DNA from: Lactobacillus sp. W8174
GTDB lineage: Bacteria; Bacillota; Bacilli; Lactobacillales; Lactobacillaceae
Assembly (NCBI RefSeq): GCF_016100975.1
Contig: NZ_JACFRN010000003.1
Location: forward strand, 124,001-188,000
Reading direction: 5' to 3'
DNA: 64,000 nucleotides
Positions 1-64,000 of this stretch are shown piece by piece (the stretch's first letter is position 1; every line of letters starts with the position of its first letter). Made by a program: the position numbers and the translations under genes. The notes below the pieces were generated by a model, which saw nothing but the letters and a program-made list of their open reading frames with translations, searched no databases and was not told the DNA's origin.

Positions 1-43
1 AAATTGTTAGCCGGAATTTTTTAGATAAGAGGTAAAAATAATT

Positions 44-985
44 ATGATTCATTTAATTTGCCCTAATCCAGCAATTGACCGGACTTTACTTTTTGAAAAA
101 ATAGTACGGGATAAACCTAATCGACCAATCAAATTGAAAGAGGTACCAGGTGGAAAAGGCTTTAATGTAGCGTATGCGCTGAGTTTTAATAACGATGTGA
201 ACTTTAAAATTCATACAGTTCTTGGTGGTAAATATGGTGAACACTTTATTGAGTTAGCTGATTACTATCATTACCCAATAGTTAAAACAGCGGTTGATAC
301 TAATACTAGGCTGTGCCATATTTTGGTAGATGAAAGTGATAGATCATTAGTTTTATCGCAAGAATATGGCTTCAAACTAAATAAACGACTATTTAACAGC
401 TTTACTAATACACTTCTTGACAATGTTAAAACTGGCGATTATGTGGTATTTTCTGGTTCTTTGATGAAGGGCATGCCAGAAACTTATATAAGCGACGTAT
501 ATGAGGAACTTCTGCAAAGAGGGATTAAAGCAAAATTAGTAGTTGATACTAGTGGTGCCCCTCTAAGACAGGCGTATAAATTAGCTCCTTATATGATTAA
601 GATTAACAACGAAGAAATATTAGACATTTTCCCAGATAAGAAATTAGAAACCATTCAGGACTATCTTCATCTTTTACAATTTGAAGTTAATCCCACAATT
701 ACTAATTTTATTATCACTTTGGGAGGAAAAGGGGCAATTGGTAGAATTGGTAATAAATACCTTTATGGTTATTCAGAACCGGTAGAAGTTAAAAATCCTA
801 ATGCCTGCGGTGACTTTTTCTTAGGAAGATTCATGCATGGATTAGCGCAGAAAGAATCAGCAAGATCTACTTTACAGGAAGCGTTAGCTTTTTCAACTAG
901 TAATGTTGAAAATTGGTTCCCTGAAGTTACTCAAAAGCAATTAGAAAAGGTAACAGAAAAAATACAAATAAAAGATTTAGTATAG
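44..985 (+). CDS. PfkB-family sugar-phosphate kinase (1-phosphofructokinase / tagatose-6-phosphate kinase type)
   Basis: This is a 313-residue ribokinase/PfkB-fold kinase that should phosphorylate a ketose phosphate to a ketose bisphosphate in the cytoplasm. The N-terminal PfkB motif GGKG is at residues 36-39. The C-terminal ATP/catalytic motif reads NPNACGD, with the presumed catalytic Asp at 257; most relatives have GAGD there, so the Cys is unusual. The ATG has an AGAGG ribosome site about 10 nt upstream. Bases 1-24 can be read as the tail of an upstream gene, so the operon starts outside the window. Close spacing to the dehydrogenase, aldolase and EIIA that follow suggests a sugar-alcohol pathway of the tagatose-6-phosphate type. 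The exact substrate is not determined. Confidence 0.85.
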   Translation: MIHLICPNPAIDRTLLFEKIVRDKPNRPIKLKEVPGGKGFNVAYALSFNNDVNFKIHTVLGGKYGEHFIELADYYHYPIVKTAVDTNTRLCHILVDESDRSLVLSQEYGFKLNKRLFNSFTNTLLDNVKTGDYVVFSGSLMKGMPETYISDVYEELLQRGIKAKLVVDTSGAPLRQAYKLAPYMIKINNEEILDIFPDKKLETIQDYLHLLQFEVNPTITNFIITLGGKGAIGRIGNKYLYGYSEPVEVKNPNACGDFFLGRFMHGLAQKESARSTLQEALAFSTSNVENWFPEVTQKQLEKVTEKIQIKDLV

Positions 986-1000
986 GAGAAATACCAAGTA

Positions 1001-2035
1001 ATGAAAGCATTAGTAATTACTGCAAAAAATAAAATGGAGTTACAGGATATTCCTGTTCCAGAACTTAAAAATGACCAAGTATTAATTCATGTAGCATATG
1101 CAGGAATTTGTGGATCAGACCTGCCACGTTATTACGAAGGCAAGGTTCATCATTTTCCTCAAATTCCAGGACATGAATTTTCAGGCACTGTAGAAAAAAT
1201 AGGCAGTGATGTTAAAGGGCTAAATATTGGTGATAAAGTTAGTGTAGCCCCACTTATACCATGTGGAAAATGTGATGAATGTAAAGCGGGATTCCCATCT
1301 ATGTGTACAAATTATACTTTCATTGGATCAAGTGTTCCGGGAGCATTAGCTGAATATGTGGCTGTTCCAGCACAAAATTGTCTAGTCTTACCAGATAATG
1401 TCTCTTTAAAAGAAGCAGCAACTGTGGAACCACTTACGGTAGCGATTCATGGCATTGAGCGGGTCAATATCAAAGCGGGAGCAAATGTACTTGTTTTGGG
1501 TGTAGGCTCAGTTGGCTTACTGGCAGTGATGGCACTTAAAGCTAGAGGTGCAGGAAAAATTACTGTTGTTGATATTAAAGATTCTAGTTTAAAAGTTGCA
1601 CAAGAATGTGGTGCAGATATAGTAATAAATTCTGCCAAAATTAATTTGAGCGAATATTTTAAAACTCATAGCTTATTTGACGCAGTTTTTGAAACTGCAG
1701 GAAACCCAATTACTCAGGTTCAAGCAATCAAATATGCTGGCAAGCATGCCAAAGTAGTTTTTATCGGTAAGACTACTAGGCCTACAACCTTTCAGTATCA
1801 GGAATTTGAGCAGATTTTGCGCAAAGAACTTGAGATTACAGGCTCTTGGTTATCGTTCTCAGCACCGTTTCCAGGATATGAATGGCATGCAGCGATTGAT
1901 TACCTGTCATCAGGTAGAATCAACACTCAAAGACTTATTACCGGAACTTATAAATTAGAAGATAAAGATAAACCTTTTGCTGTACTTAGTGATAAAAATT
2001 CGGGTGCAATAAAGGTAATGTATAAAATTAGCTAA
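1001..2035 (+). CDS. Zinc-dependent medium-chain dehydrogenase, galactitol-1-phosphate 5-dehydrogenase-like
   Basis: 344-residue MDR-family polyol-phosphate dehydrogenase. Catalytic zinc ligands are seen as Cys37 and the GHE motif (His58, Glu59). Structural zinc is bound by Cys88, Cys91, Cys94 and Cys102. A Rossmann GVGSVG motif for NAD lies near residue 170. The ICGSDLPR segment resembles E. coli GatD, which oxidises galactitol-1-phosphate to tagatose-6-phosphate. It starts 15 nt after the kinase gene with a GGAGAAA ribosome site. Together with the PfkB kinase and aldolase it suggests hexitol or pentitol use. Other sorbitol- or arabitol-phosphate dehydrogenases are close relatives, so the substrate is inferred from the neighbourhood. 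Confidence 0.85.
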   Translation: MKALVITAKNKMELQDIPVPELKNDQVLIHVAYAGICGSDLPRYYEGKVHHFPQIPGHEFSGTVEKIGSDVKGLNIGDKVSVAPLIPCGKCDECKAGFPSMCTNYTFIGSSVPGALAEYVAVPAQNCLVLPDNVSLKEAATVEPLTVAIHGIERVNIKAGANVLVLGVGSVGLLAVMALKARGAGKITVVDIKDSSLKVAQECGADIVINSAKINLSEYFKTHSLFDAVFETAGNPITQVQAIKYAGKHAKVVFIGKTTRPTTFQYQEFEQILRKELEITGSWLSFSAPFPGYEWHAAIDYLSSGRINTQRLITGTYKLEDKDKPFAVLSDKNSGAIKVMYKIS

Positions 2036-2056
2036 ACAGGGAGAAAATAAAACATT

Positions 2057-2653
2057 ATGTTATATCAAAGTGAACGTGAAAAGTTAGTCAAATTTGTAAA
2101 AAATATGTATGAACGAAAAGTAACAAATTCTGCTGGTGGGAATGTCAGCGTGAAAGTAGATGAAAATCACTACATTATGACACCTAGACTTATGTCAGAA
2201 GACTTTCACTGCAATTTACGTCCAGACCAAATTCTGGTTTTAGATAAAGACGAGAACGTTATTGAAGGAGACGGTCAGGTAACGCGAGAAGTAAACATGC
2301 ATATGGCTTGCTATGAAGAAAATCCAGAAATTGGTGCCGTTGTACATGCCCATGCTCTTGAATCAATGACCTTTTCAACTCTAGGTATTGATATGCCTAA
2401 CCTGACTGAAGCTACTCAAAAAATTGGAACTATTAAATGTTTCAAATATCATAAGGCAATGACAATGGACCTTGCCAATACTGTGCGAGCACAAGTTCGT
2501 GCTGACCAACAGGCTACTAAGGCATATCTACTTAATCGGCACGGTATTTTAGTAACAGGACCTACACTTGAAAAAGCCTATGATATGGCCGAAAGATTGG
2601 AATGGAATGCTAAAATAGCCAAAGAAAGCTTTGTTTATCAAAAGCTTTCTTAA
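2057..2653 (+). CDS. Class II aldolase/adducin family protein (FucA-like)
   Basis: 198-residue class II aldolase of the fuculose-phosphate aldolase/AraD fold. Expected zinc ligands are His97 and His99 (HAH) and His162 (RHG), with the conserved Glu78. Such enzymes cleave or epimerise phosphorylated ketoses; here it most plausibly splits the ketose bisphosphate made by the upstream PfkB kinase into triose phosphates. That would be an unusual aldolase choice, because tagatose bisphosphate is normally cleaved by LacD or GatY. It overlaps the upstream region of the EIIA gene by only a few bases of ribosome site, so the genes are cotranscribed. Substrate assignment is inference. Confidence 0.82.
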   Translation: MLYQSEREKLVKFVKNMYERKVTNSAGGNVSVKVDENHYIMTPRLMSEDFHCNLRPDQILVLDKDENVIEGDGQVTREVNMHMACYEENPEIGAVVHAHALESMTFSTLGIDMPNLTEATQKIGTIKCFKYHKAMTMDLANTVRAQVRADQQATKAYLLNRHGILVTGPTLEKAYDMAERLEWNAKIAKESFVYQKLS

Positions 2654-2675
2654 GGATTGGAAAGAGAGTAAGCCA

Positions 2676-3143
2676 ATGAGCTTTAAAGATGTTTTTAAAA
2701 CTGATTTAATAGATGTAAACATTACTGTTAATGATGAAATTGAACTGTTTAATTATGCGTCTAAAAAGTTATTAGAAAAAAGTTTGGTTAAAACAGGTTA
2801 TGCGGCAGCTTTAGCAAAAAGAGAGGAAGAATTTCCTACCGGTCTCATGACTAAAAACTTTAATATTGCAATTCCACATGCGAATCCAGAAAATATAAAT
2901 TCACCATTTATTTATATTCTGCGTTTGACTAAACCAATTACTGTGAAGCAAATGGCTGATAAGGAAAAGATTAAGGTTAAAGATGTTTTTATCTTGGGAA
3001 TTAAAGATGGTCAAAAACAGGTTAATGTTTTAGCAGCCCTCATGAATTTATTTGTGAATGATGCATTTGCTAAAGACTTTTTAGCAGCAACTACCTCCAA
3101 AGAAATATATTCTAGTGTGATTCAACATCTGGAAGACGATTAG
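2676..3143 (+). CDS. PTS fructose/galactitol-type EIIA component
   Basis: 155-residue PTS EIIA type 2 domain protein that passes phosphate from HPr to a sugar-specific EIIB. The phospho-accepting histidine is His68 in the motif AIPHANPE, typical of the fructose/mannitol/galactitol EIIA family. The frame is open from 2631, but ATG at 2676 is chosen because GGAAAGAG lies about 10 nt upstream and the upstream codons overlap the aldolase gene. The matching EIIB and EIIC are absent from the window and probably sit upstream of base 1. The gene is embedded between the aldolase and an aldose epimerase, which supports a galactitol- or polyol-type PTS operon. Confidence 0.85.
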   Translation: MSFKDVFKTDLIDVNITVNDEIELFNYASKKLLEKSLVKTGYAAALAKREEEFPTGLMTKNFNIAIPHANPENINSPFIYILRLTKPITVKQMADKEKIKVKDVFILGIKDGQKQVNVLAALMNLFVNDAFAKDFLAATTSKEIYSSVIQHLEDD

Positions 3144-3160
3144 GAAAGTGCATAAATAAA

Positions 3161-4045
3161 TTGATAAAGATAGAAAATGATAAATATCAAGTAGTGATAA
3201 ACGAGATTGGTGCAGAATTAACTCATTTTGTACTTAAAGATGTTAATCATGACTTGATTTGGAACGATCCGGATGGCTCAATATGGAAGCGCCATGCACC
3301 TATCCTTTTCCCAGCTATTGGCCGCTCAAATGGTAACAAGTATTTACTAAATAATAAATATTATAGTATGAAACAACATGGCTTTGCGCGTGATTATCAA
3401 TTCGATGAAATTAAGAAATATGGTAATTCTAAAGTAGAGTTAGTACAACATGCGACATCTGCAACCATGAAGAATTTTCCTTTTGATTATGTGTTACACG
3501 CCAAGTATGAGTTAGTTAACGAGGGCTTGAAAATTAATTTTATTGTCGAAAATCCTAATCAAACTATAATGCCTTTTGCATTAGGTTTTCATCCGGGATG
3601 GAATATTAGAGGCTTTCTTGAAGAATATAGTATAGAACTCAAAGATAGCGATACTCCAATTTCAGTTTATGGTGTAGGACCTGTACCTTTTCGTAATGGC
3701 ACCATTTTTCCTTTAAAACAAGCAAATTTTCAAAAAATTCCGCTTAGTCATAGTTTACTAGATCAGGGTTTGGTAATTCTAGATGTTCATAAGGCTAATT
3801 CTGTATTATTGAAACGTAAACCTGATACTAGGATCTTGAAAATTGATATCAAGGATTTTCCATATTTAACTTTATGGAGTCCAGAAGGTAAGAATGCCCC
3901 GTTTATTTGTATTGAGCCATTTGCAGGTTTGCCAGATGAAGCTGGAAAAACAAGTAATTGGTATCAAAAATTGGGTAATACCTTGCTTAGCCCAGGGGAA
4001 ATCAAATGTTTTGCCACTTTAATTGAACCCTTTGAAACTATGTAA
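3161..4045 (+). CDS. Aldose 1-epimerase family protein (LacX-like)
   Basis: 294-residue galactose mutarotase-like protein of the LacX subgroup. It starts on TTG with AGGAAAG about 12 nt upstream, overlapping the stop of the EIIA gene. Family landmarks include the IWKRHAPILFPAIGR segment, the KQHGFARD segment and the ALGFHPGWN segment, which carries a likely catalytic His. LacX-type proteins are often last in lactose/tagatose and other sugar operons and are thought to interconvert anomers, but the specific substrate is rarely known. A strong terminator follows 70 bp downstream, so this is the last gene of the operon. Confidence 0.8.
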   Translation: MIKIENDKYQVVINEIGAELTHFVLKDVNHDLIWNDPDGSIWKRHAPILFPAIGRSNGNKYLLNNKYYSMKQHGFARDYQFDEIKKYGNSKVELVQHATSATMKNFPFDYVLHAKYELVNEGLKINFIVENPNQTIMPFALGFHPGWNIRGFLEEYSIELKDSDTPISVYGVGPVPFRNGTIFPLKQANFQKIPLSHSLLDQGLVILDVHKANSVLLKRKPDTRILKIDIKDFPYLTLWSPEGKNAPFICIEPFAGLPDEAGKTSNWYQKLGNTLLSPGEIKCFATLIEPFETM

Positions 4046-4113
4046 TTGTTAAAAATAAAACAGCTAAGTTTGAATTTTGTTGAAATCAGTTGATAAGGTT
4101 TAGTAATATCTTT

Positions 4114-4153
4114 AGCACTAAGTTAGTAGTAGATAACTTAGTGCTTTTTTTTT
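4114..4153 (+). terminator. Rho-independent terminator of the sugar operon
   Basis: Perfect 12-bp inverted repeat (AGCACTAAGTTA at 4114-4125 and its complement at 4134-4145) with an 8-nt loop, followed by nine T. It closes the operon that ends with the aldose epimerase. The remaining DNA to 4364 holds only short open stretches without a convincing start and no recognisable gene. Confidence 0.9.
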
Positions 4154-4364
4154 AAAAATCCTGTTACATTCTGAAAGCAATTTTAGATTTCATAATTAGG
4201 CTTCAACGAACAGTTTTGGCAGAAATTAGTTATGCAGATTATAAAAAAGCGTGTTTCACTTTCTGCATAGAGTCTTTAAATATTCAGTTGCTTGTTTAAT
4301 CGAAGATATTTATGATAAACATAAGTATTTGCACAATTAAGAACAAAGAAAAGGAAAATAATTA

Positions 4365-4895
4365 ATGTGTCAGATAGAAGATGAAGTTTACGATCCGTTT
4401 TTACCTACTTTACTAATTTCTCTGCATGAGGAGTATGTCAAAGAAATTTTAACGGGTCAAAAAATAATTGAATACCGCAAGAGATTTTTTAAAGATAGTT
4501 TTCAAGCCTTTGTTTATACTACAGGCAATAATGGCGGAATTCAGTTATTTATCAAGTGCGCTCCTTTGATTCGCAACAATGCGAAGGCATTAGCTCAGAT
4601 AGGCCGGGAAATTCAAAATGATGATTATGACGAAATTTATGACTATTTTATGCCTAAAGATGATGGTTGTATTATTCCAATTTTAAAATCTTGTGCTGTT
4701 AAAAAGATTTCACTTAACCAGTTGCGCACTGTTTTGCCCCAGATTGTTATTCCGCAAAGCTACCTGTTTTTAGACCGGCCTGATAAAAAAGACCTGCTCG
4801 ACTTTTTATTAATGCAAGAATTTGATGATTTAATTGTTAACGAGTGGGATGAGCGGTATGCAAAAATTAAGAAAATAGTGGCAAGCAACAAATAA
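4365..4895 (+). CDS. ASCH-domain protein
   Basis: 176-residue protein whose first third matches the ASCH (PUA-like) domain: LLISLHEEYVKEILTGQK followed by an EYRKRF segment is the typical strand-helix signature with a basic patch. ASCH proteins bind RNA and some act as ribonucleases or amidohydrolases, but no function can be assigned here. The ATG has AAAGGAAAA upstream. The gene ends 19 nt before a TetR-type gene in the same direction. No membrane segment or signal peptide is seen; it is a cytoplasmic protein. Confidence 0.7.
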   Translation: MCQIEDEVYDPFLPTLLISLHEEYVKEILTGQKIIEYRKRFFKDSFQAFVYTTGNNGGIQLFIKCAPLIRNNAKALAQIGREIQNDDYDEIYDYFMPKDDGCIIPILKSCAVKKISLNQLRTVLPQIVIPQSYLFLDRPDKKDLLDFLLMQEFDDLIVNEWDERYAKIKKIVASNK

Positions 4896-4914
4896 TTGCT
4901 GGAAATTTTTCTTA

Positions 4915-5526
4915 TTGGGTTACAGTTTGGCAAATAAAATGAAAAATAAAGAGATTTCACTAAATACAAAAAGAGAATTTGCGCGGGCATTAAAGAAGTT
5001 GCTCAAAAAAGAGCCTTTAAACAAAATTACTGTTTGTGAATTACTTACTTTAACTAATAAAAGCAGACCTACTTTTTATTATCACTTTAGGGATGTACCT
5101 GATTTAATCAAGTGGACTGTCCAGGATGAGATAATTAATTTATTAGAGCAGTCAAAAGGATATGAAAAATGGTACGACGATTTATATCAAATTTTTCAAT
5201 ATTTTGCTGTTAATCCAACCTTGGGACGAGCCATTTATGAAAATTTAGATATTAAACAATTTAATGCAATTTTTAGGGAACCACAAAATCGTATACTTCT
5301 AGGCTATATTGATGAAGTAATCAGCAAAGATAAATTACATGTGAGTCAGAAAGACCGTGATTTTATAGCCCGTTTCTTTACTGGTGGATTTACAGAAATA
5401 ATTATTGACTGGCTTAATAATGGACAAAAAGAGACTCCAGAGGAAATGAGAGATATGTTTCGCAGAACGCAAAAAGATGTAATAGTTCATTGTTTAAAGA
5501 TGGCTAATCAAAGACATAAAAGCTAA
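4915..5526 (+). CDS. TetR/AcrR-family transcriptional regulator
   Basis: About 195-203 residues. The N-terminal helix-turn-helix is clear: KITVCELLTLTNKSRPTFYY, then HFRDVPDL, the standard TetR recognition-helix pattern. The rest is a helical ligand/dimer domain of the kind found in DhaS-like regulators. The start is uncertain: TTG at 4915 has GGAAA 10 nt upstream, while the ATG at 4939 lacks a good ribosome site. It precedes an SDR oxidoreductase in the same direction, with a TGTTA-N6-TAACA dyad between them, so it may control that gene. That is inference. Confidence 0.8.
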   Translation: MGYSLANKMKNKEISLNTKREFARALKKLLKKEPLNKITVCELLTLTNKSRPTFYYHFRDVPDLIKWTVQDEIINLLEQSKGYEKWYDDLYQIFQYFAVNPTLGRAIYENLDIKQFNAIFREPQNRILLGYIDEVISKDKLHVSQKDRDFIARFFTGGFTEIIIDWLNNGQKETPEEMRDMFRRTQKDVIVHCLKMANQRHKS

Positions 5527-5549
5527 TTTGCCTAATAGATATGCACAAT

Positions 5550-5565
5550 TGTTAAATATCTAACA
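5550..5565. promoter_or_regulatory. Dyad TGTTA-N6-TAACA, candidate TetR operator
   Basis: A 16-bp imperfect palindrome lies in the 138-bp gap between the TetR gene and the SDR gene. Position and symmetry fit an operator for the adjacent regulator. No binding evidence can be read from sequence alone. Confidence 0.35.
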
Positions 5566-5664
5566 AACTATAAATATTATATATTTTTATTTATACAGTA
5601 AGCGTTTAATATTAATAATGTAAGTTAGTTCAGCATTGAACAATCAAATAGAAAGGCTTGCATT

Positions 5665-6549
5665 ATGAAAGAATTTAAAGACAAAGTTGCATTAATTACT
5701 GGTGCAGCGCACGGATTTGGACGAGCACTGTCATTAGAAGCAGCAAAAAGAGGGATGAAACTTGCCGTTGCTGATATAGATAATGAAGCGTTGAGCAAGA
5801 CAGAAACTGATATTAAAGATTTAGGCGCGGATGTTATTAGCATTCCTACTGATGTAACCGATGAAGATGAAGTTGACGCCATGGTCAAAAAGACAGTAGC
5901 TGAATATCATGAAATTGATTTATTGATTAATTCAGCTGGGATTGCGGTACCTGGTGGTATTTGTGAACTTCCTACTCGTGATTGGGAATGGATTTTGCAT
6001 GCTGACTTAATGAGTCAGGTTTGGGCATTAAAACGCGTAATACCAATTATGCGTAAACAAAAAGATCATTGTGACATTATTAATGTAGCTTCAATTGCTG
6101 GACTAGTTGCCAGTCCTTCAATGCCATCATACTTTGCTTCTAAGTTCGCATCTGTGGGACTGACTGAGGCAGTGGAATATGATATGCAGGTTGCAAAAGC
6201 TAACATTAGCATGCACGTCTTTTGTCCTGCCTTTGTCCAGACAGACTTATATCATACTGAAAATCACAGACCAGCTAAATACACTGATAAGAATGATCCT
6301 TACTATTCAAGTGAAGCATTTAAGGAAGGCCAAGAACGTGCTAAACAAGATATCGTAACAGGCATGCCAATAGATAAAATACCTGGAATTGTGTTCAAGG
6401 CATTAGAAGAAAATAAATTCTACATTTTGACTCACACAGGACTTAATCCAATTATTGTCTCTCGTGCAGAAAATATTCCCAGCGGTAAGGGACCAAATTT
6501 GAAGACCTTGGCACCGTTCTTGTCAAAGACTCATAATGAAGAAAATTAA
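5665..6549 (+). CDS. Short-chain dehydrogenase/reductase (SDR) family oxidoreductase
   Basis: 294-residue classical SDR. The cofactor motif TGAAHGFG is near residues 13-20, NSAG near 92, the catalytic Ser in NVASIAG and the YFASK Tyr-Lys pair near 155-159. The acidic residue after the second strand (VADIDN) suggests NAD(H) preference. The C-terminal extension, residues 190-294, is longer than in minimal SDRs. The substrate is unknown. The gene starts on ATG with GAAAGG upstream, follows a TetR regulator and is closed by a bidirectional terminator. Confidence 0.85.
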   Translation: MKEFKDKVALITGAAHGFGRALSLEAAKRGMKLAVADIDNEALSKTETDIKDLGADVISIPTDVTDEDEVDAMVKKTVAEYHEIDLLINSAGIAVPGGICELPTRDWEWILHADLMSQVWALKRVIPIMRKQKDHCDIINVASIAGLVASPSMPSYFASKFASVGLTEAVEYDMQVAKANISMHVFCPAFVQTDLYHTENHRPAKYTDKNDPYYSSEAFKEGQERAKQDIVTGMPIDKIPGIVFKALEENKFYILTHTGLNPIIVSRAENIPSGKGPNLKTLAPFLSKTHNEEN

Positions 6550-6580
6550 ATTCCTTTTGTTTTAACATCTAAATTCATAT

Positions 6581-6615
6581 AAAAAATAGCCTAACAATTA
6601 GTTGGGCTATTTTTT
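6581..6615. terminator. Bidirectional terminator between SDR and Apf-like gene
   Basis: Stem of about 15 bp (AAATAGCCTAAC paired with GTTGGGCTATTT, one G-T pair), flanked by A and T runs on both sides. It can serve the SDR gene on the plus strand and the convergent Apf-like gene on the minus strand. Confidence 0.8.
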
Positions 6616-6646
6616 ATAATGGGATATTTGTATTAAAGAGTATTTT

Positions 6647-7009
6647 CTAATACCAGTGGTGGGCTAACCAAAAGTTCTTGGCGTTAACCCATGAACCATA
6701 ACGACCGTAAACATATGTGTCAGCCGTTCTTTCTTGGTTCTTTTTAGAGTAATTACCGTTTAGGTAAGCAATGTTAAGTTGGTATTTACCATAACAAACA
6801 CCGTTGCGTGCGTAATAATTGCCACCTGATTCACGCATGGCAATCCATCTCTTAGCTGCGCGTTCAGCTTTTGACTTCTTACGAGCGGCTTGTACTGTTT
6901 GTGTACACGAGTTATTATTGTTTGTTTCTATATTTATAGCAGTGACAAAACTAAATGAAAGCGCCAGTGCTGTAATTAACTTAAGTATTAAACTTTTACT
7001 GTTCTTCAA
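6647..7009 (-). CDS. Secreted lysozyme-fold (transglycosylase/Apf-like) surface protein
   Basis: 120-residue exported protein. Residues 1-42 form a signal peptide: a basic start, a hydrophobic core and a VQA cleavage area. The mature part begins with a basic stretch and carries the Apf/transglycosylase-like domain: RWIAMRESGG (probable catalytic Glu), NYYARNGVCYGKYQL, and the typical closing NFWLAHHWY. Aggregation-promoting factors of lactobacilli share this C-terminal domain. This copy is very short, with almost no linker. Translation starts on TTG with GGGGA upstream on the minus strand. Confidence 0.8.
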   Translation of the reverse strand: MKNSKSLILKLITALALSFSFVTAINIETNNNNSCTQTVQAARKKSKAERAAKRWIAMRESGGNYYARNGVCYGKYQLNIAYLNGNYSKKNQERTADTYVYGRYGSWVNAKNFWLAHHWY

Positions 7010-7243
7010 TATATTTCAATCCCCACAATTAACTGTATTAATTCTACGGATAATAATACACAGTCAATGTGTCATTGTTGTTACAGAAAGAACACGCAAC
7101 TCTTACAATATTTTTTAAAAATTTAATAATTTTGCCACTATTGAAAAATAAAAGCAGAGCAAATATCCATTGCTATGAAAAATCATGTTATTTCCATATA
7201 TGTCTGTTAAAATTGATAATAACTATTATTTTAGGAGGTAAAT

Positions 7244-9775
7244 ATGGCTGCTAAACATTTTTATGAAACTTTTCACCCTGAACACTATGACTTGTTCATA
7301 GACATTAATCGGGCACAGAAAACTATTAACGGTACTTCAACAATAACAGGTGAGGCACTTGAAAATACTATTTTAATTAATCAGAAGTATATGAAAATTG
7401 CTTCTGTTACCAGTGCAGGCAAGGATGTACCGTTCACTGTCAATGAGGACAAAGAAGCAATTGCTATTGAACTGGGTCAAACTGGCAAAGTCACAGTTGA
7501 GATTAAGTATTCGGCACCGCTGACTGATTCTATGATGGGAATTTATCCGTCATACTATCAAGTTGATGGTGTTCAAAAGCAGATTATCGGTACTCAATTT
7601 GAAACAACAGCTGCACGTCAGGCTTTCCCATGTGTTGATGAGCCGGAAGCCAAAGCTACTTTTTCTTTAGCACTTAAGTATGATGAGCATGAAGGTGAAA
7701 CTACAATTGCCAACATGCCGGAAGTTAAAGTTGAAGATGGCGTGCACTACTTCGAACAAACGGTTAGAATGTCCAGCTACTTGATTGCCTTTGCTTTTGG
7801 TGAATTACAATCAAAGATCATCGAAACCAAAGACGGCGTTAAAGTAGGAGTTTTTGCGACTAAAGCACATCAAGCAAAGGAATTAGACTTTGCTTTGGAT
7901 ATCGCAAAACGGGCAATTGAATTTTACGAAGAATTTTACCAAACCAAGTACCCGCTGCCACATTCTTGGCAATTGGCGCTGCCCGACTTTTCTGCCGGAG
8001 CAATGGAAAACTGGGGCTTAGTCACATATCGTGAAGTCGCAATTTTACTTGATCCTGATAATGCTACTCCTTATCAAAAGGCGTATGTGGCAACGGTTAT
8101 CACTCATGAATTGGCGCACCAATGGTTTGGCGATCTAGTTACCATGAAGTGGTGGGATGACTTATGGCTCAATGAAAGTTTTGCCAACATGATGGAATAT
8201 GTTTCAGTTGATGCTTTGGAGCCGAGTTGGCATGTATGGGATAATCTTTACCAAATTTCTGAGGTGCCAGCAGCTTTAAAACGTGATGCCACTGATGGTG
8301 TCCAATCCGTTCACGTTAATGTGGAGCATCCAGCTGATATTGACTCGATTTTTGATAGTGCAATTGTTTACGCTAAAGGTTCGAGGATGCTGGTTATGGT
8401 ACGGGCACTCTTAGGGGACGATGCTTTGCGTAAGGGACTTAAGTATTACTTTGAGCAGCACCAATATGGCAACGCTACGGGTGACGACTTGTGGAGTGCT
8501 CTTTCGACTGCCACCGATTTAGATATTGGTAAAATCATGCATACTTGGCTTGATCAACCGGGTTACCCTGTTGTTTCCGCTAAAGTAAACTCAGCTGGTC
8601 ACTTGATTTTGAGCCAAAAGCAGTTCTTCGTCGGTGAAGGCAAAGAAGTTGGACGCAAGTGGGCTATCCCTTTGAACGCAAACTTTACGGCACCGCAGAT
8701 TATGTCTGAACGTGAACTGGATCTGGGAGATTACCAAGAATTACGCAGTGCAGCTGGTCACGCTTTGCGTGTAAACGTAGGCAATAGTTCACACTTCATT
8801 GTCAATTATGATGAAACCTTGATGAACGATATTATGGCTGAATTTAATCAGCTTAAACCGGTAGATCAATTGCAATTATTGCAAGATTTAGGACTTTTAG
8901 CAGAAGGCAAGCAAATCTCATACGCTGAAATTGTACCGTTGCTGCCGAAATTTGCGGATTCCAAATCATACATTGTCATTAGTGCCTTGTTATCTAGTAT
9001 CCGTTCATTATTTAAATTTGTTACACCTGATTCAGCTCAAGAAAAAGATTTGAAGGCATTTGTTAATAAATTAGCCCAAAAGCAAGTTGAACGTTTAGGT
9101 TGGCAAGCAAAAGATTCTGATACAGATGATGATAAGAGAATTCGACCACTAGAAATAGCCTTAGCCTTATATGCCGAAAATCCTGCTGTGATAAAAGCTG
9201 GTCACCAAATTTTTGTTGAGCACGATCAAAACTTAAACGAAATTGATGCTTCAGTTCGACCGTATGTTTTAATGAATGAAGTTAGGAATTATAATGAACC
9301 AGGATTAGTTGATCGTTTGCTGAAAGAATATCAAGCTGCCATCGATCCTAACTATAAGGATGATCTTACTGATGCTATTACCAACACCAAGAATCCCGCT
9401 GAAATCAAGAAACTTATTGAGAATTTTGAGAATGCTGCAGTTGTTAAGCCTCAAGATTTGCGCTCTTGGTTTGCGAATGTCTTAGCTAATCCAAAAGGCG
9501 AACAATTTGCTTGGGACTGGTTACGGGACCAATGGTCATGGCTGGAAAAGACAGTCGGGGGTGATATGGAATTTACCACTTATATTACTGTGGCTTCAAA
9601 CATTTTCCATACTGAAAAGAGATTGGAAGAATTCAAAGAATTCTTTGAGCCAAAGGTTGATCAGCCGGGTCTTGGTCGTGAGATCAGAATGGATACCAAG
9701 AATATCGAGTCCAAGGTTGACGTGATTAATGCTGAAAAGGATGCTGTCAATCAGGCTGTTAAGGAAGCTTTATAA
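7244..9775 (+). CDS. pepN: Aminopeptidase N (M1 family)
   Basis: 843-residue zinc aminopeptidase that removes N-terminal residues from peptides in the cytoplasm, a core proteolytic enzyme of lactobacilli. The exopeptidase motif GAMEN is at residues 252-256. The zinc site HELAHQWFG begins at His288, with the third ligand in WLNES near 311. Length and C-terminal helical ERAP1-like domain match lactobacillar PepN. ATG is preceded by a strong AGGAGG at 7233-7238. It is a single-gene unit followed by a terminator. No signal peptide is present. Confidence 0.97.
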   Translation: MAAKHFYETFHPEHYDLFIDINRAQKTINGTSTITGEALENTILINQKYMKIASVTSAGKDVPFTVNEDKEAIAIELGQTGKVTVEIKYSAPLTDSMMGIYPSYYQVDGVQKQIIGTQFETTAARQAFPCVDEPEAKATFSLALKYDEHEGETTIANMPEVKVEDGVHYFEQTVRMSSYLIAFAFGELQSKIIETKDGVKVGVFATKAHQAKELDFALDIAKRAIEFYEEFYQTKYPLPHSWQLALPDFSAGAMENWGLVTYREVAILLDPDNATPYQKAYVATVITHELAHQWFGDLVTMKWWDDLWLNESFANMMEYVSVDALEPSWHVWDNLYQISEVPAALKRDATDGVQSVHVNVEHPADIDSIFDSAIVYAKGSRMLVMVRALLGDDALRKGLKYYFEQHQYGNATGDDLWSALSTATDLDIGKIMHTWLDQPGYPVVSAKVNSAGHLILSQKQFFVGEGKEVGRKWAIPLNANFTAPQIMSERELDLGDYQELRSAAGHALRVNVGNSSHFIVNYDETLMNDIMAEFNQLKPVDQLQLLQDLGLLAEGKQISYAEIVPLLPKFADSKSYIVISALLSSIRSLFKFVTPDSAQEKDLKAFVNKLAQKQVERLGWQAKDSDTDDDKRIRPLEIALALYAENPAVIKAGHQIFVEHDQNLNEIDASVRPYVLMNEVRNYNEPGLVDRLLKEYQAAIDPNYKDDLTDAITNTKNPAEIKKLIENFENAAVVKPQDLRSWFANVLANPKGEQFAWDWLRDQWSWLEKTVGGDMEFTTYITVASNIFHTEKRLEEFKEFFEPKVDQPGLGREIRMDTKNIESKVDVINAEKDAVNQAVKEAL

Positions 9776-9807
9776 GTAAAAGTTATTTAATATTTAAAAT
9801 TGCAAAG

Positions 9808-9857
9808 CCTGTTAACTAAAGCGAGTGTGAACTTGATATTAAGTTAACAGGTTTTTT
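9808..9857 (+). terminator. pepN terminator
   Basis: Inverted repeat CCTGTTAACT (9808-9817) and AGTTAACAGG (9842-9851) followed by six T. The loop is 24 nt. Confidence 0.75.
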
Positions 9858-9867
9858 GTATAACAAA

Positions 9868-9899
9868 AAAGAACAAGTTTTTAAATTCTTGTTCTTTAT
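9868..9899 (-). terminator. Terminator of the L,D-transpeptidase gene
   Basis: AAAGAACAAG (9868-9877) pairs with CTTGTTCTTT (9888-9897). Read on the minus strand the stem is followed by a run of T, fitting the transpeptidase gene that ends at 9917. Confidence 0.75.
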
Positions 9900-9916
9900 T
9901 TTGCTTACTAAATTAC

Positions 9917-11128
9917 TTAATCGTATATAATTACCGGTTCATGCTTGCTTACATTATGCCAGACTTGTTTTATTTCTCTAGGCTTGATATTAACGCAGCC
10001 ATGAGAACCCCCACGTAAATAAGCTTTTTTACTCCAATCGCCGCGCCAACTGGCATCATGGAAACCGCAGCCACTTAAAGTAAATGGCATCCAGTATCTG
10101 ACTGGTGAAGCATATTTAGAGCCGTCGTTATTGCGTCCGCGCAATACAGCATGACCTTGCTTATAGTGAATATACCAAACTCCTTGAGGGGTACTGTTAC
10201 CCTTAACGCCATCTCTCGTACCAGTGACAATATCATTCAAGTGTACGACTAATTTGCCATTTTTTACAATCCACATTTCCTGCTTTTTAAGTGAAACAAC
10301 AATATAGTTATTCCCTATACCGTGATTGTTTTTGCCATAGCCTAAGCCATAAGTGCTATAACCCAGGCCATAGATGTAATCTTTACCATCAAGATTTTTA
10401 GTCCCGTTTAAAAATGCTTGCTCGACAGCTGCTTGAGCCCTTTTGACATGAACACCCCAACCATAGCTTTGGTTTTTGACGGTAATTTTGTTTCCTGCAA
10501 CTTTGTTGCCCTTTGGCACAGTGAACTTGTAACTTTGGTGAATAGTTGCAACTTCCTGATCAATTTTATTGAGTTTTGCTGTTAAATTTTCCGAGTTAAG
10601 AAATGAATATTTGCCTTTTTTGTAAATTGCCTGATTAATCAGACTTTGAGCTTTAAGCTGATAATCTTTGCCGGCAACATGGTAATTGACTACAGCATGA
10701 CTGACTGCGTGCATTTTTTTATTGGCAGCATCTAAGTCAGTATTGCGGTATTCATAATTTTGCTTGTCTGGCATCGTTGTATGCTGTTTTTTGAAGTAAT
10801 TGGCAACTTCCTTTTTCTTAATCGTATCAATGCTGGGATCGCGTTCAATTGCAACTTTACCATTTTCTAGGGAAACAATATTGTTGGCTTTCCGATTAAT
10901 CTTGGCTGTTGCTTTATTAATTGTTAAGTTTCCAACTTCGACTCCATAAATATTAACATTAGGGTTAAAATGATTAATAGCGAATGCTTTAGCCTGCTTT
11001 TGCGATTCAACGTGATTATTATATAGAACCACGCCAAATATAACTGCTAAAATCAGAACAATTCCGATAATAATCAGAAATAAGTTATTGCGGTTATTGT
11101 GTTTTTTTAAATTTCTTTTTGATTGCAT
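9917..11128 (-). CDS. L,D-transpeptidase (YkuD domain), membrane-anchored
   Basis: 403-residue cell-wall enzyme. After a basic cytoplasmic start there is one transmembrane segment (about residues 16-37). A putative peptidoglycan-binding region follows, then a C-terminal YkuD catalytic domain with GGSHGCVNIKP, where His and Cys are the catalytic pair that forms 3-3 cross-links or attaches proteins to peptidoglycan. The frame is open to 11182, but ATG at 11126-11128 is chosen because GGTGG lies just upstream and the membrane anchor then starts normally. It is divergent from the DUF4931 gene. Confidence 0.9.
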   Translation of the reverse strand: MQSKRNLKKHNNRNNLFLIIIGIVLILAVIFGVVLYNNHVESQKQAKAFAINHFNPNVNIYGVEVGNLTINKATAKINRKANNIVSLENGKVAIERDPSIDTIKKKEVANYFKKQHTTMPDKQNYEYRNTDLDAANKKMHAVSHAVVNYHVAGKDYQLKAQSLINQAIYKKGKYSFLNSENLTAKLNKIDQEVATIHQSYKFTVPKGNKVAGNKITVKNQSYGWGVHVKRAQAAVEQAFLNGTKNLDGKDYIYGLGYSTYGLGYGKNNHGIGNNYIVVSLKKQEMWIVKNGKLVVHLNDIVTGTRDGVKGNSTPQGVWYIHYKQGHAVLRGRNNDGSKYASPVRYWMPFTLSGCGFHDASWRGDWSKKAYLRGGSHGCVNIKPREIKQVWHNVSKHEPVIIYD

Positions 11129-11240
11129 AGTTCTACCACCGTTGGAATTTTTTAAAAAATAATTGCGGTTACAGTTTACCATCTATTGCGGCTCTAGTAA
11201 AATGCAAGATTTAAGAAAATTTTTTAGGAGGGATTGCCCA

Positions 11241-12050
11241 ATGGAAAATGACCCATTAGTGTTTGATGTTAACATAGCTAAAGAAAAGCCTAATTCTTAC
11301 CGTAAAGTGAAAAATAATTCTGGTTGTCCCTTTTGTAATGTGGCGGAACTGACTAATATTATAAAAAGGCAGGGAGGGATGATCTGGCTGGATAACAAAT
11401 ATCCGACATTGCTGGATACTGTTCAGACAGTTTTGATTGAATCCAATAAACATACGGGAGATATCACTACCTATTCACCTGAATATAATCGGGCTTTGAT
11501 GCGCTTTTCACTGTCATGTTTTAAGCAAATGAATGATTCACCTGAGTTCGGATCGGTATTGTGGTACAAGAATTTTGGCAAAAATTCTGGAGGTTCACTT
11601 GAGCACCCGCACATGCAAATCGTTGGCTTGAAAAAGATGAACGGCTATAAGTATCTGCAGCCCAACAATTTTGAAGGCATTAGTATTTTTAACAACAACG
11701 GGCTAGAGGTTAACGTTGGCACCCATCCGATTCAAGGCTATATCGAATTAGATTTCAACCTGCTTGATGAAAAAAGTATTGATGACTGGTCCGACTGGAT
11801 TCAAAGCGGAGCTAAATACATGCTGGAAGTTTTGTCCAATGGTCGCTGTGACTCCTACAATTTGTTCTTTTATCCGCGTTTTGATCAGGGGATTTGTGCG
11901 AAATTGATTTTGCGCTACACAGCTTCGCCATATTTTGTCGGCTATAAGCTTTCACAGGTAGATAATCGGGAAAAATTACTTACGGAAGCTGAAAAATTCA
12001 AGCGCTTTTTTGAGTCTGGATCAGTTTTAGAGAAAGGATTTAAAATATAG
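11241..12050 (+). CDS. DUF4931 / GalT-like HIT-superfamily protein
   Basis: 269-residue protein related to galactose-1-phosphate uridylyltransferases. An N-terminal CPFC zinc-type pair is followed by the HIT-like active-site segment GGSLEHPHMQIVG (His-x-His-x-Gln). This family (DUF4931) is widespread in lactobacilli but its reaction is not established; nucleotidyl transfer or hydrolysis is a reasonable guess from the fold. ATG at 11241 is preceded by AGGAGGG; upstream in-frame codons lack a ribosome site and overlap the divergent gene's promoter. Confidence 0.75.
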   Translation: MENDPLVFDVNIAKEKPNSYRKVKNNSGCPFCNVAELTNIIKRQGGMIWLDNKYPTLLDTVQTVLIESNKHTGDITTYSPEYNRALMRFSLSCFKQMNDSPEFGSVLWYKNFGKNSGGSLEHPHMQIVGLKKMNGYKYLQPNNFEGISIFNNNGLEVNVGTHPIQGYIELDFNLLDEKSIDDWSDWIQSGAKYMLEVLSNGRCDSYNLFFYPRFDQGICAKLILRYTASPYFVGYKLSQVDNREKLLTEAEKFKRFFESGSVLEKGFKI

Positions 12051-12158
12051 CTTTTATTGAAGTAATTATTGTTAAAACTAATACTTAGCAGAGATAATAT
12101 TTGCGACAAATAATTCTAAGCAATATAATAGCAAGGTGTTTTTTTAAGGAGGACGCAA

Positions 12159-12773
12159 ATGCGCAGAAAAGAAACTAAGAACCTGGCTATTACTGCCATA
12201 TTTGTCGCAATCTTTTTATTGCAAACTTTCATTCCTAATATCGGTTATATTCGCATATTGCCAACTTTGCCGGCTATAACTACTATTCCTTTGACTGTTT
12301 CCATTTATTCTTTGCTTATGGGACCAATTGCCGGCACATTTTTTGGTATTTTCTGGGGTATTGCCCGTATGGTGCAGGCATATACGCAACCAGGCGATAT
12401 TGTCAGCTTAATGCTCTTTCAAAACTTTGCGATTGCCGTAATTCCTAGTGTTTTGGCGGGTCTTTTTCCAGGACTGATTGGAAAATTAACTGCTAAAAAG
12501 AAAAATAGCATTAAAGAAGTAAGCTACACGGTTGCGGGAGCAGTGACTTCTTTAACTAACACTGTTTTTGTAATTCTATTAACCAGTCTGGTTTTCATGG
12601 GCAACTCTGCCAAACTGCTAGGCCATTTGGGCAGCTTCACTCAGGGGACGCCTTTAATTACAGCGTTAATAATTGCTTTAGGTTTGAACGGCCTGGTTGA
12701 GGCAGTATTTACTGCAATTGTGACACCAATTATTGTGACGCCACTCAACAAGGTGCTGCGCAGAGTGGGCTAA
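12159..12773 (+). CDS. ECF transporter S-component (substrate-binding membrane protein)
   Basis: 204-residue, six-helix membrane protein of the energy-coupling-factor S-component type. These proteins bind a vitamin or precursor with high affinity and are driven by a shared EcfA-EcfA'-EcfT module encoded elsewhere. The overall pattern resembles the pantothenate/folate-type S-components, but the sequence alone does not fix the substrate and no vitamin riboswitch is visible upstream. ATG follows an AAGGAGG site by 6 nt. It is an orphan gene, as is usual for group II ECF systems. Confidence 0.75.
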   Translation: MRRKETKNLAITAIFVAIFLLQTFIPNIGYIRILPTLPAITTIPLTVSIYSLLMGPIAGTFFGIFWGIARMVQAYTQPGDIVSLMLFQNFAIAVIPSVLAGLFPGLIGKLTAKKKNSIKEVSYTVAGAVTSLTNTVFVILLTSLVFMGNSAKLLGHLGSFTQGTPLITALIIALGLNGLVEAVFTAIVTPIIVTPLNKVLRRVG

Positions 12774-12845
12774 GAGAATTGAAGTTTTTTTAAGAAAAAC
12801 TTAATATTCTTAATTGACCGTTAAAAATAAGGAAAAAGTATTCAG

Positions 12846-12879
12846 ATAAGTCTTTCTAAATTGGAAAGGCTTATTTTTC
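12846..12879 (+). terminator. Terminator after ECF S-component
   Basis: ATAAGTCTTTC (12846-12856) pairs with GGAAAGGCTTAT (12863-12874, one G-U pair) and is followed by T residues. It lies just upstream of the ABC exporter promoter region. Confidence 0.7.
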
Positions 12880-12881
12880 TA

Positions 12882-12913
12882 TTGACAAAAGTTAGAAATA
12901 CAATTAGTGTATT
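12882..12913 (+). promoter_or_regulatory. -35 box and dyad in front of the ABC exporter operon
   Basis: A consensus TTGACA (12882-12887) is followed by an inverted repeat AATACA-N5-TGTATT at 12897-12913. No good -10 is found at normal spacing, so promoter use may need an activator, or a weak -10 overlaps the dyad. The symmetry suggests an operator for an unlinked regulator. Confidence 0.4.
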
Positions 12914-12953
12914 AGATAAATAGTACAGAAGTATTGCAACGAGGATTTTACAA

Positions 12954-13703
12954 ATGACTGAAATTTTACGAGTAGATCAAGTTACTAAGACATATGGCAA
13001 GCGGGGCGAAAAGCAATACCAGGCTCTCAAGGGCATTAATTTTGCGGTTAATTCAGGTGAATTTGTAGCCATTATGGGCGCCTCTGGTTCCGGTAAAACA
13101 ACTTTGCTTAACATTTTGTCAACTTTGGACAAACCGACAACAGGCAATGTTTTTATTAACCATGAGGATAACAGCACTTTAAATGCCAATCAATTAGCTG
13201 ACTTTAGAAGTAAGCAAATCGGCTTTATTTTTCAAGATTTTAATTTGCTGGAAAATTTAACTAATCGTGAAAATATTGCCTTGCCTTTAAGTTTAAGGGG
13301 TATTTCTCCAAGAAAAATTGATCCGCTGGTTGACAAAATCGCAACTAGACTGGGCATTAAAGAAATTCTGCCCAAGTATCCTGCTGAGGTCTCGGGTGGG
13401 CAAAAGCAGAGGGTAGCAGCTGCCAGGGCGTTAGTACATGAACCTGCAATTCTGCTTGCCGATGAGCCGACGGGTGCCTTAGATTCAAAGAGCGCCCGTG
13501 AATTGCTCTATACTATGGCAGATTTGAATCAAAACGATGGCATCACCACTCTGATGGTTACTCACGACCCGTTTGCTGCCAGTTTTGCCAGTCGTATTTT
13601 ATTTATTAAAGACGGCAAGATTGGTGAGCAAATGTTGAAAAAAGGTCAGTCCAGACAAGAATTTTACCATCTATTAATCGATCACTTAGATACTGACGAA
13701 TAA
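12954..13703 (+). CDS. ABC transporter ATPase (BceA/MacB-type)
   Basis: 249-residue ATPase. Walker A is GASGSGKTT near residue 43, Q-loop IFQDFN, signature VSGGQKQR, Walker B ILLADEPTGALD and the switch His in VTHD. The LADEPTGALD form is typical of ATPases paired with FtsX/MacB-type permeases that act in antimicrobial-peptide resistance or lipoprotein handling. It begins an operon with two large permeases; the second gene starts 12 nt downstream. No two-component system is adjacent, unlike most BceAB loci. Confidence 0.92.
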   Translation: MTEILRVDQVTKTYGKRGEKQYQALKGINFAVNSGEFVAIMGASGSGKTTLLNILSTLDKPTTGNVFINHEDNSTLNANQLADFRSKQIGFIFQDFNLLENLTNRENIALPLSLRGISPRKIDPLVDKIATRLGIKEILPKYPAEVSGGQKQRVAAARALVHEPAILLADEPTGALDSKSARELLYTMADLNQNDGITTLMVTHDPFAASFASRILFIKDGKIGEQMLKKGQSRQEFYHLLIDHLDTDE

Positions 13704-13714
13704 GGAGAACTAAA

Positions 13715-15520
13715 ATGGTTTGGAAGTTGTCCTTAACGGGAATCAAAAGTCGTTTTAAAGATTATGCGGTTTTATTTTCCGGCTTGGTTGTTGCCAGCAT
13801 GATCTTTTACATGTTCCTTACAATCACAATTAATCCTACTTTTATCAAAAATGATATTTCAGCACCAAGTAACTATGTTCGGTTCACTTTTGCCTTTGGT
13901 ATTATCTTGCTGATAATCATTACTATGGTTTACCTGGTTTATGCCAATTCTTTTTTGTTGAGCATGCGTAAACACGATTACGGTATGTATATGATGCTGG
14001 GAGCTAAGAGTACCAAAATTGGGTTACTAATTTTTTTGGAAACTTTAATAACTGGCATTTTAGCTACACTAGTGGGTATTGTGCTCGGGTTTGGCCTGAC
14101 TGCAATAGTGTCACAGCTGTTGATATCTCGCTTAGGGTTGACAGTGAAACATTTTGCGGTTGTTTTACCAAACGCTATCATTTGGACGATTATCTTCTTC
14201 ATTATCATGTTCTTATTCGGAGCTTTGAAAAATGTCCGTAAATTGACCAAGACGCCAGTAATTGAACTATTGCGCGATGACCAAAAGCCAGTTGCTTACA
14301 AACACCGGCCGGTCTTGCACTGGATTCAAGGAATACTGGGTCTGTTACTTTTAGCTGCAGGCTACTTTATTTTGGGTCTTCCAGGCGGTGCTATTTTATT
14401 TATTATTCCAGCAGCGCTGGTGACAATAGTCGCTGGCTCCTATTTCACATTTAACGCTTTTTTCAGCACCTTAATCGGATTTTTGCTTAACCGCAGAAGC
14501 TTTTCTTATCATGGCATCCGGGTATTTACTTTAGGCCAGTTGAAATTTCGATTGCATGATTATACGCGAATTTTGACAGTTGTTTCATTGCTTTTTGCCT
14601 TGGCACTTGGAGCTATTACTGTGGGGCTTAACTTCAGCACGCTCAGTGAGCAGCTTGAAGACAATTTTTATTATGACACTACTATTATCAGTGACTCTCC
14701 CAAAGTTGAGCAGGCTAAAAATAAACTGACGATTACTCGTGAGCAAACCTATCATTATAAAGAACAGGGTAAATATTTGTATTTTAACCGCAGTGAATTT
14801 AACAATAACCCGGTAAAAAACGTCAAGTTTTACATGAAAAATGGTAAACCGGCATACAAGAAGGTCAATTTGCCCACTGAGAAATTGGACGTCCCAGCGA
14901 CATACGCTAACAATGCCTTTGGTGCTATGGTTCCTGATGGTATTGCTAAAATCATTCGCCTGGTTTCACCAAAAAAATGGACCGAGAAAAAAGGACAAGA
15001 CAAGTTTGTCAGCTTTGTAAAAGTGAAAAACTTTGATCAGGATTTCCCCACCATCTTAAAATTGCAGAAACAACAACTGAAGGAAAATCCTGCTTATTCT
15101 TATATTTATACTTCCAGCAAGGCGGGCAGTTTCCAGTTAATCAAGAATTTCAGCAGCGGTTTTGAATTTATGGGCTTCTTTTTAGGCTTCGCTTTCCTGA
15201 CCATGCTGGCTTCAACTTTAATGTTCAAGGTCTTAAGTGGCGCAGCTAGTGACAAGGTGCGTTACCAAATGTTATTTGAAATTGGCACAAGGGCAAAAGT
15301 TTTGCGTCAATCTATTAAAAATGAGATTGGAGTGCTGTTTATTCTGCCCGGCGTATTAGGCGTAATCGATGTGCTCTTTGGGTTGAGGCTGTTTAAATTG
15401 CTCTTGCCACACCCATACCAGAACTTATGGATTCCTTTTACAATTTTTATCGTGCTATACCTGATTTATTACTTATTAACCGTAAAACTATATGAAAAAA
15501 TCGTCCTGGAATGTGAGTAA
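13715..15520 (+). CDS. BceB-like FtsX-domain ABC permease, copy 1
   Basis: 601-residue permease. Hydrophobic helices at the N-terminus, a conserved VYLVYANSFLLSMRKHDYG stretch and MYMMLGAKST loop lead into an FtsX domain; residues about 310-470 form a large extracytoplasmic domain, and a second FtsX domain closes the protein (SGAASDKVRYQM). This is the Bce-type layout used to remove peptide antibiotics from their lipid targets. TAAGGAG precedes the ATG. It is a tandem paralog of the next gene, sharing many identical blocks. Confidence 0.88.
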   Translation: MVWKLSLTGIKSRFKDYAVLFSGLVVASMIFYMFLTITINPTFIKNDISAPSNYVRFTFAFGIILLIIITMVYLVYANSFLLSMRKHDYGMYMMLGAKSTKIGLLIFLETLITGILATLVGIVLGFGLTAIVSQLLISRLGLTVKHFAVVLPNAIIWTIIFFIIMFLFGALKNVRKLTKTPVIELLRDDQKPVAYKHRPVLHWIQGILGLLLLAAGYFILGLPGGAILFIIPAALVTIVAGSYFTFNAFFSTLIGFLLNRRSFSYHGIRVFTLGQLKFRLHDYTRILTVVSLLFALALGAITVGLNFSTLSEQLEDNFYYDTTIISDSPKVEQAKNKLTITREQTYHYKEQGKYLYFNRSEFNNNPVKNVKFYMKNGKPAYKKVNLPTEKLDVPATYANNAFGAMVPDGIAKIIRLVSPKKWTEKKGQDKFVSFVKVKNFDQDFPTILKLQKQQLKENPAYSYIYTSSKAGSFQLIKNFSSGFEFMGFFLGFAFLTMLASTLMFKVLSGAASDKVRYQMLFEIGTRAKVLRQSIKNEIGVLFILPGVLGVIDVLFGLRLFKLLLPHPYQNLWIPFTIFIVLYLIYYLLTVKLYEKIVLECE

Positions 15521-15571
15521 AATTGGGAGCAGTAAATAGATTCTTGTTTTTAATTAAAGAAAGGAGCAGTA

Positions 15572-17386
15572 ATGATTTGGAAACTGTCTGTGACGGGGAT
15601 TAAGAATAGGCTAAAAGATTATCTGGTATTATTTTCTGGTTTAATTGTTGCCAGCATGATTTTCTACATGTTCTTGTCAATTGCTACTAACCCTGTATTT
15701 ATTAGTAAAGATGTCTACGGTAGAACAGCATACCTAACTTATATTTTTACCTTTGGCATTATTTTGTTAGTAATCATTGCATCGGTTTATCTTGTTTATG
15801 CCAATTCGTTTTTGTTAAGTATGCGTAAGCATGACTATGGCATGTATATGATGCTTGGAGCCAAAAGCACGCGGATTGGTTTACTAATTTTTTCTGAAAC
15901 TCTGCTAACCGGCTTTTTAGCAGTTCTGCTGGGAATAATACTGGGGCTTGGGTTGACCACTATAGTTACCAAGGTGCTGGTAGGTAAATTAGGGCTCGAA
16001 ATTACGCACTATAAGGCAATATTACCCAGCGCAATAATAGGGACACTGCTTTTCTTTGTTATTATTTTTCTCTTGGGTGCACTGAGCAATGTGCACAAAC
16101 TTACACATACTCCGGTAATTGATCTTTTACACGAAGATCAAACTCCCATTAATCTTAATCATCATCCACTTTTGCGGGGAATTGAAGCAATTTGCGGTGT
16201 GCTTTTGCTGGCAGTCGGTTACTATGTAATGACTCTGTCCACCAGATATATTTACTTTCTTATTCCCACCGCCTTAGTAACAATTATTGCTGGCTCTTTC
16301 TTCGTCTTTAATGGCGTCTTTACGGCTATTATTAATTATTTACTTAATAAAAAGTCTTTTTCATATCGTGGCATTAATGAATTTACTCTTGGTCAGTTGA
16401 AATTTCGTTTGCAAAGCTACACCAAGATATTAACTATGATTTCAATTCTGTTTGCCTTGGCTTTAGGTGCAATTACCGTGGGACTTAATTTTGGTTCCAT
16501 GAAGGATGAAACGCAAAAAAGCATTTATTATGATGCTACAATTATCAGTCAGATGCCAGCAGTTAAAAAAGCAGAAGCAAAGTTAACCATTACTAACAAA
16601 CAGACTTATCACTACAAAGAAAAGGGGATGCACCTCTACTTTAACCGCACGGAATTTGAAAAACAGCCGCTGAAAGAAATAGAAATCTATTTTCATAACA
16701 ATCAAGACAATTTACCTACATATAAAGTGAAAACACTGGTTACTGCCAAACTGGATAAACCGGAAACAGCTGCCAACAGCATTTTTAGCCAAATGGTGCC
16801 TAATGGCATTCCTAAGAAAATTAAGCTAGTTTCACAGCAAAGATGGAATACACTTAATGGTCAGAAAAAATTCGTCAGTTATATTAATGTCAAAGACTTT
16901 GCCCATGATTTTCCAGTGATTAAACAAATTCAAAAAGAGCAACTGAAGGAAAATCGCAACTATAAAGATATTTACCTTTCTTCAAAATCATATAACTATA
17001 ACAATATGATTGGCTTTACCAGTGCGTTTGAATTTATGGGCTTTTTCTTAGGTTTAGCATTTCTGACTATGCTCGCTTCGACGCTAATGTTTAAAGTTTT
17101 AAGCGGTGCTGCCAGTGACAAGGTGCGCTACCAGATGCTACATGAAATTGGAGCTAGACCACAATTATTGCGTAGTTCAATCAGAAAAGAGATTGGTACT
17201 TTGTTCACCATGCCTGCAATTTTAGGCATAGTAGATGTTCTTTGTGGCTTACAACTGTTTAAAACATTGCTGATATCTCCATACCATAATATCTGGATTC
17301 CATTTACAATTTTTATTGTGCTTTATCTGGGTTATTATTTGTTAACAGTTACATTATATGAAAAAATTGTACTCACAAATAAATAA
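15572..17386 (+). CDS. BceB-like FtsX-domain ABC permease, copy 2
   Basis: 604-residue paralog of the preceding permease with the same helix order, the same YANSFLLSMRKHDYGMYMML block and the same C-terminal SGAASDKVRYQM block. The extracytoplasmic domain (about 310-475) is the most diverged part, as expected if the two copies recognise different ligands or form a heterodimer over the single ATPase. Translation starts on ATG after AAAGGAG, 51 nt downstream of copy 1. A hairpin terminator lies at 17472. Confidence 0.88.
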   Translation: MIWKLSVTGIKNRLKDYLVLFSGLIVASMIFYMFLSIATNPVFISKDVYGRTAYLTYIFTFGIILLVIIASVYLVYANSFLLSMRKHDYGMYMMLGAKSTRIGLLIFSETLLTGFLAVLLGIILGLGLTTIVTKVLVGKLGLEITHYKAILPSAIIGTLLFFVIIFLLGALSNVHKLTHTPVIDLLHEDQTPINLNHHPLLRGIEAICGVLLLAVGYYVMTLSTRYIYFLIPTALVTIIAGSFFVFNGVFTAIINYLLNKKSFSYRGINEFTLGQLKFRLQSYTKILTMISILFALALGAITVGLNFGSMKDETQKSIYYDATIISQMPAVKKAEAKLTITNKQTYHYKEKGMHLYFNRTEFEKQPLKEIEIYFHNNQDNLPTYKVKTLVTAKLDKPETAANSIFSQMVPNGIPKKIKLVSQQRWNTLNGQKKFVSYINVKDFAHDFPVIKQIQKEQLKENRNYKDIYLSSKSYNYNNMIGFTSAFEFMGFFLGLAFLTMLASTLMFKVLSGAASDKVRYQMLHEIGARPQLLRSSIRKEIGTLFTMPAILGIVDVLCGLQLFKTLLISPYHNIWIPFTIFIVLYLGYYLLTVTLYEKIVLTNK

Positions 17387-17471
17387 TTATAAAAAGACCG
17401 GATTTTGAAATAAATTTTCAAAATCAAAATAGTAACTCTTTAATTGGTGGGAATTCACGCAACATCTCATG

Positions 17472-17513
17472 AAAAAATAAGCAGAAGTCGCTTAGACTAA
17501 TGCTTATTTTTTT
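17472..17513 (+). terminator. Terminator of the ABC exporter operon
   Basis: AAAAAATAAGCA (17472-17483) pairs with TGCTTATTTTTT (17501-17512) and is followed by more T. The region 17514-17707 holds no gene. Confidence 0.75.
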
Positions 17514-17707
17514 CGTCTAGTCGTGTCCTTTTGGATACGATTTTTTAATTGTTCAAATTGTGCAAAATTACCCGGTAAAAAGACTTTAATTTCACAAAAT
17601 CTTAATTGGAGAACGCTTTTATCCCTAGTATGCAAAAAATTGGTATGGCTTCCAATAATTTATGTTGGATTGGTCTGGATTTTTTGGGTAAAAACATCGA
17701 TAAACTT

Positions 17708-18958
17708 TTATGCAATTTCAGCTTGTTTTGTTTTGTTGACTTTTATCATTACAGTTAAAGTAACAGTGAAGACGATTGCACTAAATCCCAAGACACCGTA
17801 CAGGGCATAACTAACGTTGATTGTACCAGCTATGGTGGTAAATAATGTCGTCATTAATGGACCAGCGATTGCCAAGATAGTGTTTAAAAGCCCTGCTGAA
17901 GAAGCTAAAATTTTGCGATCTACGGAGACAACCAACCATTGCATTAGCTTAGGGCTGCTCGTACCAGCTAAGAAACCAAGAGTGGTCATTAGAATAAGGC
18001 AGAACACTATATTCTTATTTAGGATGACAGTAGCCATAATGGCACTACTAATAGTAGATAATAAAGATAGCTGGAAAAGCGACGTGTTTTTAAGGAGTTT
18101 GGTGCCGACTGCACTGCCAAGAGCTAAACCAATTGCGGCAGCGGCTCCTAGAAGTGCGATGGTGAAACTATAACTGCCAATAAGCATGCTTTTGTTACCA
18201 GCAATAACGATAGAAATTAATGGCTGGACAGAACTGAGCAAACCATTAAGCATGGCTACAACTAAAACAATCGTTAAGAGTCCGTGGGCTTGCCTTACTT
18301 GTCTCAATGATGAACCAATTGTGGCAAAGAAGTTTTGGTCATTGACCTCTTCCGTCTGTTCAGGCTGTTGCTTATGAACGTTCGTCCCAATGTTGGCATA
18401 AAGTAAGCCTGCTGCTAAGAAGGTTAGTGCGTTGACAATGGCCAGTTCTGAGTATGACATGAAGAGCAGGAGCCCGGAGACAACAAATTGTGCAACTAGC
18501 GTAATTAGTTGTGATACGCCGCTCGTAAAACCCTGAGCTTCGGCCATTTCGTTTTCACCGACGAGGCCAACGATTAGCGGCGTTTGTAAACCGCCAGAGT
18601 ACATGCCGGAAAGATCAGATACAAAGTTGAGTCCGATAACCATTAAGACCAGGTTCCAGCCAGCAATATTGGTGGCAAAGAGCAGACCCACCAGCATGTA
18701 TAACGCAAAGCGAATAACTGCCAGCCAGACAATTACGCGATACTTATTGTGTGTCCGGTCCGCCAGGTAGCCACTGAGACTTTGAATAAGGTCTGGAAGC
18801 GATTCGGTAATCGCAATCAAAGATAATGCTAGAGAATAATTTTTTAATTTGCTGGCATAAGTCATGAGGGCCAGTTAGAACAGGATGTTGCCTGCGCCGG
18901 ATAACCAGCTGGCAAGAGTAAATTTTCTGTAGTTTTTATTCTTTAAAAAGATGTTCAT
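17708..18958 (-). pseudogene. MFS transporter gene interrupted by an in-frame stop codon
   Basis: A 12-helix major facilitator transporter is encoded on the minus strand. The natural start is the ATG at 18956-18958 with AAAAGAGG just upstream. Reading from there gives a normal MFS N-terminus (KNYRKFTLASWLSGAGNILF) that hits TAA at 18875-18877, codon 28, and continues in the same frame without further stops to 17708. A single-base change in a Tyr codon (FYL to F-stop-L) explains this. Restart at the ATG of codon 32 would give a 385-residue protein lacking half of helix 1 and no ribosome site. The gene looks richer in G and C than its neighbours, so it may have been acquired. Confidence 0.8.
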
Positions 18959-19001
18959 GTTTTTACCTCTTTTCTTAAATATATATTTAGTATATTTTGG
19001 T

Positions 19002-19035
19002 TATAATGAAAAAGAGAGGAATGTCATATTTGACA
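19002..19035 (+). promoter_or_regulatory. rgg1 promoter -10 and palindromic operator
   Basis: A TATAAT box (19002-19007) is followed 14 nt later by the palindrome TGTCATATTTGACA (19022-19035). A similar arrangement precedes the second Rgg gene, and the exact reverse complement lies before the ABC exporter at 25946. The position just past the expected start of transcription fits autorepression. Confidence 0.6.
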
Positions 19036-19058
19036 GTTTAAAGTTAGAAGGAATAAAA

Positions 19059-19907
19059 ATGACAATTGGGGAGTTGTTAAAAGATTATCGGATAAGTCAA
19101 AAAAAGACTCAGAAACAATGGGCAAAAGATGTGATAAGCCCTTCATTCTATGCGAAAGTAGAGAAAAATTTAAGTCGGATCTCTGCCGAAGATTTAATTG
19201 AATTGCTACATTCTAATCAAATTCCAGTGATTGATTTTTTCAGTAAATTAAATCAAAAAGATAAGTCGATTAATCAACAAGAATTAGAAATAAATCGACT
19301 TATTAATGAAGCATATTACCAAAATTCAAAAAAAGAGTTGCAACAAATACGAGATGTAGTTGCTGAAGGTGAATTGCCTAATAAAAATGATGAATTACTT
19401 CTTATTGATGCCTATATTGCGGTAATTAGTAAAGACCTTACAATGCTAGATAAAGAAGTTATAGACAGAATGAAAGAAAAAGTTTTTAATATTTCTAATT
19501 TTGATGAAGATGGATTAATTATGTACTGTAATTTCATGAGCTTTTATGATTTGAATAGCAACTTATTGCTATCTAAAAGGATAATAAAACAGCTTGTTGG
19601 ATCAAGCAGTGTCAGAATACAAGACAAAATTTTGGCTATCATTATCAATATGCTGATTTTTTGCATTAGAAATAAGCGATTTGAAGAAACTGAGGTATTT
19701 GTTAATTATGCGGATCAAATAAAAACAAAACCGGAGGTTTTCTTTTATAAGCTGCTGATACCGGCATTTTATAATATAGTTAAATATCAAGATAATCATG
19801 ATAAAAAATATCTGGATGAAACAGAAATAATAATTAAAAGTATCAAATTAGCGGGAATGCCAGATTATGGTAAGGAGTTAGAAGAGCTTTTAGTTGCAAA
19901 TAAATAA
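19059..19907 (+). CDS. Rgg/GadR/MutR-family transcriptional regulator, copy 1
   Basis: 282-residue regulator. An XRE-type helix-turn-helix occupies residues 1-60 (MTIGELLKDYRISQKKTQKQ, then SPSFYAKVEK). A long helical C-terminal domain of the Rgg type follows, which in streptococci binds short pheromone peptides. The frame is open upstream to 18951, but ATG at 19059 is chosen because AGAAGGAAT precedes it and the paralog at 27866 begins identically. The two proteins match over most of their length. It is divergent from the broken MFS gene. The target genes are unknown; the shared palindrome suggests itself and the exporter at 26134. Confidence 0.88.
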   Translation: MTIGELLKDYRISQKKTQKQWAKDVISPSFYAKVEKNLSRISAEDLIELLHSNQIPVIDFFSKLNQKDKSINQQELEINRLINEAYYQNSKKELQQIRDVVAEGELPNKNDELLLIDAYIAVISKDLTMLDKEVIDRMKEKVFNISNFDEDGLIMYCNFMSFYDLNSNLLLSKRIIKQLVGSSSVRIQDKILAIIINMLIFCIRNKRFEETEVFVNYADQIKTKPEVFFYKLLIPAFYNIVKYQDNHDKKYLDETEIIIKSIKLAGMPDYGKELEELLVANK

Positions 19908-19931
19908 ACTTAAAATTGTCATATTTGATTT

Positions 19932-20030
19932 TGAAGTGACCTCAAAATTTAGGACAAATTTGGGGGTATTTTTATGTCTAAATTATCTAAACAAGATAAA
20001 ATTGAGATCTGTCATCTTTGGCACAGCTAA
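19932..20030 (+). mobile_element. Remnant of an IS3-family (IS150-group) insertion sequence
   Basis: TGAAGTGACCTCAAAATTTAG at the start resembles the terminal inverted repeat of IS150-group elements. It is followed at the right distance by ATG at 19974 and 18 codons reading MSKLSKQDKIEIC then HLWHS, a typical OrfA N-terminus, ending in a stop at 20028. Everything beyond the first codons is missing. The remnant sits in what would be the terminator of the upstream rgg gene. Confidence 0.6.
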
Positions 20031-20134
20031 TTAGTTTGCTTTTGCTGATTTTTTGGCATTTCTAAAGAATATTATCCACTCATAAATACATGCAATAACT
20101 GCTATTAGAATTTAAGGATAAAGGAGTAATTACA

Positions 20135-21142
20135 ATGAAAATTAACAAAAAATTGTTTATTAGCTTATTAGCTGGAATATTGACAACAACATCATTAGCA
20201 GTTACTACAACTAATATTGATCAAGCTCAAACTACTACGTCAAATGTAAATTCTGAGCAAGGCAAGCTAACCTTGAATCATAAGACTCGTGTTTATAACA
20301 AAAAGGGTAAGAAAAAGTATTCTTATCTTAAAACGAATGGGCTGCTAAAAAAGGGTGCTTTAGTAAGATATGTTGGCAAAATTAAAGCCCTATCTGATCC
20401 AGATACCAAGCGTTATTCCTTTAATGACAAAGATATGAACTGGTATTATCTACCATATAAAACAATTAAAGGTAAACAATACTACAACATCGGTCATGGC
20501 GGTTATATTAAAGCTATAAATGTTGATAGTATCAATGGAAATAAGTTATTTACTAATTATGCTACTGTTACAATAGCATCATCGCCATTTTCTTCTGATA
20601 AAGATTTTACAAAAGCAAATCTTGTTAATAATAAAGGTGAATTTACCAATAAATATGTCAAAAAGGGTACGAAACTAGTGGTTGATCGTCGCAGTAATAG
20701 AGAAGAACTAGCAGGGACGACTAAAATTGATATGCTTGATAATGGAGTTCTAGAAGTATTCCGCATAAAAAACAATAAAAAATTGTTTGTTTTAAGAGAC
20801 GACCTTAAAACGCAGCCTCGTCAGCAACTAATACCGTATACTAATATCATGCATGTAAGATTTGTGAATGACGCATATCTTTATAATATAAAAGGAGAAT
20901 TTGCGGACGATTCATGGTTTAGTTCAGGTGATACGGTTTCGGTTACAGGATTAAGATATATATGGGTTCCAGCAGATAAAAAAGCAGAACTATTTTATGA
21001 AGTTTTAGATTCACCTTCATCGATGTCAAACTGTAATTTTGTGAAAGCTTCGACTGCTAAATATACTTTTGGCAATCATTTAGAGCCCGTGAATACAGTA
21101 GCTGATGTCACACTAGCCAACATAGAAAAAGACGTAAAATAA
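20135..21142 (+). CDS. Secreted SLAP-domain (S-layer-type) protein, copy A
   Basis: 335-residue exported protein. Residues 1-32 form a signal peptide. Three SLAP-like repeats follow: the first starts at LTLNHKTRVYNKKGK and ends near YYNIGHGGYIKA (about residue 130), the second spans about 140-230, and the third about 235-315. SLAP domains anchor lactobacillar proteins non-covalently to cell-wall polymers. No enzymatic domain is present, so the protein is made only of wall-binding modules. It is a paralog of the proteins at 22754 and 24824. ATG follows AAAGGAG. Confidence 0.8.
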   Translation: MKINKKLFISLLAGILTTTSLAVTTTNIDQAQTTTSNVNSEQGKLTLNHKTRVYNKKGKKKYSYLKTNGLLKKGALVRYVGKIKALSDPDTKRYSFNDKDMNWYYLPYKTIKGKQYYNIGHGGYIKAINVDSINGNKLFTNYATVTIASSPFSSDKDFTKANLVNNKGEFTNKYVKKGTKLVVDRRSNREELAGTTKIDMLDNGVLEVFRIKNNKKLFVLRDDLKTQPRQQLIPYTNIMHVRFVNDAYLYNIKGEFADDSWFSSGDTVSVTGLRYIWVPADKKAELFYEVLDSPSSMSNCNFVKASTAKYTFGNHLEPVNTVADVTLANIEKDVK

Positions 21143-21207
21143 TCTTACCGCGTTTAGTGCACTATCTTGAGAAGTTGACTGACTTCTCGTAAAGGTGGTG
21201 AAAAGAC

Positions 21208-21339
21208 GTGTCTGATGTTCTAATTCTAATTCTTTTGTATCTTGTAATTACCACAATTCGAGATGTGTTGAATATCGTAAATGGTATTCTTAACGAACTA
21301 CTTAATAGTACAAAAGTGAGGCCTAAGATTTTGTCTTAG
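21208..21339 (+). CDS. Small hydrophobic peptide, candidate type I toxin
   Basis: 43-codon ORF starting on GTG with GGTGG about 7 nt upstream. Residues 3-18 (DVLILILLYLVITTIRDV) form a short membrane helix, followed by a polar amphipathic tail and a basic end. An upstream hairpin (21169-21188) could bury the translation start region, and the stop codon lies inside the terminator stem at 21321-21341. This compact layout is seen in holin-like or Fst-like type I toxins, but no family match is certain and an antisense RNA cannot be proven by eye. Confidence 0.45.
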   Translation: MSDVLILILLYLVITTIRDVLNIVNGILNELLNSTKVRPKILS

Positions 21340-21349
21340 GCTATTTTTA
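21321..21349 (+). terminator. Terminator overlapping the small hydrophobic ORF
   Basis: GCCTAAGA (21321-21328) pairs with TCTTAGGC (21334-21341), followed by TATTTTTA. It contains the stop codon of the 43-codon ORF. Confidence 0.7.
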
Positions 21350-21453
21350 TAGGTGTAAATGATTGAGCAAAATTAATTAAAGATATATAATTTTGTTATT
21401 AAAATATTAATTTATTAAGAAATGATATATTAAATCAAAGTAGGTTGGTAAAA

Positions 21454-22095
21454 ATGAAAAAATCACTTAGTATAGCAGCAATTGCAGCTGTTTTTGGTGC
21501 AAGCTTGATATTTAGTGCAACAAGCAGTAATTATGTGCCTGTTAAAGCAGCTGACGTAAGCGATACAAATACTGTAGTCAATAATCAGGGTGTGTCTGAT
21601 AAAACATGGTCTAACAAACTGACTAAAGCTGGCTATGTTTTCAAGTTAGCTAAAAATATAGCTACTACTGATGGCGGATTGTATCAAAGAAAAAATGGCT
21701 TACTTAAAAAATATAGTTTGAAGCATGCTAAAAAAGTTTTCGCTAAAAACATGTTATTCAAAATAGATCGCGCTATATCAGTAGAAAATGGTTCTTTAGT
21801 TCATATTGTGTCGCAAAATGGCAAATATAAGTTTTGGACTAATTTTTTAACCGGGACATACAATGTAAATGGTCATAAAAAATCTCTTAAACCATTAATA
21901 AAAACCGAAGTAGAAATGATCACTAATACTTCTAAAGAGAAAATAGCAAAAAAGCTAGTCACTGCCGAAAAATTGGCTAATAAATTAAAGGGTTCAGATA
22001 AAAAATTGGCTCAAGAATCAATTACTCAATTGAAGCAATGGATTGATAATGAAGTTTTTGCTAATATTCCTGTTCTTCTAATTGGTAGCCTGTAA
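21454..22095 (+). CDS. Secreted protein of unknown function
   Basis: 213-residue exported protein with a clear signal peptide (KKSLSIAAIAAVFGASLIF, cleavage near VKAAD). The mature part has a short Trp/Gly-containing region around residues 45-130 (AGYVFKLAKNIATTDGG) and a Lys/Ala-rich helical tail from about 150. No SLAP, LPXTG or enzymatic motif is recognised. ATG at 21454 is preferred over the in-frame TTG at 21445, which lies inside the weak TAGGTTGG ribosome site. It sits in the SLAP gene cluster and may be wall-associated; function unknown. Confidence 0.65.
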   Translation: MKKSLSIAAIAAVFGASLIFSATSSNYVPVKAADVSDTNTVVNNQGVSDKTWSNKLTKAGYVFKLAKNIATTDGGLYQRKNGLLKKYSLKHAKKVFAKNMLFKIDRAISVENGSLVHIVSQNGKYKFWTNFLTGTYNVNGHKKSLKPLIKTEVEMITNTSKEKIAKKLVTAEKLANKLKGSDKKLAQESITQLKQWIDNEVFANIPVLLIGSL

Positions 22096-22205
22096 GACAA
22101 GTAAACAAGTTTTTAATTTACTGCTGCTATCAAAGTGATTTTCTTATTAATTTACGAAGCACATGGAGCAGCTTAAAGTTAAAGGATTAAAAGTAGCAAA
22201 TAGGC

Positions 22206-22348
22206 TAATTGGTCTAATTGTGAAATTACCAGGTAACGAAAAAAGGGAAGGCTGTTAAATCAGCCTTCCCTTTTGCTATACGGCTTCAATTTCATAAACA
22301 ATTATTTGTTGCAGTTTTAAGCCGTGTAGCTTTAGGTTTCGTAGCAAC
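22206..22348. repeat. Intergenic repeat, copy 1 (decayed gene end plus terminator)
   Basis: About 143 bp that recur in diverged form at 23906-24055. It contains the strong hairpin at 22241-22274 and, on the minus strand, an open tail reading LLRNLKLHGLKLQQIIVYEI followed by EAV and a stop, placed just before that hairpin. Both copies keep this layout, so each is probably the 3' end of a lost minus-strand gene. Confidence 0.6.
22241..22274. terminator. Strong bidirectional hairpin terminator
   Basis: Perfect 14-bp stem AAAAGGGAAGGCTG / CAGCCTTCCCTTTT with a 6-nt loop. The longer T run is on the minus strand, fitting termination of a former minus-strand gene. Confidence 0.75.
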
Positions 22349-22617
22349 CAAGATAGCTGTTACCTTTCTATAGTGTTTTTACACAAGTATATGCTGTAAA
22401 CGATGCAAAATATTATGATAAAGATGGCAAAGCATTTACAGGTACACTCCTTCAAAAAGGTCCAAGCGTATCAGTAAGTACGGCTATTAAAATAATTAAT
22501 TCAGATAGCAAAAAAGAGGAGCTATATTATCAGCAGGCAGATAATCCTAGATGTTTCTTTAAAGCCTCAGATATCAAGTATCTAGCTGGGCCAAAATTAT
22601 CGGAGCCGAATAAATAG
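22349..22617 (+). pseudogene. C-terminal fragment of a SLAP-domain protein
   Basis: Bases 22348-22667 are almost identical to 25487-25847, the last 90 or so codons and 3' flank of the SLAP gene at 24824. The fragment reads TQVYAVNDAKYYDKDGKAF and on to the stop at 22615 in the same frame, but has no start, signal peptide or first domains. Compared with the intact copy it also lacks 40 bp that contain the gene's terminator. It is a recent duplication remnant. Confidence 0.85.
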
Positions 22618-22753
22618 TTTAAAGTTTTAACTTTTTGCTTGCTTAATTCATATGTAGACATGATGCTTAAATTGACTTGATACAGTAAAGGTAGCCCTTA
22701 ATAGACAATCAGAAAGATAGCTACTAGAATTTGAGCAGGGAGAGGTAATTGCA

Positions 22754-23482
22754 ATGAAGAATATCAAAAAATTATTTATTAGTTTAATAGTTGTAATATT
22801 AACAATAACATTAGTAATAACTGTTATAACTAATAGTCAAGCTCAAACTATTGATTCTTGTGTAGAATCTAAGCAAGGTAAATTGTATTTGAATCATAAG
22901 ACTCGTGTCTATAACAAAAAAGGCAAGCAATATTATAATATAGGTCATGGTGGCTATATAAAAGCTGTAAATGTTAATTCTGTTGATGGAAATTGGCTGT
23001 ATGTAAATAACGCTACTGTAACTACTAAGGCTTGGTCAGGGAAATCGAATGGTAAAATTCCACTTTATAATGGTCATGGAAAAACACTTAAAAAAACAAT
23101 CAGATCTGGGCAGAAAATAATTGTTGATGAAAAAGCCACTAGACCAGATTTTGGAGCACAAGTAGATATAGATACTTTGCCAGGTGTACGATATTTTTAT
23201 CATATTAAGGGAACTAATGAGTTTATCACAGAATATGATATTAAAGGAAAGGTAAGACAAGAATTGCCTACGTATAGCATCTATAGTTTGGCATATATTT
23301 TAAGAGATACTCCATATTATGATAAAGATGGTAAAGTAATGAGACATCCTGGTCAAAAAGGAGATGAAATCAGAATATCAAAGGCTTTAAAGATGACTAG
23401 TTCTGATAATAATAAAGCAGAATTATTTTATAAAGTTGCAGCTGGAGGAGGAGATTTTATCAAAGCTACCAGTACTCAATAA
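22754..23482 (+). CDS. Secreted SLAP-domain protein with internal deletion, copy B
   Basis: 242-residue exported protein with a signal peptide (about residues 1-32) and SLAP-type modules. Compared with copies A and C, 55 residues are missing inside the first SLAP repeat: VYNKKGK is joined directly to QYYNIGHGGYIKA. Both junction sides carry an AAAGG(C/T)AA motif, so a short-repeat deletion is likely. Reading frame is kept. ATG has GAGAGG about 10 nt upstream. It may still bind the wall through the remaining modules. Confidence 0.78.
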   Translation: MKNIKKLFISLIVVILTITLVITVITNSQAQTIDSCVESKQGKLYLNHKTRVYNKKGKQYYNIGHGGYIKAVNVNSVDGNWLYVNNATVTTKAWSGKSNGKIPLYNGHGKTLKKTIRSGQKIIVDEKATRPDFGAQVDIDTLPGVRYFYHIKGTNEFITEYDIKGKVRQELPTYSIYSLAYILRDTPYYDKDGKVMRHPGQKGDEIRISKALKMTSSDNNKAELFYKVAAGGGDFIKATSTQ

Positions 23483-23532
23483 TTAGTTTGAAAAATTTGA
23501 AAGCAAATAAAAAGCAAGGAGTTAAAATGAAG

Positions 23533-23565
23533 TGACCGCCAAATTTATCCTAAATTTGGCGGTCA
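23533..23565. terminator. Perfect 15-bp hairpin after SLAP copy B
   Basis: TGACCGCCAAATTTA, loop TCC, then the exact complement. It begins with TGAAGTGACC just outside, the same bases as the IS-type end at 19932, so it may be a solo IS end or miniature element rather than a plain terminator. A U-rich stretch follows only loosely. Confidence 0.5.
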
Positions 23566-23905
23566 TATCCTCTTTATTGCTTTTTTTGCTTCAAATTTAC
23601 GAATTCCTCTTAGTATGGTAGCTGGTCTAAAACTACTGAACAAATTGAAACTGAGCCTAAACCAGTATTTTATAAGAATTAGCATTACTCATAAATATGA
23701 TTGATTATCATTGTCAACCAGAAGATTGCTACTTGAACAACATCAAGATAATAATTAATAACTTAGCTTTAATTGGTATGCTAAAGTATCGTAAAAAGGT
23801 AGAAAAGTTTTTTATGAAAATATAAAAGTTGATAATGATTAATAAATATAGTAGTTGTTTTGAATATTAGGTATAGTTATATTAAATGGTAAAAGTTTGA
23901 ATTTA

Positions 23906-24055
23906 TAATTGGTCTGATTGTGAATTACCAGATAACGAAAAAATGAAAAAAGGAAAGATTGAACTCACAGTCTTCCCTTTTGCTATACTGCTTCAATTTC
24001 ACAAACAATTATTTGCTGCAGTTTTAAGCCTTGTAGCACTATGCTTCGTAGCAAC
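23906..24055. repeat. Intergenic repeat, copy 2
   Basis: Diverged copy of 22206-22348. The minus-strand tail reads LLRSIVLQGLKLQQIIVCEI then EAV and a stop. The hairpin corresponding to 22241 is imperfect here. The 23566-23905 stretch before it holds only short open fragments. Confidence 0.55.
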
Positions 24056-24109
24056 TTCTCTTAATGTACATTATGTAAATTAGCGATTGATCTAGCTGAA
24101 TTTTTAACT

Positions 24110-24180
24110 TTTTATTTTAAAACGTTAAAAATTAAATTTAAAACATTAATTTTTTATTTTAAACGTTTTATTTTTTTATT
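24110..24180. other. AT-rich tract with two direct copies of TTTATTTTAAA(A)CGTT
   Basis: An AT-rich stretch with two direct copies of TTTATTTTAAA(A)CGTT, palindromic around AACGTT and loosely cre-like. It lies upstream of the small genes at 24250 and 24382. It could be an operator pair or promoter-proximal curved DNA. Confidence 0.35.
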
Positions 24181-24249
24181 ATTTTAATATATACTAAATG
24201 CATAAACGAATAGACAGGAACAACTAGTGCCATTGGCTCAGCCTGTTTT

Positions 24250-24354
24250 ATGAAAGTCAGAAATGATTTGGACTATATGATGATACACATCTACACAATT
24301 ATCTTTAATATGGATGTCAACCTTACTGGAATTTATATCATAGCAGTTCTTTAA
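24250..24354 (+). CDS. Possible 34-aa peptide
   Basis: Short ORF beginning MKVRNDLDYMM and ending in a hydrophobic GIYIIAVL. No good ribosome site is visible. It is followed directly by the perfect palindrome TTAATCATGATTAA (24351-24364) and the small membrane protein gene at 24382. It may be a leader or toxin-like peptide, or chance. Confidence 0.25.
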   Translation: MKVRNDLDYMMIHIYTIIFNMDVNLTGIYIIAVL

Positions 24355-24381
24355 TCATGATTAACAGAAAGTGATGAAATT

Positions 24382-24636
24382 ATGTCTAAAATAATAGGGA
24401 ACACAGCTTTTCTAATAGCAACATTTTGTCTTGCAAAGATCTATAAGGACAAGCCCTTCTTTAAATTCGTGAAACAGAATCGTGGGATACTCTTGCTTTC
24501 GTATTCTGTAATAGTCCTCTTAGGATTTGGAATAGTACAGGGATTTGGCCGCTTATTCCCACCATTTATTACACTACTAGTAGTGTTTATGTTGCTTGGC
24601 GTTTTCTATATCTTTAAAGATCGCAAAACAAGCTAG
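24382..24636 (+). CDS. Small two-helix membrane protein of unknown function
   Basis: 84-residue protein with an N-terminal short hydrophobic stretch (NTAFLIATFCLA), a basic loop KQNRG, and two strong transmembrane helices (about residues 37-54 and 58-77), ending in KDRKTS. The size and placement among secreted-protein genes recall immunity or accessory proteins of bacteriocin loci, but no family is recognised. The ribosome site (AAAGTGATG) is moderate. A terminator hairpin follows at 24660. Confidence 0.5.
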   Translation: MSKIIGNTAFLIATFCLAKIYKDKPFFKFVKQNRGILLLSYSVIVLLGFGIVQGFGRLFPPFITLLVVFMLLGVFYIFKDRKTS

Positions 24637-24659
24637 ATTAAATTATAATTACTAGTTTT

Positions 24660-24702
24660 ATAGCAGTCTTTTCTAACTTAGTTAGGGATGATTGCTATTT
24701 TT
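24660..24702 (+). terminator. Terminator after small membrane protein gene
   Basis: ATAGCAGTC (24660-24668) pairs with GATTGCTAT (24690-24698), enclosing a second small stem, and is followed by T residues. Confidence 0.65.
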
Positions 24703-24823
24703 GATCTTCAAACTAAACGTAATAATGGATAAATTGTAAAAGAATAATATATGTTGAAATAAATGGGAATTAGTAGACATTAAAGAAAATAACTATTAAA
24801 ATTTTAACAGAGAGGTAATTAAA

Positions 24824-25756
24824 ATGAGAAAAAAGAAATTATTTATTAGCATAGCAGCCGGAATATTGGCAGCGACTTCTATATCTACTGTAGCAATAGA
24901 TGGATACCAAGCTCATGCAGCACAAACTACTAACCAAGATGAAGATGAAAATCAAGAAGTACTGACACTAAATCATCGTACACGAATTTATAACAAAAAA
25001 GGCAAAAAAGTATATTCTTACCTTCGAGCTAACGGTTTATTACAAAAAGGTAGCTCAATTCAGTATGCTGGTAAGGTTCAAACGACAACTGATGCAATGG
25101 CTGAACGTTATTCATTTCATGATATTAACTGGAATTGGTTTTATTTACCTTATGTAACAATTAAAGGTAAAGAGTATTATAATATCGGTCATGGTGGTTA
25201 TATCAAAGTTGTCAATGTTGCAAAAATAAATGGCAATGATTTATATACTAATGAGGCTTCTGTGACTACTAAGCTCTGGTCAACACAAACTAAAATACCT
25301 CTTTACGATAATCAAGGTAAACAGCTTGATAAATATTTAAGTGGTGGACAAAAGATAGTTCTAGATAAAGAAACTAATTCAGAAGAGTTTGGTCCAAAAC
25401 GTATTAATACCCCACCTGCTATACAAAAATTATACCGGATTAAGGGTACAGATGAATTTATTGGTAATGTCTATATTAAGACCACTCCAAGACAGCTATT
25501 ACCTTTTTATAGTGTTTTTACACAAGTATATGCTGTAAACGATGCAAAATATTATGATAAAGATGGCAAAGCATTTACAGGTACACTCCTTCGAAAGGGA
25601 ACAAGCGTATCAGTAAGTACGGCTATTAAAATAATTAATCCAGATAGCAAAAAAGAGGAGCTATATTATCAGCAGGCAGATAATCCTAGATGTTTCTTTA
25701 AAGCGTCAGATATCAAGTATCTAGCTGGGCCTAAATTATCGGAGCCGAATAAATAG
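24824..25756 (+). CDS. Secreted SLAP-domain protein, copy C
   Basis: 310-residue exported protein with a signal peptide cleaved near QAHAAQ (about residue 33), then SLAP-type repeats: LTLNHRTRIYNKKGK to YYNIGHGGYIKV (about 45-130), a second unit (about 135-220) and a third (about 225-305) that includes AVNDAKYYDKDGK. It contains only wall-binding modules. The last 90 codons are duplicated at 22349. ATG follows AGAGAGG, and a strong terminator lies at 25781. Confidence 0.82.
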   Translation: MRKKKLFISIAAGILAATSISTVAIDGYQAHAAQTTNQDEDENQEVLTLNHRTRIYNKKGKKVYSYLRANGLLQKGSSIQYAGKVQTTTDAMAERYSFHDINWNWFYLPYVTIKGKEYYNIGHGGYIKVVNVAKINGNDLYTNEASVTTKLWSTQTKIPLYDNQGKQLDKYLSGGQKIVLDKETNSEEFGPKRINTPPAIQKLYRIKGTDEFIGNVYIKTTPRQLLPFYSVFTQVYAVNDAKYYDKDGKAFTGTLLRKGTSVSVSTAIKIINPDSKKEELYYQQADNPRCFFKASDIKYLAGPKLSEPNK

Positions 25757-25780
25757 TTTTAAAGTTTTAACTTTTAATAA

Positions 25781-25816
25781 AAGGCAAGAAATTTCATGAA
25801 AATTTCTTGCCTTTTT
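25781..25816 (+). terminator. Terminator of SLAP copy C
   Basis: AAGGCAAGAAATTT (25781-25794), short CATG loop region and AAATTTCTTGCCTT (25800-25813) followed by T. Exactly this hairpin is missing from the duplicated fragment at 22349. Confidence 0.88.
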
Positions 25817-25945
25817 GCTTGCTTAATTCATATGTAGACACGATGCTAATAATAATGGCATTATGTTAAGTTGCTTTGGTACAGGTGAAAGTGGATAGGA
25901 AATAAATTCTGTTAGTTTTTGGATTTGTCATATCCAACTTATTTA

Positions 25946-25959
25946 TGTCAAATATGACA
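25946..25959. promoter_or_regulatory. Palindrome identical to the rgg1 operator
   Basis: TGTCAAATATGACA is the exact reverse complement of the 19022-19035 element before rgg1. It lies in the 377-bp leader region of the ABC exporter gene at 26134, next to a half copy TTGTCATAT at 25926. It is the best candidate for Rgg control of the exporter. Confidence 0.55.
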
Positions 25960-26023
25960 GTTTTATTAATAAAAATAAAAAGGCAATTATATTATTTATA
26001 TCAACATACAGCATGGTCGAGAT

Positions 26024-26107
26024 ATGAAGGTAAATACTCTACATGTAGTAATGGAAAAGAAACTTATTGGGAAGTATTTAGGTATTTTTCCATTACATGC
26101 AAAGTGA
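26024..26107 (+). CDS. Possible 27-aa peptide upstream of the ABC exporter
   Basis: Short ORF ending 26 nt before the exporter start. It reads MKVNTLHVV, then MEKKLIGKYLGIFPLHAK. The second half is a basic, aromatic peptide with the look of an exported signal or bacteriocin precursor, and the context (Rgg operator upstream, exporter and Rgg gene downstream) fits. The ribosome site is weak (GGTCGAG), so coding is unproven. Confidence 0.3.
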   Translation: MKVNTLHVVMEKKLIGKYLGIFPLHAK

Positions 26108-26133
26108 GATTAAAGCAAATTAAGGAGAAAATC

Positions 26134-27726
26134 ATGGTTTACAAATACTACTCGCACTTTAAGTTTTTTTGTTTAAATATTTTTGGATTAATTTCCAGTA
26201 TGCAGAATATTGTTACAGCATACATTGTTGGTTCGTTAATTAATTTGGCAACAGCTAAAAATTTTGCAGCTATTCCAGTCTTTTTTGGTAAAAATATTTT
26301 GTTATTGATCTTAATTTTAGTCGCCACTTTAATTTTTGATTATCTTAAAGCAGACGCTGCTAAGCAGGTCAATACTAAGTTAAGGCTTAAAGTGATGAGG
26401 GGTATGCTCTCGGATGAGCAAGAAGATGCTTCTAATTTAGGTTTTTTAACTAATGATTTTAAACTTTTGGAAACAAATCGCTATGATGCTGAAATAGGAA
26501 TTCTGATTTATTCATACACCGTCGTATTTGCTATGGTATTCGCTTTGTATCTAAATTGGCAGCTTACAATAATATTTTTTATTGGTTCGGTTATACCAAC
26601 AATTGTTTCCACCTTTTTCCAAAAGCCTATTCAAAATGCTGCAGAAGCTTGGACAAATGCTAATGATAAATATGTTAATCAAACTAAAAATTTGTTATCT
26701 GGTACTGCTACCTTTAATTTATATGATAAGCAGGATAATGCAGTTAAACAAAATCAGTATAAAGTTAACCAATTAGAAGAAAAATTAGCCAAGATGAATG
26801 TGCTTAATACTAATACCAGTGCTTTTCTTAATGCAATTGCAATTATGGGTACTTATTTATTGCCGTTTGCAATTGGTATTGCATTAGTAATTAAAGGTCA
26901 AACTACTTTAGGTGCTCTTTTTGCAATAACGCAATTATCTAATTCATTTGTAAATCCAATTTTACAAATTTTGCAAGAACGAAATAATTTGTCTACTACA
27001 AAGCCAATTGTTCGAAAGATAAAGCAATATATACAAAAAGCAGATAATGTGGAGCGTGAACAAACCAATGATCCTACATTTAATGAACTACAAGTGCAAG
27101 ACCTAGATTTAATGCGTCAGGATAAGGTATTAGCACAACATATTAATCTTGATATTAAGTCTGGCCAAAAAGTTGCGGTCATCGGACCCTCAGGATCAGG
27201 GAAATCTACGATGTTACAGTTTCTAATGTATGGTAAGTATGGTAAATCTAAAAAAATTATACTTGATCATAACGAAGTAGCGGCAGGATCGTTTACTAAG
27301 TTGTTTGCCTATTCCAGCCAGAGTGCAGTTATTTTTTCTGATACGCTTTGGTTTAATCTAACTCTAGGAGCCAATATAGCTAAAGAAAAAGTTCTTGAGG
27401 TATGTCAAGGACTACAGTTAGGACAATTAATTAAAGAAAAGGGATTTGATTATCAATTAGGTGACAATGCAGATCAACTATCTGGTGGCCAATTGTCCAG
27501 AATTGAGGTGGCACGGGCTATTTTAGCCAATCGACCAATTTTATTACTGGATGAAATTAATGCTTCACTTGATAAAACTTCATCAAAGGCAATTCACCAA
27601 TATATTTTTGATTCAAACTTTACTTTTGTTGAAGTTATTCATCATTACGATCCAGAAGAACTGCAAAAGTATGATGTAGTTGTTGATTTTAATCAATACC
27701 AATTTAACGATAAGAGCCTGTCGTAG
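26134..27726 (+). CDS. ABC exporter, membrane and ATPase domains fused (peptide/multidrug type)
   Basis: 530-residue half-transporter. An N-terminal six-helix exporter domain (about residues 10-300) is followed by an ATPase domain with Walker A GPSGSGKST, signature LSGGQ and Walker B ILLLDEINASLD. No peptidase C39 domain is present, so any peptide substrate would not be trimmed by it. The frame stays open upstream to 25945, but ATG at 26134 is chosen for its TAAGGAG site. It is followed by an Rgg gene and preceded by an Rgg-type palindrome; export of a signalling or antimicrobial peptide is the leading idea. Confidence 0.85.
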   Translation: MVYKYYSHFKFFCLNIFGLISSMQNIVTAYIVGSLINLATAKNFAAIPVFFGKNILLLILILVATLIFDYLKADAAKQVNTKLRLKVMRGMLSDEQEDASNLGFLTNDFKLLETNRYDAEIGILIYSYTVVFAMVFALYLNWQLTIIFFIGSVIPTIVSTFFQKPIQNAAEAWTNANDKYVNQTKNLLSGTATFNLYDKQDNAVKQNQYKVNQLEEKLAKMNVLNTNTSAFLNAIAIMGTYLLPFAIGIALVIKGQTTLGALFAITQLSNSFVNPILQILQERNNLSTTKPIVRKIKQYIQKADNVEREQTNDPTFNELQVQDLDLMRQDKVLAQHINLDIKSGQKVAVIGPSGSGKSTMLQFLMYGKYGKSKKIILDHNEVAAGSFTKLFAYSSQSAVIFSDTLWFNLTLGANIAKEKVLEVCQGLQLGQLIKEKGFDYQLGDNADQLSGGQLSRIEVARAILANRPILLLDEINASLDKTSSKAIHQYIFDSNFTFVEVIHHYDPEELQKYDVVVDFNQYQFNDKSLS

Positions 27727-27806
27727 TCAGATAGATAATAACCCAATTTACCTCAGCATTATATAATCTTTATTTTTAATTTTATGATACTTTTATATTT
27801 TTTGAT

Positions 27807-27838
27807 TATAATAAAATTAAAAAGTGTAATATTTGATA
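27807..27838 (+). promoter_or_regulatory. rgg2 promoter -10 and operator-like dyad
   Basis: TATAAT (27807-27812) followed 12 nt later by TGTAATATTTGATA (27825-27838), an imperfect version of the rgg1 palindrome in nearly the same place relative to the promoter. Confidence 0.5.
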
Positions 27839-27865
27839 GTTAATCAAATAGTTGAGGAAATTTAA

Positions 27866-28714
27866 ATGACAATTGGTGAATTACTAAAAGACTATCGCAT
27901 TCAGCAAAAGAAAACACAAAGGCAATGGGTTAATGATGTGGTAAGCCCGTCATTTTATGCAAAAGTTGAAAAAAATTTAAGCAGCATTTCAGCAGATAAT
28001 TTAATTGAGTTATTAAACATTAACAAAATTTCATTAACTGATTTTTTTGGTAAGTTAAACCACCAGGCGAAGACCGTACATGACGAGAACCTAGAGATTG
28101 ATAGAATGGTTAATGAAGCGTATTATCAAAATTCTGTGCATGATCTGCAGCAAATACGAAATTTTGTTGCGGAAAGTGATTTTCCAAATAAAGAAGATAA
28201 ATTAGATATAATTGATATCTTTATTGCAATAATTAACAAAAATCTTTCCAGTATTGATAGTGGCGTTATAGATAGATTGAAAGAAAGAACGTTTGATGTT
28301 TCTCATTTTAATTCTGATAGTTTAAGACTGTACTGCAACCTTATGAGTTTTTATGATTTAGATAGTAATTTATTGATTTCAAAAAGAGTAATACGTCAGT
28401 TTATTGGCTCGAGTAGCATTGATATTCAAAAGTTAGTTTTGTCTATAATTATTAATATGATGATTTTGTGTATTCGTAACAAAAGATTTGAAGAAACAGA
28501 ATTTTATGTTAGTAGTGAAAAACAAATCAAAACAAAACCAGATATATTTTTTTATAAGACTATTGCTCCAGCTTATGAGAATATAATCAAATATCATTAT
28601 GACCAAGATCCCAAGTGTCTTGATAAAGTACAAACAATAACTGCAAGTGTGAAAATTGCTGGTATGCCCAGTTATGGTAAAGAACTTGAAGAACTAATGA
28701 TTACTAATAAATAA
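27866..28714 (+). CDS. Rgg/GadR/MutR-family transcriptional regulator, copy 2
   Basis: 282-residue paralog of the regulator at 19059, same length and same MTIGELLKDYRI start. The XRE helix-turn-helix is at residues 1-60 and the helical peptide-sensing-type domain fills the rest. It sits 140 bp downstream of an ABC exporter in the same direction, the arrangement seen in Rgg quorum-sensing or bacteriocin loci. ATG follows GAGGAAA. A perfect 13-bp hairpin terminator follows. Confidence 0.88.
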   Translation: MTIGELLKDYRIQQKKTQRQWVNDVVSPSFYAKVEKNLSSISADNLIELLNINKISLTDFFGKLNHQAKTVHDENLEIDRMVNEAYYQNSVHDLQQIRNFVAESDFPNKEDKLDIIDIFIAIINKNLSSIDSGVIDRLKERTFDVSHFNSDSLRLYCNLMSFYDLDSNLLISKRVIRQFIGSSSIDIQKLVLSIIINMMILCIRNKRFEETEFYVSSEKQIKTKPDIFFYKTIAPAYENIIKYHYDQDPKCLDKVQTITASVKIAGMPSYGKELEELMITNK

Positions 28715-28720
28715 AATTTA

Positions 28721-28764
28721 AAAACGTCATATTAAGCCAGTAAGAGTTAAATATGACGTTTTTT
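28721..28764 (+). terminator. rgg2 terminator
   Basis: AAAACGTCATATT (28721-28733) pairs with AATATGACGTTTT (28750-28762) and is followed by T. Half of the same motif remains after rgg1, interrupted by the IS remnant. Confidence 0.85.
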
Positions 28765-28889
28765 ATATGCTTATATAAAATCTTAATAAGCAAAGAATAA
28801 TTAGAAAGGAGTAAAGAAAAAGGAGCAAAATTATTACGTGAATTAATTCCAATTGGGATCAAATTAGATTAATAAGAAACATAGAAAAG

Positions 28890-29112
28890 ATGTTTGATAA
28901 GTTAAGCGAAGATTTAAAAATTAGGTCTAAAGTAGATGATCATATTTATGAAGCATTTGTAGATGGATTATTTATAAAGTTTAGACCAGGAAAAAATTAT
29001 AAAGAAAGATGATAGGAAAAATGTTTTAAAAATGGCAATCAAGCTGGAGAGAATCGACACTAACAAAAAACAATATTTAAAAAAGAATAATGGCTTAAAA
29101 AGCAAATATTAA
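28890..29112 (+). other. Decayed region with two short ORFs
   Basis: The 495-bp gap 28715-29209 has no full gene. It holds a 40-codon ORF (28890-29012, starting MFDKLSEDLKIRSK) and a 26-codon ORF (29032-29112, starting MAIKLERIDTNK). Their composition is protein-like but neither matches a family I know; they may be pieces of one broken gene. Confidence 0.3.
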
Positions 29113-29135
29113 AATATGTTCAAGAAACTGTTCAG

Positions 29136-29167
29136 GTCATTTGAAAAATGACAGCGCTAACTATAAT
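29136..29167 (+). promoter_or_regulatory. Dyad and promoter before the orphan permease
   Basis: GTCATTT-GAA-AAATGAC (29136-29152) overlaps a TTGAAA -35 box (29141-29146); TATAAT lies at 29162-29167 with a short 15-bp spacer. Confidence 0.4.
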
Positions 29168-29209
29168 TAAGTTAAAAGGTGGTCTGCTTGAAGGAGCTAA
29201 ACAGAAAGT

Positions 29210-30709
29210 TTGGTGATCTTGATGCAAAAATTAAAAAATATGCGCATTGGGCTAATAGAACTTTGTGCGACACTCATTATTAGCGGTTTGATGATAGTAA
29301 CCGGTATTATTTTGGGTCTTAATCTTGCTTCCCTCATTATTAAGCTGTTTAGTGGCTTACTAAAACCACCTGCGGTAAATTTTAATTTCATAAAAGATTT
29401 TCTGCAGGTAAGTTGGGGCGTACAAGCGATAATGCTGCTGACCGCTGTAATAATGATTGGCGGTATAATAGTAACTTATAACCTAACCAGAACAATTTTA
29501 AAAAGTGTAGCTGCAAAAGAAGACGCATCTACAATTTTTCAAAAACATTCAGGACTAAGAATAATTGAAATGGTTTTAGGATTGGTACTAGTAGTAACCG
29601 GCTATTTTATACTAAATTTGCCTAGTCAAAATCTGTTTAATACTTTATTGGCAGCCTTTGTCACAATTGTGTCAGGTACTTATTTACTTTGCCACTCGTT
29701 ATTAAGCTTGGTACCTGCAACTTGGTTTAGCAAAATTAAGTTAGCTAAAGGAAAAACGCAGCTGGGACTTCATCATTATGCCAGTGTTTTTACTATCATT
29801 TCCATACTCTTTGCCTTGACTATGGGCGCTCTGGCTTTAAGTCATGACTTTAATGCCTTTTCTCAAGATATTAAGAGGGGAACTTATTATGATGGCGTAA
29901 TTGTCAGCAATACCGCCAATATTAAAAACGATGTGGCGCAACTAAAAATTAAAAAGCAACAAACATACCATTATAAAGATACAAAAGGGCACTTTTATTT
30001 TGTTCGTAATGAATTGGTAGATAATCCAGTTAAGTACGTCAAAAGCACCGGCAAGCGCAATTTTCAAGTCAAATTAATTAAGTTAGACCAATTGAATAAA
30101 AATTCTCTGGCAGGCAACAGCTTTCGCGAACTCGTTCCTAATAGCAGTCAAAAAGATAAAACAATTGCACTTTGTTCAGCTGCAGAATTAAATAAGGTTA
30201 AAGGCAATACTAAATATCTGACTTTGGTACAGCTAAACAGTTTTGATAGAGATTGGCCGTTTTTACTAAAAATTGAACATAAACAGGCTCAAAGTAGTCT
30301 TACCTATAGTCGACTCTACAGCAGTTCCAAAGCCGCTCTTTATCAGCTGGCACTGGGGATGACCAGAGAAATGAAGATTTTGGGCTTCTCAATGGCATTT
30401 GTGTTTGGTGCAACTCTGTTTGCTATTTTGATAATAGAGGTAATAAAATTTGCTAAGAAAAACCGGGATGCTGATCAAAAATTAAAGACTCAAAAAGTAT
30501 CGCAGGAAAGCAGCACTTATGGAACGGGACTGTTGCTCTTAGTTCCAGCGGTATTTGGTGTCTTTGATGCTTTGTTTGGTCTAAAAATCTTTAATCAGGT
30601 TCTGCCAACAGCATATTATGAAATATGGTTACCAATAATGCTCATGATTTTAAGCTATTTTGTTTTATGCATCATGGTTGTATTTTGGCGGAAAAAAGCA
30701 GTATTTTAA
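29210..30709 (+). CDS. Orphan N-terminally truncated BceB-like permease
   Basis: 499-residue membrane protein homologous to the two permeases at 13715 and 15572 from about their residue 100 onward: MRIGLIELCATLIISG aligns with their IGLLIFLETLITG segment, and the extracytoplasmic domain keeps KKQQTYHYKD. The first helices and the MRKHDYGMYMML block are missing, the C-terminal FtsX part is diverged (no SGAASDKVRYQM), and there is no adjacent ATPase. The start is TTG at 29210 or GTG at 29213 after AAGGAG. It may be non-functional or borrow the ATPase at 12954. Confidence 0.7.
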   Translation: MVILMQKLKNMRIGLIELCATLIISGLMIVTGIILGLNLASLIIKLFSGLLKPPAVNFNFIKDFLQVSWGVQAIMLLTAVIMIGGIIVTYNLTRTILKSVAAKEDASTIFQKHSGLRIIEMVLGLVLVVTGYFILNLPSQNLFNTLLAAFVTIVSGTYLLCHSLLSLVPATWFSKIKLAKGKTQLGLHHYASVFTIISILFALTMGALALSHDFNAFSQDIKRGTYYDGVIVSNTANIKNDVAQLKIKKQQTYHYKDTKGHFYFVRNELVDNPVKYVKSTGKRNFQVKLIKLDQLNKNSLAGNSFRELVPNSSQKDKTIALCSAAELNKVKGNTKYLTLVQLNSFDRDWPFLLKIEHKQAQSSLTYSRLYSSSKAALYQLALGMTREMKILGFSMAFVFGATLFAILIIEVIKFAKKNRDADQKLKTQKVSQESSTYGTGLLLLVPAVFGVFDALFGLKIFNQVLPTAYYEIWLPIMLMILSYFVLCIMVVFWRKKAVF

Positions 30710-30727
30710 AAAAGTCTGGTAAGTAAA

Positions 30728-30759
30728 ACGCACGCTTTAACAGCGTGCGTTTGTTTTGC
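30728..30759 (+). terminator. Terminator after orphan permease
   Basis: AAACGCACGCT (30728-30738) pairs perfectly with AGCGTGCGTTT (30744-30754) and is followed by GTTTT. Confidence 0.85.
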
Positions 30760-30824
30760 CTGTGAAAACAATAGAATTAATAAAAAATACTGAGAACTTT
30801 GATAAAAATAATTACAAAAACTTC

Positions 30825-30853
30825 TTGACATGCTAATGTTCTTTTTTTATAAT
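30825..30853 (+). promoter_or_regulatory. Consensus sigma-A promoter of the liv operon
   Basis: TTGACA (30825-30830), 17-bp spacer, TATAAT (30848-30853), a perfect match to the consensus. Transcription should begin near 30860, about 30 nt before the leader peptide start. Confidence 0.9.
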
Positions 30854-30889
30854 TCTAAGTATTAAATTAAATTTTGGGAGGCGATTTTA

Positions 30890-30979
30890 ATGAAAGCTAA
30901 ATATTTAAATAAACGAACCAACATTAAAAATATTATTGCCCAGAGTTTAATTGCCTTGTTGTTGTCGTCTAGGACTTAG
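30890..30979 (+). CDS. Leader peptide of the liv operon (attenuation control)
   Basis: 29-residue ORF with a strong GGGAGG site (30876-30881) 8 nt before its ATG. It is rich in branched-chain residues at the end: NIIAQSLIALLL, with three successive TTG Leu codons, then SSRT and stop. A second copy before the other livJ (35795) has the same length and the same ALLL ending though the first half differs, so the codons are under selection. Its last bases, AGGACTTAG, can pair with downstream attenuator strands. This is the layout of a ribosome-mediated attenuator sensing leucine, isoleucine or valine. Function is inferred. Confidence 0.8.
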   Translation: MKAKYLNKRTNIKNIIAQSLIALLLSSRT

Positions 30980-31013
30980 CATGATTAAATTACTTTTAGT
31001 GATTTTACATGAA

Positions 31014-31093
31014 AAGCCCTTGTTTGCGTCTTAATGAATGGGGCTTATCTAATAACTGATCTAAGCCTCATTCATTAAATGAATGAGGTTTTT
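31014..31093 (+). promoter_or_regulatory. Transcription attenuator upstream of livJ
   Basis: Three mutually exclusive hairpins are visible. Strand 1 AAGCCC (31014-31019) pairs with GGGCTT (31041-31046). Strand 2 AATGAATGGGGCTTA (31033-31047) pairs with strand 3 TAAGCCTCATTCATT (31062-31076) as antiterminator. Strand 3 pairs with strand 4 ATGAATGAGG (31079-31088), followed by TTTTT, as terminator (31063-31093). Confidence 0.85.
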
Positions 31094-31124
31094 AGTTACC
31101 AGGCTATTTGAAAAGGAGAAAATG

Positions 31125-32327
31125 ATGAGTAAATTTTCAAAAAGATTGTTGCGTGTTTTAACGGTGGGAATGGCCGGCTTGGCACTAGCTGGTTGTTCCG
31201 TTGCAAAAAGCGGGGGCGGTAAGGGTACACACCAAGATAAAGATGTTGTCAAGGTTGGTATTAACATTGAGCTGTCTGGTACTGCTGCTGGATATGGTAG
31301 TGCTGAAAAGCAAGGCATAGTGTTAGCAGCTTCTGAAATTAATAAAGCCGGTGGAATTAACGTCAACGGGCATAAAAAGAAGCTTAAATTGCTTATCCGT
31401 GATAATAAATCCTCAATAGCTACTTCGGCTTCGGTTGCTGCACAACTGGCAACTAAAGATAAAGTGGCAGCAGTTATAGGGCCGGCTACTACTAATTGTG
31501 GTACCGCTGAAATTCCTAATATTACCAAGGCTTCTGTTCCCGGTATCAGTCCATCTGCAACGGATCCAAACTATACCAGACAAAAAAATGGCAAGGTTCA
31601 GCCTTATGTCTTTAGAGCTTGCTTTCAAGATACTTTCCAAGGAAAGAGCGCTGCTAAATTTGTCACCGATAAATTGAAAGCTAAACGAGTAGCAGTTTAT
31701 GCTGATAACTCCAGTGATTATGGTACTGGTTTAGCAAAGGCCTTCAAAGATACTTATAAAGGCAAGATAGTTGATAGTCAAACATATTCTGCAGGTGATA
31801 AAGATTTCAATGCTGTTTTAACTTCATTTAAATCTAAGAAAATCGATGCTATTTATGTACCGGGTTACTACACAGAGTTAGGTTTGATCATCAAACAGGC
31901 ACGGCAAATGGGTATTAAAGCTCCAATCGTTGGTGGTGACGGTATGTGTGATCCTAAACTCGTTCAAATATCAGGTGCTAAAAACGCAACTGATATTTAC
32001 TACACTACACCATTTTCAACTAATGTAGCTGCCAAGAATCCAGATTCAAAAGCTGCTAAGTTTATCAAAGCATATAAAGCTCGTTACCATGCAGATGCAC
32101 CTACATTTTCAGCTTTAGCATATGATGCAGTTTACTTAGTAAAAACTGCTATTGAAGAACAAAAATCAGATGATTCGGTTAAAATTACTGAAGGTCTAGC
32201 TAAGATTAAAGACTTTGACGGTGTTACTGGCAGAATTACCATGGACAAATTCCACAATCCAGAAATGCCAATTGCTATTGAAAAATTGACTAACGGTAAA
32301 GTAAGCGACTCATTCCGTGTTGAGTAA
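31125..32327 (+). CDS. livJ: Branched-chain amino acid ABC transporter substrate-binding lipoprotein
   Basis: About 400-residue extracellular lipoprotein. The signal sequence ends in the lipobox LAGC (Cys near residue 25), followed by a periplasmic-binding-protein type I fold of the Leu/Ile/Val family (VKVGINIELSGTAAGYG, ATDPNYT, YADNSSDYG). It captures branched-chain amino acids for the LivHMGF permease encoded just downstream. ATG at 31125 has AAGGAG 6 nt upstream; ATG at 31122 is also possible. Expression is likely set by the leader-peptide attenuator directly in front. A close paralog lies at 36051. Confidence 0.92.
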   Translation: MSKFSKRLLRVLTVGMAGLALAGCSVAKSGGGKGTHQDKDVVKVGINIELSGTAAGYGSAEKQGIVLAASEINKAGGINVNGHKKKLKLLIRDNKSSIATSASVAAQLATKDKVAAVIGPATTNCGTAEIPNITKASVPGISPSATDPNYTRQKNGKVQPYVFRACFQDTFQGKSAAKFVTDKLKAKRVAVYADNSSDYGTGLAKAFKDTYKGKIVDSQTYSAGDKDFNAVLTSFKSKKIDAIYVPGYYTELGLIIKQARQMGIKAPIVGGDGMCDPKLVQISGAKNATDIYYTTPFSTNVAAKNPDSKAAKFIKAYKARYHADAPTFSALAYDAVYLVKTAIEEQKSDDSVKITEGLAKIKDFDGVTGRITMDKFHNPEMPIAIEKLTNGKVSDSFRVE

Positions 32328-32354
32328 ATAAGAAAATGAAAGGAGTGCTTAAAT

Positions 32355-33233
32355 TTGCAAACAGTTTTACAGCAAATCATTAACGCCTTGTCGCTGGGCT
32401 CGATTTATGCCCTGCTGGCTTTAGGCTACAGCATGGTTTATGGCATTATTAATTTAATTAACTTTGCCCACGGCGATATTTATATGCTAGGTGCATTCTT
32501 TGCCTACTATGTTATTAATGCTTGGCATTTTAACTTTATTACAGCACTGCTTTCTGCAATGATTATTGGTGCAGTCTCAGGCGTGGTGATTGAGTATTTT
32601 GCATACCGGCCACTACGTAAGTCACCTCGTATAGCTGTACTGATCACGGCTATCGGTGTATCGTTTTTACTGGAAAACGGTATGTCATATTTTGTAGGAT
32701 CAAATGCTCGCAGTTTCCCCCAAGTAATTGAACAGGTTAATTACAATATCGGTGGAGTGCAAATTTCAAATGTTCAGATTTTGATTTTGGCTACTGCTTT
32801 AATCTTGATGGTTTCCTTGCAGGTCATTATTCAAAAGACCAAAATGGGTCGGGCTATGCGTGCAGTATCCGTAGATCCTGCTGCCGCCGAACTAGTTGGT
32901 GTTAATGTTAATCATACGATTTCATTTACCTTTGCTTTAGGGTCGGCTTTAGCTGGTGCTGCAGGTATCTTAATTGGAATGTACTACAACCAAATCGATC
33001 CTTTAATGGGGATGACACCAGGAATTAAAGCCTTTGTTGCTGCCGTACTTGGTGGAATCGGCTCAGTGCCAGGGGCTTCTATTGGTGGCTTCTTAATCGG
33101 TATCTTGGAAACATTTTTCCAGTCTATCGGTTTGTCGGCATATAAAGACTCAGTTGTTTATCTAGTATTAATAGTCATTTTGCTTTTCTTACCTGCTGGT
33201 ATTTTTGGCAAAAATGCTAAAGAGAAGGTGTAG
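32355..33233 (+). CDS. livH: Branched-chain amino acid ABC transporter permease LivH
   Basis: 292-residue integral membrane protein with about eight helices. It has the family signature GIINLINFAHGDIYMLGAF and a late GGIGSVPGASIGG loop that contacts the ATPases. It forms the channel with LivM. It starts on TTG at 32355 with AGGAG 9 nt upstream, 27 nt after livJ, so the genes are cotranscribed. The following livM starts within 9 nt. Confidence 0.93.
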   Translation: MQTVLQQIINALSLGSIYALLALGYSMVYGIINLINFAHGDIYMLGAFFAYYVINAWHFNFITALLSAMIIGAVSGVVIEYFAYRPLRKSPRIAVLITAIGVSFLLENGMSYFVGSNARSFPQVIEQVNYNIGGVQISNVQILILATALILMVSLQVIIQKTKMGRAMRAVSVDPAAAELVGVNVNHTISFTFALGSALAGAAGILIGMYYNQIDPLMGMTPGIKAFVAAVLGGIGSVPGASIGGFLIGILETFFQSIGLSAYKDSVVYLVLIVILLFLPAGIFGKNAKEKV

Positions 33234-33241
33234 GTGGCAAA

Positions 33242-34198
33242 ATGAAATCGAATTGGAAATACATTTTGTCGTGGCTGTTATTAATGGTAGGCGGCTTTTA
33301 CTTAATCAATGCGTTGATTATGGTCGGCGTGATAGATGATTTTATTGAAAACATGCTGGTCACGATTGGAATAAATATTATTTTAGCTACCGGTTTAAAC
33401 CTGATTATCGGTTTTAGTGGTCAATTTTCTCTGGGCCATGCGGGTTTTATGGCAATTGGAGCATACGCTACCGCGATTATTACTCAACGCATGAGTAGCG
33501 AAGCTGGCTTTTTAATTTCAATGCTAGTAGGTGTCCTGATAGCAATTGTAATTGCTGCGGTTATTGGTACGGCAACTTTCATTCGCTTAAAGGGTGATTA
33601 TTTAGCAATCGCAACTCTAGGAGCAGCTGAAATTATCCGCAATGTCATTAATAATTTGAAAATTACTGGTGGAGCGGCAGGGTTATACAATATTCCTCAG
33701 TTATGCTCATGGCCAACTGTTTATATCTTGGTTTGTGTGACCACAATCATTTTGACAAACTTTATTCGCTCAAAAGACGGTCGGGCAATTAAAGCTGTTC
33801 GTGAAGACGAAATTGCTGCTGAAGCAATGGGAATTAATACTACTAAATGGAAATTGGCTGCTTTCGTTTTAGGTGGCGCAACTGCTGCAATAGCTGGCAG
33901 TCTCCATGCTTCATTCTTGCAAACAATATCTCCTTCAAACTTTGGTATCATGGAATCTATCTCTATCTTAGTTATTGTTGTTTTGGGTGGTGTTGGCAGT
34001 ATGACTGGCACGTTTGTTGCAGCAATCGTTTTAGGCGTTTTAGATACAGTTTTACAAAGTTTCGGTGCGTTAAGAATGGTTATCTATGCAATAGTTCTGA
34101 TACTAATCATGATTTTCAAACCATCAGGACTTTTGGGTAACTGGGAATTCTCTCTTAAAAATTTGACACGCCATTTTGGCAAAAAGGAAAGGAGCTAG
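33242..34198 (+). CDS. livM: Branched-chain amino acid ABC transporter permease LivM
   Basis: 318-residue membrane protein, second permease of the Liv system. It has the typical GFSGQFSLGHAGFMAIGAYA segment near residue 65, the RLKGDYLAIATLGAAEI segment, and GGVGSMTGTFV near the C-terminus. ATG follows AGGTGG; it ends 3 nt before livG, implying tight translational coupling. Together with LivH it forms the membrane pore. Confidence 0.93.
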   Translation: MKSNWKYILSWLLLMVGGFYLINALIMVGVIDDFIENMLVTIGINIILATGLNLIIGFSGQFSLGHAGFMAIGAYATAIITQRMSSEAGFLISMLVGVLIAIVIAAVIGTATFIRLKGDYLAIATLGAAEIIRNVINNLKITGGAAGLYNIPQLCSWPTVYILVCVTTIILTNFIRSKDGRAIKAVREDEIAAEAMGINTTKWKLAAFVLGGATAAIAGSLHASFLQTISPSNFGIMESISILVIVVLGGVGSMTGTFVAAIVLGVLDTVLQSFGALRMVIYAIVLILIMIFKPSGLLGNWEFSLKNLTRHFGKKERS

Positions 34199-34201
34199 TA
34201 T

Positions 34202-34984
34202 ATGCCACACTTATTAGATGTTGACCACGTAGTGCGCAAGTTTGGTGGGTTAACTGCAGTTAATGATGTCTCACTTCATCTGGATAAGCACGAACTAGTT
34301 GCCTTGATTGGTCCTAATGGTGCAGGTAAAACCACTTTGTTTAACTTGCTAACTGGAATGGTGCAAGTTACTAGTGGAAAGATCAACTTGCAAGTTGATG
34401 ATCAAAATTATGATTTAACGCATAAAAGTGCTGTGCAAATTGCAGACTTAGGTTTATCCCGTACATTTCAAAATATTCGCTTATTTAAAGACTTAACTGT
34501 TATGGATAATGTTCTAACTGCAATGACAAATGAATACAAAGAAAACTTTTTAACAACAGTTTTTCGTTTACCCAGTTTTTATAAAACGGAAAAGGAAATG
34601 AAGGAAGCTGCGCAAAAGTTATTAGCAATCTTTGATTTAACGGATAATGAACAAACTTTGGCTAAGAACTTGCCTTATGGAACGCAAAGACGCTTGGAAA
34701 TAGTACGTGCTTTGGCTACTCACCCGCAGATTCTTTTCCTGGATGAACCTGCTGCTGGTATGAACCCAGAAGAAACAGCGGATTTGACTAATCTTATTAA
34801 ATATATTCAGAAGGAATTTCAGATCACGGTTTTGTTAATTGAGCATGACATGTCTTTAGTTATGAACCTGGCTGAAAGAATCTATGTACTTGATCAAGGC
34901 GAGATATTGGCTACCGGATCGCCTGAAGAAATTAAGGCCAATCCTAAAGTTGTTGAAGCATATCTAGGAGAGGGTGATGACTAG
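34202..34984 (+). CDS. livG: Branched-chain amino acid ABC transporter ATPase LivG
   Basis: 260-residue ATPase with Walker A GPNGAGKTT, Q-loop LSRTFQNIRLF, a family-specific insertion around residues 100-140, signature LPYGTQRR (the LSGGQ equivalent in LivG proteins), Walker B ILFLDEPAAGMNP and switch His in IEHDM. ATG follows AAAGGAG. The stop codon touches the start of livF. Confidence 0.94.
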   Translation: MPHLLDVDHVVRKFGGLTAVNDVSLHLDKHELVALIGPNGAGKTTLFNLLTGMVQVTSGKINLQVDDQNYDLTHKSAVQIADLGLSRTFQNIRLFKDLTVMDNVLTAMTNEYKENFLTTVFRLPSFYKTEKEMKEAAQKLLAIFDLTDNEQTLAKNLPYGTQRRLEIVRALATHPQILFLDEPAAGMNPEETADLTNLIKYIQKEFQITVLLIEHDMSLVMNLAERIYVLDQGEILATGSPEEIKANPKVVEAYLGEGDD

Positions 34985-35695
34985 ATGGCAATGTTAGAAG
35001 TTCGTGACTTGTCTGTAAATTATGGTGTTATTCAAGCTGTTAAGAATGTCAGTTTTGAAATTAACCAAGGTGAAATCGTAACCCTAATTGGAGCTAATGG
35101 AGCTGGTAAGTCAACTATTGTTAAGACAATTTCTGGCTTGTTAAAACCCAAAAGTGGTCAAATTTTCTACCTTGGCGAAGAAATAGATCACAAAAGTGCT
35201 CCGCAAATTGTGAGCGCGGGTATCTCTCAAGTAGCAGAAGGTCGGCATATTTTTGCTGGAATGACCGTAATGGAGAATCTGCAGATGGGTGCTTTTTTGC
35301 AAAAGAATCATGATGAAGTTTCAAAAACCTACAAAGACATTTTTGAACGCTTTCCAATTTTGCAGAAAAGGCGTAATCAGGATGCAGCTACCCTGTCTGG
35401 TGGTGAGCAGCAAATGTTGGCCATGGGTCGTGCCTTAATGGCAAAGCCAAAATTGTTGCTGCTTGATGAACCATCAATGGGTTTATCACCCCTGTATATT
35501 CAAGAAATATTTAAAATTATTAAAGAACTAAACGAAAAAGGTACCACTATTTTGTTGATAGAACAAAATGCTAAACAAGCTCTATCTATTGCCGATCGTG
35601 GTTATGTATTGGCAACAGGAGTAGTGCAATTAAGTGGTACTGGTCAAGAATTGTTGGCTAACCCGGAAGTACAGAAAGTATATTTTGGTGGTTAG
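34985..35695 (+). CDS. livF: Branched-chain amino acid ABC transporter ATPase LivF
   Basis: 236-residue ATPase with Walker A GANGAGKST, the LivF-specific QVAEGRHIFAGMTVMENL segment, signature LSGGEQQML, Walker B LLLLDEPSMGLSP and the IEQN switch region. It starts directly on the base after the livG stop codon. It powers import with LivG. The operon appears to end here; the next 355 bp carry the promoter, leader and attenuator of a second livJ. Confidence 0.94.
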   Translation: MAMLEVRDLSVNYGVIQAVKNVSFEINQGEIVTLIGANGAGKSTIVKTISGLLKPKSGQIFYLGEEIDHKSAPQIVSAGISQVAEGRHIFAGMTVMENLQMGAFLQKNHDEVSKTYKDIFERFPILQKRRNQDAATLSGGEQQMLAMGRALMAKPKLLLLDEPSMGLSPLYIQEIFKIIKELNEKGTTILLIEQNAKQALSIADRGYVLATGVVQLSGTGQELLANPEVQKVYFGG

Positions 35696-35734
35696 TGGTA
35701 ATCAAGTTGTTGTAATGACAATGATGTTAATTCA

Positions 35735-35763
35735 TTGTTAAGTCAGATAGTGAAAACTATAGA
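35735..35763 (+). promoter_or_regulatory. Promoter of the second livJ
   Basis: TTGTTA (35735-35740), 17-bp spacer, TATAGA (35758-35763). This places the transcript start near 35770, before the AGGAGG site of the second leader peptide. Confidence 0.65.
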
Positions 35764-35794
35764 GTTTACATAAAATTCTGAGGAGGTAATTGTG

Positions 35795-35884
35795 ATGGAA
35801 ACGAAATATTTTAAACAAAAAAGTAATATGAATATCTTTCAAACTCAGGATTTAGTTGCCTTGTTGTTGGAGCGCAGGACTTAA
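35795..35884 (+). CDS. Leader peptide of the second livJ (attenuation control)
   Basis: 29-residue ORF with AGGAGG (35781-35786) upstream. It ends DLVALLLERRT and stop, matching the first leader in length and in the final ALLL-x-x-RT, with the same TTG TTG TTG run, while the N-terminal half differs. The final bases AGGACTTAAC can pair with strand 1 of the attenuator (GTTAAGCCC). Codons for Leu and Val just before this pairing strand suit amino-acid sensing by stalled ribosomes. Confidence 0.8.
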   Translation: METKYFKQKSNMNIFQTQDLVALLLERRT

Positions 35885-35916
35885 CATACATGAATTACGT
35901 GATGTAATTTATAGTA

Positions 35917-36003
35917 GTTAAGCCCTAGTTTGCGTGTCAATGATTGGGGTTTAACTAATTGATAATTTAAGCCTCATTCATTGATTTGAATGAGGCTTTT
36001 TTG
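35917..36003 (+). promoter_or_regulatory. Transcription attenuator upstream of second livJ
   Basis: Strand 1 GTTAAGCCC (35917-35925) pairs with GGGTTTAAC (35947-35955). Strand 2 CAATGATTGGGGTTTAA (35938-35954) pairs with strand 3 TTAAGCCTCATTCATTG (35967-35983). Strand 3 pairs with strand 4 TGAATGAGGCTT (35987-35998), 12 bp, followed by T, as terminator. Same logic as at 31014-31093, with different bases in several pairs. Confidence 0.85.
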
Positions 36004-36050
36004 TGGTCAATTTTAGTTAAAGAATAGAAAGAATAGTTAGAAGGAACAAG

Positions 36051-37256
36051 ATGATGGATAATATTAGCGGTATTAAGAAGATAATGAATGTTGTAATCAC
36101 TGGCATGGCTGCTTTTATGCTGGCAGGCTGTACTGTTGCTAAAAGCAGTAGTGGGGATGGAACTAAGCAAGATAAAGATTCAGTCAAAATTGGCGTTAAC
36201 ATGGAGTTGTCTGGAGCTGCAGCCGGTTATGGCAACGCTCAAAAGCAAGGTATTCAATTAGCAGTTAGTGAAATTAATAAAAAAGGCGGCATTGATGTTA
36301 ATGGTCATAAGAAAAAAATCAAACTGATCATGCGTGATAATAAAACTGCTATTTCTACTTCTGCTTCAGTTGCTGCCCAATTAGCTACAAAAGAAAAGGT
36401 AGCAGCAATTGTAGGACCGGCAACTACTAATGCTGGCACAGCTGAAATTCCTAATATTACTAAGGCTAAGGTACCAAGTGTCAGTCCTTCGGCGACAGAT
36501 CCAAATTACACTTTACAAAAGAATGGTAAAGTGCAGCCATTTGTTTTTAGGGCATGTTACCAAAATAATTTTCAAGGTGGTAGTGCAGCCAAATTCGTAA
36601 TGAATAACATTAAGGCAAAGAGAGTGGCTGTCTATACTGACAATTCAAGTGACTATGGTAACGGTCTTGCTAAAGCATTTAAGAAAACTTATAAAGGCAA
36701 GATAGTTGATAGTCAGACATTTTCAGAAGGTGACAAAGATTTTAACGCTGTATTAACTTCGTTTAAAGCTAAGAAAGTCGATGCTATTTACGTTCCTGGC
36801 TACTACACGGAAGTTGGCTTAATAATTAAGCAAGCGCGTCAAATTGGAATTAAGGCACCAATTGTCGGTAGTGATGGTATGGCTGATCCGAAGCTGGTAC
36901 AAATTGCTGGTGCTAAAAATGCAAGTAAAATCTACTATACTACGCCATTTTCAACACAGGTAGCTGCCAAGGATCCAACTGCTTCTAAATTTATGAGTGA
37001 TTTCAAGAACCGCTACCATGAAGAAGCACCAACTTTTTCTGCTTTAGCTTATGATGCGGTATATATGATTAAAGAAGCAATCGAAAATGAAAAATCCGAT
37101 GATTCTGCAAAAATCACGAAGGGTCTGGAACAAATTAAAGATTTTACTGGCGTAACTGGGAAAATCACAGTAGATAAAGATCATAATCCTGAAAAACCAA
37201 TTGCTGTAGAAGAATTAATTAATGGCAAAGTGGGTAAAACTTTTAAAATTGAATAA
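36051..37256 (+). CDS. Second branched-chain amino acid substrate-binding lipoprotein (LivJ paralog)
   Basis: 401-residue lipoprotein with lipobox MLAGC (Cys near residue 25) and the same type I binding fold as the livJ at 31125, with most blocks identical (SLTSF-type interior, VYTDNSSDYGNGL). Differences near the binding cleft, for example GSDGMADP in place of GGDGMCDP, may change specificity. It has no own permease or ATPase and presumably feeds the LivHMGF complex, adding a second affinity or substrate. Its separate promoter and attenuator allow independent control. A bidirectional terminator follows. Confidence 0.9.
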   Translation: MMDNISGIKKIMNVVITGMAAFMLAGCTVAKSSSGDGTKQDKDSVKIGVNMELSGAAAGYGNAQKQGIQLAVSEINKKGGIDVNGHKKKIKLIMRDNKTAISTSASVAAQLATKEKVAAIVGPATTNAGTAEIPNITKAKVPSVSPSATDPNYTLQKNGKVQPFVFRACYQNNFQGGSAAKFVMNNIKAKRVAVYTDNSSDYGNGLAKAFKKTYKGKIVDSQTFSEGDKDFNAVLTSFKAKKVDAIYVPGYYTEVGLIIKQARQIGIKAPIVGSDGMADPKLVQIAGAKNASKIYYTTPFSTQVAAKDPTASKFMSDFKNRYHEEAPTFSALAYDAVYMIKEAIENEKSDDSAKITKGLEQIKDFTGVTGKITVDKDHNPEKPIAVEELINGKVGKTFKIE

Positions 37257-37274
37257 GACTTATTTTTAAACAAT

Positions 37275-37315
37275 AAAAAAGTTAGCTTTTCTAAGAAAGA
37301 ATAGCTAACTTTTTT
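37275..37315. terminator. Bidirectional terminator
   Basis: AAAAAAGTTAGCT pairs with AGCTAACTTTTTT. It serves the second livJ and the convergent phosphatase gene. Confidence 0.85.
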
Positions 37316-37350
37316 GATTGTATAAAATATTCTCCTGTTAATTGGGGGCA

Positions 37351-37995
37351 TCAGAGCTTTAATTTATCATATGAAACAACTTTTTTCTCTTGCTCTGTCA
37401 TATTCATCACTGTAATTGAAGCGTTACGAGGGCGTTCTTTAATATCAAAATCGCTGTAACGATCGGCAATACTGTGAATTGTAAAACCGTGAGTAACGAG
37501 CAAAATATTTTCAGCCCCATCTAATTGATTGATTAATTTGAACCCCTTGTTTATTCTATCCCAATACTCTTTAGCATTTTCTGCATCATGAAAAGGATCG
37601 GCCTCTTTAATCCAGTCTTTAACAGTGTCTAATGATTCATTTTTAAGCATTTCAGCATGGCTTTTATAACCGTGGGGACCACTAATCATTTGCCAAGCAG
37701 CATCTGAATCCATACCTTCAAAATAGCCGTAAAAATGTTCACGGAAAAAAGGAGTTGCGATATGTTGAATTTCATCACGGTTAACATTGTGTTTAATGAT
37801 GATGTCACAAGTGTCGCTTGCTCTTTTCATATCACTTGATAATGCAATGTCAAAAGGCACATCTTTTAAAGCTTCACCAACTTGGTCAGCGCCTGCTATT
37901 CCTTTTTCTGTTAGTGGCGTATCACACCAGCCTTGCATTTTGTTATAGCGGTTAATAAAAGTTTCACCGTGACGCACTATATATATTCTTTTCAT
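37351..37995 (-). CDS. Histidine phosphatase family protein (phosphoglycerate-mutase-like)
   Basis: 214-residue protein with the catalytic RHGE motif at residues 8-11 (IVRHGETFINRYNKMQGW) and the second catalytic His in VTHGF near 167. This clan includes cofactor-dependent mutases and many small-molecule phosphatases; the substrate here is unknown. ATG is at 37993-37995 with a GAGGAG-type ribosome site on the minus strand. It lies next to a metalloprotease gene in the same direction, 24 nt away, so they may form a unit. Confidence 0.82.
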   Translation of the reverse strand: MKRIYIVRHGETFINRYNKMQGWCDTPLTEKGIAGADQVGEALKDVPFDIALSSDMKRASDTCDIIIKHNVNRDEIQHIATPFFREHFYGYFEGMDSDAAWQMISGPHGYKSHAEMLKNESLDTVKDWIKEADPFHDAENAKEYWDRINKGFKLINQLDGAENILLVTHGFTIHSIADRYSDFDIKERPRNASITVMNMTEQEKKVVSYDKLKL

Positions 37996-38019
37996 TTTAC
38001 TCCTCGCAAATTTAATATC

Positions 38020-38688
38020 TTATTTTTTGTATAACTTTTGAACATTTTCAACATCGACCGGTTCAATTGGGTATAAAGAACCTGTAGGATACATTACAGA
38101 CACCCCATTATTATGTTTTAGTCCGATTGCATGTCCCAATTCATGTTCTACAGTATTTAAAATACGTTGGTAAGTATAACTGTATGGTGAAAAATTCTGT
38201 AAGTAATAAATATTTAACCTGGTAACTGCAGAATACATGATTCCAGTTTTGACATAATAATGAAAAGTAGTATACCCCGCATAATTGGTATTGGGACTAT
38301 AAACCTGTTCAACTACAATATTAGCTTTTTTCCTGCTTTTGGCTACGGTAAAAGTAAAGGCTTTAGTATCATTCCATTCATCAATTGCATCTTTAGTAGC
38401 AGAAATTAATTCTTCATTATTATCAAGATCTATATAAATAGAAGCTTTAGGCTTTTTCCAGTGCCAAGAAGAAGCTACAGCAGCTGTACGTTTTTTCTTG
38501 GCCTTTTTACTTTTCTTTGTTTTCTTTTTAACTTTTTTTGCCTTTTTAGCAACTTTCTTGGCATAAACGGTCTGAGAAGGCCAACTAGATAACGAATTAT
38601 CAGCAATCGGAGCAATTGCACTTCCAATTGTAAAAATTACAACTAGCGCACACGCTAATTTAGATAAAAAATGACCATATTTTTTCAT
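38020..38688 (-). CDS. Secreted matrixin-like zinc metalloprotease
   Basis: 222-residue exported protein. A signal peptide covers about residues 1-42 and is followed by a very Lys-rich linker (about 43-68, repeated KKxKK) that could bind the negatively charged wall. The catalytic domain has HELGHAIGLKH, the HExxHxxGxxH zinc site, and a Met-turn candidate in VSVMYP. Such M10-like proteases occur in several lactobacilli and are thought to act on surface or host proteins. Start ATG at 38688; promoter region shared with the divergent HelD gene. Confidence 0.85.
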   Translation of the reverse strand: MKKYGHFLSKLACALVVIFTIGSAIAPIADNSLSSWPSQTVYAKKVAKKAKKVKKKTKKSKKAKKKRTAAVASSWHWKKPKASIYIDLDNNEELISATKDAIDEWNDTKAFTFTVAKSRKKANIVVEQVYSPNTNYAGYTTFHYYVKTGIMYSAVTRLNIYYLQNFSPYSYTYQRILNTVEHELGHAIGLKHNNGVSVMYPTGSLYPIEPVDVENVQKLYKK

Positions 38689-38890
38689 ACCTTAATCAAC
38701 TCCATTACCTTACATTATATAGGAAAAATAGTAAAAGTTTCATAATTTACTGATTTTAACGCATAAATTATAATCATTATCAGGAAATTTATGCAGATTT
38801 TACTGTTTAGCTAAAAACAAATCCAAGATTTTAATATAAACCGATTTCATGGTAAAATAGAATGCAAGTTTTGGAAAATTAGGTGAGTTT

Positions 38891-41185
38891 ATGACAAAAG
38901 CGATGGATGATAAAGAATTTGAGCAAAAGCATCTCGACAAGATTTTAAAAATGATACGGGCTAAAAAAGCCGAGTTGTCATCGTCAATTAAGTCGGCTGA
39001 AGGAGAAGCCCAAGATCTTAATTCACACTTTTTTGATGATGTAAAATTAGATTATGACGGCTATTCAACATCTATGGAGACTGCGTTGTCTATTCACCAG
39101 CAACAGCAACTGCTTGATGAACGTCAAAATGCCTGGCAGCATGCAGCAAAACAACTAAGTACTATCCAAAAATTAGAACAAAAGCCATATTTTGCCAGAG
39201 TAGACTTTAAAGAAGCAAATGAAAATCCGGAAACTATTTATATTGGTCTAGGTTCTTTTGCGGACAAAAATAATCACTTTTTGATTTATGATTGGCGCGC
39301 CCCAATTTCATCAATTTATTATGATGGTAAGATTGGCAAAGTCTCTTACATGTCACCTGAAGGTGAAATTACCGTTGATATGACCAAAAAACGGCAGTTT
39401 ATGATTGAAAACGGCAAGATTGTCAACATGTTTGACACCAATGAGTCTATTGGTGACCAAATGTTGCTGGAAGTCTTAGGTGAAAAATCCGGCACGCAGA
39501 TGAAATCGATTGTCACGACTATTCAGCGTGAGCAGAACAAAATCATTAGAAATACCAGTGCTGACCTATTGTTTGTTCAAGGAGCAGCTGGTTCGGGTAA
39601 AACCTCTGCAATTTTACAGAGAATTGCCTATCTGCTATATCGCTATCGCGGCAACCTTACCAGTAGTGACGTCATCATGTTTAGCCCTAATCAATTATTC
39701 AACGATTATATCAAGAATGTTTTGCCCGAGATGGGTGAACAAAACATGGTGCAAATGACTTACTGGCAGTTTGTAGCTAGAAGACTACCGGGAATGACCG
39801 TTGAAAATTTGTTTGATCAATTTGAGGATAGCAGGGCTGATTCTGCAATTAGTCAATTTAAGGATTCAACAAATTTCTTTAATTTACTGCATCATTATGC
39901 TAAACACCTCAATAAACGCGGCGTAATTTTTAAAAATATTTACTTCCGTAATAAAAAGAAACCATTTTTTACGAAAGAAAAAATCAGTGAACTCTATTAT
40001 TCATTTAATTCCAATTATAATTTGAGCAATAGAATTGATGCTACACGCGAAGGATTAATAAAATCGCTCAATCGCAAGATTAACAGTGAAACTAAAAAGG
40101 CCTGGGTGTCTGATGCCATCCAAAATCTTAGTCAAGAGCAGCTCAATGCTTTATATGATCGTCCAGACCAAGAGTTTGAATCAGAGGAAAAAGAAGAAAA
40201 ATTCCTCAGCCGTAAAATTGTCGTGAAGGCACTTGATAAAGTTTTCCAGCAAATTAGACGGAATAATTTTATTAATATGCGTGCCCAATATTTGAACTTT
40301 TTACGTGCTGTGCCTAAAATGACTGACCTAAGTAAATGGCAAATTGCAGAAGTAGATTGGCAAAAACACATCGAAGAAGTTAAGCAAAGCTTTATGAAGC
40401 ATTATATTCATATGAATGATGTTTCAGCCTACTTGTATCTTTATGATCTAATCACAGGTCGTCATGTAGATTATGAAATGCGTTATGCTTTTATTGACGA
40501 GATTCAGGATTATACGCCGTTTCAACTTTGCTACCTGAAATATAATTTCCCTCGTGCTAAATTTACGATGTTGGGCGATTTAAACCAGGCTATTTTTACC
40601 AAAGATGAAAGTAGAAGTCTGCTTAAGCAGATCAGTGGTTTATTTGATCCTGAAAAAACTGATGTCGTCCAGTTAACTAAATCTTATCGTTCAACAAAAC
40701 AGTTGACTGAATTTACTAAGCAAATCCTGCGGCAAGGTGAAAAAATTGAATCATTTGACCGTCAGGGGCCTAAGCCCGCTCTTTGGCAACGCTGCGATGA
40801 TGTTGCTGCAATCAAGGTACTGGAAGAAATACTAGATGAAAATAATCAGGCTAACATGACAACTGCAATTATTACCAAGGACTTGGCCAGCGCTAAAATT
40901 GTGGCAGAAAAGCTCCAAGAAGATAAAGTGAAAGCAACATTGATTGCTACTGCCAATCAGCGCTTAGTTGAGGGCACTTTAGTTATTCCATCCTATTTAG
41001 CTAAAGGCTTGGAGTTTGATGCCGTTATTATGTGGGCTGCCTCAAAAGAAAATTATCATCGCATTGATGAAACGCAACTTGTATACACAATAACTTCTCG
41101 GGCGATGTACAAGCTTGATATTATTTATACTAACGAAAAGAGTCCACTTCTGGAAGTAGACCGAAAAACTTATATAGAAAAGTAG
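38891..41185 (+). CDS. UvrD/Rep-type helicase, HelD-like RNA polymerase-associated ATPase
   Basis: 764-residue superfamily I helicase-like protein. The N-terminal coiled-coil region (residues 1-100) is typical of HelD, which enters the RNA polymerase channels to recycle stalled enzyme. Walker A GAAGSGKTS is near residue 235, motif II is AFIDEIQDYTPFQ near 535, and motif III follows (MLGDLNQAIF). It lacks the C-terminal features of PcrA/UvrD. ATG follows AGGTGA. A GNAT gene begins 10 nt downstream and is probably cotranscribed. Confidence 0.88.
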   Translation: MTKAMDDKEFEQKHLDKILKMIRAKKAELSSSIKSAEGEAQDLNSHFFDDVKLDYDGYSTSMETALSIHQQQQLLDERQNAWQHAAKQLSTIQKLEQKPYFARVDFKEANENPETIYIGLGSFADKNNHFLIYDWRAPISSIYYDGKIGKVSYMSPEGEITVDMTKKRQFMIENGKIVNMFDTNESIGDQMLLEVLGEKSGTQMKSIVTTIQREQNKIIRNTSADLLFVQGAAGSGKTSAILQRIAYLLYRYRGNLTSSDVIMFSPNQLFNDYIKNVLPEMGEQNMVQMTYWQFVARRLPGMTVENLFDQFEDSRADSAISQFKDSTNFFNLLHHYAKHLNKRGVIFKNIYFRNKKKPFFTKEKISELYYSFNSNYNLSNRIDATREGLIKSLNRKINSETKKAWVSDAIQNLSQEQLNALYDRPDQEFESEEKEEKFLSRKIVVKALDKVFQQIRRNNFINMRAQYLNFLRAVPKMTDLSKWQIAEVDWQKHIEEVKQSFMKHYIHMNDVSAYLYLYDLITGRHVDYEMRYAFIDEIQDYTPFQLCYLKYNFPRAKFTMLGDLNQAIFTKDESRSLLKQISGLFDPEKTDVVQLTKSYRSTKQLTEFTKQILRQGEKIESFDRQGPKPALWQRCDDVAAIKVLEEILDENNQANMTTAIITKDLASAKIVAEKLQEDKVKATLIATANQRLVEGTLVIPSYLAKGLEFDAVIMWAASKENYHRIDETQLVYTITSRAMYKLDIIYTNEKSPLLEVDRKTYIEK

Positions 41186-41194
41186 GAAGATTTT

Positions 41195-41644
41195 ATGACT
41201 GACAGTGAAAAATTTACCTTCAAGCGGGTTGTGCAAATGACAGGTCGCGAAATGTTTTGTGTAGCTCGTTTACGAATAGATACGTTTGTAACCGAGCAGG
41301 AAATAACAGTACCAGAACTTGACGATCAAGATTTAGACTCAATTCAGGTCTATTTGCTTAATGCAGAAAAAACAAATGCCTTGGCCGTTTGCCGTATTTT
41401 TCCAGAAAATGGTAAGTGGATGCTAGGCAGAGTAGCAGTAGCTGCAACATCCCGCGGGCAAAAGCTGGGAACCAAAATGATGAAACAGGTTCATGAATAC
41501 CTGCGTGATCAGGGGATCGACCGGCTTTATTGTCATGCACAATGGCAGGCCAAGCCCTTCTATGATTTTTTAGGCTATCACACTGAAGGCGAGCCATTTG
41601 TAGAGGCTGACATTAAGCATGTTATGATGTATAAAGACTTATAA
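41195..41644 (+). CDS. GNAT-family N-acetyltransferase (ElaA-like)
   Basis: 149-residue acetyltransferase. The N-terminal VARLRIDTFVTEQ segment and the acetyl-CoA loop around GRVAVAATSRGQKLGTKMM (residues about 76-95) are standard for this group. The substrate is unknown. ATG has AGGAAG upstream and lies 10 nt after the HelD gene, suggesting one transcript. A terminator hairpin at 41652 follows. Confidence 0.85.
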   Translation: MTDSEKFTFKRVVQMTGREMFCVARLRIDTFVTEQEITVPELDDQDLDSIQVYLLNAEKTNALAVCRIFPENGKWMLGRVAVAATSRGQKLGTKMMKQVHEYLRDQGIDRLYCHAQWQAKPFYDFLGYHTEGEPFVEADIKHVMMYKDL

Positions 41645-41651
41645 AAATGAT

Positions 41652-41679
41652 AACTTGCACTACATTTGTGCAAGTTTTT
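41652..41679. terminator. Terminator between GNAT and SGNH genes
   Basis: AACTTGCAC (41652-41660) pairs with GTGCAAGTT (41668-41676), followed by T. It overlaps the last codons of the convergent SGNH gene. Confidence 0.75.
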
Positions 41680-42232
41680 CTTTAATTGCTGCCACAACCA
41701 AATCAATTAAAATTTGATTTCCCGCAGCAGTAAGATGTTGCCCATCTTCTTGATAGTACGAAGATAAATTTTCTAACTGGCAAAAATTGGCGATCAAGTT
41801 AATAAAAGGAATATGATACTTGCGTGCACAATCTGCGGCAATTTGATTGTATACTTTCATATCTTCAAGGTTATAGTATTGCATGATGTCCTTGTTATTA
41901 GGATCTTCATAAGATGGACCTGCAATAATCATTTTAGCGCTACCGATAGTTTCAACCATGTGATCCAGGTTCTGAGCATAAGCAGTGCTGCTAATCCCCC
42001 AATCACTTGACATGTCGTTTGTACCGTATTCAAGTACTACTATGTCAGCATCTTGGGGAATTAAATTTAGGCGTTTCTTGCCTTCAGCAGTAGTAGCACC
42101 ACTTAAGGATAAGTTTATAATTTGTGCATCTGCGTCTAGGTTTTTTTGCACACCTGCAGTTATGACATTGGTATCATGACCAGCATGGTAGCCATTAAAT
42201 ATAGAATCGCCAAAAAGAATTATCTTTTTCAT
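41660..42232 (-). CDS. SGNH/GDSL-family hydrolase
   Basis: 190-residue esterase-like protein. Block I is LFGDSIFNGY (nucleophile Ser), block III has GTND near residue 74, and block V is DGQHLTAAGN with the catalytic Asp-His pair near 167-170. There is no signal peptide, so it is cytoplasmic and may be a lysophospholipase, thioesterase or carbohydrate esterase. ATG at 42230-42232 follows an AAAGG-type site on the minus strand. Confidence 0.87.
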   Translation of the reverse strand: MKKIILFGDSIFNGYHAGHDTNVITAGVQKNLDADAQIINLSLSGATTAEGKKRLNLIPQDADIVVLEYGTNDMSSDWGISSTAYAQNLDHMVETIGSAKMIIAGPSYEDPNNKDIMQYYNLEDMKVYNQIAADCARKYHIPFINLIANFCQLENLSSYYQEDGQHLTAAGNQILIDLVVAAIKEKLAQM

Positions 42233-42326
42233 AGTTTTGCCTTTCTTTTTACTTAGAAAAATTAATTAGGAAACATTATACTTCTATTTTACTATATTGA
42301 TAAACATAAAATTTAAGGACATTAGG

Positions 42327-43241
42327 ATGAAAAATTATTTACAATTTAACAGGGAAAAATGGCAGTCTTTTTCTGCCACTGAATCGGTTAAGATTACTAA
42401 AGAAGAACTGGCAAAGATAAAATCTTTGGGAGATATTATCAATTTAACTGACGTACAAGAAGTTTACAGCAGTTTAATTGAGTATCTTTATTTAGTTTAT
42501 CAGGATAAACGGTCTCTGCAACAAAAGCAAAGCGAGTTTTTGCAGCAGAAAGTTGCTAGCGCACCTTTTATTATTGGTATTTCTGGTTCAGTAGCAGTGG
42601 GTAAATCTACCACTGCCAGACTTTTACAAGTATTGCTTAGCCGGACATACCCAGGCTTGAAAGTACACTTGATGACCACAGACGGTTTCATTTATTCTAA
42701 CCAGGAGTTGGCAAGACGCAATCTGACTGACCGCAAGGGTTTTCCTGAAAGTTATAATATGAAATTGCTTACTGATTTTCTCCAAGATGTATTGAGTGGC
42801 AAAAAAGATATTGTTTATCCACTTTATTCTCAGGAATTGAGTGATATTGTGCCTGGGGAATATGGCCACGTGTGTGAACCCGATATTTTAATTATTGAGG
42901 GCATTAATACGCTGCAATTGCCTACCAATGGCCAAATTGTGACAAGTGACTTTTTTGATTTTTCAATTTATATTGATGCTCCTGAGGATCTGATTGAAAA
43001 GTGGTTTATGCAGCGTTTCGTTAGGGTAATGGAACTAAATAAAAATAATCCGCATAATTTTTATTATGAGATGGCTAATGGTCCCAGGGATGAAGCCTTA
43101 AAGTTTGCAGAGGAAACTTGGCAAATGGTGAACTTGGTCAACTTACGTGAGTATATTGCTCCAACAAAGCAACGCGCCAGCTTGATTTTGCATAAAACTG
43201 CAGGTCATGTTATCGACCAAATTTATCTTAAACAAATCTAA
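42327..43241 (+). CDS. coaA: Type I pantothenate kinase
   Basis: 304-residue kinase that phosphorylates pantothenate, the first step of coenzyme A synthesis. The P-loop is GISGSVAVGKSTTARLL near residue 94, followed by the MTTDGFIYSN block and the IIEGINTLQ strand, all characteristic of bacterial CoaA. The frame is open from 42297, but ATG at 42327 is chosen because TAAGGAC lies 7 nt upstream and the protein then starts like its relatives (MKNYLQFNREKW). Single-gene unit. Confidence 0.95.
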   Translation: MKNYLQFNREKWQSFSATESVKITKEELAKIKSLGDIINLTDVQEVYSSLIEYLYLVYQDKRSLQQKQSEFLQQKVASAPFIIGISGSVAVGKSTTARLLQVLLSRTYPGLKVHLMTTDGFIYSNQELARRNLTDRKGFPESYNMKLLTDFLQDVLSGKKDIVYPLYSQELSDIVPGEYGHVCEPDILIIEGINTLQLPTNGQIVTSDFFDFSIYIDAPEDLIEKWFMQRFVRVMELNKNNPHNFYYEMANGPRDEALKFAEETWQMVNLVNLREYIAPTKQRASLILHKTAGHVIDQIYLKQI

Positions 43242-43314
43242 TGTGTGCCTTTACAAAGAGTAATTTATAATAGGCTTTGAAAGTGTGAAGTTAAGAGTAA
43301 TACAGGAGGAACAA

Positions 43315-44304
43315 ATGTTACTGTTAAACAGAAGTGATATTGAAAAATGTTATTCCTTAGAAGATTGCATTGATGCAGTGGCCGATGCCTTTAAATATTT
43401 TTCTGCAGGTAAAGTAGACGTGCCACTAAGAACTCAGATTCTTAAGCAAAATGGTAAAGATACCTTCTTGTGTATGCCAGCTTTTTGTGAAGAATATGAT
43501 GCTGCTTGTGTGAAAGTGTTGAACATGTTTCCTGAAAATATTAATCAAGGCTTGCCTTCAATTAATGCTCAGGTATTAAATATTGATACCAAAACTGGCA
43601 TAGTGAATGCGATTTTGGATGGTAATTATGTTACCCAATTGCGTACTGGCTCTGCTTCTGGTGTAGCGTTGAAATATTTGGCAAAAAAGAATTGCAAAAA
43701 GGGTGCGTTAATTGGTACGGGAGGACAAGCTGCTACACAGCTTGAAGCAATGCTGATTGTACGTGACCTAGATGAAGTTGCAGTTAGTGATCTCGATTTT
43801 GAACGTGCCCAAGAGTTTGCTGGGAAAATGCAAGAGCAATTAGCGCAATACCATACCAAAATCACTGCAGTTAAGACAGGAAATGAAGCCGTGAAGGATG
43901 CAGATGTGATTATATCTGTTACACCGTCAACTAAACCGGTTTATGATGCTCAATTTATTAAAAAAGGGGCAACTATTTGCGGCGTTGGTGCTTACCAACC
44001 ACAAATGGAAGAAACCCCGGCTGAACTAGTCACTAAAGCAAATAAAATTTACTTTGATTCTAAAGATGCTGTTTTGGCAGAATCTGGCGATATAATTACC
44101 CCGTTAAATAAGGGCATGGTTACAAATAATAGTTTTACCGGTGAGATTGGTCAAGTCGTCAGTGGCGACTTAATAGGGCGTGAAAACGATGACGAAATAA
44201 TTTTCTTTGAAACTGTTGGCATTGCCGCTCAAGACCTGATGGCAACGAAGTCAATTTATGATAAAGCCGCAAAGCAAAAGGTAGGCACTAAAGTTAATAT
44301 GTAA
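43315..44304 (+). CDS. Ornithine cyclodeaminase / mu-crystallin family protein
   Basis: 330-residue NAD(P)-dependent enzyme of the OCD/mu-crystallin family. It shows TQLRTGSASGVALKYLA, the Rossmann motif GTGGQA near 135-140 and a late GEIGQVVSGDLIGR segment. Family members include ornithine cyclodeaminase, alanine dehydrogenase and ketimine reductases; the sequence does not decide between them. No arginine or ornithine genes are near. ATG at 43315 follows CAGGAGGAAC; the upstream in-frame codons are not needed. Confidence 0.82.
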   Translation: MLLLNRSDIEKCYSLEDCIDAVADAFKYFSAGKVDVPLRTQILKQNGKDTFLCMPAFCEEYDAACVKVLNMFPENINQGLPSINAQVLNIDTKTGIVNAILDGNYVTQLRTGSASGVALKYLAKKNCKKGALIGTGGQAATQLEAMLIVRDLDEVAVSDLDFERAQEFAGKMQEQLAQYHTKITAVKTGNEAVKDADVIISVTPSTKPVYDAQFIKKGATICGVGAYQPQMEETPAELVTKANKIYFDSKDAVLAESGDIITPLNKGMVTNNSFTGEIGQVVSGDLIGRENDDEIIFFETVGIAAQDLMATKSIYDKAAKQKVGTKVNM

Positions 44305-44398
44305 TTTTATTAACAAATCACTATTTGGTCTACATTAAAATCATTAATCACTGATTTAGTGGTGTTGATAAAGTCCAAATTTTGTTATACTAATCATT

Positions 44399-44461
44399 AT
44401 GAGCAAGATTTTTTTACTATTAATTAAAAAATTTGCTTTACCTCCAGCGTGGTTTTCTTAA
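44399..44461 (+). CDS. Possible 20-aa leader ORF with Pro-Pro motif before efp
   Basis: ORF reading MSKIFLLLIKKFALPPAWFS. It lies 41 nt upstream of the efp start codon. TATACT at 44386-44391 places the transcript start at or near its ATG, so it could be leaderless; no ribosome site is visible. Pro-Pro followed by Ala-Trp is a possible EF-P-dependent pause, which would fit feedback control, but chance cannot be excluded. Confidence 0.3.
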   Translation: MSKIFLLLIKKFALPPAWFS

Positions 44462-44502
44462 AATCAGTAATTAATTTAGAAAAAGATTTAAAGGAGTAAA
44501 AA

Positions 44503-45075
44503 ATGGTACAAGCAATTAACTTAAAAAAAGGTATGGTTTTTAGTCAAGATGGCAAACTAATTCGTGTTTTAAAGGCCAATCATCATAAGCCGGGAAAAGG
44601 CAACACTGTTATGCAAATGGATTTGCGTAATGTGGAAAGTGGTGCTGTTGTTCATAAAACTATGCGTCCAACCGAGAAAGTAGATTTAGTCGAAATTACC
44701 AAGAAAAATGTGCAGTATCTTTATAATGAAGGTGATATTTATACTTTCATGGATACTGAAACCTATGAGCAATATGAGGTTTCAGCAGAACAACTAGGTG
44801 ATGACAAACTTTACCTGATGCCTAATATCGAAGTTCAATTGGAGTTTGCTAATGACAGCAAGTTGCTTGGTGTGGAATTACCATCAACTGTCACAATGAA
44901 AGTAGCTCATACTGAACCGGGCATTAAAGGTGCAACTGTTACCGGTTCCGGCAAACCAGCTACTATGGAAACAGGCTTGGTAGTTCAGGTCCCAGACTTC
45001 ATTAAGGAAGGTGAAGAACTGGTTATCAATACGGCAGAAGGAGCCTATAAGTCAAGAGCCGAAGGTGGCAAGTAA
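44503..45075 (+). CDS. efp: Elongation factor P
   Basis: 190-residue translation factor that relieves ribosome stalling at polyproline stretches. Domain I carries the tip loop HHKPGKGNT, whose Lys is the usual modification site; domains II and III follow, with the GAKV-type TGLVVQVPDFIKEGE ending. Lactobacilli often have two efp paralogs, and this may be either. ATG follows AAAGGAG by 7 nt. A terminator hairpin follows at 45106. Confidence 0.95.
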   Translation: MVQAINLKKGMVFSQDGKLIRVLKANHHKPGKGNTVMQMDLRNVESGAVVHKTMRPTEKVDLVEITKKNVQYLYNEGDIYTFMDTETYEQYEVSAEQLGDDKLYLMPNIEVQLEFANDSKLLGVELPSTVTMKVAHTEPGIKGATVTGSGKPATMETGLVVQVPDFIKEGEELVINTAEGAYKSRAEGGK

Positions 45076-45105
45076 TTTTATTTATAATTAGCTGAATAAT
45101 TAATT

Positions 45106-45134
45106 GACGTAACCGTAAAAGTTACGTCTTTTTT
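45106..45134 (+). terminator. efp terminator
   Basis: GACGTAAC (45106-45113) pairs with GTTACGTC (45121-45128), followed by six T. From here to 45382 no gene is seen. Confidence 0.85.
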
Positions 45135-45382
45135 GATATAAAATTTCGCCTATAGCATTTCTTATTATGAACGTAAAGCAACATGGAAAATTAACTTAAA
45201 GCTGCAATTAGCTAGTTTAGTTTGTAGACATAATTCAATAGATTTAAAATGTGATTTTGGTATCAAGGACAAAAAAGCTTGTCATTTTACTTTGACTGAA
45301 GTTTTTGCACTTTAGATATGAGTATATAATAAAATTAAATAAACCGTTCATACTTGGAGACTGAATAAAGGGTATAGCTAAA

Positions 45383-45919
45383 ATGGCACAAAAAGTTAAA
45401 GCTAATGAAACAAAAATAAGAATAGCCAGCATGTTAAATGAATTGCTAAAAGAAAAGGACATTGAACGAGTTTCTGTAGTTGAACTTTGTCAAAAAAGTA
45501 ATGTCTCTCGTACTACTTTTTATAAATATTTTCAGGACATATACGACATTCACCAATGGTTATGGAAATATTATTTGGCGGACTGCATGAATAATATTTA
45601 TGTTCAATATGGATGGTATGATGGCCTGTTAAAATTCTTTTCTGTGATGTTAAAGCATAAGGAATTATTTCAAAACAGTGAGAAGGGGATCACACCATTT
45701 CCAGAACAAGGTTATGAAAATGTATTAAAAATTATTAAACAGAAATTTTATCAAAAAGGCATATATTTAACGGAAAAAGAAAAAGTAATTCTAAAGTACT
45801 GCATTTATATGCAAGCCTCGGCTACTTCTAAATGGATAAGGGATAAAATGCAAGATGATCCTAAAGAAGTAACTAAAGCTTTAATTTATGCTCTGCCAGA
45901 TTTTATTCCTCAAAATTAA
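45383..45919 (+). CDS. TetR/AcrR-family transcriptional regulator
   Basis: 178-residue regulator. The helix-turn-helix reads VSVVELCQKSNVSRTTFYKY with FQDIYDIH after it, typical of TetR proteins related to DhaS. The C-terminal part is a helical sensing domain. It lies 101 bp upstream of a flavoprotein gene in the same direction and is probably its regulator; a dyad at 45975-46008 between the two genes is a candidate operator. ATG follows AAAGGGTAT. Confidence 0.85.
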   Translation: MAQKVKANETKIRIASMLNELLKEKDIERVSVVELCQKSNVSRTTFYKYFQDIYDIHQWLWKYYLADCMNNIYVQYGWYDGLLKFFSVMLKHKELFQNSEKGITPFPEQGYENVLKIIKQKFYQKGIYLTEKEKVILKYCIYMQASATSKWIRDKMQDDPKEVTKALIYALPDFIPQN

Positions 45920-45974
45920 CTCTTATGTTAACAAAATCACGAATCTGTAAATTGATAGATTGGCTAAATAATCT

Positions 45975-46008
45975 AATCTAGTATGTGAAGACAGTAACAT
46001 GCTAGATT
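45975..46008. promoter_or_regulatory. Dyad abutting the flavoprotein ribosome site
   Basis: AATCTAGTATGT (45975-45986) and ACATGCTAGATT (45997-46008) form a 12-bp dyad with one G-T pair and a 10-nt centre. It ends one base before GGAGG. It could be a TetR operator, or an RNA hairpin that limits ribosome access. Confidence 0.45.
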
Positions 46009-46020
46009 GGAGGAATTAAA

Positions 46021-48054
46021 ATGGCAAGTTATAAAGATGGCAATTATCATGCAGAAAATCAAGGAATGCATGATTTGGTAAAAGTAGATGCAAAAATCAA
46101 AAATAATAAAATCGTTGAATTACTGATTGACGCTAGTAAAGAGACTAAAAATATTGGACAGTTAGCAGCACCCAAAATGCAGGCTAAAATTTTAGCAGCA
46201 CAAAGTGCAGACGTTGATGTAATTAGTGGTGCGAGTGTCACTTCAAATGCAATTAAGAAAGATATTCAGGAAATCATAAATGAAGCCAGTGGAAAGCCAG
46301 CTCAAAGTAAAAGCATAAAAAAGGCTCCTGACTGGCTCGGAAATGAGCCTCAAATTGATTCTGAAGAAATAAAGAAGGTTATTCATGCTGATATTGTAAT
46401 AGTTGGTGGTGGCAATGCTGGAACAATGTGCGCCTTTGCTGCCAGTGAAAAGCACAAAAAAGTTGCTGTAATTGAAGCCCAAGCGGAAGATAATGTCTAT
46501 TATTACGGTATGCATGATATTGCAGCTGTTAATTCTAATTTTCAACTAGAAAATGGTGCGCCTAAGATTAAAAAGAGCGAATTTATTGCTGAGTATCAAC
46601 GAAGAACTCATAATCGGACTGATCCTATGCTAGTCAAGCAGTTTGTAGATAATAGTGGTGCTATGATAGATTGGCTAATGGATCATGCTGCTCCTGAAGT
46701 TGTTAACAAAGCATGTTTGTTAAATGTTACTTCTAAACATGATTATTTACCTCAAGGCAGGGAAATAAATAAGTTTACCAGTTGGACTGGTGCTGTGCAA
46801 ATTAACTATAATGCTGCTGCCCCCAAATTAATAGCTGATGCTGAAAAGCAAGGAGCAAAATGGTATTGGGAAACTAAGGGGGTTAAACTAATTCATGAAT
46901 CATATTCAGTTGAAGAGCAAGATGAAAAAACTTCTGAAAATGGTGAAGTGAGTTTCTTTAGTAAAAAAGTGCCTCATCAAAAAGTTACGGGAGTTATTGC
47001 AAAAGATAAAAATGGTCAATTTATAGAGTTTTTGGCTAATGATGCGGTTGTTCTAACTGGCGGGGATTATGGTGGTAATCCTCAAATGTATGAAGCTTTA
47101 CAAGACGAGAAAAGAAATGTATATGAAGCTCATGGCTTGGACACAGAAGAATTACACTGTCCAAGTTTTGGCAGAGATGGCAGTGGCATAAAAATGGCTT
47201 TATGGGCTGGAGCCACAATGGATCCGGGTCCGCGTTGTGCGGTTGATCCTCAGGTTATTTTAAATTCTGATAAATATGCAACCAATGTTTTACGCTGGGG
47301 CTCAAGCTTTTCAGGACAGCCTGCACCTGAAATAGGCGCATCACGGTTTAATCCTTGGGGGTCACCATTTGTTTACTTTGATAGCAATGGTAAGAGATTT
47401 ACTGATGAAACTGTTCTCGGTGTATTTGGAATGAGAGAGCGTGTCGAAAGGTCGAAACCGGGTAGATATTTTGCAATTTGGGATAGTCAGTGGCCAGAAT
47501 TAATGCGCAGATCAATTCCAGAGCACTTTTCTGTACCAACAGGCGGTGATGAAGAAGTTGATTTGTATCAAGAATTCCAATCGTGGCTCGATCGGGGCGC
47601 TAAAGGTGCAAAGACCAACCCTGGCGAAACAGTTTCATGTTGGGGTGCTCAAGATTTGGACACTTTGCTTACATATATGCATTTGAATGAAAAACAAAAA
47701 GAAAATATTAAAGCAGAAATTACTAAATATAATCATTTCTGTGAACAAGGTGAGGATACAGACTTCGGTAGGGATCCAAAACTCCTATTGCCGATTAATA
47801 AAGGTCCATTCTTTGGCATGTACTTTGTTGAAGATAAGCCAATGACTGGAATAGTTACCTTAAACGGAGTTAACACAGATTCTGAGCAACGAGTAGTTGA
47901 CTCTAACTGGAATCCAATCGACAATTTATACGCTTGTGGTAACAATGCCGGTGAAAGATTCGCAATCGAATATTCTACTCCAATGCAAGGGTTGACCCTT
48001 GGCATGGCCATGACCTTAGGTTGGGTACTCGGTTATCAATTAGCGCAGAAGTAA
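46021..48054 (+). CDS. Cytoplasmic flavinylated FAD-dependent reductase (fumarate-reductase type)
   Basis: 677-residue flavoprotein. Residues 1-90 form an FMN-binding domain with the ApbE-type flavinylation motif DVISGAS, whose last Ser or the nearby Thr would carry FMN. From about residue 120 an FAD-binding Rossmann domain begins (ADIVIVGGGNAGTMCAFAA), and the GDYGGNPQ, RDGSGIKMA and YACGNNAGERF segments belong to the fumarate reductase/urocanate reductase/KstD superfamily. No signal peptide is present, so it works inside the cell, probably reducing an alpha,beta-unsaturated acid with electrons from NADH. The gene follows a TetR regulator and has GGAGG upstream. Confidence 0.88.
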   Translation: MASYKDGNYHAENQGMHDLVKVDAKIKNNKIVELLIDASKETKNIGQLAAPKMQAKILAAQSADVDVISGASVTSNAIKKDIQEIINEASGKPAQSKSIKKAPDWLGNEPQIDSEEIKKVIHADIVIVGGGNAGTMCAFAASEKHKKVAVIEAQAEDNVYYYGMHDIAAVNSNFQLENGAPKIKKSEFIAEYQRRTHNRTDPMLVKQFVDNSGAMIDWLMDHAAPEVVNKACLLNVTSKHDYLPQGREINKFTSWTGAVQINYNAAAPKLIADAEKQGAKWYWETKGVKLIHESYSVEEQDEKTSENGEVSFFSKKVPHQKVTGVIAKDKNGQFIEFLANDAVVLTGGDYGGNPQMYEALQDEKRNVYEAHGLDTEELHCPSFGRDGSGIKMALWAGATMDPGPRCAVDPQVILNSDKYATNVLRWGSSFSGQPAPEIGASRFNPWGSPFVYFDSNGKRFTDETVLGVFGMRERVERSKPGRYFAIWDSQWPELMRRSIPEHFSVPTGGDEEVDLYQEFQSWLDRGAKGAKTNPGETVSCWGAQDLDTLLTYMHLNEKQKENIKAEITKYNHFCEQGEDTDFGRDPKLLLPINKGPFFGMYFVEDKPMTGIVTLNGVNTDSEQRVVDSNWNPIDNLYACGNNAGERFAIEYSTPMQGLTLGMAMTLGWVLGYQLAQK

Positions 48055-48069
48055 GATTATATTTTTTAA

Positions 48070-48216
48070 AGGACAGTACCGGCAGTTTTAAAGCGATCAG
48101 TAGAATTAGCCAATATTGCAAATGTGGGTCCAGCGCGTAAACCAGTGAAAGAAACCACGACTCAGGTTGACCAGGAAATTATTCAAATGCTCAAATATTA
48201 TGGTCTGCATTCATAG
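48070..48216 (+). pseudogene. C-terminal remnant of a DapA/NanA-like aldolase
   Basis: An open tail of 46 codons reads VPAVLKRSVELANIANVGPA, then RKPVKETTTQ and on to a stop at 48214. The VGPARKP segment is characteristic of the last helices of dihydrodipicolinate synthase/N-acetylneuraminate lyase-like proteins. There is no start, and a stop precedes it in frame, so only the 3' end of the gene survives. It follows the flavoprotein by 15 nt and was perhaps part of its operon. Confidence 0.55.
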
Positions 48217-48377
48217 TTAAAGCTAACTAATTAACTTACAATTCTCACGTTAACTTTGATGTCACTATTTCATGATTATTCACTTCAATAGAAGAAACAA
48301 CATCTTATACTAAAAAGCAATGGTAAACATAATGCAATGATTGTGGTAATAGTGGATTTGGAAACTTTAATATAATA

Positions 48378-48427
48378 AAAAAGACTGACAAATTTCGTTT
48401 GTGAAACGCTGATTTATCAGTCTTTTT
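48378..48427 (+). terminator. Terminator after the flavoprotein operon
   Basis: AAAAAGACTGA (48378-48388) pairs with TCAGTCTTTTT (48417-48427), with an inner small stem CGTTT/AAACG. The stretch 48217-48377 holds no recognisable gene. Confidence 0.75.
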
Positions 48428-48535
48428 GTGTATAGCAATCTTAGCTAATGCGTTAGAAGTATTTTACTATGCTTTTTTGTTCATTTCAGAGAAACTATTG
48501 TTAACTTTTTTGGAATTAATTGGCTCTTTTAATGT

Positions 48536-48760
48536 TTATTTGTTTTTTCTAGAACTGTCATGAATAAATAATTTACGAGTATCAAAGGTAGTCTTATGGT
48601 AAATTGTATTATATAACTTTCTTTTTGGATGAGCCCAACCCATACCACGCTTACCATAGTTGGGAATAATGGCTCTTTTTATAGCCCTTGTTGCTCTTCC
48701 CTTTGTTCTGGCAGAAATAGACCTTCTTAAACTAGGCTTTCTAAAACCGATTTTAATCAT
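48536..48760 (-). CDS. Small basic conserved protein of unknown function
   Basis: 74-residue, very basic protein (MIKIGFRKPSLRRSISARTK, then IIPNYGKRGMGW). A similar arrangement of KARTTGK and GKKGMG segments occurs in short conserved proteins of Firmicutes, whose role is not known. ATG at 48758-48760 has AAGGAG upstream, placed in the tail of the preceding minus-strand gene, so the two are cotranscribed. No signal peptide; it might bind nucleic acid. Confidence 0.6.
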   Translation of the reverse strand: MIKIGFRKPSLRRSISARTKGRATRAIKRAIIPNYGKRGMGWAHPKRKLYNTIYHKTTFDTRKLFIHDSSRKNK

Positions 48761-48775
48761 TATTTATTCTTCTCC

Positions 48776-49177
48776 TTAATCTTCCCATTTACATAAGGTG
48801 TAACCCTGGCTAATAGCCCTTTTTAACGACATTTTGGTTATGTTTCTGTGTGCTCTTCGCAGACCACGGCAATTCGGATTAAAATGGTATCTTCTCCCCG
48901 AATTAGGAGCTATATAGACTTTACGTACATTACGTTTGGCGATACCTTTGCGTCTTTTTTGCTTTCTTTTGCGAGTAACTTTTCTTCTTTTAACAGTTAC
49001 TTTTTCAGTAACTCCTTTTTTCGCATTACTTTTTACTACTTTTGTTGATTTTGCAATAACTGTTTGTTGTGCATTTTGTATACCTATGTTGCCAGAAACA
49101 AAATTAGTGAAAAAAGTTATAAAAACTACTACAAAACAAACCCATATCTTTTTATAAAAAGGCTTTTTATACTGCAT
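48776..49177 (-). CDS. Secreted basic protein with C-terminal Cys-containing module
   Basis: 133-residue protein. Residues 1-40 form a signal peptide or anchor (IWVCFVVVFITFFTNFV). A Lys/Arg-rich stretch occupies about 50-85. The C-terminal module VYIAPNSGRRYHFNPNCRGL ending in GYTLCKWE resembles the small module found at the ends of many secreted Firmicute nucleases and hydrolases, with paired Cys. It lacks any catalytic domain, so it may bind the wall or nucleic acid. Strong AGGAGG site on the minus strand; first gene of a two-gene unit. Confidence 0.65.
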   Translation of the reverse strand: MQYKKPFYKKIWVCFVVVFITFFTNFVSGNIGIQNAQQTVIAKSTKVVKSNAKKGVTEKVTVKRRKVTRKRKQKRRKGIAKRNVRKVYIAPNSGRRYHFNPNCRGLRRAHRNITKMSLKRAISQGYTLCKWED

Positions 49178-49363
49178 ATTTTACCTCCTAAATAAAATAA
49201 TTAGTTCCTTAATATAATCATATCGCATATAGAAATAAAAAGTGCAAGTTTTTATATAAATGTATATAATAGAAACCATATATATTAAAGTGAAAAAGTG
49301 TTTGGAAACAAAATCCTAATTTTCATTTTAGCAAGACTTGTATAATAACTAAGGGAGAAGATT

Positions 49364-49705
49364 ATGAGTATAGGACCTTTGTCAGAGTGGGTTACTGCAG
49401 CTGCAGAAATCGCTGCGGTATGTGTTGCTTTATTTTTACCTGTTTATGATAAAAAACAGGAAAAACGTAAAAAGACACGCAATATGAAGGCAATTTTTAG
49501 ATTTTTAATTAAAAAAGCACTAGACGAAAAAGATACGTCAAATTTAGAATCTTACTTTAAAATAAGTTATTTGGTGATTGATAGTAATGACGACAAGCAG
49601 ATTTATTCAATAGTGCAACATGCAATTGAAATTTTGAATGATGAAAATATTTCGCAAGATAAAAAAGAAACGGACATTAAGCAGCTGCTGGAATATCTTA
49701 AATAA
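49364..49705 (+). CDS. Small membrane-anchored protein of unknown function
   Basis: 113-residue protein. One N-terminal transmembrane helix (WVTAAAEIAAVCVALFLPVY) is followed by a basic segment and an acidic helical cytoplasmic tail (about 45-113). Similar short proteins with a W-x-x-A-x-E helix occur in Firmicute genomes, often near mobile DNA, without known function. ATG follows AAGGGAGAAG. Flanked by a two-gene unit and the DeoR regulator. Confidence 0.55.
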   Translation: MSIGPLSEWVTAAAEIAAVCVALFLPVYDKKQEKRKKTRNMKAIFRFLIKKALDEKDTSNLESYFKISYLVIDSNDDKQIYSIVQHAIEILNDENISQDKKETDIKQLLEYLK

Positions 49706-49734
49706 GCAAACTTTATTTCTGAACGAATTAAAAC

Positions 49735-49765
49735 AGGGGTGAAAAGTAACAAACTTTTTACCCCT
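49735..49765. terminator. Bidirectional hairpin between small protein and ulaR-like gene
   Basis: AGGGGTGAAAAGT (49735-49747) pairs with ACTTTTTACCCCT (49753-49765), one G-U pair. Convergent genes end on either side. Confidence 0.65.
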
Positions 49766-49774
49766 GCTTTGTGC

Positions 49775-50536
49775 TTACAATTGTATTTGAATAACCTGCA
49801 CACCATTTTTGATAAACCCTTCAACCGTATCTCTGGGCGTAAAAGAATCAGTGATCAATAAGTCTATATCACTGGCCTGACCGATTACAAAATTAGAAAA
49901 TTGGTTAAATTTGCTGTAATCAGCAACTACTATTAATTTACGAGATTGTTTAATAATAGCTTTGTTTACTTTTGCTTCTTCCATAAAAGGTGTTGAAATG
50001 CCCCGTTCCAGGCTTAAACCCGCACAGCCGATAATTGCCCAGTCAGCAAATATTTTTAAAAACGGTTCAACTGCCAAGTCACCGCTCATAATCATTTTGC
50101 GAGAGACGTTACCACCACTTAGGATAATTTGGCTGTTACTGGCTCGCATGTCTAAATTACCCGCATAGCCATTATTGGTTAAAATGTTAACGTCTTTTTT
50201 GAGTAAGTACGGAATCGCCTCAAAAGCGGTAGTACTTGAATTGATAAAGACCCAATTATGTTTCTCAATGTGAGAAGCTGCTTCTTCACCGAGCCTTTGT
50301 TTAATGTAGCTGACAGAATCAGTAAAAGGAACTTCTTCTGGCTTTACTAACGAGATGATACCCTTTTCCTGCAATATCTTGCCTTGATTAGCCAGATTGC
50401 TGCAGTCTCTGCGAACTGTCATGATAGAAACGTTCAGCTTTTGACTCAATTCATCTAAGCTGATCTCTTTTTGGTGGTTAAGTAAATCAATGATTTTTTG
50501 GCGTCTATTTTTGATTTCTTGATACGAGTTCTTCAT
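49775..50536 (-). CDS. DeoR-family regulator of ascorbate utilisation (UlaR-like)
   Basis: 253-residue regulator. The N-terminal DeoR helix-turn-helix is at residues 20-60 (LDELSQKLNVSIMTVRRDCS) and the C-terminal sugar-phosphate sensing domain has typical VFINSSTTAFEA and LSGGNVSRK segments. It is divergent from the L-ascorbate operon, as UlaR is in other bacteria, and should sense a phosphorylated intermediate such as L-ascorbate-6-phosphate. The 200-bp intergenic region contains AT-rich repeats (TATGATAATTATC and variants) that are candidate operators. ATG is at 50534-50536. Confidence 0.82.
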   Translation of the reverse strand: MKNSYQEIKNRRQKIIDLLNHQKEISLDELSQKLNVSIMTVRRDCSNLANQGKILQEKGIISLVKPEEVPFTDSVSYIKQRLGEEAASHIEKHNWVFINSSTTAFEAIPYLLKKDVNILTNNGYAGNLDMRASNSQIILSGGNVSRKMIMSGDLAVEPFLKIFADWAIIGCAGLSLERGISTPFMEEAKVNKAIIKQSRKLIVVADYSKFNQFSNFVIGQASDIDLLITDSFTPRDTVEGFIKNGVQVIQIQL

Positions 50537-50569
50537 TTTAAATTTTCACCATAATAACAACTATTTATT

Positions 50570-50660
50570 TTCAGTAACAAAAATTACCATAAAATATGAT
50601 AATTATCAATAAAATATCTTATTTTTTGTAAAAATATCATAAAAATTAATAATTATCTTT
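50570..50660. promoter_or_regulatory. AT-rich repeated elements, candidate UlaR operators
   Basis: Repeated AAAATAT(C/G)(A/T)TA and TAATAATTATC-type elements lie between the regulator and the ula promoter. They are the likely operators of the DeoR protein, but the AT content makes the exact boundaries unclear. Confidence 0.4.
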
Positions 50661-50668
50661 TAATATGG

Positions 50669-50697
50669 TTGAAAGCGATAACATACTACAATATAAT
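50669..50697 (+). promoter_or_regulatory. ula operon promoter with overlapping cre site
   Basis: TTGAAA (50669-50674), 17-bp spacer, TATAAT (50692-50697). The 14-mer TGAAAGCGATAACA at 50670-50683 matches the CcpA cre consensus at every position and overlaps the -35 box. CcpA bound there should block the promoter when preferred sugars are present. Confidence 0.88.
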
Positions 50698-50738
50698 TTA
50701 ACATGAAAACAAGGATAAAAAGAACATAGGAGGAAAAA

Positions 50739-51812
50739 ATGACGAAACCAACTAATATTAATGAAGTGACACCGCAAGTTTTTGCAGAAAATAATTTCCC
50801 AGAATGGGGCACTTTCTTAAACGAGCAAATCGCTGCAAAAAAGGTACCTGAAAAATCGTTTGCAATCTGGTGGCTAGGCTGCATGGGTACCTGGCTCAAA
50901 ACACATGAGGGCACAAATATTGCAATTGATATGTGGAACGGTACTGGTAAACACACTCATGGCGACGGCAAGATGCGTCAAGGTCACCAAATGATGAGAA
51001 TGACAGGTGGAGAGGCTTTACAACCTAATTTACGTAATAAACCGTACGTAATTGACCCATTTGCCATCAAAGATTTAGATGCACTGTGTGTCACTCATAC
51101 TCACCACGACCACTTGGATATTTATACAGCAGCCTGTGTTAACAAGTTTTGCCCTAATGCAAAATTTATTGGTCCTCAAGGCGTAGCTGATGAATGGGAA
51201 GAATGGGGCGTTCCATCAGAAAAAATCACTGTAGTTAAACCTGGAGATGAAGTTAAGGTTGGTTCAGTGACAATCAAGGCTTTGGAAGCTTTCGACCGGA
51301 CTGAACTTGTTACAGAAGATGATCCGAACGTTAAATTGGCAGGTACTAAGCCAATAGAAATGGCCAAAGTAGCAGTTAACTACCTCGTAGAAACTTCGGG
51401 TGGAAACTTATACCATTCAGGCGATTCACACTATTCTAACACTTTTGTGAAACATGGTAACGAAAATAAGGTTGACGTTGCCCTTTGTGCATATGGTGAA
51501 AATCCACGCGGAATTACGGATAAACTTGATGATTCACAAGTTTTGCGCATGGCAGAAGCTTTAAAAACAAAAGTTATTATCCCAATGCACTATGACATTT
51601 GGACGAACTTCTATAGCGACCCTAAAGATATTTTGGCTCTGTGGAACAGAAAAAAGAACCGCTTACAATATCAATTTAAACCTTACATTTGGCAAGTCGG
51701 TGGCGAATTCAACTTCCCTCAAGATAAAGATAAATTTGAATATATGTACGATCGTGGCTTTCATGATGCATTTAAGAATGATCCTGACTTACCATTCCCA
51801 GAATTACTATAA
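50739..51812 (+). CDS. ulaG: L-ascorbate-6-phosphate lactonase
   Basis: 357-residue metallo-beta-lactamase-fold hydrolase that opens L-ascorbate-6-phosphate to 3-keto-L-gulonate-6-phosphate. The metal motif THTHHDHLD is near residue 120 and further ligands follow (HSGDSHYS near 225, PMHYD near 285). Length and sequence match UlaG. ATG follows AGGAGG. First gene of the operon, 42 bp after the promoter -10. Confidence 0.95.
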   Translation: MTKPTNINEVTPQVFAENNFPEWGTFLNEQIAAKKVPEKSFAIWWLGCMGTWLKTHEGTNIAIDMWNGTGKHTHGDGKMRQGHQMMRMTGGEALQPNLRNKPYVIDPFAIKDLDALCVTHTHHDHLDIYTAACVNKFCPNAKFIGPQGVADEWEEWGVPSEKITVVKPGDEVKVGSVTIKALEAFDRTELVTEDDPNVKLAGTKPIEMAKVAVNYLVETSGGNLYHSGDSHYSNTFVKHGNENKVDVALCAYGENPRGITDKLDDSQVLRMAEALKTKVIIPMHYDIWTNFYSDPKDILALWNRKKNRLQYQFKPYIWQVGGEFNFPQDKDKFEYMYDRGFHDAFKNDPDLPFPELL

Positions 51813-51848
51813 TTCTTTTTTTCATTAAAAATTTGGTAGGAGGAAATC

Positions 51849-52325
51849 ATGCTCAGATATTTTTTAGAAAATCACTTGATTAATATCAGTCAGAAACACC
51901 CGAAAGATTGGCAGGAAGCCATCAGGATATCCGGTGAAATAATGAAGAAAAATAATCTTGTCACGGATAAATATATTGATCAGGTAATTGCAGACGTCAA
52001 ACAATATGGACCGTATATTGTGATTGTTCCCGGTGTGGCAATGCCCCATTCGCAAGCCAACAGTTCGGAGGTTTTAGGTACTGGTATTGGTCTGACAATA
52101 TTTCCAGAAGCAGTTTCCTTTGACCCAAATGATCCAGAAAAAGATGCGCAACTATTCTTTATGCTGGCTGCTAAAGATAACCCTACTCATATGAAAAATA
52201 TTGCTAACCTTTCCAACTTGCTGATGGAAGATGACATGATTGAAGACCTACGTAAAGTGAAGAATTTACAAGATTATCAAAAAGTCATGCAAAAACATGA
52301 TAAGAGTAAAGAAAAAAGCAGGTAA
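51849..52325 (+). CDS. ulaC: PTS EIIA component, ascorbate type
   Basis: 158-residue EIIA of the mannitol/fructose-like family. The phospho-His is in GVAMPHSQAN near residue 70. It passes phosphate to UlaB. ATG follows TAGGAGG. In E. coli the order is ulaA-B-C; here the EIIA gene comes first, directly before ulaA, whose start lies 5 nt after this stop. Confidence 0.9.
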   Translation: MLRYFLENHLINISQKHPKDWQEAIRISGEIMKKNNLVTDKYIDQVIADVKQYGPYIVIVPGVAMPHSQANSSEVLGTGIGLTIFPEAVSFDPNDPEKDAQLFFMLAAKDNPTHMKNIANLSNLLMEDDMIEDLRKVKNLQDYQKVMQKHDKSKEKSR

Positions 52326-52330
52326 GAAAA

Positions 52331-53824
52331 ATGCAAAATATTTTAAATGCTTTATTAGCTATTTGGAGCTACTTTGCCACTAATGTTTTAAATCAACCAG
52401 CGTTCATGATCGGTTTCATCGTTCTCATTGGCTATATTTTGGAACGTAAAAAGTGGTATGAAGTTCTGTCAGGTTTTTTAAAGGCTACAGTTGGCTACTT
52501 TATATTAGCTGCCGGTTCTGGAGGTTTAGTTAACACTTTTAGGCCGATTCTTGTAGGCCTAAAAGATCGTTTTCATCTTAGTGCGATGATTATCGACCCG
52601 TATTTTGGACAAAATGCTGTTAACGCCGGCATCATGCAACGCTTTGGCCGTTCATTTGCGGACACAATGCTATTACTGTTATTTGCCTATATTATTAATA
52701 TTTTATTGGTCAGATTTTCCAAATACACTAAGCTGCGGGCCGTGTTTACTACGGGCAATGTACAGGTGCAGCAGGCGGCAACTGCCTTTTGGTTGATATT
52801 ATTCTGTTTTCCTAAATTAAACCGCTTTTCGATTTTAGCAATCATGAGTTTGATTTTAGGACTCTACTGGGCTGTGGGTTCAAACCTAACAGTTGGTATC
52901 ACTCAAGAATTAACTGATGGAGCCGGTTTTGCTGTTGCTCACCAGCAGATGTTTGGTATTTACTTTTTTGCCAAGCTTTCCGAAATGATTGAAAAGCATT
53001 CGGTAAAAAAGAGCAAGGGTAAAAACAAACGACTTGAAGACATTAAATTGCCAAGTTTTATGTCAATCTTTAATGACAATATGGTATCAACTTCAATCTT
53101 AATGTTGATTTTCATCGGCGCAATTTTAGTAGTTTTGGGGCCAGATTATTTAACCAAGGCTCACTTTATGCAAAAAGGACAAAGTTTTGTCTTTTACATT
53201 TTGCAAACAGCCCTGCAATTCTCAGTTTATCTGGCAATCCTTCAGCTTGGCGTTAGAACTTTCGTTAATGAATTAACTGAATCCTTCACGGGAATTTCAG
53301 ATCGCTGGCTGCCAGGAGCTGTACCGGGTATTGACGTTGCTGCCACCTTAGGTTTTGGCTCCCAAAATGCACAAACTATTGGTTTTATGTTTGGCGCATT
53401 AGGCCAATTTACCATGATTATCTTATTGCTTGTTTTCCACTCACCAACTTTGGTTATAGCCGGATTTATTCCACTGTTCTTTGACAATGCCGCTATCGGC
53501 CTGTATTCAAATGACCGTGGAGGCTATAAGTGTGCGATGATTATGCCGTTCATTTCCGGTTTAATCCAAGTTGCAGGTTCAGCTTTAATTGCTACCTGGG
53601 TAGGGATGGCAAGATACGGTGGCTACCTCGGCATGTTTGACTGGGCTACTGTTTGGCCATTCTTCACTGTAATCATGAAATATCTCGGCTATATCGGTGT
53701 AGCAGTAATCATCATTATGCTTTTAGCTATTCCACAATTACAATACCGTGCCGATCCTGAAGGTTACTTCATGATCACTGAAGATTACCCAGCATGGAAG
53801 AAATTAAATAATAAAGAAGAATAA
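52331..53824 (+). CDS. ulaA: PTS EIIC component, ascorbate permease
   Basis: 497-residue membrane transporter of the EIIC-GAT/SgaT family, with about eleven helices. Family segments are seen at DPYFGQNAVNAGIMQRFGRS and GAVPGIDVAATLGFGSQNAQ. It imports L-ascorbate with phosphorylation by UlaB. A cytoplasmic basic loop lies near residues 220-235. Ribosome site AGGTAAG overlaps the ulaC end. Confidence 0.94.
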   Translation: MQNILNALLAIWSYFATNVLNQPAFMIGFIVLIGYILERKKWYEVLSGFLKATVGYFILAAGSGGLVNTFRPILVGLKDRFHLSAMIIDPYFGQNAVNAGIMQRFGRSFADTMLLLLFAYIINILLVRFSKYTKLRAVFTTGNVQVQQAATAFWLILFCFPKLNRFSILAIMSLILGLYWAVGSNLTVGITQELTDGAGFAVAHQQMFGIYFFAKLSEMIEKHSVKKSKGKNKRLEDIKLPSFMSIFNDNMVSTSILMLIFIGAILVVLGPDYLTKAHFMQKGQSFVFYILQTALQFSVYLAILQLGVRTFVNELTESFTGISDRWLPGAVPGIDVAATLGFGSQNAQTIGFMFGALGQFTMIILLLVFHSPTLVIAGFIPLFFDNAAIGLYSNDRGGYKCAMIMPFISGLIQVAGSALIATWVGMARYGGYLGMFDWATVWPFFTVIMKYLGYIGVAVIIIMLLAIPQLQYRADPEGYFMITEDYPAWKKLNNKEE

Positions 53825-53845
53825 CTATAGAAAGGACGATTCTAT

Positions 53846-54148
53846 ATGAAGATTTTGACTGCGTGTGCTAATGGTTCAGGAACAAGCTTAATGCTGCTAC
53901 GGACCGTCAAGAAGACATTGGAAAAGATGGGCTACCAAGTAACTCAAGCTGATCATACTTCTATTTCAGAAGCAAAAGGCATTGCGCGTAACTATGACGT
54001 AGTTTTTACCTCAATTCCATTTATCAGTATGTTTGATGAAGTTAAAAAGCGTGGCGGTGAGGTCATTGGCATAAAAAATGTTATTTCAGCTAAAGAAGTT
54101 GAAGATAAAGTAAATGCTTCTGACATTCCCACAAAGTTTAAAAAGTAA
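53846..54148 (+). CDS. ulaB: PTS EIIB component, ascorbate type
   Basis: 100-residue EIIB of the lactose/cellobiose-like fold with the phospho-Cys in ACANGSGTSLML near residue 6. It transfers phosphate from UlaC to ascorbate bound by UlaA. ATG follows AAAGGACG. Closely spaced with ulaA and ulaD. Confidence 0.94.
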   Translation: MKILTACANGSGTSLMLLRTVKKTLEKMGYQVTQADHTSISEAKGIARNYDVVFTSIPFISMFDEVKKRGGEVIGIKNVISAKEVEDKVNASDIPTKFKK

Positions 54149-54160
54149 TAGGAGAAAATA

Positions 54161-54799
54161 ATGGACTTACCAAAATTACAAGTAGCTTTAGACAGTGACA
54201 ATACAGCGCAGGCAATAGATGTTTTGCGTAAAGTTGAAGACGTAATTGATGTTGTAGAAGCGGGAACTATTCTGGTTTATAGAGACGGTTTAAGTGCTGT
54301 TAGGAACCTACGTGCAATGGCACCAGATAAAATCTTGCTGGCTGATATTAAATGTGCTGATGCTGGTACTAAGTGTGGTCAATCATGCAAAGATGCCGGT
54401 GCTGATTGGATGACATGTATTAACGCGGCTACTGTTCCTACTATGAGCAATGCTCAAAAGGAAATTGAAGTTCAAGTTGAACTTTACGAAGGCTGGGACA
54501 ATAAAGAAAGAATGCAGGAGTGGCTTGATCACGGCATTCATCAGGTAGTTTACCATCAAAGTCGTGACGCCAAGTTTGCTGGCCAAAAATGGTCGCAGCA
54601 GGACGTTGAAAATGTCAAAAATCTGATCAATATGGGTTTTAAGGTTTCAGTTACCGGTGGTGTTCATCCTGAAATTTTAAAGCTGTTTAAGGGAGTTCCA
54701 GTTTATACCTTTATCGCTGGTCGTGCTATCAGAGAAGCAGATGACCCACACGCTGTTGCCAAACAGTTTAAAGACGAAATTAACAGAATTTGGGGTTAA
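54161..54799 (+). CDS. ulaD: 3-keto-L-gulonate-6-phosphate decarboxylase
   Basis: 212-residue TIM-barrel decarboxylase of the orotidine-phosphate decarboxylase suprafamily, giving L-xylulose-5-phosphate. The catalytic ADIKCADAGT segment is near residue 62 and the phosphate-binding loop is in VTGGVHPE and FIAGRAIREA near the C-terminus. ATG follows TAGGAG 12 nt after ulaB. A hairpin at 54810 separates it from ulaE. Confidence 0.93.
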   Translation: MDLPKLQVALDSDNTAQAIDVLRKVEDVIDVVEAGTILVYRDGLSAVRNLRAMAPDKILLADIKCADAGTKCGQSCKDAGADWMTCINAATVPTMSNAQKEIEVQVELYEGWDNKERMQEWLDHGIHQVVYHQSRDAKFAGQKWSQQDVENVKNLINMGFKVSVTGGVHPEILKLFKGVPVYTFIAGRAIREADDPHAVAKQFKDEINRIWG

Positions 54800-54809
54800 T
54801 TAAATACTA

Positions 54810-54850
54810 AAAAAGGGGATAAGTGAGCGAACGTTCATTTTCCCTTTTTT
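54810..54850 (+). terminator. Internal hairpin between ulaD and ulaE
   Basis: AAAAAGGG...CCCTTTTTT stem with imperfect inner pairing, in the 72-bp gap. It may lower expression of ulaE and ulaF relative to the PTS genes. Confidence 0.6.
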
Positions 54851-54871
54851 AATAAATATAAGGAGAGAAAA

Positions 54872-55753
54872 ATGACAGTTAATGCTTTAGGAATCTATGA
54901 AAAAGCTTTGCCCCAGAACTTGTCGTGGCGGGAAACTTTTGAATTAACACATGACTTGGGCTTTAATTTTTTAGAATTTTCCGTTGACGAAAGCGATGAA
55001 CGTTTAACACGCTTAGATTGGACACGAGACCAGAGAAGTGAAATCCGTAATCTAATGTGGGAGACAAATACCAGGATAAATAACCTCATGCTATCGGGTC
55101 ACCGACGCTTTCCCTTAGGTTCAGCTGATCCGGCAATTCGCGAGAAATCCTTGTTAATGATGCAAAAAGCAATTGATCTTTGTGTCGATTTGGGAATTCA
55201 CAATATTCAAATGGCCGGCTATGATGTTTTTTATGAAAAAAAGACTATGACTTCCAGAGAATATTACGTTGAAAATCTGATTAAATGCGTCCATATGGCA
55301 GCTAGGAAAAATATTATGCTGTCAATTGAAACGATGGATGATCCCTTTATTAACAGCCTGACTAAGATTGCCCATTATCATGATTTAGCTAAAAGCCCGT
55401 GGCTGCAGGCATATCCTGACTTAGGCAATTTGAGTGCCTGGCCGGAAAACGATGTGCCAGCGCAACTTGAAAAATATATTGATACTATCTGTGCAATTCA
55501 CTTAAAAGACAGTAAAAAAGTTACTCCAACTTTTAAGGGTCAATTTAAGAATGTACCTTTTGGTCAGGGTTGCGTTGATTTTACTGGTTTACTCCGTACT
55601 TTAGTCAGATTAGATTACAATGGCAGTTTTACTATTGAAATGTGGTCTGGAGATAACGGTGATGAAAATGCACTTGATGAGGTAAAAAGTGCCAAGAAAT
55701 TTTTTGATGATATTTTTAAACAGGTAGGCATTACTCAAGAAAAGGTAAGTTAA
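54872..55753 (+). CDS. ulaE: L-xylulose-5-phosphate 3-epimerase (L-ribulose-5-phosphate 3-epimerase)
   Basis: 293-residue sugar-phosphate isomerase/epimerase of the xylose isomerase-like TIM-barrel family, converting L-xylulose-5-phosphate to L-ribulose-5-phosphate. Metal-ligand carboxylates and His are in SIETMDD, YPDLGNL, IHLKDS and FTIEMW. ATG follows AAGGAGAG. It ends 11 nt before ulaF. Confidence 0.92.
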   Translation: MTVNALGIYEKALPQNLSWRETFELTHDLGFNFLEFSVDESDERLTRLDWTRDQRSEIRNLMWETNTRINNLMLSGHRRFPLGSADPAIREKSLLMMQKAIDLCVDLGIHNIQMAGYDVFYEKKTMTSREYYVENLIKCVHMAARKNIMLSIETMDDPFINSLTKIAHYHDLAKSPWLQAYPDLGNLSAWPENDVPAQLEKYIDTICAIHLKDSKKVTPTFKGQFKNVPFGQGCVDFTGLLRTLVRLDYNGSFTIEMWSGDNGDENALDEVKSAKKFFDDIFKQVGITQEKVS

Positions 55754-55764
55754 AGGAGAATATG

Positions 55765-56460
55765 ATGCTGGAAAAATTGAAAGAAGAAGTCTATGAGGCT
55801 AACATGTCACTACCCAAGTTAAATTTGGTGACTTTTACTTGGGGCAATGTTTCAGGAATAGATAGAGAGCAAGGCTTATTTGTAATTAAACCCTCTGGGG
55901 TCCCTTATGAGGAGCTGAAGCCAGAGGATCTGGTGGTTATTAATTTAAAAGGAGACGTAGTTGAAGGAGACAAAAATCCGTCATCAGACACACCAACCCA
56001 TACTTATTTGTATAATCATTTTCCTAAAATTGGTGGAATTGTGCACACCCATTCACCATGGGCAGTTTCATTTGCGGCTGCCAAAATGGATATTCCTGCA
56101 CTAAACACAACTCATGCAGATACCTTTTATACTGCTGTGCCGGCTGCTGATGCCTTGACTAAGGCAGAAATAGAAGAAGATTATGAAGGCAATACCGGTA
56201 AGACAATTGTGCGTACCTTTAAAGAGCGTAATCTTGATTACGAAGCTACACCAGCAGCTTTAGTCAGTCAACACGGCCCGTTTGCTTGGGGTGAAAATGC
56301 GGCTAAGGCAGTTTATAATGCCAAAGTATTGGAAGTAGTGGCAGAAGAAGATTTTCACACTTTAGAATTAACCCATCAGAATTCCGAATTACCGCAGTAT
56401 TTGCTAGATAAACATTATTACCGTAAACATGGTCCGAATGCTTATTACGGCCAACGGTAA
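55765..56460 (+). CDS. ulaF: L-ribulose-5-phosphate 4-epimerase
   Basis: About 231-residue class II aldolase-fold epimerase forming D-xylulose-5-phosphate, which enters the phosphoketolase/pentose phosphate routes. Zinc His pair in HTHSPWA near 95-97, third His in SQHGPFAWG near 170, substrate segment TWGNVSG near residue 28. ATG at 55765 gives better spacing to AAAGGAG than the adjacent ATG at 55762. Last gene of the ula operon. Confidence 0.92.
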   Translation: MLEKLKEEVYEANMSLPKLNLVTFTWGNVSGIDREQGLFVIKPSGVPYEELKPEDLVVINLKGDVVEGDKNPSSDTPTHTYLYNHFPKIGGIVHTHSPWAVSFAAAKMDIPALNTTHADTFYTAVPAADALTKAEIEEDYEGNTGKTIVRTFKERNLDYEATPAALVSQHGPFAWGENAAKAVYNAKVLEVVAEEDFHTLELTHQNSELPQYLLDKHYYRKHGPNAYYGQR

Positions 56461-56483
56461 AAATTAAAAATTGAATCATTAAA

Positions 56484-56565
56484 AAAACTGATAAATCTTT
56501 GTTTGACGATGTAGACTGAATTCTTATTCAAGCCGCATAATTTTAACAAGGTTTATCAGTTTTTA
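56484..56565. terminator. Hairpin between ulaF and the convergent gene
   Basis: AAAACTGATAAA (56484-56495) pairs with TTTATCAGTTTT (56552-56563); the loop is long (56 nt). It can stop transcripts from both sides. Confidence 0.55.
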
Positions 56566-56584
56566 ATTTAAAATTGTTAAGCTG

Positions 56585-57265
56585 CTAATATTTAGTTTCT
56601 TTAATATCGTCTTCTGGTCGGTGTTCTTGAATCCGAATTACCTGCCAGGTAAAATCACTTGCAGGCACATCCTTTAAGGTGATGCTCAATTCGTCATCAG
56701 CAAAAGTGAAATCCAGCTCAGTCCTGTTCTCAATCATTTCGATGCGATTAGGCTTATTTATTAAACCATGGACTTTAATAGTTTCTGGCAGGGGAGCCTT
56801 GATAAAAAGATACTTTTGGTAGTGCACGTGTCTATTTTGTAATACAAAAGCATTATTTTCAACAACCCCACTTATTTTAAGCGCGCAAGGTTCGCTTTCA
56901 TTAAAAGCATGGCCAAAAAGATGCATCCAGTTGTTGACTTGCTTAAGCATTTCTTCAGTTGCAGAAGACAACTTACCATTATCTGTGACCGGAATATTAA
57001 TTATCGTATTTTGCCCATCTTTACGATTGGCTACAAGCTTTGCAATTGGATCCGCTGGGACTAAATCACAACTTTCTTGGATAGTTTCTGCATCGACTAA
57101 AGCAATAGTATATTTTGCACAAGCTTTTTCAAAGTCGGTTTGATAAGCGTCAACGCTGACAGCCCGGGCTCCAATATTGCGAGCAGTTTTAACTAAAAAA
57201 TCAGCGTCTACATCTTTTGCGCTTTTTAGTTTAAAATTTAATACGATGGCAAAATCAGGATTCAT
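56585..57265 (-). CDS. GH29 (alpha-L-fucosidase)-like short protein
   Basis: 226-residue protein that resembles only the end of GH29 fucosidases: IGARAVSVDA near residue 32, then TIINIPVTDNGKLSSATEEM near 88 which aligns with the LLNVGP-x-x-DG-x-IP segment before the C-terminal beta domain. Most of the catalytic barrel is absent and the nucleophile region is not recognisable, so enzyme activity is doubtful. It may be a domesticated fragment or a distant barrel-plus-beta protein. ATG at 57263-57265 follows GGAGAGA. Confidence 0.5.
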   Translation of the reverse strand: MNPDFAIVLNFKLKSAKDVDADFLVKTARNIGARAVSVDAYQTDFEKACAKYTIALVDAETIQESCDLVPADPIAKLVANRKDGQNTIINIPVTDNGKLSSATEEMLKQVNNWMHLFGHAFNESEPCALKISGVVENNAFVLQNRHVHYQKYLFIKAPLPETIKVHGLINKPNRIEMIENRTELDFTFADDELSITLKDVPASDFTWQVIRIQEHRPEDDIKETKY

Positions 57266-57321
57266 TGATTTCTCTCCTTCAGTAGATATTATTAATAAGT
57301 TTAACCCAAAAGGTGGTAAAG

Positions 57322-58089
57322 ATGAAAATTATTATTTCACCGGCAATGAAAATGACAGTTGATAATGACTCTTTTCCTGCAAGGACGCACCCGCAATTTT
57401 TAGCTCAAGCTCAAGAATTAGCTGTTTTTCTAAAAAAATGCAGTTTTAACGAATTACAAAAAATTTGGCAATCTAGTGAGCGTACAACTAAAGAAGGGCA
57501 AAGGCAAATTCAAACTCTAAACTTGAATCAAAAAGATGGTTTAACTCCTGCCATTATTTCTTATTCTGGCATTCAGTATCAATATATGGCTCCCGACCTG
57601 TTCACTAAACCCGCTCTGTCTTATTTGCAAGAGAATGTCCGTATATTATCAGGTCTGTACGGTGTTTTGCGACCTTTTGATGGCGTGTGGCCATACAGAT
57701 TGGAAATGAAAAACAAGGTAAAGGGGTTTAAACAGCCCAACTTATACCGATTTTGGGGCACGACAATTGCGGACAATCTTTTTGATGAAGATCAGATACT
57801 CATTAATTTGGCTTCTAAAGAATATTCGCGCAATGTTACTCCATACGTTAAGAATGGCAGGCAGATGATTACTGTTGATTTTCAAGAAACGAAAAACGGT
57901 CAGTGGAAAACAGTTGGGGTGCATGCCAAGATGGCTCGCGGAGAAATGGTGCGCTATATTGCTGAAAACCAATTAACTGAACCGGAGCAACTGCAGGACT
58001 TTCATGATTTTGGTTTTGTGTTTGAGCCGAAAGTTAGTACTGATAACACTTATGTTTTCAGGACAAAGTTCGATTTTAAACGGCGCTAA
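57322..58089 (+). CDS. yaaA: Peroxide stress protein YaaA (UPF0246 family)
   Basis: 255-residue protein of the YaaA family, which in E. coli limits intracellular iron during peroxide stress and binds DNA. Family landmarks: IIISPAMKM start, GLYGVLRPFDGVWPYRLEM near residue 115, NLASKEYS and the final FVFEPKVS. ATG at 57322 follows AAGGTGG; the in-frame GTG at 57313 sits inside the ribosome site. Next gene begins 29 nt downstream. Confidence 0.92.
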   Translation: MKIIISPAMKMTVDNDSFPARTHPQFLAQAQELAVFLKKCSFNELQKIWQSSERTTKEGQRQIQTLNLNQKDGLTPAIISYSGIQYQYMAPDLFTKPALSYLQENVRILSGLYGVLRPFDGVWPYRLEMKNKVKGFKQPNLYRFWGTTIADNLFDEDQILINLASKEYSRNVTPYVKNGRQMITVDFQETKNGQWKTVGVHAKMARGEMVRYIAENQLTEPEQLQDFHDFGFVFEPKVSTDNTYVFRTKFDFKRR

Positions 58090-58118
58090 AATTTAAGATA
58101 TAGAAATGTGAGGTTATT

Positions 58119-58724
58119 ATGCAAATTGTTTTTGTTCGCCACGGTCAGACAGATTTAAATAAAACCGGTCGTATTCAAGGTTCGGTTTTTGATCATGATT
58201 TAGATGAGACTGGTCGTGCATGTGCTGAAAAAGCTGCTGCGAATTTTGATCCTGCGGGATTTGATGTAGTTTTTTCAAGTCCTTTAAAGAGATCTTTGAC
58301 AACCGCTGAAATTTTTACTAAAGGACAAAAAGAAATAAAAATTGATCAGAGGTTAACTGAAATTAATTTTGGCGAATGGGATGGTCATTTTCTTTCAGAG
58401 CTAGGGCAAAAATATCCTGATGCCATTGATCCTTGGGGCAAGGCTGCAGCTGACTATATTAAATATGCACCAAGTGGCGAATCTTTTGTAGCTCTGGATA
58501 GAAGGTGCGGCAGTTTTTTAGATGATATGAAAAAGAATTACTTGACTAAAAAGGTGCTCGTATTTTGTCATGGTACTTTGATCAGAATGATGTTTGCCCA
58601 CTACTTTACGCATGGTGATATGAAATATTTTGAAACCATGGATAATTGCGCTTTAGCCAAAGTTTCCTACCGTGATGGTATTCCCCGGGTAAATTATTAT
58701 AACCGCATTTTAACTTTTGAATAG
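58119..58724 (+). CDS. Histidine phosphatase family protein
   Basis: 201-residue phosphoglycerate-mutase-like phosphatase. The catalytic RHGQ motif is at residues 7-10 (FVRHGQTDLNKTGRIQG), FSSPLKRSLTTAE carries the phosphate-binding Arg near 55, and FCHGTL carries the second catalytic His near 150. The substrate is unknown. It follows yaaA by 29 nt. Confidence 0.85.
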   Translation: MQIVFVRHGQTDLNKTGRIQGSVFDHDLDETGRACAEKAAANFDPAGFDVVFSSPLKRSLTTAEIFTKGQKEIKIDQRLTEINFGEWDGHFLSELGQKYPDAIDPWGKAAADYIKYAPSGESFVALDRRCGSFLDDMKKNYLTKKVLVFCHGTLIRMMFAHYFTHGDMKYFETMDNCALAKVSYRDGIPRVNYYNRILTFE

Positions 58725-58782
58725 CGTATTAAGTCTCATTCAAGAGGCTTTTTTTATGAAAACAAATATTCGAGCATTATAA

Positions 58783-58837
58783 TTGACGACTAAAAATAAA
58801 TGAACTATTATTTTTATAAAGTGACACGATGTCACTT
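58783..58837 (+). promoter_or_regulatory. Promoter and 19-bp operator of the TetR/ABC operon
   Basis: TTGACG (58783-58788), 17-bp spacer, TATTAT (58806-58811). The palindrome AAGTGACA-CGA-TGTCACTT (58819-58837) covers the expected transcript start. Perfect 8-bp arms and the location just before the TetR gene indicate autorepression. Confidence 0.8.
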
Positions 58838-58862
58838 ATGACAAAGGGAGATGATTAGGAAA

Positions 58863-59384
58863 ATGGCTAAGTCAACTTTTATTAACTTGCCTGCCGGCAA
58901 AAAGAAAAAAATTGAAAGTGCGTTGTTAAAAGAATTCAGCAACTATCCTTTGGCAAAAGCACAAGTAGCGCGAATAGTGAAAGAAACGGGCATCGCACGC
59001 GGAGCTTTTTACAAATATTTTGTTGATTTAGAGGATGCATACCATTATATGTATGAATTAGCTCTAAAAAGTATTCATTTGCCCATAAAAATAAAAGCGC
59101 AGTTTGATGCACAGCAATATTATGACAATGTTGTTCATTTTATTGAAGAAATGCAGGCAAGTACATATGCTGGATTAATAAAAATGCATATCTTGTATAA
59201 TGAAAGTTCGCCTGGTCATCCTTTTACACCAAAAATACTAGCTGGATTAGATCCGCAGAATTGGAGTGCAATGGTGCTCAGTCATGCCACCATTCGCTTA
59301 GTATTAACAAATCCAGTTCAAAAAAAGGCAATTATGACTCGTTTTAAAGCGAGCTTGGAACTGTTAAACAAAGGAAAGAACTAA
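58863..59384 (+). CDS. TetR-family regulator of the ABC efflux operon
   Basis: 173-residue regulator with a TetR helix-turn-helix (KAQVARIVKETGIARGAFYK, then YFVDLEDAY). ATG at 58863 is preferred over 58851, which overlaps the ribosome site. The stop overlaps the permease start (TAATG), so the genes are translationally coupled. The operator at 58819 suggests it represses its own operon until a toxic ligand binds. Confidence 0.85.
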   Translation: MAKSTFINLPAGKKKKIESALLKEFSNYPLAKAQVARIVKETGIARGAFYKYFVDLEDAYHYMYELALKSIHLPIKIKAQFDAQQYYDNVVHFIEEMQASTYAGLIKMHILYNESSPGHPFTPKILAGLDPQNWSAMVLSHATIRLVLTNPVQKKAIMTRFKASLELLNKGKN

Positions 59385-60445
59385 TGTTTTTAGCAATTAA
59401 AGAAATAAAAAGAGAGAAACTACGTTATGGGTTAATAATCTTAATGATTTTTTTGATTAGTTATCTCATATTTGTCTTATCGGCACTAGCAACTGGCTTG
59501 GCCAGTGAAAATACGCAGGCATTGGAATCTTGGGATGCTCAAAAAGTAGTCTTAAATAAAAATGCTAACGTAAGTATGAGTCAGTCTTTTTTAACCAAAA
59601 CTGATTTAAAAAAAGCAACACTATCTAAAGATGAAGCATTGCTTGGTCAAATTCCAGTCGTAGTTAAGAAAGCCGGACGTCCCCAAATTTCAGCACAATT
59701 TATTGGAGTTAAAAAGAAGCAGTTTATCTATCATGATCAGGAACTTATTGCTGGTAGAAGAGCGAAAAAGAATTATGAGGTGGCTGTTGATCAAGCCTTT
59801 AAAACTAAAGGCTACCAGATAGGTGACAAACTGGCACTAAACGGCTCAAGTAGAAAGTACAAAATTGTTGGTTTTGTTAAAAATGCGAAAATTAATATTG
59901 CTCCAATTATTTACGGGACATTGGAGTCTTGGAAAAAGTTGCGGCAAGGGATGCCAACTTTAGAGGCTTCAGCTATAATTTCTCGTGATCAGCAATACAA
60001 ATATAATTATAAAGATAGCAAGACATATCCTATTGCCCGATTTATTAAAAAACTTCCAGGATATATAGCCCAAAATATGACTTTTGAACTAATGATCGGC
60101 TTTTTATACATTATTTCATTAATTATAATCGCAGTTTTCCTGTACATTTTGACAATGCAGAAAATGCATAATTATGCGGTCATGCGTGCACAGGGGATTC
60201 CCAGCAGCACTTTAATAAAAGCAACCGTTAGCCAGGCAATTATATTAGTTCTTGCTGGATTAGTCATTGGCTTGGCAGCAATGTTTGTGACAGTTAAAGT
60301 TTTACCGGCCGCGGTTCCTGTCAGCTTCACGCCAAAAATTATTCTGACTGGTGCAGTAGGCTTGCTGTTAACGGCAATTATCGGTAGCTTAATTCCAATC
60401 AGATCAATTTTAAAGGTCGATCCGGCAAAGGCGATAGGTGAATAA
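59384..60445 (+). CDS. MacB/FtsX-type ABC permease
   Basis: 353-residue permease with one N-terminal helix (about 15-37), an extracytoplasmic MacB-like core domain (about 40-220) and three C-terminal helices of the FtsX domain (about 230-345). This is the four-helix MacB/LolCE layout rather than the ten-helix Bce layout at 13715. It overlaps the TetR gene by one base and is followed by the ATPase with 1 nt between. Probable efflux or envelope-stress transporter. Confidence 0.85.
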   Translation: MFLAIKEIKREKLRYGLIILMIFLISYLIFVLSALATGLASENTQALESWDAQKVVLNKNANVSMSQSFLTKTDLKKATLSKDEALLGQIPVVVKKAGRPQISAQFIGVKKKQFIYHDQELIAGRRAKKNYEVAVDQAFKTKGYQIGDKLALNGSSRKYKIVGFVKNAKINIAPIIYGTLESWKKLRQGMPTLEASAIISRDQQYKYNYKDSKTYPIARFIKKLPGYIAQNMTFELMIGFLYIISLIIIAVFLYILTMQKMHNYAVMRAQGIPSSTLIKATVSQAIILVLAGLVIGLAAMFVTVKVLPAAVPVSFTPKIILTGAVGLLLTAIIGSLIPIRSILKVDPAKAIGE

Positions 60446-60446
60446 T

Positions 60447-61121
60447 ATGGCAATTATCGAATTAAAAAATGTTCAAAAAGTTTATGGCACTGGAGCTGCA
60501 CAAGTGGTTGCTCTAAAAAATATCAATTTTAAGGCCAACCTAGGTGAAGTAGTCTTAATCATGGGGCCTTCAGGAGCTGGGAAAAGTACCTTTTTAACGA
60601 TAGCCGGATCTTTGCAGAAGCCAACTACTGGAGAAGTCTTTGTTGATGGTCAAAATATTGCACGTATTTCCGCGAGAGCAAGTGATCATTTACGACTAAC
60701 GCAGCTGGGTTTTGTATTGCAGGCTTATAATTTAGTTCCTTTTTTAAAAATTAGAGAGCAGTTTGAACTAGTTAATAAGGTAAAGAAAAAAGGCAATATC
60801 AGTCAAGAAAAATTGCAGGAATTATTAAAACAGCTTGGTATCAGTTCTTTACTTAATAAATATCCGAGTGAATTATCAGGTGGTCAGCAGCAACGAGCAG
60901 CAATTGCACGTGCTCTTTACGCTAATCCACAAATTTTACTGGCCGATGAACCTACTGCTTCACTTGACAGTGAAAATGTGGCAGAGGTGGGCCAATTGTT
61001 TAAAAAACTAGCAAAAGACTATAACAAGGCGGTATTATTAGTAACGCATGATCCAAGGCTAAAGCAATACGCAGACCATATTTATGAAATGATGGATGGC
61101 AATATAAAGCAAGAAATTTAG
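60447..61121 (+). CDS. ABC transporter ATPase (MacB/LolD-type)
   Basis: 224-residue ATPase partner of the permease. Walker A GPSGAGKST near residue 41, Q-loop FVLQAYNL, signature LSGGQQQR, Walker B ILLADEPTASLD, switch His in VTHD. ATG at 60447 starts 1 nt after the permease stop. Last gene of the TetR operon. Confidence 0.92.
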   Translation: MAIIELKNVQKVYGTGAAQVVALKNINFKANLGEVVLIMGPSGAGKSTFLTIAGSLQKPTTGEVFVDGQNIARISARASDHLRLTQLGFVLQAYNLVPFLKIREQFELVNKVKKKGNISQEKLQELLKQLGISSLLNKYPSELSGGQQQRAAIARALYANPQILLADEPTASLDSENVAEVGQLFKKLAKDYNKAVLLVTHDPRLKQYADHIYEMMDGNIKQEI

Positions 61122-61331
61122 TTATTAAATTTCGTAAATAAAAATAACAATATAAAAAATAACTACGAAAATTATTTTAATTAAAAGCGAAAAATCAACT
61201 AATCTTTTTTTATTAATAGTAATTTTATTATTTGTAATAATTCTAGTTTAGCATGAACAATGTTATTAATTAAAATTGTTTTCAAAAAGTTTAAATTTAG
61301 CAGAAAAATCATTAATTCTTTTGTGTTAGAA

Positions 61332-61362
61332 AAAAGTACTTTGCCCTTGACAAAGTACTTTT
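61332..61362 (+). terminator. Hairpin downstream of the ABC operon
   Basis: Perfect 12-bp stem AAAAGTACTTTG / CAAAGTACTTTT with a 7-nt loop. The rest of 61122-61615 is AT-rich (over 75 percent by eye) without a gene; a TATAAT at 61539 may drive the next ORF. Confidence 0.7.
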
Positions 61363-61615
61363 AAATTTACTATTCTTAATAGTGAAAAGAAAATGTTATT
61401 TTTTGCAGTAAGATAACTAATGTAATTAAAAGCAGAGTTATTAATTTGTTTTTTAACTGCTTGAGTAAATTACCAGGAAATAATGATTTCTTTGCTAAAA
61501 TAACAAAAAAGTATTTTTGAGTATATGTTTTAATTTGGTATAATTTTTATTTTATTTATTAGCGATACGAGTATAATATATTATTGAGTAAGGCTTTTTA
61601 TGTAGAGGTATAGTA

Positions 61616-61837
61616 ATGAATGATATCCCAGAAGATAAGTCGATTGAGTTGTCAACCGATTACCAAAACCACAGCATTAATATGACATTTTCAGACAATC
61701 TAACAGATGATTCTGAACGAGGGTATATTCTTTCTGCTGCTTTCTTTTCCTATTGCGCTGCGCAAGGTCTAAGCAAAGAAGAAGTAAGCGACATGGTTTC
61801 GACTTATTATGACGAGTTTTTAAATAATGAGGACTAA
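61616..61837 (+). CDS. Small acidic protein of unknown function
   Basis: 73-residue acidic protein (IPEDKSIELS start, then SERGYILSAAFFSYCAAQGL and a final acidic EFLNNED). The central helix is amphipathic. No family recognised; no signal peptide. GAGG lies about 9 nt before ATG. It stands alone between an AT-rich region and a TetR gene. Confidence 0.5.
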   Translation: MNDIPEDKSIELSTDYQNHSINMTFSDNLTDDSERGYILSAAFFSYCAAQGLSKEEVSDMVSTYYDEFLNNED

Positions 61838-61947
61838 TTGACTCATTTCAAATATTTGTCTAAATAGAATTTCGATAGTAGTAATACTGTCTCTAGAAAA
61901 CTGGTTTATAAAATAGTACGTTTTAAAGATAATCAAGGAAAACCAAA

Positions 61948-62559
61948 ATGGCTAGAAAAAAAGAAATAGGAAGAAATAAGATTTTAAGTATTGCCTACAA
62001 AATGGTTGTTAAAGACGGCATTGAGAGTTTGACTGCTCGCAATATTGCCAAGGCTGGTCATTTTTCCACTCAGCCTTTATATCTTGAGTTTAATAGTATG
62101 GAAGATTTGCGCAAAGAGGTTTTGCGTAAAATTGCGGACAACTTAAAGAATAATATTTTGCAAAAAAGTTATACTGGTAAACCATTAATAGATATGGATT
62201 TATCATATATTGATTTTGCTAAGGAGCAGGAAAATCTTTTTAGAGCAATGTTTGTTGACGGTAAATTTGGTAGTAAAATTATCGCCGATACATTAATTAA
62301 TTTTGGTATTGAAAAATTTAGAGAGCAGTATCCAGATAGTAATTATTCCGAGGATAGGATTAGAAGTGTTGTCATTGCTAACTGGATTACCACCAGTGGT
62401 ATTGCTTCATTAATAGTTAATAAAATTGCAACATTTTCGCAAACACAAATTATAAATGTTTTAACAGCACAGATTAATGATGCAATCTTAAATGACTGGC
62501 TAAGCAAGACAAGTAAAGTTTCTTTATTTGATACTAATGAAGACAAAGATAAGAAATAG
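61948..62559 (+). CDS. TetR/AcrR-family transcriptional regulator
   Basis: 203-residue regulator. Helix-turn-helix: IESLTARNIAKAGHFSTQPL, followed by YLEFNSMEDL. The C-terminal ligand domain has IVNKIATF-type helices. It lies upstream of two tandem FMN reductases in the same direction but separated by 143 bp with a separate extended -10 promoter, so control of those genes is possible but not shown. AAGGAAAAC precedes the ATG. Confidence 0.82.
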   Translation: MARKKEIGRNKILSIAYKMVVKDGIESLTARNIAKAGHFSTQPLYLEFNSMEDLRKEVLRKIADNLKNNILQKSYTGKPLIDMDLSYIDFAKEQENLFRAMFVDGKFGSKIIADTLINFGIEKFREQYPDSNYSEDRIRSVVIANWITTSGIASLIVNKIATFSQTQIINVLTAQINDAILNDWLSKTSKVSLFDTNEDKDKK

Positions 62560-62655
62560 ACTTTAATGCTCTATTAGCAAGGGAATGTTTGCTTGTGAGC
62601 AGTTATTAAATTATTAAAACTATCTGAAACAAGGAACATGTTAAAAAGATACGGA

Positions 62656-62666
62656 TATGCTATAAT
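62656..62666 (+). promoter_or_regulatory. Extended -10 promoter of the FMN reductase pair
   Basis: TATGCTATAAT provides a TG-n-TATAAT extended -10. No good -35 is seen, which is common for this promoter class. Confidence 0.5.
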
Positions 62667-62702
62667 TAGTTTTGAAATTAGTTTTCCTGAAAGGTGGTTT
62701 TT

Positions 62703-63242
62703 ATGAAAATCCTTGCATTATGTGGCTCAAATGCCAATAATTCATTTAATGAGGCATTGCTTAAATTTATTTCTAAGCATTTTGCCGACAAGTATGATTT
62801 TAAGTTTGCAACTGTTAAAGGGTTGCCAATGTTTAAAGAGGGTGAAGATGCTCCAGAAGCAATCCAAACCTTGAGTAAAGAAATTGAGGACGCTGATTTG
62901 GTTTTAATCGGTTCTCCTGAGCAACAACACTCTGTTACCAGTGCTTTAAGTAGCGCACTTGAGTGGTTATCTTGTGTAACTCACCCATTTAAGGGCAAGC
63001 CAGTTGCTATTGTGTCAACTTCACCAATGCCACAAGGTGGTTCTCGTTCACAAAGTCGTTTGAAGAGTTTGTTGACTGCACCAGGCTTTGGCGCTAAGGT
63101 CTTTAATGGTGATGAATTCATGATGGGTGTTGCACCAACTCAATTTGATGATAATGGTGACTTGAAAGATGAGTCAACTGTTAAATTCCTAGGTCAATTT
63201 TTCGATGAAGTTGATAGTTGGTACGCACAAGTAACTAAGTAG
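62703..63242 (+). CDS. NADPH-dependent FMN reductase family protein, copy 1
   Basis: 179-residue flavodoxin-like reductase. The FMN phosphate loop is at [16 protein letters not shown] near residue 8, the [20 protein letters not shown] segment carries the isoalloxazine-contact region and [13 protein letters not shown] is a family loop. Likely a quinone, azo or chromate-type reductase. ATG at 62703 follows AAAGGTGG. It is a tandem paralog of the next gene, 11 nt away. Confidence 0.85.
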
Positions 63243-63253
63243 GAGGGTCGAGA

Positions 63254-63802
63254 ATGAAAATATTAGCAATTGTTGGTACAAATGCACCCTTTTCCTATAA
63301 TCGCTTTTTGGCACAATTTATTGCCAAGCATTATAGTGACAAAGCAGATATTGAAGTAAAAGAAGTCGATAAATTGACACCTTTCTGCAGAACAGAAATG
63401 GCTGATGACACTATTAAGGCTTGGATTGAAGACGTTAAGAGTGCTGATGGTATCATAATCACTACCCCTGAATATGATCATACTATTCCTGCTGCTTTAA
63501 AGAGCAGTCTTGAATGGCTTGGTTCACATGCAGGTCCTAATGTTATGAAGATGAAGCCAGTTGCTGTTGCTGGTGCATCATACGGTGCACAAGGTACTGG
63601 TCGCGCTCAAGAAGATATGCGTGAAATTTTGCTTTCACCTGATATGAGTGCAAATGTATTGCCAGGCAACGAAGTTTTAATTGGTCAGGCTCCAGATAAG
63701 TTTAACAAAGAAACTGGAGAATTGACTGATGAAGCTACTATCAAGCAGTTAGATGGCATGATGGATAACTTCTTCAAGTTTGTTGAGCAAGCACATAAAT
63801 AA
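63254..63802 (+). CDS. NADPH-dependent FMN reductase family protein, copy 2
   Basis: 182-residue paralog of copy 1. FMN loop VGTNAPFSYNRFLAQFI at the start, TTPEYDHTIPAALKSSLEWL with the canonical PEY motif that contacts FMN (copy 1 has PEQ), and GASYGAQGTGRAQ. The difference at PEY suggests distinct substrates or a heterodimer. ATG follows AGGAGG. Confidence 0.87.
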   Translation: MKILAIVGTNAPFSYNRFLAQFIAKHYSDKADIEVKEVDKLTPFCRTEMADDTIKAWIEDVKSADGIIITTPEYDHTIPAALKSSLEWLGSHAGPNVMKMKPVAVAGASYGAQGTGRAQEDMREILLSPDMSANVLPGNEVLIGQAPDKFNKETGELTDEATIKQLDGMMDNFFKFVEQAHK

Positions 63803-63830
63803 ACTTTTGCCAGTTTAACTGGTAGAGAGT

Positions 63831-63867
63831 AAAATAACCGGATAGGAGCATCCTATCCGGTTATTTT
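63831..63867 (+). terminator. Terminator of the FMN reductase pair
   Basis: Perfect 17-bp stem: AAAATAACCGGATAGGA, loop GCA, then its complement ending in TTTT. Confidence 0.92.
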
Positions 63868-63887
63868 TGATTTGAAAGGAAGTTGGC

Positions 63888-64000
63888 ATGACAAAACCTG
63901 TCGTTTTACCTGTAAAATCTGTTCGTAATCCCCGCGACTTGGGCGGCTATATTGGCCTGGGCGGCCATAAAATCAAAAGTTGGCGATTATTGCGCACTGG
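63888..64000 (+). CDS. Tyrosine-protein phosphatase family protein (partial, runs off window)
   Basis: The first 37 codons are present and the 3' end is cut by the window. The segment NPRDLGGYIGLGGHKIKSWR, then LLRTG, is the typical N-terminus of the LipA/Y_phosphatase3 family of bacterial tyrosine phosphatases; the catalytic C-x5-R loop lies beyond the window. ATG follows GAAAGGAAG. Confidence 0.75.
   Translation, partial: MTKPVVLPVKSVRNPRDLGGYIGLGGHKIKSWRLLRT

Follow-up and report, generated by a model that had tools for sequence, protein, structure and literature searches.

Organization of the livJHMGF leader region

The stretch of DNA analyzed here, referred to as the window, comprises 64,000 nucleotides of Lactobacillus sp. 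W8174 (contig NZ_JACFRN010000003.1, positions 124,001 to 188,000 of the forward strand), and all coordinates are positions within it. It carries a promoter, a short leader reading frame and a series of complementary RNA strands (s-1 to s4) ahead of transport genes in the order livJ-H-M-G-F, an order backed by the best NCBIfam hits, none of which passes its curated cut-off. A diverged second copy of the element (35795–36002) lies after livF and before a second livJ-like gene.

30825–30853, + strand: sigma-70 type promoter, TTGACA-17-TATAAT, 12/12 match
30876–30881, + strand: leader ribosome-binding site GGGAGG, assigned from sequence
30890–30979, + strand: 29-codon leader peptide MKAKYLNKRTNIKNIIAQSLIALLLSSRT followed by a stop codon, an open reading frame
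30953–30964, + strand: s-1, regulatory codons for Ala-Leu-Leu-Leu, GCCTTGTTGTTG, with complementarity to s2
30971–30979, + strand: s0, AGGACTTAG, the final leader codons and stop; partner s1
31012–31020, + strand: s1, AAAAGCCCT; partner s0 or s2
31030–31047, + strand: s2; partner s1 (anti-antiterminator) or s3 (antiterminator)
31062–31078, + strand: s3; partner s2 (antiterminator) or s4 (terminator)
31080–31093, + strand: s4 with U-run, predicted intrinsic terminator
31125–32327, + strand: livJ, branched-chain amino acid binding protein (Peripla_BP_6, 3.4e-52; best NCBIfam hit of LivJ type, below cut-off)
32355–35695, + strand: livH, livM, livG and livF (best NCBIfam hits LivH, LivM, LivG and LivF, each below its curated cut-off)
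35795–35884, + strand: second leader peptide, METKYFKQKSNMNIFQTQDLVALLLERRT followed by a stop codon; translation could also start at the in-frame GTG at 35792
35858–36002, + strand: second putative attenuator, 148.6 bits with covariance model R1, which was partly built from it
35858–35869, 35876–35885 and 35917–35926, + strand: s-1, s0 and s1 of the second copy
35937–35958, 35967–35984 and 35987–36002, + strand: s2, s3 and s4 with U-run of the second copy
36051–37256, + strand: second livJ-like gene, encoding a binding protein with 76% identity to the first LivJ (Peripla_BP_6, 4.1e-57)

The perfect promoter and the 29-codon leader with its ribosome site that an initial annotation of this DNA had described are both present, although the leader does not end at LIALLL as that annotation had it: four further codons (SSRT) follow. 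Between 30000 and 38000 the promoter is the sole 12/12 match among 15 sites scoring at least 9/12; shuffled versions of the same region contain a mean of 25.7 promoter-like sites of at least 9/12, of any grade. On the forward strand from 33655 to 37222 there is no promoter-like site of at least 9/12, and for this reason we infer that the second copy is probably an internal attenuator.

Downstream of the first leader, the inverted repeats 2:3 (31031–31047 with 31062–31078) and 3:4 (31063–31076 with 31078–31091) are mutually exclusive, and 1:2 (31011–31019 with 31041–31049) is incompatible with 2:3. The three exclusive hairpins of the initial annotation are thus all found, but a fourth exists, formed by s0 and s1, the latter starting 33 bases 3' of the leader stop codon. 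The predicted fold of 30860–31100 has a z score of -4.30, and none of 200 shuffles equals it.

Distribution of the element and its target genes

Homologs were sought with three covariance models: R1, built from 16 elements; R2, built from 68 elements, none from a genus that is probably Staphylococcus; and R3, built from 65 elements with the leader codons omitted, which included four loci of that genus. R1 matched 24 of 75 genomes of the window's genus (E up to 0.01) and 98 of 397 genomes of its family, in 16 of 40 genera with the window's own included (E up to 0.001). Opposite-strand echoes of the near-palindromic structure among the listed places were excluded from element counts. The closest LivJ relatives (93–99% identity) come from Lactobacillus laiwuensis, huangpiensis, kimbladii, kullabergensis and melliventris, and from one MAG; the named species are, like the Lactobacillus studied here, inhabitants of the bee gut.

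The 75 genus genomes hold 36 LivJ genes reaching E 1e-60. All 31 close ones (at least 72% identity) have an element 21–74 bases upstream, and the five diverged ones (51–54% identity) have no R1 match at E up to 0.01. With filters off, each of these five loci (L284–L288) gives one weak match at the expected place (15.4–18.1 bits; E 0.0048–0.016 for 3,457 bases). By eye, they show a leader with VITLL codons (VIARL in one) and the same strand order in largely changed letters (AGAGCTC type versus AGGACTT). At 22 LivJ loci of Enterococcus, Bavariicoccus and Streptococcus (L040–L061; 49–56% identity), R3 found no match at E up to 1, and the best E with R1 on this same set was 0.22.

We classified 123 elements, 37 from the genus searches and 86 from the family searches, the latter taken down to about E 1.3e-5, below which lay 21 weaker places. 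The downstream gene encodes LivJ in 92, LeuA in 19, an OppA-like protein in six, LeuB in four and an SBP_bac_3 protein in one, and one element abuts a contig end; gene families were checked on representatives, and those of LeuA and LeuB pass an NCBIfam cut-off.

In the order, R2 matched 31 of 395 genomes, 14 of them outside the family. In the class it matched five of 200, namely the window's own and four of the probable Staphylococcus genus, at least six further genomes of which, judged by handle numbers, went unmatched in that sample. R3 matched 58 of 61 genomes of this genus and 57 of 295 in the order, 47 outside the family; in a phylum sample of 199 genomes it matched none besides the window's own. 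We inspected 53 distinct loci outside the family, a part of the places listed (L264 repeats L211). A run of branched-chain codons is present in 52 of them, even though R3 omits the leader codons; the sole exception, L275, lies in a tRNA neighbourhood and was taken as spurious.

Outside the family, leaders before ilvD read LVIIL, VILLL, IIILL and similar, and IIIII leaders precede a probable ilvE and some livJ-like genes. Further targets are leuA, a probable ilvB, CstA, a PTS_EIIC_2 protein, and transporters of the OppB and BASS types. The names IlvE and IlvB are our presumption from the look of the sequences, and no Pfam match was obtained with 110 residues of the probable IlvE. Three side observations concern these targets. 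Five livJ-like genes outside Lactobacillaceae (L213, L214, L215, L261 and L276) have five-Ile leaders, not three Leu. Ile-rich leaders precede BASS-type (SBF) transporters at L247, L266, L269 and L272, of which L247 alone has a Pfam basis; judging by the leader, their substrate may be a branched-chain amino acid or keto acid. At L204, a CstA gene follows a leader with LVLLI codons and the s0–s4 module. The element thus appears to be a recurrent RNA module rather than a single leader, shared by many lactobacilli and by part of the related bacteria.

Selection on the leader codons

Taking the start with the best ribosome site in each element, an in-frame leader with a ribosome site of five or six of six bases is found in 122 of the 123. 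The exception (L189) has a leader ending ARLIIIKDSGT in another frame. The initial annotation had named homologs lacking conserved Leu codons or strands as evidence that would count against it. The homologs retain both: leucine occupies 354 of 366 regulatory positions (three in each of 122 leaders), and the strands coevolve, as set out below. These leucines are written in five different codons (TTA 170, TTG 139, CTA 34, CTC 10 and CTG 1), and the rest of the leader peptide is highly variable, its N-terminal residues included. Four of six OppA-type leaders carry an additional base that shifts the frame after LLL (KDLT versus RT) and leaves the s0 letters unchanged, so that the amino acid constraint is separable from the RNA constraint. 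Judged from sequence comparison, the leader is selected as a coding sequence.

The W8174 genome, 99.99% complete, contains no PF00682 (LeuA-type) match. Its gene content suggests that the organism probably cannot make leucine; leucine uptake should therefore matter.

Coevolution of the alternative pairings

The initial annotation had proposed covariation across homologs as a check. In our swap test, the strands of 69 elements less than 85% identical were exchanged among elements in 2000 permutations, without correction for kinship. For 0:1, 1:2, 2:3 and 3:4 alike, none of the 2000 permutations was as good as the cognate combination, and the control pairings were flat (0:2, 1311/2000; 1:3, 306/2000). 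The annotation had also let s0 pair with either strand 1 or strand 3; the first pairing survives, and the second was rejected, as 340 of 2000 permutations did as well.

Alignment-based measures are consistent with these helices to varying degrees. In a structure-fitted alignment of 68 elements (A4), covariation was 0.281 versus at most 0.103 in slid controls. A free alignment of 65 elements gave 0.311 versus at most 0.130 for 1:2 plus 3:4, and 0.244 versus at most 0.210 for 0:1 plus 2:3, the second value standing little above that of the control slid by -1. An initial alignment, confined to 16 genus elements, showed weak covariation. An example from 0:1 is the pair 26:110, which among 68 elements is CG in 40, UA in 24, UG in two and unpaired in two. 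Under a simulated null that keeps the phylogeny, just two structural pairs, both in the lower terminator, reached E < 0.2, as did two other column pairs, one within the codons and one within s0; with two partners for every strand, this test probably has little power. The comparison of homologs shows the parts of the element, their conservation and the coevolution of the pairings.

Two further features were observed in this region. Inside 0:1, position 30974 frequently forms an A-C mismatch with 31017 (A4 columns 23/113); the site is unpaired in 52 of 68 elements and A-U in 16, and the mismatch may set the balance of 0:1 and 1:2. A T-rich motif, often TTTGCGT, is kept in the s1–s2 loop (31021–31030 in the window, and in homologs); it is little paired in either fold and resembles a polymerase pause sequence.

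The regulatory codons themselves, x-GCC-Leu-Leu-Leu, are complementary to s2. No permutation of 2000 equaled the cognate codon:s2 pairing in the swap test, fewer than 5% of shuffles equal it in 57 of 68 elements, and the controls were flat (s1, 1929/2000; s3, 1161/2000). The codon strand also scores with s4 (0/2000), as expected from the resemblance of s4 to s2. Against random synonymous recoding, the mean z was -1.5, with fewer than 10% of recodings as good in 36 of 68 elements. The conserved Ala codon is GCC in 95 of 122 leaders, and the codon-strand pairing, if real, accounts for this near-fixed GCC and for codon choice at the Leu run.

An alternative reading would be the classic four-strand leader attenuator, in which 0:1 and codon:s2 have no role and the ribosome, by release or by stalling, affects 1:2 alone. 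Its three helices, 1:2, 2:3 and 3:4, are the best supported, and the Listeria monocytogenes attenuator Rli60 is modeled with four segments (PMC5864092). Two results nevertheless make it unlikely: s1 begins too far past the stop to be masked by a ribosome positioned on the Leu codons, and 0:1 coevolves, both in the swap test and at the pair 26:110.

Proposed mechanism and predicted switching

We consider it very likely that the element before livJHMGF is a leucine-responsive, ribosome-mediated transcription attenuator; its translation, ribosome stalling, termination and leucine dependence are what we infer from the comparisons above. RNA polymerase would make the leader and a ribosome would translate its 29 codons. 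With leucine plentiful, the ribosome at the stop would cover s0, allowing 1:2 and then the 3:4 terminator to form, with transcripts ending near 31093. With leucine scarce, a stall on Leu-Leu-Leu would leave s0 free to pair with s1, releasing s2 for the 2:3 antiterminator and allowing livJHMGF to be transcribed. Ribosome-mediated attenuation of livJHMGF, as the initial annotation had it, is supported, with leucine supply as the best reading of the signal; the sensing codons would be the LLL before s0 rather than early Ile and Leu codons.

A proposed addition concerns RNA without a ribosome: the codons would then pair with s2, s0 would hold s1, and s3 would make the terminator. Read-through would come only from a ribosome stalled on the codons, with s2 uncovered and s0 free. 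More broadly, we suggest tentatively, as a possibility that falls somewhat short of probable, that one uncatalogued RNA family of Lactobacillales and a Staphylococcus-like genus acts as an AND gate, in which untranslated codons mask s2 and read-through occurs only with a ribosome stalled on them, and that this module is reused for uptake or synthesis by a change of codons. The codons would be matched to the target: LLL for leu genes and the liv genes of Lactobacillaceae, mixed runs for ilvD, and IIIII for a probable ilvE and some other liv genes.

We calculated equilibrium folding for 68 elements, the folded stretch running from the edge of the ribosome through s3. The mean number of 2:3 pairs was 11.1 with the ribosome stalled at the first Leu, 4.9 with it at the stop and 6.2 when untranslated. 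A stall raised 2:3 over the stop state by more than two pairs in 41 of 68 elements; by element, 32 behaved as proposed in all three states, nine only in stall over stop, seven only in stall over untranslated, and 20 in neither. The first window copy (its stretch identical to G071a) is among these 20: it shows no predicted equilibrium switch, with about 17 pairs of 2:3 regardless of ribosome state as soon as s3 has been transcribed. The second copy (G000b) is predicted to switch between stall and stop and shows no switch against the untranslated state. For both window copies, the untranslated state is thus predicted to give read-through. Once the whole terminator is transcribed, 3:4 forms in most elements at any ribosome position (means of 10.3–11.3 pairs); since this holds whatever the ribosome state, switching in the model would have to be kinetic.

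The constant antiterminator predicted for the first copy is what one would expect of a constitutive or leaky terminator, with the leader peptide acting otherwise, as an arrest peptide or through translational coupling. The residues of arrest peptides, however, are not known to vary widely, unlike those outside the Leu run here, and the second window copy does switch between stall and stop in the calculation. We regard this alternative as very unlikely. Our confidence in both the attenuator and the AND-gate readings is slightly lowered by the empty enterococcal loci and by the untranslated state of one Staphylococcus-like element (L225), described below.

Relation to known RNA families and published attenuators

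An Rfam scan of the window found no family reaching its threshold, T-box and Leu_leader included, and no T-box (RF00230) match was found at the element in the window or at eight loci searched to E 5. T-boxes and the known Rfam leaders were thus rejected as candidates. Among the 11 Rfam matches at these eight loci, Leu_leader (RF00512) is absent, and those overlapping the element are sub-threshold and unrelated (PyrR, E 1.8; rnk_pseudo, 2.2; cow-rumen-4, 4.5). Separately, L125 has a T-box match at 4–183, below the Rfam threshold (52.5 bits versus 93; E 5.1e-9), about 1.3 kb upstream and on the other strand. In Rfam Leu_leader and other enterobacterial leader attenuators, leader-peptide Leu codons control leucine genes; the element here is alike in its leader Leu codons, but in the window Leu_leader does not reach its threshold. 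That the element is a T-box or a metabolite riboswitch, its short open reading frame being accidental, is scarcely credible, even though many lactobacillar amino acid genes are under T-boxes (PMC2494555), given that no Rfam family reaches its threshold in the window and that the reading frame keeps leucine despite codon changes.

Leader-peptide attenuation of branched-chain amino acid genes is a mechanism of a kind already known, and two published examples look, by sequence, like members of this RNA family: the attenuators of Staphylococcus aureus ilvD and of Listeria Rli60. A single covariance model (R3) finds the same s0–s4 order in both Listeria-like and Staphylococcus-like loci. As described in PMC5794164, S. 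aureus ilvD has a short leader with an Ile/Leu run, a terminator and Leu-dependent repression, with genetic support. The R3 locus L225, presumably of the S. aureus group, carries a leader of 26 codons in which three Ile are followed by two Leu, with three more Leu besides, leader codons as in that description; it also has strands s0–s4. The published system differs from ours in its target, biosynthesis rather than uptake, and in its antiterminator, where the U-run pairs with a GAAUGG motif instead of s3 with s2 (PMC5794164).

A change of a leader Leu codon to stop raised ilvD promoter activity in S. aureus (PMC5794164); early release of a ribosome that never covers s0 would raise ilvD in our model. 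Placed on L224/L225, the suppressors given there read in one register as a stop at codon 19 and point changes in s1, and in a second register as a stop at codon 22 and changes in the s1–s2 loop.

In Listeria monocytogenes, Rli60 comprises a 13-codon branched-chain leader before ilvD, and reporter and mutant experiments show ribosome-mediated attenuation; start-codon and ribosome-site mutants lowered ilvD expression (PMC5864092). Loci L267 and L268 carry a 13-codon leader, MKTTKSVITILLL, before ilvD with strands s0–s4; their assignment to Listeria, and with it the link to Rli60, is presumptive. Rli60 was published with four segments, versus s0–s4 here, and its target is biosynthesis, versus uptake here (PMC5864092). 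In our folding of L268, 2:3 is scant when untranslated (1.8 and 1.5 pairs at 15 and 19 bases into s3, respectively) versus 8.8 pairs when stalled; L225 does not show this, its corresponding values being 6.2 and 6.0 versus 8.0. The mutant effects in both species were compared with the model after the fact, not predicted beforehand.

The Corynebacterium glutamicum ilvBNC leader (PMC11857589) likewise has terminator, antiterminator and anti-antiterminator hairpins; this is an actinobacterial biosynthetic operon, and the likeness in the three hairpin kinds is one of description only. In the portions of the open-access literature consulted (including PMC2965389, PMC2494555 and PMC3766115), we found no prior description of the element before liv genes in lactobacilli, and in the same body of text none of its spread as one family or of the codon strand.

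Implications

In summary, the family appears to connect the transport and leucine genes of lactobacilli with two attenuators that were studied separately, S. aureus ilvD and Listeria Rli60, and one structural model, whose pairings can be tested, covers them all. Genes such as livJ, leuA, leuB and those of oppA-like type can be annotated at the operon level with it, and it could become a new Rfam entry. For the organisms themselves, it would account for the way in which lactobacilli auxotrophic for leucine adjust its uptake to charged tRNA-Leu.
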